Source: a virus
Length of the DNA: 29,747 nucleotides
Strand: one strand, 5' to 3'
IMG/VR virus record: IMGVR_UViG_3300037507_003888
Span: 1 to 29,747 of that record
Below the pieces are notes generated by a model that had not been told where the DNA came from, did not search any database, and saw nothing but the letters and a program-made list of their open reading frames with translations. Shown one piece after another: positions 1-29,747 of this stretch; position 1 is the stretch's first letter; each line of letters opens with the position of its first letter. The translations under genes and the position numbers were made by a program.

Positions 1-2
1 AG

Positions 3-68
3 CAAAAAGGCATTGACGAATCCCTAAGGATAATCAAAGACGATATTGATTACATGTTGAACATGTAA
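3..68 (+). CDS. 3' end of an unidentified gene (partial)
   Basis: An open frame enters from the left edge and ends at TAA (66-68), giving 21 residues that end in a helix-like acidic stretch (DESLRIIKDDIDYMLNM). The stop directly abuts the stop of the convergent gene that ends at position 69, with no base between them. The same arrangement occurs between the reductase and the protease near 28.4 kb, which supports this being a real gene end. Too little is visible to suggest a function. Confidence 0.4.
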   Translation, partial: QKGIDESLRIIKDDIDYMLNM

Positions 69-70
69 TC
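48..70. repeat. Perfect 10-bp inverted repeat over two convergent stop codons
   Basis: GATTACATGT (48-57) and ACATGTAATC (61-70) are perfect reverse complements separated by TGA. The repeat covers the stop codons of both convergent genes. It would form a hairpin in either transcript. It is AT-rich and has no clear U-run on either side, so it could be a weak two-way terminator or an mRNA 3'-end protector. The structure is seen in the sequence; the role is inferred. Confidence 0.5.
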
Positions 71-1082
71 ACTTAATAAGAAACAACCTATTTCTATTCG
101 GAATCGGTATCAAGGAATCCTTATTGTTGTCGATATTGACTTTTTCAAACACCCCAATTAGTGAGTTTCTGGTATGCGCTTTGTGATTGCCAGGCAATGC
201 GTTGGAATACAAAGATTTTTCATGCCACGCGATTATGTCGCCTGCCATGGGCATGTGTTGATATATTTTTCCAACATCCAGGTTTGCCAAAAAATGACAA
301 AATTGGACATATTCACTGTATGTCTCCATAGCGCCTAGGTCTTTCATGATTTCTGGGTTGGCGTCTAACTTGTGCGACCCAGAAGATATTTGCAATACGC
401 CCGATAGAGGGTGGTGGTCTTCTATGGCGGCCATTACCAAAATAGCGTTCGGTGAATTGACTTGTTCATTGCACCATGGTGATTCCGTCTTCCAATGAGT
501 TCTCGGTGCTGACATAATTGCACTAACTGATTTGAGCCCATATGTTGTGTCCATTGAATCTGCTAACGACTCCATAAAGTCACCACAAAGAATGGAAACA
601 ATAGAATCAGAAACAAGATATTCTTTTGTTGAGGGCAAATAAGATTTGCCGCCGTCCTCCACTAAAATCATTTCGTTTGCATACTTTGATTTGTAGTCAT
701 CAATGGCCTGGTGCGGTGACGCGTTCAGGCGCACCGCATATCCATTGTCCATAAAGTGATTGTGATTACTGGAGGTGTACTGCTCGAGTAATCGATAATC
801 GACATATGATTGGCGTCCACCGTTAGTTTTGTGTCCATAACCATTGATGTGAATATTTTTTCCAAACGTGTTTAGGGCATGCAGAAAACCCACGCCTTCG
901 GTAAAACCCACATCAAGACCTAATTCGTCTATTTTCCCTTCTGCTATTTGCGCCCATGCGTTGGCAATAGCCTGATAACCAGTTGTTTCTCCGACCCAAA
1001 AATGTCTAGCAATTATTTCAGTAACCGTATAATCGTGCCAAGCGGTAGAGGTGTCAAAATCTTTCGGTTTATTAGTGCTCAT
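69..1082 (-). CDS. Phytanoyl-CoA dioxygenase (PhyH)-fold protein, probably without iron ligands
   Basis: This 337-aa protein has the layout of PhyH-type 2-oxoglutarate/Fe(II) oxygenases in its second half: a THWKTESPW segment (195-203), a substrate-side GVLQISSGSHK (228-238), and GDIIAWHEKSLY...R (281-305). In active family members the first segment carries His-x-Asp and the last carries 'LH'. Here the aligned positions read Lys198-x-Glu200 and Tyr292, while the 2OG-anchoring Arg305 remains. The fold call is fair, but catalysis by the usual iron chemistry is doubtful, so it may be a binding protein or a family with different ligands. The start is ATG with no Shine-Dalgarno but with TGTTAGCCT ending 6 nt upstream, which fits a leaderless mRNA. 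It is divergent from the NAD-binding gene, with only 22 bp between the two starts. Confidence 0.55.
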   Translation of the reverse strand: MSTNKPKDFDTSTAWHDYTVTEIIARHFWVGETTGYQAIANAWAQIAEGKIDELGLDVGFTEGVGFLHALNTFGKNIHINGYGHKTNGGRQSYVDYRLLEQYTSSNHNHFMDNGYAVRLNASPHQAIDDYKSKYANEMILVEDGGKSYLPSTKEYLVSDSIVSILCGDFMESLADSMDTTYGLKSVSAIMSAPRTHWKTESPWCNEQVNSPNAILVMAAIEDHHPLSGVLQISSGSHKLDANPEIMKDLGAMETYSEYVQFCHFLANLDVGKIYQHMPMAGDIIAWHEKSLYSNALPGNHKAHTRNSLIGVFEKVNIDNNKDSLIPIPNRNRLFLIK

Positions 1083-1088
1083 ATAATC

Positions 1089-1097
1089 AGGCTAACA
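1089..1097 (-). promoter_or_regulatory. Extended -10 promoter for the PhyH-like gene (leaderless)
   Basis: Read on the minus strand, TGT-TAGCCT lies exactly 6 nt before the ATG at 1082. It matches the actinobacterial -10 pattern TANNNT with an upstream TGN extension. No ribosome binding site is present, so transcription probably starts at or next to the start codon. It overlaps the candidate -10 of the divergent gene by two bases. Confidence 0.5.
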
Positions 1098-1098
1098 T
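1093..1098 (+). promoter_or_regulatory. Candidate -10 element for the NAD-binding gene
   Basis: TAACAT lies 6 nt before the ATG at 1105, the same geometry as several minus-strand genes in this window. A perfect TATAAT at 1082-1087 is a second candidate that would leave a short leader. The sequence does not decide between them, and no convincing -35 is visible for either. Confidence 0.35.
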
Positions 1099-1104
1099 AA
1101 TGGC

Positions 1105-1668
1105 ATGAACGAACGGTTTGTTGTCGGCATTGTTTCCCTTGGGGTAATGGGTTCGTCACTTGCTTCATCATTGCGCTATTCGGGTCACTCGATTATTTGG
1201 GCATCTCAAGGCCGTTCGCAAAAAACAATTAATAGAGCGAATTCTGTTGACGCAATTGATGTGGGAACAATTCAGGAATTATCAGACCGCTCTGACGTGA
1301 TTATGTCAATTGGTTTTGGCAACAGCGGACCCGAAACTGCCGAACTTTTGATACATACGGGTTTTGACAAACTTCTTGTTGACTTTAATTCGTTGTGGGG
1401 CGAGTCATCCGAGCAGTCATTTTATGAGACAGTGGCGCAAGGAAAATATGAATACGTCGACGGCGCAATCCACGGCTATCCCTTAAAAGAGTCTTTTGCC
1501 AAAGATGGGTTGACCCGATTGATGCTCCTACATGGGGGGCGGGCTCAGTTTATCGGCTCGCTGTTTACTGATGGTATTTGGACTCCAGTATATTGCGAAG
1601 ACAAAGCAAAAAAAGAAAACAGAATTATGAGTCAACCACCGTATAAAACGACGGGGTCGTGTACCTAA
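1105..1668 (+). CDS. NAD(P)-binding domain protein of the 6-phosphogluconate/3-hydroxyisobutyrate dehydrogenase type, short form
   Basis: The 187-aa product opens with a Rossmann dinucleotide loop (GIVSLGVMGSSLA, 8-20) followed by the usual A...L...GH and a basic/Ser stretch (SQGRSQK, 34-40) that could favour NADP. A DFNS segment (93-96) and YVDGAIHG (117-124) resemble the family's substrate-binding strands. Complete members have about 290 residues with an all-helical C-terminal domain used for dimerisation and the active site. That domain is absent here, so this is either a lone NAD(P)-binding domain or a truncated gene. Its last 44 bp overlap the convergent oxygenase gene, and its final residues (MSQPPYKTTGSCT) look like read-out over the antisense of that gene. 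It is one of only two complete plus-strand genes. Confidence 0.65.
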   Translation: MNERFVVGIVSLGVMGSSLASSLRYSGHSIIWASQGRSQKTINRANSVDAIDVGTIQELSDRSDVIMSIGFGNSGPETAELLIHTGFDKLLVDFNSLWGESSEQSFYETVAQGKYEYVDGAIHGYPLKESFAKDGLTRLMLLHGGRAQFIGSLFTDGIWTPVYCEDKAKKENRIMSQPPYKTTGSCT

Positions 1669-2263
1669 ATCCTTCTGTAATCATTGTTACGCCATGCAAG
1701 TAGTTGACGTCGCCAGGGTGCATCACGGCCAAGCCAGGCTTTGGTCGTATCGTGATGTCGTGTTGAGGGTAAAACAGGTCTCCACCCTCAAAATCGTCGT
1801 TGTAGTAGAGCAGAGAGTTGAGGTCATAATCAACAAATGCGTTGGGTCTGCCGTCGTTTAGTTGTTTATCAGCATGGGGTCTCTGTTCAATTCCTGGACG
1901 CCACTTCATTATGACTGGTGGGCGTTTGCTGACTTTAACTTTGTAGAAGTCTTCAATGGTTTTTTGCATTTTGTCAATGTATTTTTCAACAATGAGCCAA
2001 ACCTGTTTATTCAGTTTTTCAAGGATTTCACTACTGCATTGTCGGTCGTTCCAGTAATCGGCGTTGTAAAGACAAGTCCCATCTTCGGCGTAAACGCTTT
2101 TGGCAGAGTTGTTCCATTCATTAATCGTCGGGCAGAACTCTTGAATAAGTTTTAAATCTTCTAATTCCACAAAATTTTCAATAACCACTATATTTGAAGC
2201 GCTATTCCCAAAGTGCCCTGGCTTGATTTTCCATGGACTTTCTGATGTTTGTTCTACGCTCAT
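1625..2263 (-). CDS. Prolyl-4-hydroxylase-like 2-oxoglutarate/Fe(II) oxygenase
   Basis: The 212-aa protein has a complete double-stranded beta-helix signature of the P4Hc class. It has the iron pair His130-x-Asp132 (RPHADKQ), the YYNDDFEGGDLFYP strand (153-166), the third ligand His190 (NYLHGVT) and the 2OG-binding Arg200 (GFRYTTPSFY). The expected reaction is 2OG- and O2-dependent hydroxylation, in this family often of proline or another side chain. The substrate cannot be read from the sequence. It lies one base after the stop of the sulfotransferase gene, yet also has its own TGTTAGGGT element 6 nt before ATG. Two genes upstream is a protein with a long proline-rich tail, a possible target. 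Confidence 0.8.
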   Translation of the reverse strand: MSVEQTSESPWKIKPGHFGNSASNIVVIENFVELEDLKLIQEFCPTINEWNNSAKSVYAEDGTCLYNADYWNDRQCSSEILEKLNKQVWLIVEKYIDKMQKTIEDFYKVKVSKRPPVIMKWRPGIEQRPHADKQLNDGRPNAFVDYDLNSLLYYNDDFEGGDLFYPQHDITIRPKPGLAVMHPGDVNYLHGVTMITEGFRYTTPSFYTVVDS

Positions 2264-2264
2264 T

Positions 2265-2990
2265 CTATAACCCTAACACCGCCAATGAGTGCAGACCATA
2301 ATCGATATGATGTTTTTGCAAAATTGCTTCAGAATTGTCCATGCAAAACTCTTCAATTTCTGCATTCGTTTCCTTGGGAAAGTGGTCAACTTCCACGAAA
2401 TGAATGTCAAAACATTCTGCTATCTTTTGTAGAAAAATGTGCCTATTTTCAAGTGAGTATATTTGTATTCCGTTTGAGTCTGCAAAATTTACTACATCTA
2501 ATACTTCTTGTGCACTGTTTGAAAAAGATATGCGTGGCAGTTCATATTCTCCCCATGTTCCTTTTTCGGCAAATGATATATCCGAGGATATGAATGAAGA
2601 CTGAGGATTAGCCACAAAAGGGAACCTGTTAGACGGTTCTCCGTAAATAAGCATTTTCGCAAACTCCATTCTTGACACACCTTCTGGAGCGAAAACGGAC
2701 ATACTTGCAGTATGCGATACTGGGTCCCTGACAATGGTGAACGTTTTTATGGTTCGGTTATGATTCGGCAAGAGTTCTTGTAAAAGTTTTTTGTCATTGT
2801 CATTTTTTTTAATTGGATGATTTCCAAAGTGCCCGCACAGCAGGGAGTTATTTCCCCATTCATTTTTTGAAAGATAATCATCCAGCGAAGGCGTGCTTAG
2901 ACTCACCCCAGAGTTGTACAAGTCTATGTGTGTTGCTCTGCCAGATGTTCTAGGTATGTGAAGAAAATATACACCAACATCCTGATTCAT
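2265..2990 (-). CDS. PAPS-dependent sulfotransferase-like protein
   Basis: The 241-aa product shows the two cofactor loops of the sulfotransferase fold. The first is an N-terminal 5'-phosphosulfate loop variant (FLHIPRTSGRAT, 9-20), where family members usually read HIPKTGGTS. The second is a 3'-phosphate site, TFTIVRDPVSH (83-93), with the Arg-Asp-Pro typical of RDP loops. LLCGHFG (50-56) matches the conserved GHF element between them. The usual Lys of the first loop is Arg here, which should be checked before claiming activity. It would transfer sulfate from PAPS to a sugar, tyrosine or small molecule; the acceptor is unknown. It follows the FnIII/PPxF gene and is coupled to the oxygenase downstream. 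There is no Shine-Dalgarno, but a TGATAGTCT element sits 6 nt before the ATG. Confidence 0.7.
   Translation of the reverse strand: MNQDVGVYFLHIPRTSGRATHIDLYNSGVSLSTPSLDDYLSKNEWGNNSLLCGHFGNHPIKKNDNDKKLLQELLPNHNRTIKTFTIVRDPVSHTASMSVFAPEGVSRMEFAKMLIYGEPSNRFPFVANPQSSFISSDISFAEKGTWGEYELPRISFSNSAQEVLDVVNFADSNGIQIYSLENRHIFLQKIAECFDIHFVEVDHFPKETNAEIEEFCMDNSEAILQKHHIDYGLHSLAVLGL
2270..2278 (-). promoter_or_regulatory. Extended -10 promoter candidate for the prolyl-hydroxylase-like gene
   Basis: TGT-TAGGGT on the minus strand ends 6 nt before the ATG at 2263, inside the 3' end of the sulfotransferase gene. An AGGG within it could also act as a weak Shine-Dalgarno, so the site is ambiguous. The match to the pattern at the neighbouring genes argues for an internal leaderless promoter. 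Confidence 0.4.
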
Positions 2991-2998
2991 TGAATCAG
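2982..2998. repeat. Palindrome centred on the sulfotransferase start codon
   Basis: CTGATTCA and TGAATCAG (8 bp, one central base) form a perfect palindrome. The ATG of the sulfotransferase (2988-2990) lies at its centre. In a transcript coming from upstream the start codon would sit in the loop of a 7-bp hairpin. A leaderless transcript starting at the ATG would lack the 5' arm and be free of the structure. It could also be an operator. The role is inferred. Confidence 0.4.
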
Positions 2999-3005
2999 AC
3001 TATCA
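2997..3005 (-). promoter_or_regulatory. Extended -10 promoter for the sulfotransferase gene (leaderless)
   Basis: TGA-TAGTCT on the minus strand ends exactly 6 nt before the ATG at 2990, and no ribosome binding site is present. It partly overlaps the palindrome around the start codon. Confidence 0.5.
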
Positions 3006-3017
3006 GTGGCTACTTTG

Positions 3018-3506
3018 TCAGCAGGGCGCGAACTTGAAGCATGGAGGGAAATATGGAGGAAAGAAAGGGGGGAAGAATGGAGGGAAGAAAGGAGGAAAGT
3101 ATGGAGGGAAATAAGGAGGAAAGAAAGGAGGAAAGAATGGTGGGAAAAACGGCGGGAAGAATGGAGGGAAGTATGGGGGAGTAACGGCTGGAGATGAAGT
3201 GGAAACATCGGAGGGCACGCCATAGTTTGTATTCGCCGTAACGGTAAATGTATATGCGGTGCCAGAAGTAAGACCAGTAACAGTGATTGGCGATGTGGCA
3301 CTCGTTCCCGTCAAACCGCCAGGACTTGAAGTTGCGGTATAGGTAACTGTGCCTTTACCGACATACGAAGATGGTGTGAATGCAACACTGACTGTTTGTA
3401 AGTCATTTGGGTTAGCGGCTGCAACAACTGGCGAAGCGGTGCCAGTCGGGGATGTCGGTGTCGTTGGCTTTTTCCCGCCACTGTCTTTTGGTGCTCTGCT
3501 TGCCAT
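3018..3506 (-). CDS. Fibronectin type III protein with a (PPxF)12 C-terminal tail
   Basis: The 162-aa protein has a short Thr/Pro-rich head (1-25), one FnIII-like beta-sandwich (about 32-108, ending in the typical SGTAYTFTVTANTNYG run), and then twelve consecutive Pro-Pro-x-Phe units (110-157). In these x is Phe seven times, Tyr four times and Cys once. It closes with KFAPC, so two cysteines frame the very end. The start is ATG, 3 nt after the stop of the long fibre gene, with no clear Shine-Dalgarno, so translation is probably coupled. Position and domains suggest an exposed tail or adhesion protein. FnIII domains are common on phage virions; I do not recognise the PPxF tail as a named domain. 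A rigid, aromatic extended rod that sticks to surfaces, or a substrate for modification, are both possible. Confidence 0.8.
   Translation of the reverse strand: MASRAPKDSGGKKPTTPTSPTGTASPVVAAANPNDLQTVSVAFTPSSYVGKGTVTYTATSSPGGLTGTSATSPITVTGLTSGTAYTFTVTANTNYGVPSDVSTSSPAVTPPYFPPFFPPFFPPFFPPFFPPYFPPYFPPFFPPFFPPFFPPYFPPCFKFAPC
3036..3179. repeat. 12-bp tandem repeats encoding (PPxF)12; nearly all-purine strand
   Basis: Twelve 12-bp units, each coding for Pro-Pro-x-Phe on the minus strand, make the plus strand almost purely A and G with scattered T. Units differ mainly by ggaaag/ggaag and an occasional t. Such tracts can gain or lose units by slippage and can adopt triplex structures. Confidence 0.85.
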
Positions 3507-3509
3507 AAA

Positions 3510-6500
3510 TTACGCTGAAATGTCTCCGACGAGAACCCAAGTATTGGTTGCTCGCTTGATGAGCGTAGCATACGACCATTGTGTTCGCAGTTTCAAGCCT
3601 GGAGCAGCATTTACGGTTACGCCAGACCCTTGAACAACTGTGGTCTGACCAGCGCCAACCTGCAAAATGTTGATTTGCGTACCAACTGGAAATGCCACGG
3701 ATGAGTTTGGTGGGACTGTGAGGTTATTTCCAGAGGCAACATTCATTTCCACAATCTTATTCTTATCACCTAGCACAAGCGTGTAACTGGCGATTTGAGC
3801 ATTGGTTGACACATCTGCCAAACTGAGCGTGAATGTCTTGTCTCCGTTGTCATCGGTTGAACTGAGGTCAAGACCTGCACTAGCGAATATGCTTAATGAC
3901 TTAACGTAACTGCCAGTCGTATCGGTTCCCAAATCGATTGGGTCATTTACCCATGCTGAACCGTTCCACTTCAAAAAGTCACCCGCAGTGGCAGAAGTTA
4001 TTGTTACATCGCCAACATCGTCAAGCGTGTTGATGGTGGGAATTGAGTCATTTACCCATGCTGAACCGTTCCACTTAAGGAACTGGCCAGCAGAGGCAGA
4101 AGTGATTGAGACGTCACCAATCTCGTCGAGCGATGTAATGCTTTGCCCGTCAACATAAAATGTTGTAGCAATGTCGTAATACGTAGAGCCATCTTCAGTG
4201 ATTTCCCACTTATCGCTTGTTTCATTCCAGCGGACGGCAACGTTTGCCGACGTTCCACGTTCAACTTCAATACCAGCATTCTGTGATGGCGCGCTTGTCT
4301 CATTGCTATTGAGAACAATGATGTTGTCAGCGAGATTGATTGTCTCCGTATTGACGGTTGTCGTTGTCCCATTAACCGTGAGGTCACCAGAAATAATCAA
4401 GTTGTCGTCAATTGTGACCGTTCCGCCTGCTGAGTCAATTACTAGATTGCCGGCGGTTGTGTCAATTTCTGCTGATGCCGAAATACCAATCTGAACACCA
4501 TCTGCAGTAATTCCAGCGAATGATGGATTGTCAGATGCGCCGACAGCCTGACCAATTGCGATAGTAGCCGAGGAGCCCTCACCTGGAGTGTGGGTGACAG
4601 TTACACCGGTGCCAGCAGTAACATCTGACATGTAGTTGCCGGTCGTGTCTGCACCGAGCGCAACACTGTCCGGCTGAACAGTTGCGGTGATTGTAATATC
4701 CGACGAGCCGTTGAACGAAGCAGAACCGCTGAGGTCGCCGCCAAGTGAGATGGCTCGGGAGGTCTGCAGTGAGGTGGCTGTGTCGGCATTTCCAGTCAGG
4801 TTTCCGGTGACATTGCCCGTTACGTTTCCGCTGACATTTCCTGTCAATGGCGCAGAAACATGCGCGAATGTTACAGATGACGATGTGGCAACAGCCTGAC
4901 CGATTGCGATTGTCGCATTCGAACCCTCACCAGGGGTGTGAGTAATCGTTACACCGGTACCCTGGGTAAGGTCGGACATAAAGTTGCCAGTTGTGTCTGT
5001 TCCTAGCGCAACCGAGTCGGGCTGAACTGTTGCACTGATTGAAACATTGCTGGTTCCGTCAAATGATACAGAGCCTGAGACATCTCCAGAAAGTGAGATT
5101 GTTCGCGCGTTCTGCAAAGCGGTTGCAGTTGCGGCGTTTCCAGTAGTGGAACCGGAACTACCAGTTACATTCCCAGTTACATTCCCAGTTACATTCCCAT
5201 TGACATTTCCTGTTACATTCCCAGTGACATTTCCTGTTACGTCTGCTGCTACATGAGCGAATGTAACCGATGCACTAGTCGCAACACTTTGCCCTATTGA
5301 GAGAGTATTGCCAGTCTTTGTGATTCCCGTTCCCGCAGTTATGTTTGCCGCGCCAGTGAACTGTGACCAGTTCATGTCATCGGTTCCGAGAACGTGTTTG
5401 TCGTTCTCGCCAGTTCCCTCCGAAGAGATAATGAAACCTTGGTTTATGTTTGTTGCACCATTTGCCACATAGACAGCGTCGCCTCGCACGACCTCATCAT
5501 TCAAATTGTCGTGGTCTGATGCCCTCGTAAGTACATACGGAACGCTGACGGAACCCTGAGCCGTAACTACATAAATTCCGTTTTGTGTTGCATCGGCTTG
5601 GTCCTTGACCAAAACCCTGTCACCCGTAGTGGTATTGATGCCGTCCATCACCAATCTTGCGTTGGCGGATGCGGTAAGGGTTGCGCCTACACCGTTTGTT
5701 CCGTTTGCATAAGTCGGTGTATTTGGAAGAGCGGCTGCAGTTGCCGTTTCTACTGAGTTGTGCCAATTAATTCCAGCGCCAATTGCGTCGGCGTATGCCT
5801 TGGTCGCGGCATCAGTCGGATTGGTCGGTGCGGGGACTGTGACAGTTCCAGTAAATGTTGGGGAGGCGAGTGGTGCCTTTGCATCCATTTGCGTTTGAAT
5901 TGCAGAAGTTACGCCATCCACATAGTTAAGTTCTGTTGTTGAAAGAGTGGCACCATCAAGAATGTTGATTTCTGCGGCTGTTGAGGTAACGCCAGTCAAG
6001 TCTGTTGGGGCGATGGAGATACTTGCGGAACCATCAAATAACTGACCAGCAATTGTCCGAGCCGTTTGCAGGGCTGTAGCGGTTACCGCATTACCGGAAA
6101 CATCACCCGTTACGTTGCCTGTTACTGGCGCAGAAACATGTGCGAATGTTACAGACGCGCTCGTGGCTACCGACTGACCAATAGCCACTGTCGGGCTGGA
6201 GCCCTCACCGGGTGTGTGCGTTACGGTAACGCCCGTACCCGCTGTTAGGTCGTTGACAAAGTTTCCAGTTGTGTCAGTACCAAGGGCAATGCTGTCAGGT
6301 TGCACCGTCGCGGTAATGGTTACATTTTGAGAACCATCAAAGGAAACAGAACCAGATAAATCGCCAGCAAGAGAAATTGTGCGTGCGGTCTCAAGAGTTG
6401 AGGCCGTGTCAGCATTCCCTGTCAGGTCGCCAACGAAATTTGCGCTTCCGCCAACACTCATTCCGCCAGAAAACGAAATGTCCGTTCCGTCACTCGTTAT

Positions 6501-7058
6501 TTCTACGCCGCCAAGGTCAATTGTCGTTCCCGACAGATAGATGTCACGGAAGCGAGCAGAAGCAGAACCTAAGTCATAGGCCTCGTTTGTGTTTGGGATA
6601 ATGTTCCCGCCAACATTTGTCTGACCATTAACTGTCAGTTGTCCAAAAGTTACTGAGGCTGAGGTTCCAACTGCCTGCCCAATGGCAACAGTTGGTGTTG
6701 CGGCTTCGCCAGAGTTGTTAGAGAGTGTGACACCCGTGCCAGCAACAAGAGATTCAACATACGAACCAATGGTATCGGTGGAAAGATTTACGGCATCATT
6801 AATCCATGTAGAGCCGTTCCATCGCAAGAAGTCGCCGGAGGAGGCTGATGTGATTGTTACGTCGCCAAGGTCGTTAATACTTGATAAAGATAAAGGAACG
6901 CTGGAGTAAGCAAGGCTGGTCCAAGCCGTTGAACCGTTGCCTATTTTAAATTTTGCTGTGTCTGTTTCTAAACCTATTTCTCCAGCAAACAAAACTGGGT
7001 TATTTGACGTCCATGACGCTGCTGTGGAGCGCTTGACTTGAATTCGTGCACCGGACAT
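3510..7058 (-). CDS. Long repeat-built tail fibre / receptor-contact protein
   Basis: This 1182-aa protein starts with a virion-attachment head (IQVKRSTAASW...GEIGLETDTAKFKIGNG, 6-42), like the N-terminal domain of phage tropism-determinant and fibre proteins. Three copies of a roughly 30-residue motif (GDVTITSASSGDFLRWNGS type) occur at about 63-91, 978-1004 and 1015-1041. Three larger units of about 100 residues (NADTA..L.TARTISL through VATSASVTFAHVSAP) lie at about 214-312, 641-737 and 757-846, joined by TGNV repeats. EAYDLGSASARFRDIYLSG (164-182) and NGTTTTVNTETINLADNIIVL (896-916) are motifs of beta-rich phage fibres. The last roughly 95 residues form a distinct C-terminal head ending in NTWVLVGDISA. 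It overlaps the preceding gene by one base (TAATG). Confidence 0.85.
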   Translation of the reverse strand: MSGARIQVKRSTAASWTSNNPVLFAGEIGLETDTAKFKIGNGSTAWTSLAYSSVPLSLSSINDLGDVTITSASSGDFLRWNGSTWINDAVNLSTDTIGSYVESLVAGTGVTLSNNSGEAATPTVAIGQAVGTSASVTFGQLTVNGQTNVGGNIIPNTNEAYDLGSASARFRDIYLSGTTIDLGGVEITSDGTDISFSGGMSVGGSANFVGDLTGNADTASTLETARTISLAGDLSGSVSFDGSQNVTITATVQPDSIALGTDTTGNFVNDLTAGTGVTVTHTPGEGSSPTVAIGQSVATSASVTFAHVSAPVTGNVTGDVSGNAVTATALQTARTIAGQLFDGSASISIAPTDLTGVTSTAAEINILDGATLSTTELNYVDGVTSAIQTQMDAKAPLASPTFTGTVTVPAPTNPTDAATKAYADAIGAGINWHNSVETATAAALPNTPTYANGTNGVGATLTASANARLVMDGINTTTGDRVLVKDQADATQNGIYVVTAQGSVSVPYVLTRASDHDNLNDEVVRGDAVYVANGATNINQGFIISSEGTGENDKHVLGTDDMNWSQFTGAANITAGTGITKTGNTLSIGQSVATSASVTFAHVAADVTGNVTGNVTGNVNGNVTGNVTGNVTGSSGSTTGNAATATALQNARTISLSGDVSGSVSFDGTSNVSISATVQPDSVALGTDTTGNFMSDLTQGTGVTITHTPGEGSNATIAIGQAVATSSSVTFAHVSAPLTGNVSGNVTGNVTGNLTGNADTATSLQTSRAISLGGDLSGSASFNGSSDITITATVQPDSVALGADTTGNYMSDVTAGTGVTVTHTPGEGSSATIAIGQAVGASDNPSFAGITADGVQIGISASAEIDTTAGNLVIDSAGGTVTIDDNLIISGDLTVNGTTTTVNTETINLADNIIVLNSNETSAPSQNAGIEVERGTSANVAVRWNETSDKWEITEDGSTYYDIATTFYVDGQSITSLDEIGDVSITSASAGQFLKWNGSAWVNDSIPTINTLDDVGDVTITSATAGDFLKWNGSAWVNDPIDLGTDTTGSYVKSLSIFASAGLDLSSTDDNGDKTFTLSLADVSTNAQIASYTLVLGDKNKIVEMNVASGNNLTVPPNSSVAFPVGTQINILQVGAGQTTVVQGSGVTVNAAPGLKLRTQWSYATLIKRATNTWVLVGDISA
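4789..4848. repeat. Five 12-bp repeats in the fibre gene (TGNx linkers)
   Basis: Five diverged 12-bp units of the form tttccngtgaca encode TGNV/SGNV/TGNL spacers between two large repeats of the fibre. They match the cluster at 5161-5244 in sense but are more diverged in sequence. Confidence 0.7.
5161..5244. repeat. Seven 12-bp tandem repeats in the fibre gene (TGNV units)
   Basis: Seven units of the form cccagttacatt, the first three nearly identical, encode successive Thr-Gly-Asn-Val steps at residues 607-633 of the fibre. Near-identity of adjacent copies points to recent slippage, so copy number may vary between phages. Confidence 0.85.
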
Positions 7059-7264
7059 TACAAGACACCTCCATCAAAAGTAAAAATTAAATTATTTGAC
7101 ACTTCAGCCTCATCTATTTCAAGAATACCACCATCCAGATTGTCTACGGTGAATGCTATGTCTTCTGGGTTCAGCAGCCACTTTTCCCCGTCCCATGTCC
7201 ATGTCTTGGCACCAGATGAGTGAGTATCCCCTATTGAGGGAGAGTTTGGGAAATTTATTGCCAT
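7058..7264 (-). CDS. Small fibre-associated protein
   Basis: The 68-aa product begins [20 protein letters not shown] followed by [10 protein letters not shown]. This 'G-D-x-x-x-x-G-x-x-W-x-W-D-G-x-x-W' pattern is typical of short beta modules in phage fibre and baseplate proteins. The remainder is acidic and ends in FTFDGGVL. It overlaps the genes on both sides by one base (TAATG), so it is probably made in fixed ratio with them. It could be an adaptor or capping piece of the long fibre; no specific function can be read. Confidence 0.7.
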
Positions 7265-7857
7265 TAGCCAATTCCCCCTATTTCAACCCAAAATGAGTCG
7301 TAGCGAACAAAAGTTCTCCCCGTGTCCGATTCAAACCATAAATCACCCTCAGCCAAACCAGCAGTTGGGGCTGCATCAGAAACAGTTACGGACGAACCAC
7401 CTGTAGTTACCCAAGAATTACCTTCGCGAACGTAAAGAGTGTCGTCGTCAATATCAAACCAAAGGGAGCCTTCAATTGGACTTCCCGGTGCTTCCGAAGA
7501 AACGGTTGCACCGCCCTGAGCCGCGAGCCAATTTGAATTGGACCTAAAGTAAAGTCGGTTGTTAGTATTGTCAATCGCAATTGCCCCATCTGGCAATACG
7601 GCTTCTGGGGCTCCTGCAGTAGTAAGAGTAACAATACCCAAGGCTGCCTTGAAGGCGTCGTCTGTTTGAAGCATGTTTGCTGAATCTCTAAAAAGGTTGG
7701 TGTCAAAGGTTGCGGAGCCTGAAGACCAATTAAGACGACCGCCGGCATCAATTCTGACTCGTGCGTAATTATCCCCGTTCACGCGGACAGAAAATGTCTC
7801 GTCGCTGACTGTGGAAAATTCAATTCCACGTAATGGGGTGCCAACAAATCTTGTCAT
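7264..7857 (-). CDS. Fibre-type virion protein with two W/Y-rich repeats
   Basis: The 197-aa protein has an N-terminal part (1-75) that resembles fibre shafts. It then has three tandem modules in which an acidic turn is followed by [24 protein letters not shown] and [12 protein letters not shown] (at about 102, 140 and 181). The last two modules each also contain G-x-LWFxxDxxT. Such 'product-description' modules recur in phage fibres and are thought to fold as small beta units. The gene starts with ATG 11-12 nt after a GAGG and follows a 60-bp gap containing only a weak hairpin. The function is inferred from context. Confidence 0.7.
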
Positions 7858-7917
7858 GTGAATTCAGCCTCAACTGTTTTCTTATTGTTTGTGTCCCTCA
7901 AGACACTATGGATATTG

Positions 7918-9372
7918 CTAACCCGTAATTACTACCGTAAACGCATTTGATGCTGGGGCCACAGAGAAAGAAACAGTTACCGTATCGGCTGTTGTCCTTT
8001 CTACGTCTGCTATTACTGTGTCATAACTAGAAGTATCATAAACCTGCACGACTACTGCTCTGGTTCCAAAGTTGTGGGTAATTACGTGAGCAACATCGAC
8101 TCCGTTGCCGACAGCCTTTGAGGCAACTCGAGCAAGTACAGGAGTGCTTGTGTTGGCTCCCGAGGATGAGGTTTCGGCAAGTGTTGCTCGTGCAGCAGAA
8201 GCGGAAACTGCGTTAGTTCCACCTTGGTCTAGTGGCAGTGTTCCGGTGGTGTCATTAGAGCCTTGTGCAAGGTCAATTACATCTCGGCTGATGACTCCGT
8301 TTGTGTAGGTAAGTCCGTCTCCCGCAATATTCGAGTCAATTTTTAGACCTGCGGAAGCAGTCGACAAACCAGAGATTCCTGCATCAAGTTTGATTCCGAC
8401 TGAGTCAGAAGTAATTTCCAGACCAGTGTTAGCACCTACGGTTACCGATAGGACGCCTGCGCTATAGCCGAGACCGTCTCCCGCTGCGTCAGACTTGATT
8501 CGCAGGGCATCGGAATGAACCTCGATACCGGTCCCAACATTGACGTTGAGAGTGCTACCAGACTTACTAAGAGCATCACCCGCATCAATTTGACCAGTAC
8601 CAGAGAATTGTGTGAACGTAAGTCCAGTAGTGCCGAGAGTAATCGTGTCGTTGGTTGTGAGAACAAACCCTTGGTCACCGTTTGTTGTGCCTTCTGCGAT
8701 GAAGGTAAATGCACCCGCAGTTACCTTGCCCGAAGTATCAAAGTCATCGGCGCGAACTGCTGCACCAGATGCCTGAACAACATAGATACCGTTTTCTGAT
8801 GCAGTGCTTTGGTCCTTAACAAGAACACGGTCACCAGTTGCAAGTACGACTCCGTCAACTGTGTCTCCGTTCTCGAGACCAGAAGCAAGAAGTACGGGTG
8901 CGGTTGTTGCAACACGAGATGATGCTTTAACATCAAGTCCCTGACGTGCAGAGTCAACATAACCCTTAGTGGCGACATGAGCGGCGTCGGTTGGTGTTGC
9001 CGCTTTGAAGTTTCCACTTGCATCACGAATTACAAGTTTTGAAGCAGTCGCATCCGCAGTAGCGTCTTCAAGTTTTGTCTTGTCTGAAGAGGACATGACA
9101 CCATCCGCTGATGTCGTTGCAAGAACTGGAGTAAAAGTTAAAGCGCCGTTAGACTCACTGATTGTAAGCGCCGCTGAAGCACTGCCAGCAGACGAGGCTG
9201 AATGGACCATTTTGCGCCATGCGCTACCCGTATAAACCTTGATTGTTTTTTCGGTAGAATTGTAAACTAACCTGCCCTCAAAATTGTCAACAGAAGGGTC
9301 AGAGGCGACGACCTGAAACTTGCCGTTCTGGAGTTCGTTCTGGTTAAGATTTAAATTTGTTACAAATTTCAT
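7918..9372 (-). CDS. Tail fibre protein
   Basis: The 484-aa protein opens with a short attachment-like region (FEGRLVYNSTEKTIKVYTGSAW, 31-52 in part), then TKLEDATADATASKLVIRDASGNF. A module at about 134-278 (ATKGYVDSARQGLD ... DRVLVKDQ ... ENGIYVV ... TFTQFSG) has a diverged counterpart at about 418-590 of the 1182-aa fibre. The middle contains repeats of the 'SKSGSTLNVNVGTGIEV' kind. The C-terminal roughly 80 residues (VASKAVGNGVDVAHVITHNF onward) contain a HxITHNxG pattern also present in the next gene. A strong GGAGGT lies 9 nt upstream of the ATG, so it is likely translated at a high level. Confidence 0.8.
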   Translation of the reverse strand: MKFVTNLNLNQNELQNGKFQVVASDPSVDNFEGRLVYNSTEKTIKVYTGSAWRKMVHSASSAGSASAALTISESNGALTFTPVLATTSADGVMSSSDKTKLEDATADATASKLVIRDASGNFKAATPTDAAHVATKGYVDSARQGLDVKASSRVATTAPVLLASGLENGDTVDGVVLATGDRVLVKDQSTASENGIYVVQASGAAVRADDFDTSGKVTAGAFTFIAEGTTNGDQGFVLTTNDTITLGTTGLTFTQFSGTGQIDAGDALSKSGSTLNVNVGTGIEVHSDALRIKSDAAGDGLGYSAGVLSVTVGANTGLEITSDSVGIKLDAGISGLSTASAGLKIDSNIAGDGLTYTNGVISRDVIDLAQGSNDTTGTLPLDQGGTNAVSASAARATLAETSSSGANTSTPVLARVASKAVGNGVDVAHVITHNFGTRAVVVQVYDTSSYDTVIADVERTTADTVTVSFSVAPASNAFTVVITG

Positions 9373-9395
9373 GTAGGTTTACCTCCAGAGTTCCT

Positions 9396-10073
9396 CTATG
9401 AAAGATACGCCTTTCCGGCGAAAGAGTGTGAGAAGGTCACCGTTAGGGCGTTTTCTGATATATAGGTGACCTCGCCAATGACCTTGCTTTGAGCGCTATC
9501 GACAATGCTTACATTGGGGAAAAATCGCATGTTGTGCGTGATATTCCACGTACTCGAAGCAGATGCTTGGTTATGGACAAAACGCGAACGTGACCTCACC
9601 TCCTCGATGGCGCCCTGAATAGTTGTAGAAGTTATTTCTGAGGTTGGATTAAAAATCAAAGTCGCAGCATCACCAGAGTCAGAAAAAGCGTCATTTACAT
9701 ATTCGACTGTCGCATAGTTCAACTGTACAACTGGGTCAATATTTGGAACCAGGTCAGCAAGGTCGACTGTTCCATTGATTGAATTTTTATCTATTGAAAT
9801 AAAATATTTATTTATCCCGGCGCCCTTAATTCTTTCAGTAACTTCGTAAGTAACACCTTGAGGCAACGTTGCCGTGTCGTTGGTAGCGTAAAGAGACACT
9901 GAGAATGAGCCAGATGCACTTAATTGTGCTGTAATTTCTGTTGGAGAGATTGTGATATTGTCCGATGACTGACGCATTGGGGATGTAAGAAGAAAATTGA
10001 CGCGTCCTGTCGAAGGGGCTCCCGTTCCAGACTCAACGTAGGTTCCGGTGACGGTAATTGGTGTGAAAGCCAT
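9396..10073 (-). CDS. Minor tail / fibre protein with actinophage-type N-terminus
   Basis: The 225-aa product begins with a beta-sandwich region (FTPITVTGTYVESGTGAPSTG, VNFLLTSPM, about 1-120) of the type I know from minor tail proteins of actinobacterial phages. LNYATVEYVNDAFSDS (118-133) is a short linker. The C-terminus (170-225) has WNITHNMRFFPNVSIVDS, a motif shared in outline with the neighbouring fibre's C-terminus and typical of receptor-proximal beta domains. The start overlaps the stop of the tail-terminator gene (TAATG). It sits where a tail tube gene would often be, but its sequence does not look like a tube protein. Confidence 0.65.
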   Translation of the reverse strand: MAFTPITVTGTYVESGTGAPSTGRVNFLLTSPMRQSSDNITISPTEITAQLSASGSFSVSLYATNDTATLPQGVTYEVTERIKGAGINKYFISIDKNSINGTVDLADLVPNIDPVVQLNYATVEYVNDAFSDSGDAATLIFNPTSEITSTTIQGAIEEVRSRSRFVHNQASASSTWNITHNMRFFPNVSIVDSAQSKVIGEVTYISENALTVTFSHSFAGKAYLS

Positions 10074-10462
10074 TATTGTGCCTTTTGTGTTACGTTGACG
10101 GTGACTGCGTGCAAAATAGTATCATCTGTTGAATCAAAAATCCTTTGTATGTCAGCCACTCTAACCTTTAATACAAGTTGGTCTGCATTGAGTGTGGCGT
10201 TATCAAGCGCAGCAACGACTTCGTTGATTATGGCCACATTTTCTGAGGTGCGCACTTGCCACAAACTGACCTGAACCATTCTGGTTCTTGCCAGCACCAA
10301 ACTGTCCCCAAGAAGTGCCGGAGTGTTTGACAATTCATCAAAAATAGTGATATAAGGATAAGTGGTTTCTGGTGGCGCAATGTCTCTAAATATGCGCGTA
10401 GATACCTCAGTTATTGTGTCATTCAATAACACAGTTCTGATTGCTCCGCCGATAGAAGCCAT
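10073..10462 (-). CDS. DUF3168-like tail terminator / completion protein
   Basis: The 129-aa protein has the size, gene order and core motif of DUF3168 tail-completion proteins: IFRDIAPPETTYPYITIFD (24-42), then LARTRMVQVSLWQ and a helix (AIINEVVAALDN) before the last strands. This family caps the tail tube and contacts the neck. It follows the gp10-like gene and overlaps it by one base. Its presence points to a siphovirus or myovirus type of tail. Confidence 0.7.
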   Translation of the reverse strand: MASIGGAIRTVLLNDTITEVSTRIFRDIAPPETTYPYITIFDELSNTPALLGDSLVLARTRMVQVSLWQVRTSENVAIINEVVAALDNATLNADQLVLKVRVADIQRIFDSTDDTILHAVTVNVTQKAQ

Positions 10463-10974
10463 TACGCCTCCATGTCGACGACAAATGTTTTACCCTTTAG
10501 GGCCTTGGTTTTTCGAGTATATGCAATTTGTAAATTCCTGACAACGTGGCTCCCAGCAACCTTTGCAACATTATTTCTTGCCGGACGCATAAATGGACGT
10601 GGCTGCAATTTGGTTGTTCCAAATTCCAAATCTTTTGCAAATGGTGCTTTGCTGCCAAACTCTGCTACTGCTGGATTTTGATTTGGCCTACTAACAACTT
10701 TTTGATAAAGGCTTGACTCAAGGTCCCCACCCCGAGTTGCCGCGGGCGGCTCTCCCGGAGATGAAGACATTCTTTTTACGCCATTCTTTGTGTATTCCTT
10801 GTAGGAACCTTTATGAAGAATGAGTTTTTGCGCTTCATTTAAGCCCACAATTGACAACTCTTCTGCTGCTTTTCGCATTTGATAAACGCCTGCCAAAATA
10901 ATGCTTTTGATTTCCGGCTCAACAGCAGCAAGCGCCGCATAAACCTTCTGGGTTGGTGTGCTTTTTTTTGCCAT
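10462..10974 (-). CDS. HK97 gp10-like neck protein
   Basis: From the ATG at 10974 the product is 170 aa. KAPFAKDLEFGTTKLQPRPF followed by MRPA (about 112-135) is the hallmark of the HK97 gp10 family, in which the E-F-G-T core and RPFxxPA close the fold. The N-terminal helix carries EIKSIILAGVYQMRKAAEEL. A longer reading to 11034 exists, but the ATG at 10974 follows the preceding stop by one base and has AGGA upstream, so I prefer it. Proteins of this family sit at the head-tail interface. Confidence 0.8.
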   Translation of the reverse strand: MAKKSTPTQKVYAALAAVEPEIKSIILAGVYQMRKAAEELSIVGLNEAQKLILHKGSYKEYTKNGVKRMSSSPGEPPAATRGGDLESSLYQKVVSRPNQNPAVAEFGSKAPFAKDLEFGTTKLQPRPFMRPARNNVAKVAGSHVVRNLQIAYTRKTKALKGKTFVVDMEA

Positions 10975-10975
10975 G

Positions 10976-11308
10976 TTAACGAAGCGTCCTTCTGCATTCT
11001 GCTCTAATATGCGTTCTTGTGTAAAGCAAAGCATCTATCTCATAGGTTCCGTCGACCACCTGATGAAATCCGCCGACAACAATTTGGTCGCCGTATGTAA
11101 CGCTTGCGCTTAATGGAAGTCGGCACACGATGTTTCTTTCTTCGCTCATCTGTCCAGTGGTTGATTCATCTACGTCTTCTGAATTTTTCTGATGAATTGA
11201 ACCAAAAACGGTTGTATCGGTCCCGACATTTGTCCAAATTCCTTCTGCCTGATTTGCAAAACCAGGTGTCATATTCTTTATGGTTATTGCTGTTCGTGCA
11301 CCACGCAT
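10976..11308 (-). CDS. Head-closure / head-tail joining protein
   Basis: The 110-aa beta-rich protein lies between a gp6-like adaptor and a gp10-like protein, the usual position of SPP1 gp16-type head-closure proteins. Visible features are GTDTTVFGSIHQKNSE and, near the end, GDQIVVGGFHQVVDGTYEID, which fits the small beta-barrel of that family. The call rests mainly on gene order. The start is ATG, one base after the preceding TGA. Confidence 0.55.
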   Translation of the reverse strand: MRGARTAITIKNMTPGFANQAEGIWTNVGTDTTVFGSIHQKNSEDVDESTTGQMSEERNIVCRLPLSASVTYGDQIVVGGFHQVVDGTYEIDALLYTRTHIRAECRRTLR

Positions 11309-11309
11309 T

Positions 11310-11870
11310 TCACAGAACCACCCTTCGCCTAAATCGCTTCACCGAATTTAGTTCCCTATCGGTGAATCCACCTTCTCCGCCATCAGGAAACAAATAATCT
11401 GTTCCTTCAACTTTGAATCTCGCAAGACCCTGTGCGTCTATTAAAAACTTGCCCATCTCTCGCGTTGCCGCGGAGTAAAGAACACGCTCTAGAGCAACAG
11501 TATCTGGTCCTGTCATTCCTGCTGTGTATGTAACTAGCGCTTGATTTCCCGTGCCAGCAATTCTTATGTTGTCGATGCCCCAAGGGAAAATATCGAAGTC
11601 AGTAATATTTTGCTGAACTTCATCTCCGGGAAGACCAACAAAAAAACTGGTTACGCTTTGAACCGGCGCATGACGTAAAAAAATCTGTCTTTGATTTGGA
11701 ACAAGTTTGTGTTCTTCCTCGGTAAAGACCTGAGCCCCCAACGGACGATTTAGATAATATGCAAGTTCGGATTCAAGTGCTCCGAGAATCGACATTGCTG
11801 CATCCTGTTGGGAATCCGTAAAGGTTTTTCCCATATAGAGTTCGAGGTCGTCATAGGTGAGAATAGCCAT
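11310..11870 (-). CDS. gp6/gp15-like head-tail connector (adaptor)
   Basis: The 186-aa protein begins with LTYDDLELYMGKTFTDSQQD and a long helix (AAMSILGALESELAYYLNR), the pattern of the phage gp6-like adaptor family that docks on the portal. Further on come VQSVTSFFVG, a central LVTYTAGM strand typical of the family, a helix with VLYSAATREMGK, and a basic C-terminal end (KRFRRRVVL). There is no Shine-Dalgarno; a TATTAT box lies 7 nt upstream. It is preceded by a 41-bp gap. Confidence 0.75.
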   Translation of the reverse strand: MAILTYDDLELYMGKTFTDSQQDAAMSILGALESELAYYLNRPLGAQVFTEEEHKLVPNQRQIFLRHAPVQSVTSFFVGLPGDEVQQNITDFDIFPWGIDNIRIAGTGNQALVTYTAGMTGPDTVALERVLYSAATREMGKFLIDAQGLARFKVEGTDYLFPDGGEGGFTDRELNSVKRFRRRVVL

Positions 11871-11877
11871 AAGGCTG

Positions 11878-11883
11878 ATAATA
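11878..11883 (-). promoter_or_regulatory. Possible -10 element before the gp6-like gene
   Basis: TATTAT on the minus strand ends 7 nt before the ATG at 11870, which has no ribosome binding site. This is close to the 6-nt geometry seen at other genes here, but the spacing differs by one and there is no TGN extension. Confidence 0.3.
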
Positions 11884-11911
11884 CACCAGTATGCAAAATT
11901 ATTTTATTTGG

Positions 11912-12310
11912 CTACTCTGGCGACTCGCATACCCAGAATATGTTCTTGTACGCGAATGCCACATATTCTTCATCGCCGAGGTCCATTATGAAGCCCATAT
12001 CCTCAGCATTTATGCGCACATCCACCCTGTCGATATACCCAAAACATGAGTGCATAATCACGTTTTCGTCGTCAAGCATCTCCCAGTCATACCTGACTTC
12101 TACTCTTTTCCCAAGTTCAAAAGCGCTGTGAATCATCCCCGTTGTGGTAATTCTTGAAATAAGTGACTCATACGGGTTTTCGGGATTGAAGTCATCTCGC
12201 ATCGTAAACAACTTGTAGATTGCAGTTTTTACAATTGCGTACGCGTGCGGGTGTCCCCATGCATCGTTGAAGTCATATTGCGCCGAGTCTTCTTGCTCTG
12301 GTTCTTTCAC
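11912..12310 (-). CDS. Unknown small acidic protein in the neck region
   Basis: The 132-aa product starts with GTG, the only in-frame start that keeps the N-terminus. It is acidic (KEPEQEDSAQYDFNDAW at the start), has HPHAYAIVKTAIYKLF, and ends in two beta-like segments (HSCFGYIDRVDVRI; EYVAFAYKNIFWV). The C-terminal half could be a small SH3-like barrel such as those that bind ligands or partner proteins; this is a guess. It lies between the capsid and connector genes, so a structural or head-decoration role is possible. I do not recognise a family. Confidence 0.6.
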   Translation of the reverse strand: MKEPEQEDSAQYDFNDAWGHPHAYAIVKTAIYKLFTMRDDFNPENPYESLISRITTTGMIHSAFELGKRVEVRYDWEMLDDENVIMHSCFGYIDRVDVRINAEDMGFIMDLGDEEYVAFAYKNIFWVCESPE

Positions 12311-12317
12311 AAGAGAT

Positions 12318-12476
12318 TTACTTTGTTTCGATGTTCCCTAAAGAAGAAACAGTGATGGGAAGCACTTTGTACTTTTTTGCTTCATCTACCGTAAGCCTGT
12401 CGCCCTTACTATGAACGCGAACAGCAACTCCATTACGTGTTTCAAAGATGTCTCTTGGTGCGATTATGTGTGTCAT
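12318..12476 (-). CDS. Small 52-aa protein of unknown function
   Basis: This ORF fits the 175-bp space between its neighbours, with 7 nt to the next start. The product reads MTHIIAPRDIFETRNGVAVR, continues through VHSKGDRLTVDEAKKYKV and ends GNIETK. It looks like a compact beta-beta-alpha unit, with GDRLTVDEAKKYKVLP resembling small phage head or neck proteins in which a substrate-entry sentence 'G-x-x-L-T-x-x-x-A' is common. A TGCTAATAT element ends 6 nt before the ATG, strong support for a real leaderless gene. The function is unknown. Confidence 0.65.
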   Translation of the reverse strand: MTHIIAPRDIFETRNGVAVRVHSKGDRLTVDEAKKYKVLPITVSSLGNIETK

Positions 12477-12482
12477 GACTTC

Positions 12483-12491
12483 ATATTAGCA
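12483..12491 (-). promoter_or_regulatory. Extended -10 promoter for the 52-aa gene (leaderless)
   Basis: TGC-TAATAT on the minus strand ends exactly 6 nt before the ATG at 12476 and overlaps the stop codon of the hydroxylase gene. This is the best match to the shared TGN-TANNNT-N6-ATG pattern, and it could drive the neck and fibre genes downstream of the capsid terminator. Confidence 0.55.
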
Positions 12492-13016
12492 GACGTCAAG
12501 TATCAAATGAACACGGTCAAAATGCCAATTATTATGCACGCTATGTAGTTTCCCCGTATTGTTTATTTCCCATATCTCCCCTTGCGGTATGTGCATAACT
12601 TCTCCATCCACCTCAAATACGCATTCATCGCTCGTGCGAATTGGAAGGTGGAATCTTCTTGTTACTTGCAGCAGTTCTGTTGCATCTTTGTGGCGTCCAA
12701 TACTTTTATTGGAACGCAAAAGAACAAGATTTGCTCTTCTTATGTTGTTGTGCTCTTTTATGCTCAAAAGATAGTTTGATATTTCGTCAATATGTTTTGA
12801 GAACAATTGATAAAAGCGAGGCGCTAACTTCTTTGCCGTTGACAATTCATTGAATATAATCGGAATTGTCATTGTGTCGCGATGGCCAATTATATTTTCT
12901 TGACGATATGTAAAAGTCTTCCAAGAATCTTCTGGCAGCGAAGCCATTGTTTTTTCTATTGATTCAATGTCGTACTTGCCGACGAATCGAAAATTGAAAT
13001 CTTTATCTAGTGCCAT
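12486..13016 (-). CDS. Aspartyl/asparaginyl beta-hydroxylase-like 2OG oxygenase
   Basis: From the ATG at 13016 the product is 176 aa. It shows the pattern of the Asp/Asn beta-hydroxylase family: RANLVLLRSNKSIGRHKD with iron pair His109-x-Asp111, RRFHLPI (120-126), EVDGEVMHIPQGEIWEINN (135-153), the third ligand His158 in KLHSVHN, and RVHLILDV (168-175) with the 2OG-binding Arg. These enzymes hydroxylate Asp, Asn or related residues of proteins or small molecules. An earlier ATG at 13052 exists but lies inside the terminator hairpin of the capsid gene, so I use 13016. No clear Shine-Dalgarno or promoter precedes it, so expression may depend on read-through. Its position directly after the major capsid gene is unusual. 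Confidence 0.75.
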   Translation of the reverse strand: MALDKDFNFRFVGKYDIESIEKTMASLPEDSWKTFTYRQENIIGHRDTMTIPIIFNELSTAKKLAPRFYQLFSKHIDEISNYLLSIKEHNNIRRANLVLLRSNKSIGRHKDATELLQVTRRFHLPIRTSDECVFEVDGEVMHIPQGEIWEINNTGKLHSVHNNWHFDRVHLILDVC

Positions 13017-13021
13017 AAGCC

Positions 13022-13071
13022 CATAAAAGACGAAACCCCCGCCTCGGTCCATTTCTGGACTTTGGCGGGGG
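13022..13071 (-). terminator. Rho-independent terminator after the major capsid gene
   Basis: On the minus strand CCCCCGCC (13071-13064) pairs with GGCGGGGG (13043-13036). Between them is an inner stem GTCCA/TGGAC closed by a GAAA tetraloop. The hairpin is followed by TTTCGTCTTTT. It begins 23 nt after the capsid stop codon. It is probably partial, because co-directional neck genes follow. Confidence 0.85.
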
Positions 13072-13094
13072 CCTCGACTAAGCCGTGAGGCTCA

Positions 13095-14363
13095 TCATTC
13101 AGGCGCACCGTCGAATTCAACTTCGACGAACGACTCTGGGCGCTTGACGGCAAGGGCAAGGCGCTCTTCGGCCAGAACGGCAACTGCGTTCCGGATGAAG
13201 AAGTCGCTGTGCTGCTCGGCAACACGGATGGTGCCTTCCATGCGGTCGTACAACGTGGCGCCGATACCAAACGAACCAACAAGAGCAAAGCCCTCAGTGA
13301 TTGCTGGTGTTGACACCATTGGCAAACGCCACAAGCGTGCCTCTGCACCAAGGGAGACCGACATGACCATCAAGTGACGCTGTTCGCCATCCTTGGTCAG
13401 TTCGATGTCTTCCATGTCGTTCGGGTGAACGATGATGCCCGTTGGCTCGTAGTAGGCGAGCAGCGACTTGGTGATTGCACGACGGATAACGTCAATGCGA
13501 GTATCACCGGTCGAGCCTGCGCTCCACACTTGATTCTGGATGCCCGAGGTCTCACGGATACCGGTCAGGTTTGAACCCGTGCCGTCACCGTTAAGAATCT
13601 GGTCATCCTCCACGAGGCGGAGGCCGTAGAGCAACTCGTTGTCGATGATGCCACGAAGTGTGGGCTCATCGTCAAGGACGTTGCGGTGGGCAACCTCGAA
13701 GTGGGCAATCGTGCGTACAGGAGCCTGCACACCAACAACAGTCATTGACGACTGTGGCTTCGCTGCGAACACTGCAGGTGAACCTGAGCGCTCAGCAACA
13801 GTTGAAGCATTGTTGGTAAAACCGCTTACGCGGAAGTACTCAATCATGTTGGTGTTTGTCTGCTGGACTGGGAACAAGTCACGAACTCGCATCGTGCGCT
13901 TTGCGCGCTCGATGATACCTTCGCGCTGCGGCGTGCCGAAGTCACCAGGGGTGCCCGATGGCAGTGCAGTGAAGATGTCCTTGACTTGATACGGAGCATG
14001 CATGGTGAAACCGTTACGGCCACCGGCAACGCTCTTGAACTCCTCAGAATCGATGAAGCGCTGGCCGACTGATTTCTTTTCGTCGCCAGGCACAAGGAGT
14101 GACTTTGAAGAAGTGGCGATTGACTGCGAACCCGCAGCCCATGCCTTAACTTCTTCGTGGCCCTCAAGGGCTTCAATTTCTGAACGGATTTCGCGAGCCT
14201 TGGTCAGTCCTGAACGGAATGCCTCGACATGCTTCATTTCAACTTGAACTTCTGGGCCACCCTCTTCGCGGTTGGCCTCTACGTGATTGACGATTTCGTC
14301 ATTCGCGGCGAGGACATCCTTGAGGGCACCTTTAAGTTCCTTTAGACGGCTGTTTGTAGCCAT
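13095..14363 (-). CDS. HK97-fold major capsid protein
   Basis: The 422-aa protein has an N-terminal delta (scaffold) domain rich in charged coiled coil (1 to about 85, with RLKELKGALKDVLAANDEIV), then a linker (KSLLVPGDEKKSVGQRF) where the prohead protease would be expected to cut. The remainder is typical capsid shell: KRTMRVRDLFPVQQTNTNMI, a central AHFEVAHRNVLDDEP spine region, QILNGDGTGSNLTGI, IIVHPNDMEDIEL and VAEQHSDFFIRNAVAVLAEE near the C-terminus. It forms the icosahedral head. AAAGGAG lies 9 nt before the ATG, and a good promoter and a terminator flank the gene, so it is likely expressed strongly as its own unit. Codon use is richer in G and C than in its neighbours. Confidence 0.95.
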   Translation of the reverse strand: MATNSRLKELKGALKDVLAANDEIVNHVEANREEGGPEVQVEMKHVEAFRSGLTKAREIRSEIEALEGHEEVKAWAAGSQSIATSSKSLLVPGDEKKSVGQRFIDSEEFKSVAGGRNGFTMHAPYQVKDIFTALPSGTPGDFGTPQREGIIERAKRTMRVRDLFPVQQTNTNMIEYFRVSGFTNNASTVAERSGSPAVFAAKPQSSMTVVGVQAPVRTIAHFEVAHRNVLDDEPTLRGIIDNELLYGLRLVEDDQILNGDGTGSNLTGIRETSGIQNQVWSAGSTGDTRIDVIRRAITKSLLAYYEPTGIIVHPNDMEDIELTKDGEQRHLMVMSVSLGAEARLWRLPMVSTPAITEGFALVGSFGIGATLYDRMEGTIRVAEQHSDFFIRNAVAVLAEERLALAVKRPESFVEVEFDGAPE

Positions 14364-14427
14364 TGTGGGATACTCCTTTTAGAGTGTTGTACTTATAGGA
14401 CACAAGGTAAGCACCTCGTTATTCAAC

Positions 14428-14456
14428 AGTATGCTAGACCATTGTACTGTTGTCAA
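14428..14456 (-). promoter_or_regulatory. Sigma70-type promoter of the major capsid gene
   Basis: On the minus strand a perfect TTGACA (14456-14451) is followed after 17 bp by CATACT (14433-14428), four of six matches to TATAAT. The expected start leaves a leader of about 58 nt that contains the strong AAAGGAG of the capsid gene. The roughly 100-bp non-coding gap here is the longest in this part of the operon. Confidence 0.65.
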
Positions 14457-14464
14457 GCAGGAGA

Positions 14465-14770
14465 CTACTGGTCTCCCTTTTCATCTTCGTCGTCATCAAA
14501 AATTGTTTCCATGAATGAATCAAAGTCAATTTCCTGATAGTTGATTGGCTCTATAAGAACGCCTCCTTTAAACGTAATTTTAGGAGGTGGAACCGCAATT
14601 TTCAGGGAAGAAATAACCCTTTCAAGTACGGATACGGCAATAAATGGCGGCACGGAGCCAAGGTCTACATGGATGGGTTCATTGAGGTCATCTCCGGAAA
14701 CGGAGATAGTTATAACCGAAAATTTAAGGTCATCTTCGTCTTGAAATCCGGTGTTCGGCGTCGATGACAT
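14465..14770 (-). CDS. Unknown small acidic protein before the capsid gene
   Basis: The 101-aa product has a beta-rich middle (KFSVITISVSGDDLNEPIHV; PPKITFKGGVLIEPI) and a strongly acidic C-terminal tail (METIFDDDEDEKGDQ). Its position just before the major capsid gene is that of head-decoration or assembly proteins, but no family is recognised. The ATG directly follows the stop of the preceding gene with no gap. Confidence 0.65.
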   Translation of the reverse strand: MSSTPNTGFQDEDDLKFSVITISVSGDDLNEPIHVDLGSVPPFIAVSVLERVISSLKIAVPPPKITFKGGVLIEPINYQEIDFDSFMETIFDDDEDEKGDQ

Positions 14771-14977
14771 TTAGTCTTCTTCTTTTTCTGACCAAGACTC
14801 AAGAGCATCCACTAGTCCAGTATCGACAACTTCTTCATACAATTTTTTGCCAGCCTCTGTTGCTTGATAGAGCCATTCGCCATCATTATTGATGCCTACA
14901 ATTTCGATTAGACCGCTATCAACCATGTCCTGTAACTCTTGGTCAATAAGTTTTCTTTGTTCTTCGCTATGCGACAT
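14771..14977 (-). CDS. Small winged-helix-like protein
   Basis: The 68-aa acidic product reads SEEQRKLIDQELQDMVDSGL, then EIVGINNDGEWLYQATEAGKK and LYEEV. Helix, short beta hairpin and 'Y-x-x-T-E-A-G-K-K-L-Y' resemble the wing and last helix of winged-helix proteins. With its overall negative charge it may bind protein rather than DNA. GGAG lies 6 nt before the ATG, and the start overlaps the end of the metallophosphoesterase gene by 11 bp. The function is unknown. Confidence 0.6.
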   Translation of the reverse strand: MSHSEEQRKLIDQELQDMVDSGLIEIVGINNDGEWLYQATEAGKKLYEEVVDTGLVDALESWSEKEED

Positions 14978-16151
14978 ACTCCACGCCCCTGAATATTCCT
15001 CGTCCGCTATAAATCCACATTTGCTCGTAGTTGAACCACTCTTCTCCTACGCCTTTTGGCTGGTACTGCACAACCGCAAGACCTTGCTGCCAGTTTTCTG
15101 CACCTTGCATTAGTGGACGGCCAAACTCGTCAGCACCAGACTTCGTTGAGGGAACTGCGCCATCAATCCTGCACAAACAGCCTGGACTCGCAGCCATCAC
15201 TGTTCGCGGACCGGCTTCAGACACTCGTGTACGGTATGCAACTTCAACACGATGAATGTGTCCGTAAATAACTGACTTGTGTGCGTCATTCAAATATTTT
15301 GTGGTTGTTGAGCCATTTGAAGTAACCCGGTCACCGTGCCGAATAATTAGATTTTCATTTAATGCCAAAAATGATTCTGGATATCCAGAAAGATAATTGA
15401 TACCGAATTCGTCCATTCGACAAAGATTTGGAACAGAAAGAACTGGCCAACCCTCGCGCAGTTCATCCATTAGTTTGCCACGTGTCAACCCAAATGCTGC
15501 TTCTGCATTTGTCTGTATATACCGAGCAAGTCGTGCTTCGTGGTTTCCCGCAATCCATGTAATTGTTGCATTTGGTGCAGCATTCCTAATTTGAGCACAC
15601 AGCAAAGTCGCCCTATCGATAGTCGCTTGAGTCAATTGCTTGAATGTCGGAGCAGTCAAAAATTTTCCAAATTCTGCAAAGTCAAGATTATCTCCCAACA
15701 TCACAACTTGGTCTGGCTTAATATCCTCTATTAGTTTTAGGGAAATAGCGATGGCGTTTTCGTCGTGAATTGGCTCTAACTCACTATTTACTTCCAATGA
15801 CTTTTTGTAATATCCCATTTGCATGTCTGGGAGTATTACCGCAGTCTCCCAATCTTTTATTTTTTTGGACCTTGCTTTTGCTTTTGGAATGTTGTACTTG
15901 GGGCCTTGCGTAACCATTGGCCAATCTGGGCCGAGGTCCCACTTTGGACTAAGGATAATGCTTGCACCCTTGAGGTCGTGAATCTTTGCTTCGCCTGCTT
16001 CATCTTTTGTTACGGTCTGCCATTTGCCAACCTTCATTGACTTTATTGAGCCAACTTCTTCTGGCTTGATGTTGTGCTCTTTTAAGAGTTTTGCAACTGC
16101 TTCAATGTGCGCTTGTTCTGTAACCTTTGAAATGCCGTCTGATATGCCCAT
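14967..16151 (-). CDS. Calcineurin-like metallophosphoesterase
   Basis: The 394-aa protein carries the metal-binding motif series of the family: LPDMQMGYY (108-116) where DxH is expected, MLGDNLDF (151-158) for GDxxD, AGNHEARL (201-208) for GNHE, a RHGD (271-274), and YGHIHRVE (296-303) for GHxH. Only the first histidine is replaced (Gln111), which may alter one metal site. The first 100 residues form a separate domain with a helical KLLKEHNIKPEEVGSIKSM. Such enzymes act on phosphodiester or phosphomonoester bonds; relatives in phages may process DNA or RNA ends. It is encoded in the head operon, between an HTH gene and small genes, and GAGGAG precedes the ATG. Confidence 0.85.
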   Translation of the reverse strand: MGISDGISKVTEQAHIEAVAKLLKEHNIKPEEVGSIKSMKVGKWQTVTKDEAGEAKIHDLKGASIILSPKWDLGPDWPMVTQGPKYNIPKAKARSKKIKDWETAVILPDMQMGYYKKSLEVNSELEPIHDENAIAISLKLIEDIKPDQVVMLGDNLDFAEFGKFLTAPTFKQLTQATIDRATLLCAQIRNAAPNATITWIAGNHEARLARYIQTNAEAAFGLTRGKLMDELREGWPVLSVPNLCRMDEFGINYLSGYPESFLALNENLIIRHGDRVTSNGSTTTKYLNDAHKSVIYGHIHRVEVAYRTRVSEAGPRTVMAASPGCLCRIDGAVPSTKSGADEFGRPLMQGAENWQQGLAVVQYQPKGVGEEWFNYEQMWIYSGRGIFRGVEYVA

Positions 16152-16153
16152 GA

Positions 16154-16411
16154 TTATTTTTTCTCCTCAATCGCGTGTGTTGATTTTGAAATTACATTGT
16201 TTAATTTGCGCCATTTATTGATTGCCCAAATTCCGCAGGTGTAATTATTTTCTTCAAGAACGCGAGCGATAGCGCGAGTTGAAACATTTTCGTCAAGCAA
16301 TGCTTTTTTGAGACTTTCGGCGTCTTTTTTGGGTAATGCCTTCAAAAGCGCATCGACCTTCAAGCAGATGTTTTTATTTGAGTCTTTTTTACATTGTTCG
16401 TATAGGTCCAT
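16154..16411 (-). CDS. Small helix-turn-helix protein
   Basis: From the ATG at 16411 (GGAG 6 nt upstream) the product is 85 aa; an upstream TTG start would add nine residues. The core VSTRAIARVLEENNYTCGIW followed by AINKWRKL reads as a helix-turn-helix, with a recognition helix of the kind seen in small actinophage proteins ('ISARAIARALEEHG...VHRHRRG'). It may bind phage DNA, for example as a regulator or small terminase-like protein. The mRNA leader carries a hairpin and an extended -10, so its expression may be controlled separately from the head genes upstream. Confidence 0.65.
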   Translation of the reverse strand: MDLYEQCKKDSNKNICLKVDALLKALPKKDAESLKKALLDENVSTRAIARVLEENNYTCGIWAINKWRKLNNVISKSTHAIEEKK

Positions 16412-16421
16412 GTTGCTCCAT

Positions 16422-16476
16422 GTTTGGCTTTTGTCCAAACATCATGATAGCACATGGTTGCCCCCTGATTGGGGAC
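16422..16476 (-). promoter_or_regulatory. Promoter and hairpins before the HTH gene
   Basis: On the minus strand TGC-TATCAT (16452-16444) is an extended -10 with five of six matches. It is followed by a leader with the inverted repeat GTTTGG/CCAAAC (16440-16422), ending 10 nt before the ATG and just before its GGAG. Upstream, CCCC/GGGG (16474-16462, loop AATCA) is a short GC hairpin with no U-run, 14 nt past the preceding stop; it may be a weak terminator or mRNA stabiliser. Confidence 0.45.
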
Positions 16477-16489
16477 TGATGGCAGAGGA

Positions 16490-17938
16490 CTACTGAGAAA
16501 TTTCTTTGATGAGGAGGTGAAACTCTTTGAGGTCATCAAACGAAATTGACGCAGTTTCCTTAACTGCTTCAGCAGACTTCTCTTCGCTTACTTCGGCTAC
16601 TGGCTCTGCCTCAACTGCTGCCTCTTCTGCTTTTGCTTCTTCGACAACCTCTTCGGTTGCTTGCTCGGAGATTGCTTCTTCTGAAATTTTTTCTTCGACA
16701 ACTTCTGTTGCAATTTCGGCAACCTGCTCGACTACTTCTTCCGACTTTGCTTCCTCAATAACCGGAGTGACTTCATCTGTGGTGTCTTCGGTGTCGTACT
16801 GTGCCAAGCGCTCAAGGATTGCTGAGTTGGCTTTTAGGGCCTCCTCGACCACTGACCTGAAGTCTTTGTCAAACTTGTTCATTGCACTCTCCTCTTTTTC
16901 GCTTTCACTATCGTAGTCATACTCTTGCTCTTCGGTGGGTAAGGCCTCCTCTACCTTGAGGGCATCTCCTCTGGCAACTACCGTGACGTTGGTTGGGTGC
17001 CAATTGCCTGCTGATTTGCCGGAAACATCGGCTCCGTCATAGTCTTCAGGCAAATCTTCCTCATCTTCGGGCTCGTCAGGGCCTGCCTCTGCCTGCATCC
17101 AAACCCTAATTAAATAAACGGGATTCTCTTCGGAACCCTCTAATTCAAGGCCTTGTGGCTCTCCGCGTAGTTTTCCGTCTGTTTCTACTCCAACCACATC
17201 ACCGTAGAAGGTGCCTTGAGTCGTGTCCCAAGAGACAATCGAACCCTTTTCGGCCATTCCCTCAACCTTTTCCATAACCACAAACGTGCGGAGTTTCATT
17301 TCTGCGTAATCGACCTCGTAGAACTCGCCGGTTCGCTCACCAGCCTCGTTGAGTTCCTCAACAAGCGCTACGTCGTCTTCGGCTTCGATGACAATGCCCT
17401 TCATCTCCTGCTCTCCGTCAAACCAAGAGATATTTGTGTCTGCGTCGATAATGTTGTCCATGTCTTTAAGTCCTTTTACGGTGAGGTCTAGTGTTTCCGC
17501 TAGTGGGGCATTAATTAGTCCTTTAAACATCATAATTGCATCGACGTTTTCGTCTGACTTTAGTTCAGGGGCGTCTCGACCCATTTCTTCGTAATGCTTG
17601 GCAATATGGCGGTACACGCCTTGTCTTGCTGCACCACGAAGCACTGTTCCCTGTCGTCCACCGTTCAGAACGGCAACCGAGTTGCCGAGAGCACGACCTG
17701 ACGCTGCGCCAGCCTTACCGCCCGCGTCAACATAATGATGGATAAACGAATAATGAGTTTTCCTAGTTCCCTTGGTATTAGGGAGTTGAAATGCAAAAAT
17801 GTCGTTGAAGTAAGCGGGTGTTGCTGGAGAGCGCATTTTCTTAAACTGCGCAGTTCTGTCCCACGCAGAAGAAGAGTCAACAGATGTTGAGTGAGAAGGA
17901 ATAGCGCGACCGTTAGGCCCCGCATCCTTCAACTCCAT
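16490..17938 (-). CDS. Probable head assembly / scaffold-like protein sharing a domain with the protease
   Basis: From the ATG at 17938 the product is 482 aa. This start has GAGGAG 6 nt upstream; an ATG six codons earlier overlaps the protease stop. Residues 13-129 (PSHSTS ... FAFQLPNTKGTRKTHYSFIH ... LNGGRQG ... HIAKHYEE) closely repeat the last 117 residues of the preceding protease gene. The middle (180-285) is beta-rich and contains GSIVSWDTTQGTFYGDVVGV, like the small Tudor/SH3-like HVA1 (DUF2945) barrels. The last roughly 130 residues are very acidic and helical (EEVVEQVAEIATEVVEEKIS), as in scaffolding proteins, and end in a hydrophobic helix (DDLKEFHLLIKEIS). A role in procapsid assembly next to the protease and capsid is likely but inferred. 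Confidence 0.65.
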   Translation of the reverse strand: MELKDAGPNGRAIPSHSTSVDSSSAWDRTAQFKKMRSPATPAYFNDIFAFQLPNTKGTRKTHYSFIHHYVDAGGKAGAASGRALGNSVAVLNGGRQGTVLRGAARQGVYRHIAKHYEEMGRDAPELKSDENVDAIMMFKGLINAPLAETLDLTVKGLKDMDNIIDADTNISWFDGEQEMKGIVIEAEDDVALVEELNEAGERTGEFYEVDYAEMKLRTFVVMEKVEGMAEKGSIVSWDTTQGTFYGDVVGVETDGKLRGEPQGLELEGSEENPVYLIRVWMQAEAGPDEPEDEEDLPEDYDGADVSGKSAGNWHPTNVTVVARGDALKVEEALPTEEQEYDYDSESEKEESAMNKFDKDFRSVVEEALKANSAILERLAQYDTEDTTDEVTPVIEEAKSEEVVEQVAEIATEVVEEKISEEAISEQATEEVVEEAKAEEAAVEAEPVAEVSEEKSAEAVKETASISFDDLKEFHLLIKEISQ

Positions 17939-17948
17939 ATCGTGCTCC

Positions 17949-20270
17949 TCAGTCATTTACTTCTTCTTTCGTCAATGGTTCAGTGATGTAGCCAGCCTTA
18001 ATCATAAGATTATCTACTTCATGGTCGGACTTTAGCGAAGGTACTTCAAAGCCGCCGTCTCGATAATGTTTCGCAAGATGATTGTAAACCGCTTTTCTAT
18101 CTGCGCCACGCAAAATAGTTCCACCTCGTGCGCCGTTTAGAACTGACATCTGAACCCTTAGTTCTCCCATTGCGGCCGCTCCGGCTTGTCCATCTTTAGA
18201 AATGTGATGGTGGATGAATGTGTAATGCGTTTTGCGAGTTCCGTCAGTGTTGGGTAACTGGTATGCAAAAATCTTCCTATAGTAGGAAGGTGACTCTGGA
18301 GAACGGACAGCCAGAATTGCGCTCCTGTTAATCGGCGTATCGTCTCTTACTGCAGTTGAGTGACTACGGATTGGCCCACCGGCTTTTGATTCAATTGCTT
18401 CCCAGTCGGCTCCCTCTTCGCTTTCTTCCCACTCAGTGATTGCTTCGGCGTAAGACTTGACCCCATCCAATTTGACAACTCCATCAGGAATTACCGCAAA
18501 CCTGCATTTACCTTCTTCTTGCACTGTTTGTTTGATGATAGAGCAAACCCCATCACCTTTGTACAGAGTGCAATTTGAGCACTTCACTCCGATGTCTTTA
18601 ACATCATTTTCTGCAGGGGAATCATAACCCGCCCAAATTCCATCGCCGTCCTCGTCGAACTTTCCGTAGACAGTTGCAATCTGTAGAAGAGATTCGTGCA
18701 ATGCTGCCTCTTCTGCCGAAAGAAGAAATCTGTGCCCGATGTGTTTTTGCTCAAGGGTCTCAAATTCTGCTTTTTCTGCTGCATAAAGAGCAGACATGTG
18801 ACGTCGTGCTTCGGCAAGGGTGTCGTGACATCCGCCTGGGACTGGACTGTCTTCACCCTCTTTTACAACTGCGTATCCGCTACAACCAGACATGTTGCTT
18901 GAAATGCGATACGGCTTACCTTCGGCTGGGCGACGACGACGAGGGCGGCGGGCACCGGGACGACCAACAACGCCTGGACGATACGGCGTACCAAAGGAAC
19001 CAGGGTTTCCTTCTGGCATATCGGTATAAACATCTTTGCGGCTGCTCAGTGGATGCTCGGATGGAAGAAGGTCGGTATCGTATGCCGCGCGACGAAAGCG
19101 TCCTGTTCGGAGAGCAAACAAAAGACCGTTGACTCTTGCCATCGCCCATTGTTCTGGTGATGAAACATTCGGACGCACCGAACTTGGATTTGTGCGATAA
19201 GCCCCGACCCCTCGTCGATAGCAAGCAGCAAGCATTGAGTAAGTGGCTCGCTTTCCTGCGGAATCTCCGTACTTCTCGTTATGGTCTGCAACTTTTTTAC
19301 GCAATGCTTTTTCTACACGAGCAGACATCGCAGGTGCTTTTTCTTCAAGATTTTCGATGTTTGTATTTTTTTCGTCTCGACGATTCATTGCCTCAACGAG
19401 TTTTGTAGACCATGTTCTTCCAGCATCTCCGCCCCAAAGTTTCCATGCGATAAGTCCAGCACCCGGATATCCGTCTGCGCCTGGTTTACTATTTGCTGGA
19501 GTGCGAAGGTCAACCTCGTGACGAGGAAAATATTTGGCAATATGTCGAACTTTTCTCGGCGCTGCAATTGTGTTGTTAACCAAATATCTGGCCGTATTTT
19601 TGCCAACGGAAGTTCCGCCACGATTGTATTCACTCGACATGTCAAGGCCCATCTGTGCCTGCTTTTTGACACCGTCTGGAATCTTGAAGTTCAGGTCTGA
19701 ATAGTCGCCTGCTTTTGATTCATCCCAGTCAATGTCTTCATCTTCTTTGATTTCTGTCAAATCATCTTTTACGCTGAGCGTTCTCGTGTTTGGTGCTGCA
19801 CCAAAAATTACTGGAGAATATTCGTAAAGTTCCAACTGCTTAATAAATCTGACCCCTGTTTTTTCATCGGTCATTGACTTGCCTTCTGGAACAGAATATC
19901 CAATTGACCACTCTTGCTCGTCAGCAAAAAACTGAACGTCGTGGAATGCGTCGCGACCGCGCGTTGTGTTTAAATTAAACTGCATTTTAACAAGAAGGGC
20001 TCCGGCGTTTTGTGAACGAAGGTCATCTGGTAGCCGCTCGTCATTGGGCATCAACTCCTCAACCTTGAGAGTTTTGGCAACTGGGATATTGGTGTCGTGA
20101 GACCAAACGCCCTTGGGGTTTCTTTTCCTGAGAGTGTTCTTGTATGCTCCCGGCTCAATAACGTCGTTTACAGAGTCAACAATGTTCGTTACCGAAACGA
20201 TTGCTTCGACGATGCCGTCAGCGTCATTGATGCCGCGAATTGAAGATACTGGAACATTCTTGCGGTCCAT
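17949..20270 (-). CDS. Multidomain HK97-family prohead protease
   Basis: The start is ATG at 20270 (AGGAGG 5-6 nt upstream; a TTG one codon earlier is ignored). The 773-aa product is about three times the usual size. Residues 1-170 are the U35 protease: catalytic His58 in GVWSHDTNIP, Ser122 in EWSIGYSVPEG, an acidic residue in ELYEYSPVIFG (147-157). There follow a helical module (about 212-300; RGGTSVGKNTARY, GADGYPGAGLIAWKLWGGDA), a second (316-400; KRATYSMLAACYRRGVGAY, QWAMARVNGLLFALRTGR), an Arg/Pro-rich hinge (430-450), SGCSGYAVVKE, a four-Cys unit (C564, C567, C576, C589; CxxC-x8-C-x12-C), and the SHST domain (634-750) that recurs in the next gene. These added modules are known to me as C-terminal parts of actinophage head proteins. 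Confidence 0.85.
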   Translation of the reverse strand: MDRKNVPVSSIRGINDADGIVEAIVSVTNIVDSVNDVIEPGAYKNTLRKRNPKGVWSHDTNIPVAKTLKVEELMPNDERLPDDLRSQNAGALLVKMQFNLNTTRGRDAFHDVQFFADEQEWSIGYSVPEGKSMTDEKTGVRFIKQLELYEYSPVIFGAAPNTRTLSVKDDLTEIKEDEDIDWDESKAGDYSDLNFKIPDGVKKQAQMGLDMSSEYNRGGTSVGKNTARYLVNNTIAAPRKVRHIAKYFPRHEVDLRTPANSKPGADGYPGAGLIAWKLWGGDAGRTWSTKLVEAMNRRDEKNTNIENLEEKAPAMSARVEKALRKKVADHNEKYGDSAGKRATYSMLAACYRRGVGAYRTNPSSVRPNVSSPEQWAMARVNGLLFALRTGRFRRAAYDTDLLPSEHPLSSRKDVYTDMPEGNPGSFGTPYRPGVVGRPGARRPRRRRPAEGKPYRISSNMSGCSGYAVVKEGEDSPVPGGCHDTLAEARRHMSALYAAEKAEFETLEQKHIGHRFLLSAEEAALHESLLQIATVYGKFDEDGDGIWAGYDSPAENDVKDIGVKCSNCTLYKGDGVCSIIKQTVQEEGKCRFAVIPDGVVKLDGVKSYAEAITEWEESEEGADWEAIESKAGGPIRSHSTAVRDDTPINRSAILAVRSPESPSYYRKIFAYQLPNTDGTRKTHYTFIHHHISKDGQAGAAAMGELRVQMSVLNGARGGTILRGADRKAVYNHLAKHYRDGGFEVPSLKSDHEVDNLMIKAGYITEPLTKEEVND

Positions 20271-20335
20271 CAAGCCTCCTGCATGTGATTGTACACCCGA
20301 GTAGGCGGCAAGACTAACTTAACAATGCGTATAGG

Positions 20336-22492
20336 CTAAGCAAACGAAAGCGTGCATCTGCAATTTATAACCGAAGTGCCGTCGTTGACAAAATCTCCTG
20401 GGAACTTAACCGACTTGCCTTCGACATAAAAGAAATCATCAATTCCAATAGTCGTGTTACCCACATGCGTGTGTTCTGCGCGACCCTTTTCGTCATCTGT
20501 GTTAATCCAGGTTTTTTTGGTGTAGCCAAGTTGCTTTGCAGCCCACAAGAGTCCAGCGTTAAATGCTCCGGAAACCTCTGTTCTGACTATTGTCTTGATT
20601 CTGTTGGAGAATGACTGTGCCATCCACTGACCAAGTTCCGTAACGAAAGCAGAATGCGGACGACCGACAAATGAATCAATCATCTTTTGCATATTCATCC
20701 GAGTGGTTGTGTTAACCAAAAGAAGATTTGAAATCCTGTCTTCGATTAGTTCTTGGATTTGCTTGCCTTGCATATCAAGACGGTCAAAGCCCCCTCCCGC
20801 AACATCAATTGCTCCGTCAAGGAATACAGCGGAAATCCATGTCTTTCCGTCTGTTTCCAACTGATTGCTCCAAACTTCTGAGTCGAAAAAGTCATCAACT
20901 GATATCTTTTCACCAGCGTCCCAGCGCTCTTTAATCTTTTTAGAAGAGGCTTTTTCCATCACTACTCGTTGCTGGCGCTTGAAGAATGACGCAACTTGAA
21001 GGGTGACGCTTGCTTCAAGTCTGTCCAACTGACGAGTTCTCCTTTGGGCAACCGAAGAATCCTTAACGCTCTCCCCCATGGGGTGAGAAAGTGGCGCCAG
21101 CGCTGGCTCGAAGATTGCCCGCGGTGAAGGATTTTCGCTATTTGGAGTGGTGATGTTTGGGGAAGAAGGGGCACCGCCGCTTGGTTTTGGCTCAGTCCCG
21201 TCCTCGCGCGGTCTACCCGGGCGCTGCTCAGGATTGATTCTGTCCATTGGACCAAGACCTCCACCGTCTTTGCCAAATGCAACCGGCATGAGGTTTGTTG
21301 GCACGAGTAGTTCGTCCATTCCGACGCCTTCACGTCCAGTCAGTTCGCGATATTCATCAATGCTGATTGCACCCTGTTTTAGTTCCTCAAGGTGAAATCC
21401 AGCCCTTTCCCTATCGTCTCGTGACAAAACCGCAACGGCGGACAGGTCATACGAGAAGTATGTCGACAAGTCCTCGTCAAGCATGTCAAAAGCCCTCTCC
21501 AAAAGCGTCAGGTGAGGAACCATTGTTTCGCGCCAGAAAACCTCTAGTTCTACATCGGCATTTGCGAATGTTCTTCCCGCTGCATTTCCGATAACTGACT
21601 CTGGAACACCAAAAGAGAGAAGTATTTCTTCTTTATTTTGATTGCGCGCCTCTGTGTATTGAGCATCGCGATGGTTTGTGGATGTGTCAATGAAACTTGC
21701 GTCTTCTGCCGAAAGTACCGTGATTCTTCCGGCACCACCAATGTTTGAGCCAGTAGTTCCTCGAAAGCGGCGGGCGATTTCTTCGCTTTGCTCTTCTTCC
21801 ATGTCACCCTTAATCACAAGCATCCCACCAGGTCGTCCGTCATTGATGACGAAGTTTCTGTTGTAGACACGGGAGTAGTAGTCAAACTCAATGGCGAGAC
21901 CGGCAGATTCAAGTGGGGTCTGACCTTTGTAGGGGTCGATTGGATGCGGAACACGAATCCACATCATGTTCAATGGGTCAATAATTTTTTTAGGAGTGTT
22001 GGGGTATTCAACAGAAAAGCCTGCTACGAAGTTTACTGGGTCTGGAATTGGAAAAACATGTTGAGGCTGATGCAAAAATAAAGAAGTTACGTCACCCAAG
22101 CGATTCCTTGTTATTTCTACAAATGCACCTTTTCTAGAAAGCAGCACCTGTGAGGAAAGCATAAACCTAAACGTAAACGAGTCAGTACTTGAATTTGGAC
22201 GTCGGTTAAGCAAATCAAGAATCGGGGCATCCCATGTCAATTCGCCAATTCGCCAGTCCCCTTTGCGCAGCGCAATTGGCAAAGATGCTGCGTTTGCTGC
22301 AATTGCATAAACTGCTTTGTATACCCAGACAACCCTGTTGAGAGCCTGATTGATTCCTCGCTCAACATCCCATCCGTCTTTGTAGGCTTCTCCAGGACGG
22401 CTGTAGGCGGCCGACGTGGTGAATCGTTTTTTCTCGTTTAGCCCTAAAAAGCCCTCTGCCGAAACTCTGGAAAATGATTTAAGAAACGCCAC
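20336..22492 (-). CDS. Portal protein fused to a MuF-like minor head domain
   Basis: The 718-aa protein starts with GTG after a GGTGA. Residues 1 to about 410 are a phage portal: ALNRVVWVYKAVYAIAANAA (51-70), SFTFRFMLSSQVLLSRKGAF, a FDYYSRVYNRNFVINDGRPGG crown region in part, and NKEEILLSFGVPESVIGNAA. A Pro/Gly/Ser-rich linker (about 415-470) leads to a helical region and a C-terminal MuF-like end: KTIVRTEVSGAFNAGLLWAA, HTHVGN, FPGDF and a final INCRCTLSFA. Portal and MuF are usually two adjacent genes; here they are joined. The portal forms the dodecameric ring for DNA entry and MuF proteins are packed inside the head. Confidence 0.85.
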   Translation of the reverse strand: MAFLKSFSRVSAEGFLGLNEKKRFTTSAAYSRPGEAYKDGWDVERGINQALNRVVWVYKAVYAIAANAASLPIALRKGDWRIGELTWDAPILDLLNRRPNSSTDSFTFRFMLSSQVLLSRKGAFVEITRNRLGDVTSLFLHQPQHVFPIPDPVNFVAGFSVEYPNTPKKIIDPLNMMWIRVPHPIDPYKGQTPLESAGLAIEFDYYSRVYNRNFVINDGRPGGMLVIKGDMEEEQSEEIARRFRGTTGSNIGGAGRITVLSAEDASFIDTSTNHRDAQYTEARNQNKEEILLSFGVPESVIGNAAGRTFANADVELEVFWRETMVPHLTLLERAFDMLDEDLSTYFSYDLSAVAVLSRDDRERAGFHLEELKQGAISIDEYRELTGREGVGMDELLVPTNLMPVAFGKDGGGLGPMDRINPEQRPGRPREDGTEPKPSGGAPSSPNITTPNSENPSPRAIFEPALAPLSHPMGESVKDSSVAQRRTRQLDRLEASVTLQVASFFKRQQRVVMEKASSKKIKERWDAGEKISVDDFFDSEVWSNQLETDGKTWISAVFLDGAIDVAGGGFDRLDMQGKQIQELIEDRISNLLLVNTTTRMNMQKMIDSFVGRPHSAFVTELGQWMAQSFSNRIKTIVRTEVSGAFNAGLLWAAKQLGYTKKTWINTDDEKGRAEHTHVGNTTIGIDDFFYVEGKSVKFPGDFVNDGTSVINCRCTLSFA

Positions 22493-22494
22493 TT

Positions 22495-22725
22495 TTATTC
22501 ACCGTCGCTTTCGAATCCTAAACCCACTGCGATTACCGCAAGACATATTCCAAGTGCGAGGAAACCAAGCGTCTCGCTAATCAAAAATCCACTAGTAGAT
22601 AAACAAACCGTGCTGGCCACCAATGCTGATGCCGATAGTCGCTCTCGTGTAAGGAACAGAAATTGTTTTGTAACAAAAAAAACTGTCACCGCAAGCAAAC
22701 CAGCAAGAATCGCTCCCACAATCAT
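22495..22725 (-). CDS. Small membrane protein upstream of the portal
   Basis: The 76-aa product has about three hydrophobic segments (2-20, 30-50, 53-71) with basic residues between the first two (KQFLFLTRERL) and an acidic C-terminus (ESDGE). This is compatible with an inner-membrane protein. AAAGGA lies 7 nt before the ATG, and its stop is followed within 2 nt by the portal start. A holin-like role is possible but not supported by any motif, and the position beside head genes is not typical for a holin. Confidence 0.6.
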   Translation of the reverse strand: MIVGAILAGLLAVTVFFVTKQFLFLTRERLSASALVASTVCLSTSGFLISETLGFLALGICLAVIAVGLGFESDGE

Positions 22726-22766
22726 GTATTTTCCTTTACCACGCCGAAGATGAAAGATAGGCCATA

Positions 22767-22830
22767 TTTATAAAACTACACCAATGGTAGTGCTGGCACC
22801 GTAAAAGGTGTTCGCACCACCATTGGTGTA
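22767..22830 (-). terminator. Long hairpin terminator after SSB
   Basis: TACACCAATGGT (22777-22788) and ACCATTGGTGTA (22819-22830) pair perfectly over 12 bp. Inside them, GTGC/GCAC and CACC/GGTG extend the stem to a GTAAAA loop. On the minus strand it begins 11 nt after the SSB stop and is followed by GTTTTATAAAT. It separates the replication operon from the head operon. The remaining 40 bp before the next gene contain AT-rich stretches that may hold a promoter, but none is convincing. Confidence 0.75.
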
Positions 22831-22840
22831 CAAGTAGCGA

Positions 22841-23260
22841 CTAGAAAGGTTGCTCTTCCTTGTCCCAGTCGGCCGACTTCTTTGTGGCCTGCTGCTGTTG
22901 CTGCTGACCAGTCTTGGTGATTGTGGGTACCTGTGCTTTGCGCAGGGAAACGCCAATATCATCGGCAACCAAGACAACCTTGGACTGCTTTTGACCTTCT
23001 TTGTTTTCCCATGATTGCTGCTCTAGGCGTCCAGAAACAATCACTCGCGAGCCCTTTGCAAGGCTTGCAGCGACATTGTCTGCTAGTTCGCCCCAAGCGT
23101 TGACGTCAAAGAAGGAAACTTCCTCGTCCCATTCGTCTTGCTTGTTTTTCCAGCGACGGTTGACCGCTACGCCAACCTTTAGGACACTGCTCCCAGTTTT
23201 TGTGGTCTTGATTTCGGGCTCTGCAGTGAGATTCCCGATGACCGTTACTTGTGCTGTCAT
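22841..23260 (-). CDS. ssb: Single-stranded DNA-binding protein
   Basis: From the ATG at 23260 (AGGAG 6 nt upstream) the product is 139 aa. An upstream reading to 23371 is an unlikely extension into the preceding gene. It is a typical OB-fold SSB: QVTVIGNLTAEPEIKTTKTG (3-22 in part), VGVAVNRRWKNK, FFDVNAWGELADNVAASLAKG, VIVSGRLEQQSWENKEGQ. A Gln-rich linker (QQQQQQ) and an acidic tip ending in DWDKEEQPF follow; the tip is the conserved partner-binding tail. It coats single-stranded DNA during phage replication and recombination. It is the last gene of the replication operon. Confidence 0.95.
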   Translation of the reverse strand: MTAQVTVIGNLTAEPEIKTTKTGSSVLKVGVAVNRRWKNKQDEWDEEVSFFDVNAWGELADNVAASLAKGSRVIVSGRLEQQSWENKEGQKQSKVVLVADDIGVSLRKAQVPTITKTGQQQQQQATKKSADWDKEEQPF

Positions 23261-23283
23261 ATTTTCTCCTATGTACCTGATGT

Positions 23284-23886
23284 TTACTTGACTTCGGATT
23301 CCAGTTCCAACATGAACCAACCTCTTATCCACAAAAGCGCGATAACTGAATACCCGCAGATGTCTAGCCATGTGTCGGCGATTGGTTCAAATAGAACCGG
23401 ACCATCGTGTTTTTGCAAGTTCTTGAGGCGCTCCAATTTGTCATTTAGACGAATGGCAACACCAGGAATTGCAAATCTTGCAATGTTTCCGTGTCCGTAC
23501 ATGCGCTGTTTACCAATTATGGTATCCAGCACCTGTATTCCCGCCTCTTCGACGGAAATCTTTAACTCTGTCGCGTAGCCATTTAGGCCATAAGCGCAGA
23601 TAATCGCAAATTGTTTTTCAAGCGTTACATCATCCGCTGGCATTTCTGAATGAAAAACTCCGTCAACGATTTCGTTAAAATGATTTTGGATGTGCTCTTG
23701 CAGCAAGCCATCTCCGTCACAGTTTGCAAAACTTGGATGCTTTGCCATTTGGACAACATTGACCATCATTAAAGACGCTGCGGTATCCCAGTTGGTTGGC
23801 TCTGTGCCTTTTTCGTCTGTTCGGATTACTTCCATTTTTAATTCCCTTTCGTGTTTTCGAATATCATATGTGTCTCTGTTTGTCAT
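23284..23886 (-). CDS. Nmad1/DUF1599-like nucleotide-modification-associated protein
   Basis: The 200-aa protein has a C-terminal half typical of the DUF1599 family (nucleotide modification associated domain 1): IIGKQRMYGHGNI (122-134), GVAIRLNDKLERLKNL (141-156) and EPIADTWLDICGYSVIALLW (167-186). These helical proteins are found next to genes for modified nucleotides in phages. Their reaction is not settled, but the fold resembles all-alpha pyrophosphohydrolases. The N-terminal half is less conserved and contains NCDGDGLLQEHIQNHFNEIV. Its start overlaps the nuclease gene by one base (TAATG). Together with MazG and the reductase it suggests control of the nucleotide pool. Confidence 0.65.
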   Translation of the reverse strand: MTNRDTYDIRKHERELKMEVIRTDEKGTEPTNWDTAASLMMVNVVQMAKHPSFANCDGDGLLQEHIQNHFNEIVDGVFHSEMPADDVTLEKQFAIICAYGLNGYATELKISVEEAGIQVLDTIIGKQRMYGHGNIARFAIPGVAIRLNDKLERLKNLQKHDGPVLFEPIADTWLDICGYSVIALLWIRGWFMLELESEVK

Positions 23887-24659
23887 TATTTTCTCTCTTT
23901 GTAACTGATTGGCGACAACATTGCTGTTTTAGATTGCCTTGAGTCCCACTCAAATATTCTTCGCAATGACAAAAATGTTTCAAAAATGTCATCGTCTATT
24001 CTAAGGGGAAAAAATCCCCATTGGTCTGGCCGCAGCCATAATGCTGCCGCATTGTCCACCTTTGGCATGGGAATCTCAATATCGTCATCAAACATGACAT
24101 CCGCCCGTGAGTAGGCAGCAAGTTGAAGCGCTACCTTGGCGCTGATTCCAGACCTCGTTGTCTTGAAGTCCACAAGCGTAATCTTGTCGCGAATCTTGGC
24201 TATCGCGTCAAACGAACCCGCGTACATGTGTGTTACGGAAAATACTGACTTTTCTACATGCAGCCACTCGGGTTCAAACTCAACACAAAAAAGGTCAAAG
24301 TTCTTAATAAAGGGTTGCAAATCATCATCGTATGAAGCGAGAGGATTGCTGATTCTCTCCTCAATCGCCTTGTGCACCCTGTCTCCGATATCCGCAGCAG
24401 TCTTTAGTTCTCGCTCTGGCGCAGCCTTGAGCCACATGCGTGCCTTGTCCTGCTGCTTGGCGCCGATTAGTTCGTTGACGTATTCAATATTGTCAACTGC
24501 TGCATTGGCAGTTACCTTGCTGTTCCATGCGCGCAGAAATGGCGCTGGGAGCATGTCGATGATTGAAGTAACAGAAGGCGCTTTGAGTGTTGGGATATTC
24601 GGATGCTTGTAATACCGGTATCCGTTAATTTGCAAAGTTTGTATTTTTGGATTTGTCAT
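23886..24659 (-). CDS. PD-(D/E)XK exonuclease (RecB/Cas4-like)
   Basis: The 257-aa product has the ordered motifs of the RecB-type nuclease family. His96 lies in IGDRVHKAIEE, Glu136 in HVEKSVF, Asp151 in GSFDAIAKI, the catalytic D-x-K at Asp164/Lys166 in LVDFKTTRS, and Gln179 with Tyr183 in ALQLAAYSRA. It would digest DNA ends, for recombination or host DNA breakdown. There is no cluster of four cysteines for an iron-sulfur centre as in Cas4. It sits between a small unknown gene (ATGA overlap) and the Nmad1-like gene, in the same operon as SSB, which fits a recombination role. Confidence 0.85.
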   Translation of the reverse strand: MTNPKIQTLQINGYRYYKHPNIPTLKAPSVTSIIDMLPAPFLRAWNSKVTANAAVDNIEYVNELIGAKQQDKARMWLKAAPERELKTAADIGDRVHKAIEERISNPLASYDDDLQPFIKNFDLFCVEFEPEWLHVEKSVFSVTHMYAGSFDAIAKIRDKITLVDFKTTRSGISAKVALQLAAYSRADVMFDDDIEIPMPKVDNAAALWLRPDQWGFFPLRIDDDIFETFLSLRRIFEWDSRQSKTAMLSPISYKERK

Positions 24660-24922
24660 TGTTTAATTAGTCCCTGTTCCTTGAGCCACTCTCTATAAGT
24701 GTCCCAATTGTCCGTGTACCTGTATGTTGCGTCCATCACTATATCAGGGTCCTGCCGTTCATACAACTCTTTCCCCATGTTTAAGACTATGTATTTTGGT
24801 GTTGGAAATACAACGCCAAACTTTTTCTTATCGTAACTTCCACCGATAATGTCTATTTCCGTTCTTGATTCTGCTCTGCTTTTAGAAGTTGATTTTTGTC
24901 TATTTTTATTGGTTTTTGCCAC
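24656..24922 (-). CDS. Unknown small basic protein
   Basis: The 88-aa product begins with GTG and a Lys/Ser/Arg-rich stretch (KTNKNRQKSTSKSRAESRTE), followed by a compact domain (FGVVFPTPKYIVLNM; YTDNWDTYREWLKEQGLI). The basic N-terminus could contact nucleic acid. The gene overlaps both neighbours (1 bp upstream, 4 bp downstream), so it belongs to the replication operon. I do not recognise it. Confidence 0.6.
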   Translation of the reverse strand: MAKTNKNRQKSTSKSRAESRTEIDIIGGSYDKKKFGVVFPTPKYIVLNMGKELYERQDPDIVMDATYRYTDNWDTYREWLKEQGLIKQ

Positions 24923-25260
24923 TACTGATTTGCCACCCTTAGCATATCCTCAAATCTCAAGCGTATTTCCTTAACGCAGTCTTTGAAATCATCCGAAAAG
25001 TTTTTGTCCATAACGATGGACTCGGTGTCTTCGTCAATGACCAGCATTTCTCCAAGGACTTCTAGTTTCGCAATGCTGCCTTTGATTATTTTCATATTCG
25101 AAGAAAGGTGCTTTGCAACGGCGGCAACAGCCTCTCTCTTGACGTTCGCAGTTGGTATTGCAATCGAAACTGATTCGTCTTTTCCGCCAAGCATGTGCCC
25201 ATGGATTGTGAATGGTTCACTTGGATTACCCATTTTGCCAAAACCAGAAATTTTAGACAT
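24922..25260 (-). CDS. Unknown 112-aa protein of the replication operon
   Basis: GGAGA lies 7 nt before the ATG. The protein has a beta-rich N-terminal half (EPFTIHGHMLGGKDESVSIA), a helix (REAVAAVAKHLSS), a strand pair (IAKLEVLGEMLVIDEDTESI) and a C-terminal helix (FKDCVKEIRLRFEDMLRVA). No catalytic motif or known family is visible. It precedes the small basic protein and the RecB-like nuclease. Confidence 0.6.
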   Translation of the reverse strand: MSKISGFGKMGNPSEPFTIHGHMLGGKDESVSIAIPTANVKREAVAAVAKHLSSNMKIIKGSIAKLEVLGEMLVIDEDTESIVMDKNFSDDFKDCVKEIRLRFEDMLRVANQ

Positions 25261-25271
25261 CGCTTCTCCAT

Positions 25272-25745
25272 TCAGTCGTATTGTTGATTATACAGCATAT
25301 CCATAACATTCTGGGGTTCCAATAAAAAACCCTTTGATGGATTATCACTTTTTTCTGCGAATACACGCTTTGTCGAACTATTGAAAGTTTCTTTATTCAT
25401 CCTTAGATAATTCTTTAATCTCTCTACCGAAACCACAATCATTGAGGAATTCAATGAATACACATATATCCACCAGGTTGCTGTGGTTACGTTTATGCCG
25501 CTAAGGTCCCATACCGGATGACCGAAGACATCGGTTTTGCGGCGGGGATTTTGATTGGTTTCGACAACCATCCTGCCGTTTCTGTATCTGTCTGTTTTGA
25601 CTTCTGCGGAACCTTGTATAACTGAATTATAAAAAGTTTTTACAAAAGACTCTCCCGAATGCCCAAACGCTAAGTCGTTCGCAAAATCAAACGATTTTTC
25701 TGGGATGTCAAAGTGTTTGTTGTAGGTCATTGTTCGCATTTTCAT
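25272..25745 (-). CDS. Probable PD-(D/E)XK-type nuclease
   Basis: From the ATG at 25745 the product is 157 aa; ATGs at 25739 and 25730 and a TTG at 25781 (AAGG upstream) are alternatives. A helix carrying Glu (GHSGESFVKTFY) is followed by a strand with AEVKTDRYRNG, where E-V-K fits the D/E-x-K core, then VVETNQNP and a turn into SGINVTTATWWIYVYS. The same order (E, EVKTD, VE, SGI..T.ADWW) occurs in small phage and restriction-type nucleases. Which DNA it cuts is unknown. It overlaps the preceding gene by 38 bp with this start. Confidence 0.55.
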   Translation of the reverse strand: MKMRTMTYNKHFDIPEKSFDFANDLAFGHSGESFVKTFYNSVIQGSAEVKTDRYRNGRMVVETNQNPRRKTDVFGHPVWDLSGINVTTATWWIYVYSLNSSMIVVSVERLKNYLRMNKETFNSSTKRVFAEKSDNPSKGFLLEPQNVMDMLYNQQYD

Positions 25746-26010
25746 ATTGGTTTTGTGCAGAAAGGAATCGTTCAAGGTCAATGTTAAACCTTGGCTTAGA
25801 TTCCCCTTGAGTTACATTGATTGACTGAGCAAAATCTTCTGCAATCGATTTCCACATTTCTTCTCGTTGAATCAAGAACGATATTGTCTCGTGAGTAATT
25901 GCAAGAAGTCCTTCTTGAATTGTTATCTCTACCTCACCGGTATGTTTTGCTTCCTCGATTAGTTCTAAGAGCGCTTCAAGCGTGTTGATGGTTTGTTGTG
26001 GGCTGTTCAT
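25708..26010 (-). CDS. Unknown helical protein
   Basis: The 100-aa product is mostly helical and acidic (INTLEALLELIEEAKHTGE; EEMWKSIAEDFAQS), with one short beta pair (VEITIQEGLLAIT). It lies 15 nt after the MazG-like gene and overlaps the next gene. No Shine-Dalgarno and no recognised family. Confidence 0.55.
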   Translation of the reverse strand: MNSPQQTINTLEALLELIEEAKHTGEVEITIQEGLLAITHETISFLIQREEMWKSIAEDFAQSINVTQGESKPRFNIDLERFLSAQNQYENANNDLQQTL

Positions 26011-26025
26011 CTTGTTGTGTTAAGT

Positions 26026-26385
26026 CTAGCGACTATCTCCGCTTCCACCAATTTTGCCTCTTGATGCTCGCGATTCAAGTTTTGCAAGATTCTGAACTGC
26101 CACTGAAGATAGATTTGTTTTAAGTGCAGTAGCCAATTCTGAGCAATACCACATAACGTCACCAATTTCATCGATTAGTCCTTGAGATAGTTCTTCTGTA
26201 ATCTCACCGTTATTGTCTCTGATTATTTTTTTGTATTTTCCTGCAACCTCGCCGGCCTCGGATGCCAGGCCAAGAATTAAATATTCAATCGCTCGCTGCT
26301 GTGGATATTTTGCGGTCTTGCCTGTCCTGAATTGATAGTGCGAAAAATCCATAAATGCAACCTCGTAAAACTTGTTTGTGTCCAT
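26026..26385 (-). CDS. MazG-like nucleotide pyrophosphohydrolase
   Basis: The 119-aa protein has the metal-binding ExxE...ExxD series of all-alpha NTP pyrophosphatases: Glu43 and Glu46 in LASEAGEVAGKYKK, Glu73 and Asp76 in LIDEIGDVMWYCSEL. It should hydrolyse nucleoside triphosphates, perhaps modified or unwanted dNTPs, or the alarmone (p)ppGpp as proposed for phage MazG. It is the first gene of the replication operon, divergent from the reductase across 95 bp. There is no ribosome binding site; TATGCT 6 nt before ATG suggests a leaderless start. Confidence 0.85.
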   Translation of the reverse strand: MDTNKFYEVAFMDFSHYQFRTGKTAKYPQQRAIEYLILGLASEAGEVAGKYKKIIRDNNGEITEELSQGLIDEIGDVMWYCSELATALKTNLSSVAVQNLAKLESRASRGKIGGSGDSR

Positions 26386-26391
26386 ACAGAA

Positions 26392-26397
26392 AGCATA
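26392..26397 (-). promoter_or_regulatory. -10 element of the MazG/SSB operon (leaderless)
   Basis: TATGCT on the minus strand ends 6 nt before the ATG at 26385. It matches TANNNT but lacks the TG extension. It is the only promoter-like signal before the operon. The reductase promoter must lie in the same 95-bp gap; TAACCT at 26442-26447 is a weak candidate. Confidence 0.45.
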
Positions 26398-26480
26398 GCC
26401 GGATACACGCTGCTTAGACGTTTTTTCGTCGTATCGTGCACTAACCTACTCGGTTCACACAACATACGGAAGGTTACTTT

Positions 26481-28406
26481 ATGACATTATTAGACCAAGC
26501 ATTCGTGGATTCCTATTCTCAAAAATTGGCTCCTTGGGGCTTTAACGGAATGGGTGAAATCGTTTTTCTTCGAACCTATAGTCGCAAAAAGGATGATGGA
26601 AATAATGAAACGTGGATTGAAACTCTTCAGCGAGTCGTTAATGGTGCGCACGAAATCGGTGTTGACTACACCCAAGAGGAAGCCGAGAGCCTCTTTGACC
26701 ACATGTTCAATTTGCGCTGCTCATTCTCCGGCAGAGCACTTTGGCAACTTGGAACGCCTCTCGTTCAGAAATTCAATGGCTCGTCGTTAAACAACTGTTA
26801 CTTCACAAATATTGAAAAGGTTGAGGATTTCGAACTTCTTTTTGAGTATCTCATGCTTGGTGGCGGCGTTGGTTTTTCAGTAGAGCGCGCAAAAATTCAT
26901 GACCTGCCGAAAGTAAAGGCTGGGGTAAGTATCACCCATGAGCGCTCTAACGACGCTGACATCATTGTTCCAGACTCGCGACATGGATGGAAGCGTTTGC
27001 TTCACGCTGTACTGAAGTCGTATTTTGAGACCGGCAAGTCGTTCAGTTATTCCACAATTTTGATTCGTGAGTACGGTGCGCCGCTCAAGACTTTCGGTGG
27101 CACTGCTTCTGGTCCCGGTGCACTAATCGACGGAATGGCGGACATCTGCAAAGTCCTTGATGGGCGAGTTGGAAAGAAACTCCGCTCTATTGACGTTCTT
27201 GATATTTGCAACATCATCGGACGAATTGTCGTTTCTGGCTCGTCTCGTCGTTCTGCTCAGATTGCCATGGGCGACCCAGATGACGTACTGTTTTTGCGTG
27301 CGAAAAACTGGTCGACTGGTTCCATCCCTGCATGGCGCGCAAACAGCAACAATTCCATTTATGCAGACTCTTACGAAGAGATTATGCCAGAACTATGGAA
27401 GGGCTACGACGGCTCTGGAGAACCTTACGGATTACTGAATCGCAAACTCGCCCGCAGCGTAGGTCGATTGGGAGAAAAAAACCCAGATAATTCGATTGAG
27501 GGGTTTAACCCGTGTGCAGAGATTGCTCTTGCTGATGGCGAGTCCTGCAATCTATCGACAATCTTTTTGCCGAACGTAGAATCACTTGAGCAACTGAAAG
27601 AGATTTCAATTCTTCTTTATAAAGTGCAAAAGCAAATCACGCGACTTTCTTACCCGTACGAAAAAACCACAAACATCGTAAAAAAGAATGCTCGTCTTGG
27701 TCAAAGTATTACCGGCATTCTGCAAGTCAATGCCAACAAAATTGAATGGTTGGACTCCGCATACAAGAACCTTGCTTCCTTTGACGAAAAATATTCAAAG
27801 GCAAAAGGTTGGCCTACGTCTGTACGTCTTACCACTGTCCAGCCGTCTGGCACCCTCTCACTACTGCCTGGGGTAACTCCAGGAATCCATCCGGCATTTG
27901 CTCAGTACTACATCCGCAGGGTGCGTTTTGGCTCTTCTGACCCGCTGGTAGACGCATGTCGCAAGCGTGGATACAAGGTTGTTTGGGATATCGGCATCGA
28001 CGGTCGCGAAGACAGGACCCGTTACGTTGTCGAGTTCCCATGCATGTCGCCAGAAGGCTCCGTATTGGCTGCTGACATGACCGCAGTACAGCAGTTGGAA
28101 TGGGTGAAAACCATGCAAACAGTCTGGGCAGATAACGCCGTTTCAGTGACCGTGTATTACCGAAAAGAAGAGTTGTCGGAAATTAAGGATTGGCTAAAGA
28201 ACAACTACGACAACGGCGTAAAGTCGGTTTCTTTCTTGCTCCACAGCGACCACAACTTCCCGCTTCCTCCGTATGAACAGTGCACAAAACAGCAGTACGA
28301 AGAGATGCTAAAAAGCATCGACTTCTCTGTTCCGCTAAATCAAAAGTCTTTTGACTCAGATTTGGAAATAGATAACTGCGCTACTGGTGCTTGCCCGATT
28401 AAGTGA
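26481..28406 (+). CDS. nrdJ: Monomeric B12-dependent ribonucleoside-triphosphate reductase (class II)
   Basis: The 641-aa enzyme reduces ribonucleotides to deoxyribonucleotides with adenosylcobalamin. The catalytic set is complete and spaced as in the Lactobacillus leichmannii monomeric enzyme. Cys106 (LNNCYF) and Cys356 (ESCNLS) are the reducing pair, Cys345 and Glu347 lie in FNPCAEI (thiyl radical and general base), and Cys633 and Cys638 at the C-terminus (NCATGACPIK) relay electrons. TVQPSGTLSLLPGVTPGIHP is the phosphate-binding loop region. It is about 100 residues shorter than the Lactobacillus enzyme. AAGG precedes the ATG. It is one of two complete plus-strand genes. It likely supplies dNTPs for phage DNA synthesis and works without oxygen. 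No phage thioredoxin is visible. Confidence 0.95.
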   Translation: MTLLDQAFVDSYSQKLAPWGFNGMGEIVFLRTYSRKKDDGNNETWIETLQRVVNGAHEIGVDYTQEEAESLFDHMFNLRCSFSGRALWQLGTPLVQKFNGSSLNNCYFTNIEKVEDFELLFEYLMLGGGVGFSVERAKIHDLPKVKAGVSITHERSNDADIIVPDSRHGWKRLLHAVLKSYFETGKSFSYSTILIREYGAPLKTFGGTASGPGALIDGMADICKVLDGRVGKKLRSIDVLDICNIIGRIVVSGSSRRSAQIAMGDPDDVLFLRAKNWSTGSIPAWRANSNNSIYADSYEEIMPELWKGYDGSGEPYGLLNRKLARSVGRLGEKNPDNSIEGFNPCAEIALADGESCNLSTIFLPNVESLEQLKEISILLYKVQKQITRLSYPYEKTTNIVKKNARLGQSITGILQVNANKIEWLDSAYKNLASFDEKYSKAKGWPTSVRLTTVQPSGTLSLLPGVTPGIHPAFAQYYIRRVRFGSSDPLVDACRKRGYKVVWDIGIDGREDRTRYVVEFPCMSPEGSVLAADMTAVQQLEWVKTMQTVWADNAVSVTVYYRKEELSEIKDWLKNNYDNGVKSVSFLLHSDHNFPLPPYEQCTKQQYEEMLKSIDFSVPLNQKSFDSDLEIDNCATGACPIK

Positions 28407-29579
28407 TTACGGACGACCAGGCGAGTATCGCTTGGAAATCCACATCAACTCATTGCCGGTGTTGACACAGACGTATGGAACTCCGTAGAAATACGTTCGT
28501 GCTGCCGGATTTGAGCAACGCAGGTCAACAACTTGCGGTTGGGCAACGGTCGTCGTGGGCGCGAAGGTTGTCGTGGAGGCAACGGGGGCTGGAACTGTAG
28601 TTGTGGTAAAGACAGTCGTAGTGGGGGATACTGTCGTTGTTGTCGTCTGTGGGGGTGCGCCTTCAAGAACCGAATAAGCCAACAAATTTGGACTTCCTGT
28701 CCCGATGTTGAAGAGTGCTCCGCTAGTCGCAGTGGCGTTCAGCATTTGCTGCACTTCCTGCTGCGTCAAGTTCGGGTTCTTCTGCAGCATTGTTGCGACG
28801 ATGCCAGAAACAATCGGTGCCGCATTGGACGTGCCACTACTTGAACGATACGTATTTGGCGGACCGACCCATGCGCCGACAAGGTCTGAGCCCGGCGCAA
28901 AAATATCTAAGCAAGTTCCAAAATTGGAATATGATGCGCGCAATTCGTTCTTGTCGATTGCCCCTACGGAAATTGCGCTTATTTCTGATGCTGGTGAGTA
29001 CAGACAGGCATCACGATTTTGATTTCCTGCTGCTACAACGACAATCATTCCGTCTGTAATCAATTTACGCACTGCTTTGTTAAATGCCTCGGACTTAGAC
29101 ATGCCAACACTCATGTTTACGACTGCTGGAACGCCAGGTTGATGATGTTCAACCATCCAGTCGATTGCTGGGTACAGACTTGCGCTTGATGGGTTTGAAT
29201 TAGTGCAGTTCAATACGCGCACAGAAATAAGGCGCACATTCTTGGCAACTCCGTAAGTTTTGCCTCCAATGAGACTCGCAGTATGGGAGCCGTGACCAGC
29301 ACAGTCTTCTGCGCCATACCCATCCAAGATTGCCGTGTAACCAAGTTCTACGCGACCTGCGAATTCTTCGTGGGCGGAGTTGATGCCTGAATCAAAAACA
29401 TACACATTGACTCCGGTCCCGTCATGTGAATAGTCGTAACGGTCATTGAGCGTTGCTTCACGCTGGTCAACTCTGTCCAGGCCCCACGTTGGACGCCAGC
29501 CGTTATCGTTCTGCAGTGGCTGCGAAATGACCGAAGATGCCGTCAGGAACAGTGATACAAGTGCGGTAAATATTTTCAT
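28407..29579 (-). CDS. Secreted subtilisin-like serine protease (S8, proteinase K type)
   Basis: The 390-aa product has a signal peptide (MKIFTALVSLFLTASSVISQ). The catalytic domain starts almost at once (NDNGWRPTWGLDRVDQRE). Catalytic residues are Asp63 (YVFDSGIN), His96 (GHGSHTAS), oxyanion Asn155 (VVNMSVG) and Ser251 (SSGTSNAAP). The inhibitory I9 propeptide that normally sits between them is absent. Residues 311-346 are a Thr/Val-rich linker, typical of secreted actinobacterial proteins, then a small domain with Cys355 and Cys371. AAAGGA lies 7 nt before the ATG. Its stop abuts the reductase stop. It is unusual cargo for a phage; it may act on the host surface, in lysis or outside the cell, or be a host-derived gene. 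Confidence 0.9.
   Translation of the reverse strand: MKIFTALVSLFLTASSVISQPLQNDNGWRPTWGLDRVDQREATLNDRYDYSHDGTGVNVYVFDSGINSAHEEFAGRVELGYTAILDGYGAEDCAGHGSHTASLIGGKTYGVAKNVRLISVRVLNCTNSNPSSASLYPAIDWMVEHHQPGVPAVVNMSVGMSKSEAFNKAVRKLITDGMIVVVAAGNQNRDACLYSPASEISAISVGAIDKNELRASYSNFGTCLDIFAPGSDLVGAWVGPPNTYRSSSGTSNAAPIVSGIVATMLQKNPNLTQQEVQQMLNATATSGALFNIGTGSPNLLAYSVLEGAPPQTTTTTVSPTTTVFTTTTVPAPVASTTTFAPTTTVAQPQVVDLRCSNPAARTYFYGVPYVCVNTGNELMWISKRYSPGRP
28542..28649. repeat. Low-complexity Thr-rich linker region of the protease
   Basis: This stretch codes for the TTTTTV/TTTVFTTTTV/STTTFAPTTTV linker of the protease. The plus strand is rich in g and t with recurring gtcgt/gtagt triplets. Such linkers vary in length between related proteins. 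Confidence 0.7.
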
Positions 29580-29607
29580 AGTTTTTCCTTTACATTTGGT
29601 TACTTAC

Positions 29608-29636
29608 ACCCTACCCGTTTGACGGGTCAACCACAA
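29608..29636 (-). promoter_or_regulatory. Candidate promoter of the protease gene
   Basis: On the minus strand TTGTGG (29636-29631) is followed after 17 bp by TAGGGT (29613-29608), leaving a leader of about 20 nt that contains AAAGGA. A 6-bp inverted repeat ACCCGT/ACGGGT (29613-29627) lies across the spacer and could be an operator or the tail of an upstream terminator. The -35 match is weak. Confidence 0.35.
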
Positions 29637-29644
29637 CCTCTTTT

Positions 29645-29747
29645 TTAAATCTGCCTATCAGCAATATTCCTTTTTTCTACCGGTGCCAAATTCCCATTGT
29701 GGAGCGCTTTAATATCTTTACGCACCCAAGTCATTCCGTATGTTGTA
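29645..29747 (-). CDS. 3' end of an unidentified gene (partial)
   Basis: On the minus strand an open frame enters from the right edge (TTYGMTWVRKDIKALHNGNL, then APVEKRNIADRQI) and stops at TAA (29645-29647). The composition is protein-like, with a basic amphipathic segment. It lies 65 bp before the protease start in the same direction. No function can be suggested. Confidence 0.35.
   Translation of the reverse strand, partial: TTYGMTWVRKDIKALHNGNLAPVEKRNIADRQI

Follow-up and report, generated by a model that had tools for sequence, protein, structure and literature searches.

The window, meaning the whole 29,747-nucleotide stretch of an IMG/VR virus record that we analyzed, encodes a phage subtilase in which a proteinase K-like S8A catalytic domain follows directly on a signal peptide, with no I9 propeptide between them, a layout shared by a family of related phage proteins. 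Architecture, I9 absence, phage location, strong selection and predicted fold are all read from the sequences themselves. Rare secreted subtilases without a propeptide and phage S8 proteins are both already known; in a limited literature search we found no phage-borne, secreted and propeptide-free proteinase K-like family that combines the two.

The protein (Table 1) matches Peptidase_S8 (PF00082) at residues 54-290 with 144.8 bits against a cut-off of 21.8 (E = 4e-42), and belongs to phrog_3677, "protease", in PHROGs (1e-64). The triad D63/H96/S251 and the oxyanion residue N186 are present in 8/8 phage rows and 75/75 cellular rows of our alignment, so that the intact S8 triad reported in the initial annotation of this DNA holds across all aligned relatives. 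Cysteines 93, 125, 192 and 223 of the catalytic domain align with cysteines of cellular relatives, at what we take to be the positions of two aqualysin-type disulfides, the pairing being taken from aqualysin; these four residues, together with D35, D38 and Q39, are conserved with extracellular relatives. All phage members have a signal-peptide-like N-terminus that ends in a common Ser-Gln junction, which agrees, at the level of sequence, with the secretion proposed earlier and sets the family apart from intracellular subtilisins. The Thr-rich linker and the end containing Cys355 and Cys371 are also kept in every phage member.

Table 1. Features of the subtilase gene and its convergent neighbor in the window
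Feature	Position	Strand	Description and basis
Class II (adenosylcobalamin) ribonucleotide reductase (RNR)	26481..28406	plus	Convergent conserved neighbor of the subtilase gene
Subtilase gene	28407..29579	minus	390 aa; ATG start, stop included; ORF, Pfam S8 and PHROG
C-terminal small domain	28410..28526	minus	Residues 352-390, Cys355 and Cys371, last residues RYSPGRP; conservation, pLDDT
Thr-rich linker	28527..28670	minus	Residues 304-351; fast-evolving, pLDDT mostly <50; sequence
Proteinase K-like S8A catalytic domain	28671..29486	minus	Residues 32-303; AlphaFold2, PDB match, conservation
Catalytic Ser251 codon	28827..28829	minus	Asn comes next in all phages; alignment
Conserved strip at the mature N-terminus	29487..29522	minus	Residues 20-31 (QPLQNDNGWRPT); invariant positions and structural alignment
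Signal peptide	29523..29579	minus	Residues 1-19 (MKIFTALVSLFLTASSVIS); cleavage likely between Ser19 and Gln20; sequence
Shine-Dalgarno-like sequence	29582..29589	minus	AGGAAAAA, ahead of the ATG; direct sequence reading

We built an AlphaFold2 model of the subtilase from 83 aligned sequences, with pLDDT values mostly of 93-99 over residues 32-303 and of about 80-86 over residues 351-380. The best PDB match of the model is the Meiothermus keratinase 5wsl (Z 49.2, rmsd 1.2 Å over 281 residues, 47% identity), with aqualysin and VPR ranking close behind. Aligned with the mature keratinase, aqualysin and VPR, the model has its residues 18-20 opposite their residue 1, and residue 20 pairs with the first residue of mature VPR. 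Since the structural alignments start at mature residue 1, cleavage after Ser19 would yield the N-terminus that the other enzymes gain by removal of I9, and maturation by signal peptidase alone would seem sufficient. These alignments also bear out the earlier observation that the S8 domain comes right after the signal peptide without a propeptide. In fold, as modeled from sequence, and in sequence, the protein thus matches the mature enzymes of the S8A proteinase K-like subgroup: over the full mature chain it is 42-48% identical to 5wsl, ProteinT (8c4z), the Serratia enzyme 2b6n, aqualysin I (4dzt) and VPR (1sh7), with which it shares the triad and the four conserved cysteines. These bacterial enzymes are normally made as I9 precursors, whereas the phage enzyme lacks the I9 propeptide usual in the subgroup, a part that lies outside the definition of the catalytic domain; it differs further in two residues, with Asn for Met right after the catalytic Ser and Ile for His within the PHVAG motif, and in having a C-terminal end of its own. 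Its closest solved relatives by sequence being S8A proteinase K-like enzymes, the domain is not of the kexin-like S8B type. A type VII secretion mycosin (TIGR03921) was ruled out by a score of 133.2 against a cut-off of 278.75 bits.

Dependence on a propeptide is a textbook feature of secreted subtilases. None of the 9 distinct full-length phage proteins has one, and a Pfam scan that placed I9 above cut-off in two cellular relatives used as controls gave no I9 in the window subtilase and two other phage members even at E ≤ 1. A misplaced start hiding a propeptide was ruled out, as no more than 8 open codons separate the ATG from the stop 5′ of it here, and 4-16 in the other phages with a complete N-terminus; the in-frame upstream propeptide that the initial annotation had raised against its own reading was thus looked for and not found. 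Nor did the Pfam I9 model or a clade-tuned I9 profile, which detected two cellular controls at about 2e-17, find an I9 elsewhere in 11-12 phage records (fragments of up to 106 kb). A comparison of six phage records gave no conserved partner that is both soluble and secreted; the families with hydrophobic N-termini there comprise the protease, a two-helix membrane protein, an SLT lysozyme, a small anchored coiled-coil protein and a head-protease fusion that is not secreted. The separate folding helper suggested earlier has therefore so far failed to appear in these records, and the accompanying claim that folding needs I9 is too strong in general, the subtilase ASP of Aeromonas sobria, pernisine and Tk-subtilisin being counterexamples (PMC5638518, PMC9549277, PMC10580911). 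ASP, secreted without a propeptide and described as an exception, needs the chaperone ORF2 (PMC9549277, PMC5638518), and the folding of pernisine and Tk-subtilisin proceeds with Ca2+ and no propeptide (PMC10580911). Mesophilic subtilisins do require their propeptide (PMC10580911), so that an undetected phage or host helper is possible.

The phage location of the gene was confirmed on 13 IMG/VR contigs, namely the window and 12 more (10 with a complete N-terminus, 2 partial), whose 9 distinct full-length proteins are 65-100% identical to the window subtilase. In 10/10 members checked, the RNR adjoins the subtilase tail to tail; the stops normally abut, and one record (L004) has a small insert. 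The window also encodes portal, major head, head protease and tail genes. The same phage neighbor on 13 contigs rules out a contig chimera, the 12 further contigs exclude chance as well, and presence in host chromosomes only, the other objection foreseen in the initial annotation, does not apply. Among 80 RNR relatives, an RNR at least 87% identical is accompanied by the protease wherever the downstream sequence suffices, and no protease lies within the available flank where the RNR is at most 84% identical; 13 records of the latter kind (50-173 kb) lack it throughout. This distribution would fit a one-time gain of the protease within one phage lineage. Upstream on the same strand, the relatives encode the large terminase, an SLT lysozyme whose N-terminus carries an anchor, and small membrane proteins, followed by sugar-modifying genes, the upstream neighbors of the subtilase differing between phages.

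The catalytic domain evolves under strong purifying selection, with a dN/dS of 0.03-0.07 where dS can be estimated, which together with the fixed triad rules out a dead gene. The best conserved region is the C-terminal end, whose mean identity of 82% exceeds that of the catalytic domain and suggests a binding role; the linker and the signal peptide are the least conserved regions, at 45-46% (linker, 45%). The C-terminal end was seen in this phage family only and in none of the cellular genomes searched, and searches of 248, 198 and 396 Actinomycetota genomes, run without a positive control, returned no credible match to it. Around the active site, three positions are fixed in the phages and differ from nearly all cellular rows: the residue after the catalytic Ser is Asn in 8/8 phage rows and Met in 75/75 cellular rows, the PHVAG motif has Ile in 8/8 phage rows and His in 74/75 cellular rows, and a position near the catalytic His is Ser in 8/8 phage rows and Gly in 73/75 cellular rows. 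In subtilisins, the Met after the catalytic Ser adjoins the oxyanion hole, and its replacement alters activity and oxidation resistance. The fixed change from Met to Asn could reduce activity, possibly giving an enzyme that is milder or more specific and so tolerates the lack of an inhibitor.

We searched for relatives in 84,980 bacterial and archaeal species, each represented by one genome, the best 80 matches being 42-51% identical. The closest are secreted proteases of Acidimicrobiia, with proteins containing two S8 domains (dual-S8) at about 49-51%. In the distinct cellular S8 domains sampled, I9 lies directly upstream in 96 and Fn3 precedes 23, whereas the phage domains are preceded only by the signal peptide. 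The sampled cellular S8 domains without I9 are the second S8 domains of dual-S8 Acidimicrobiia proteins and one secreted exception (P0001). In trees, a single clade (100/100) unites the phage proteins, its long stem (0.67) arising among Acidimicrobiia domains; the best tree places them beside I9-bearing first domains (92/90), and placement with the second S8 domains is not rejected (AU p = 0.29). A Thr-rich linker right after the S8 domain, found in 9/9 phage proteins, 15/23 second domains and 5/100 domains with I9, favors descent from a second S8 domain of the dual proteins. Kinship of this gene, the sole pointer to a host, would suggest Acidimicrobiia.

The dual-S8 proteins (L030, L039, L180, L181) resemble the phage enzyme in that no I9 adjoins their second S8 domain, which often ends in NLLAYS or a similar motif followed by a Thr-rich linker; they differ as giants of about 1,940 aa in which two I9 domains and Fn3 repeats accompany the two S8 domains. 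In the two examined at full length (L180 and L181, secreted, from Acidimicrobiia G012 and G026), the two I9 domains form a tandem pair at the N-terminus and some 1,000 residues separate the S8 domains. The second S8 domain may thus be served by a distal I9 in its own chain, and so may not be chaperone-free. P0001 (L136:973-2502, G017), a cellular secreted protein, offers a precedent for the propeptide-free layout, its signal peptide coming directly before S8; unlike the phage enzyme, it keeps Met after the catalytic Ser, continues with Fn3 and sits on a very long tree branch. ASP is likewise a secreted subtilase without a propeptide, yet it is a kexin-like S8B enzyme with an external chaperone gene, ORF2, next door (PMC5638518, PMC9549277), whereas no conserved secreted neighbor was found for the phage subtilase. 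The intracellular-type subtilases of the Bacillus phages FADO, BvP and SP-15 share a phage origin and short N-termini, but have no signal peptide and are about 28-32% identical. The other phage S8 proteins compared were of intracellular type, bore I9 or had other N-termini. A distant phage S8 protein of 311 aa (L017:1675-2607; 35% identity), also without I9, is shortened in the part that links its Asp and His motifs and has no close relatives in IMG/VR.

Our tentative reading, to which we give somewhat less than an even chance, is that the gene provides an exported, self-folding proteinase K-like enzyme that, late in infection, stays on or close to the surface of the host and cuts host proteins there. 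We infer its export, its folding without a propeptide, its activity and anchoring, and its substrate and role, as follows. Sec would export the protease during infection, with no need for a zymogen step, and signal peptidase would cut after Ser19, baring the N-terminus that other enzymes gain after I9 removal. The catalytic domain would then fold outside the membrane without I9, aided by the disulfide positions and the N-terminal Asp/Gln calcium-site residues; QPLxNxxGxRP, the conserved strip, may contribute as well. Retention of the enzyme on or close to the host envelope could be due to the Thr-rich linker and the private Cys-containing end, and its substrates there would be surface or wall proteins of the host; the purpose would most likely be to aid lysis and virion release, or to strip receptors from debris. 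The context of terminase, SLT lysozyme, membrane-protein and sugar genes would fit late, envelope-directed work, and thus a surface role among the lysis, superinfection and host-surface roles raised in the initial annotation, and the position of the subtilase near the lysis genes, with several sugar genes between, is only suggestive. As for how such an enzyme arose, we consider it slightly short of an even bet that phage evolution freed a proteinase K-type enzyme from its propeptide: I9 would have been lost at the mature N-terminus, leaving signal peptidase as sole activator, and the changes Met to Asn, His to Ile and Gly to Ser, with the new C-terminal end, would permit chaperone-free folding and targeting.

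Folding by a helper in trans, either an unrelated small phage protein comparable to ORF2 or an I9 supplied by host subtilases, is in our view unlikely, despite the real precedent of ASP and the several I9 domains, even a tandem pair in one protein, encoded by Acidimicrobiia relatives, for no I9 was found in the phage records, six of them share no conserved soluble secreted partner, and the upstream neighbors vary among phages. Somewhat less probable still is that the exported protease rids the infected cell of the phage receptor or of further proteins used in adsorption, in a form of superinfection exclusion; the enzyme appears from its sequence to be secreted and anchored, a single phage lineage conserves it and phages with related RNRs lack it, and surface-sugar genes adjoin it in several members, but this role is compatible with a late exported surface protease and inseparable from it by sequence. 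The kinship with secreted Acidimicrobiia proteases, and the neighboring RNR as a sign that the phage carries metabolic genes, would also agree with a captured host extracellular protease that boosts peptide supply during infection; we think this improbable, as the fixed changes around the active site and the private C-terminal end suggest a specific target and not bulk digestion. Action within the virion, in entry or maturation, appears highly improbable: other phage S8 proteins adjoin tail genes, as in Xanthomonas phage Mallos, and the C-terminal end is strongly conserved, but a protein with a signal peptide and cysteines of the extracellular type would hardly be built into virions in the cytoplasm.

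A self-folding surface protease of this kind would point to phages of uncultured, possibly actinobacterial, bacteria that send a protease out to the surface of their hosts, which has hardly been reported for phages. As a natural, conserved and presumably mesophilic proteinase K-like family without a propeptide, these proteins are ready sequences for testing propeptide function, and they could simplify the making of proteinase K-like proteases.

Other features of the window were noted. Just upstream of the protease gene, positions 29613-29627 form a small perfect hairpin (ACCCGT-TTG-ACGGGT), possibly a terminator or control site, and L004 has a different small hairpin (GGGTC/GACCC) at about the same place. 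Near the portal gene, a 76-aa protein with two likely membrane helices (22495-22725, minus strand), present in 6/6 phage records, is a holin candidate. On the same strand, positions 3018-3506 encode an Fn3-like domain followed by the repetitive tail FPPFFPPYFPP, and the neighboring proteins at 16490-17956 and 17949-20273 have in common a duplicated module (LPNT.GTRKTHY.FIHHH) some 100 residues long, one of these proteins being a fusion with the head maturation protease.
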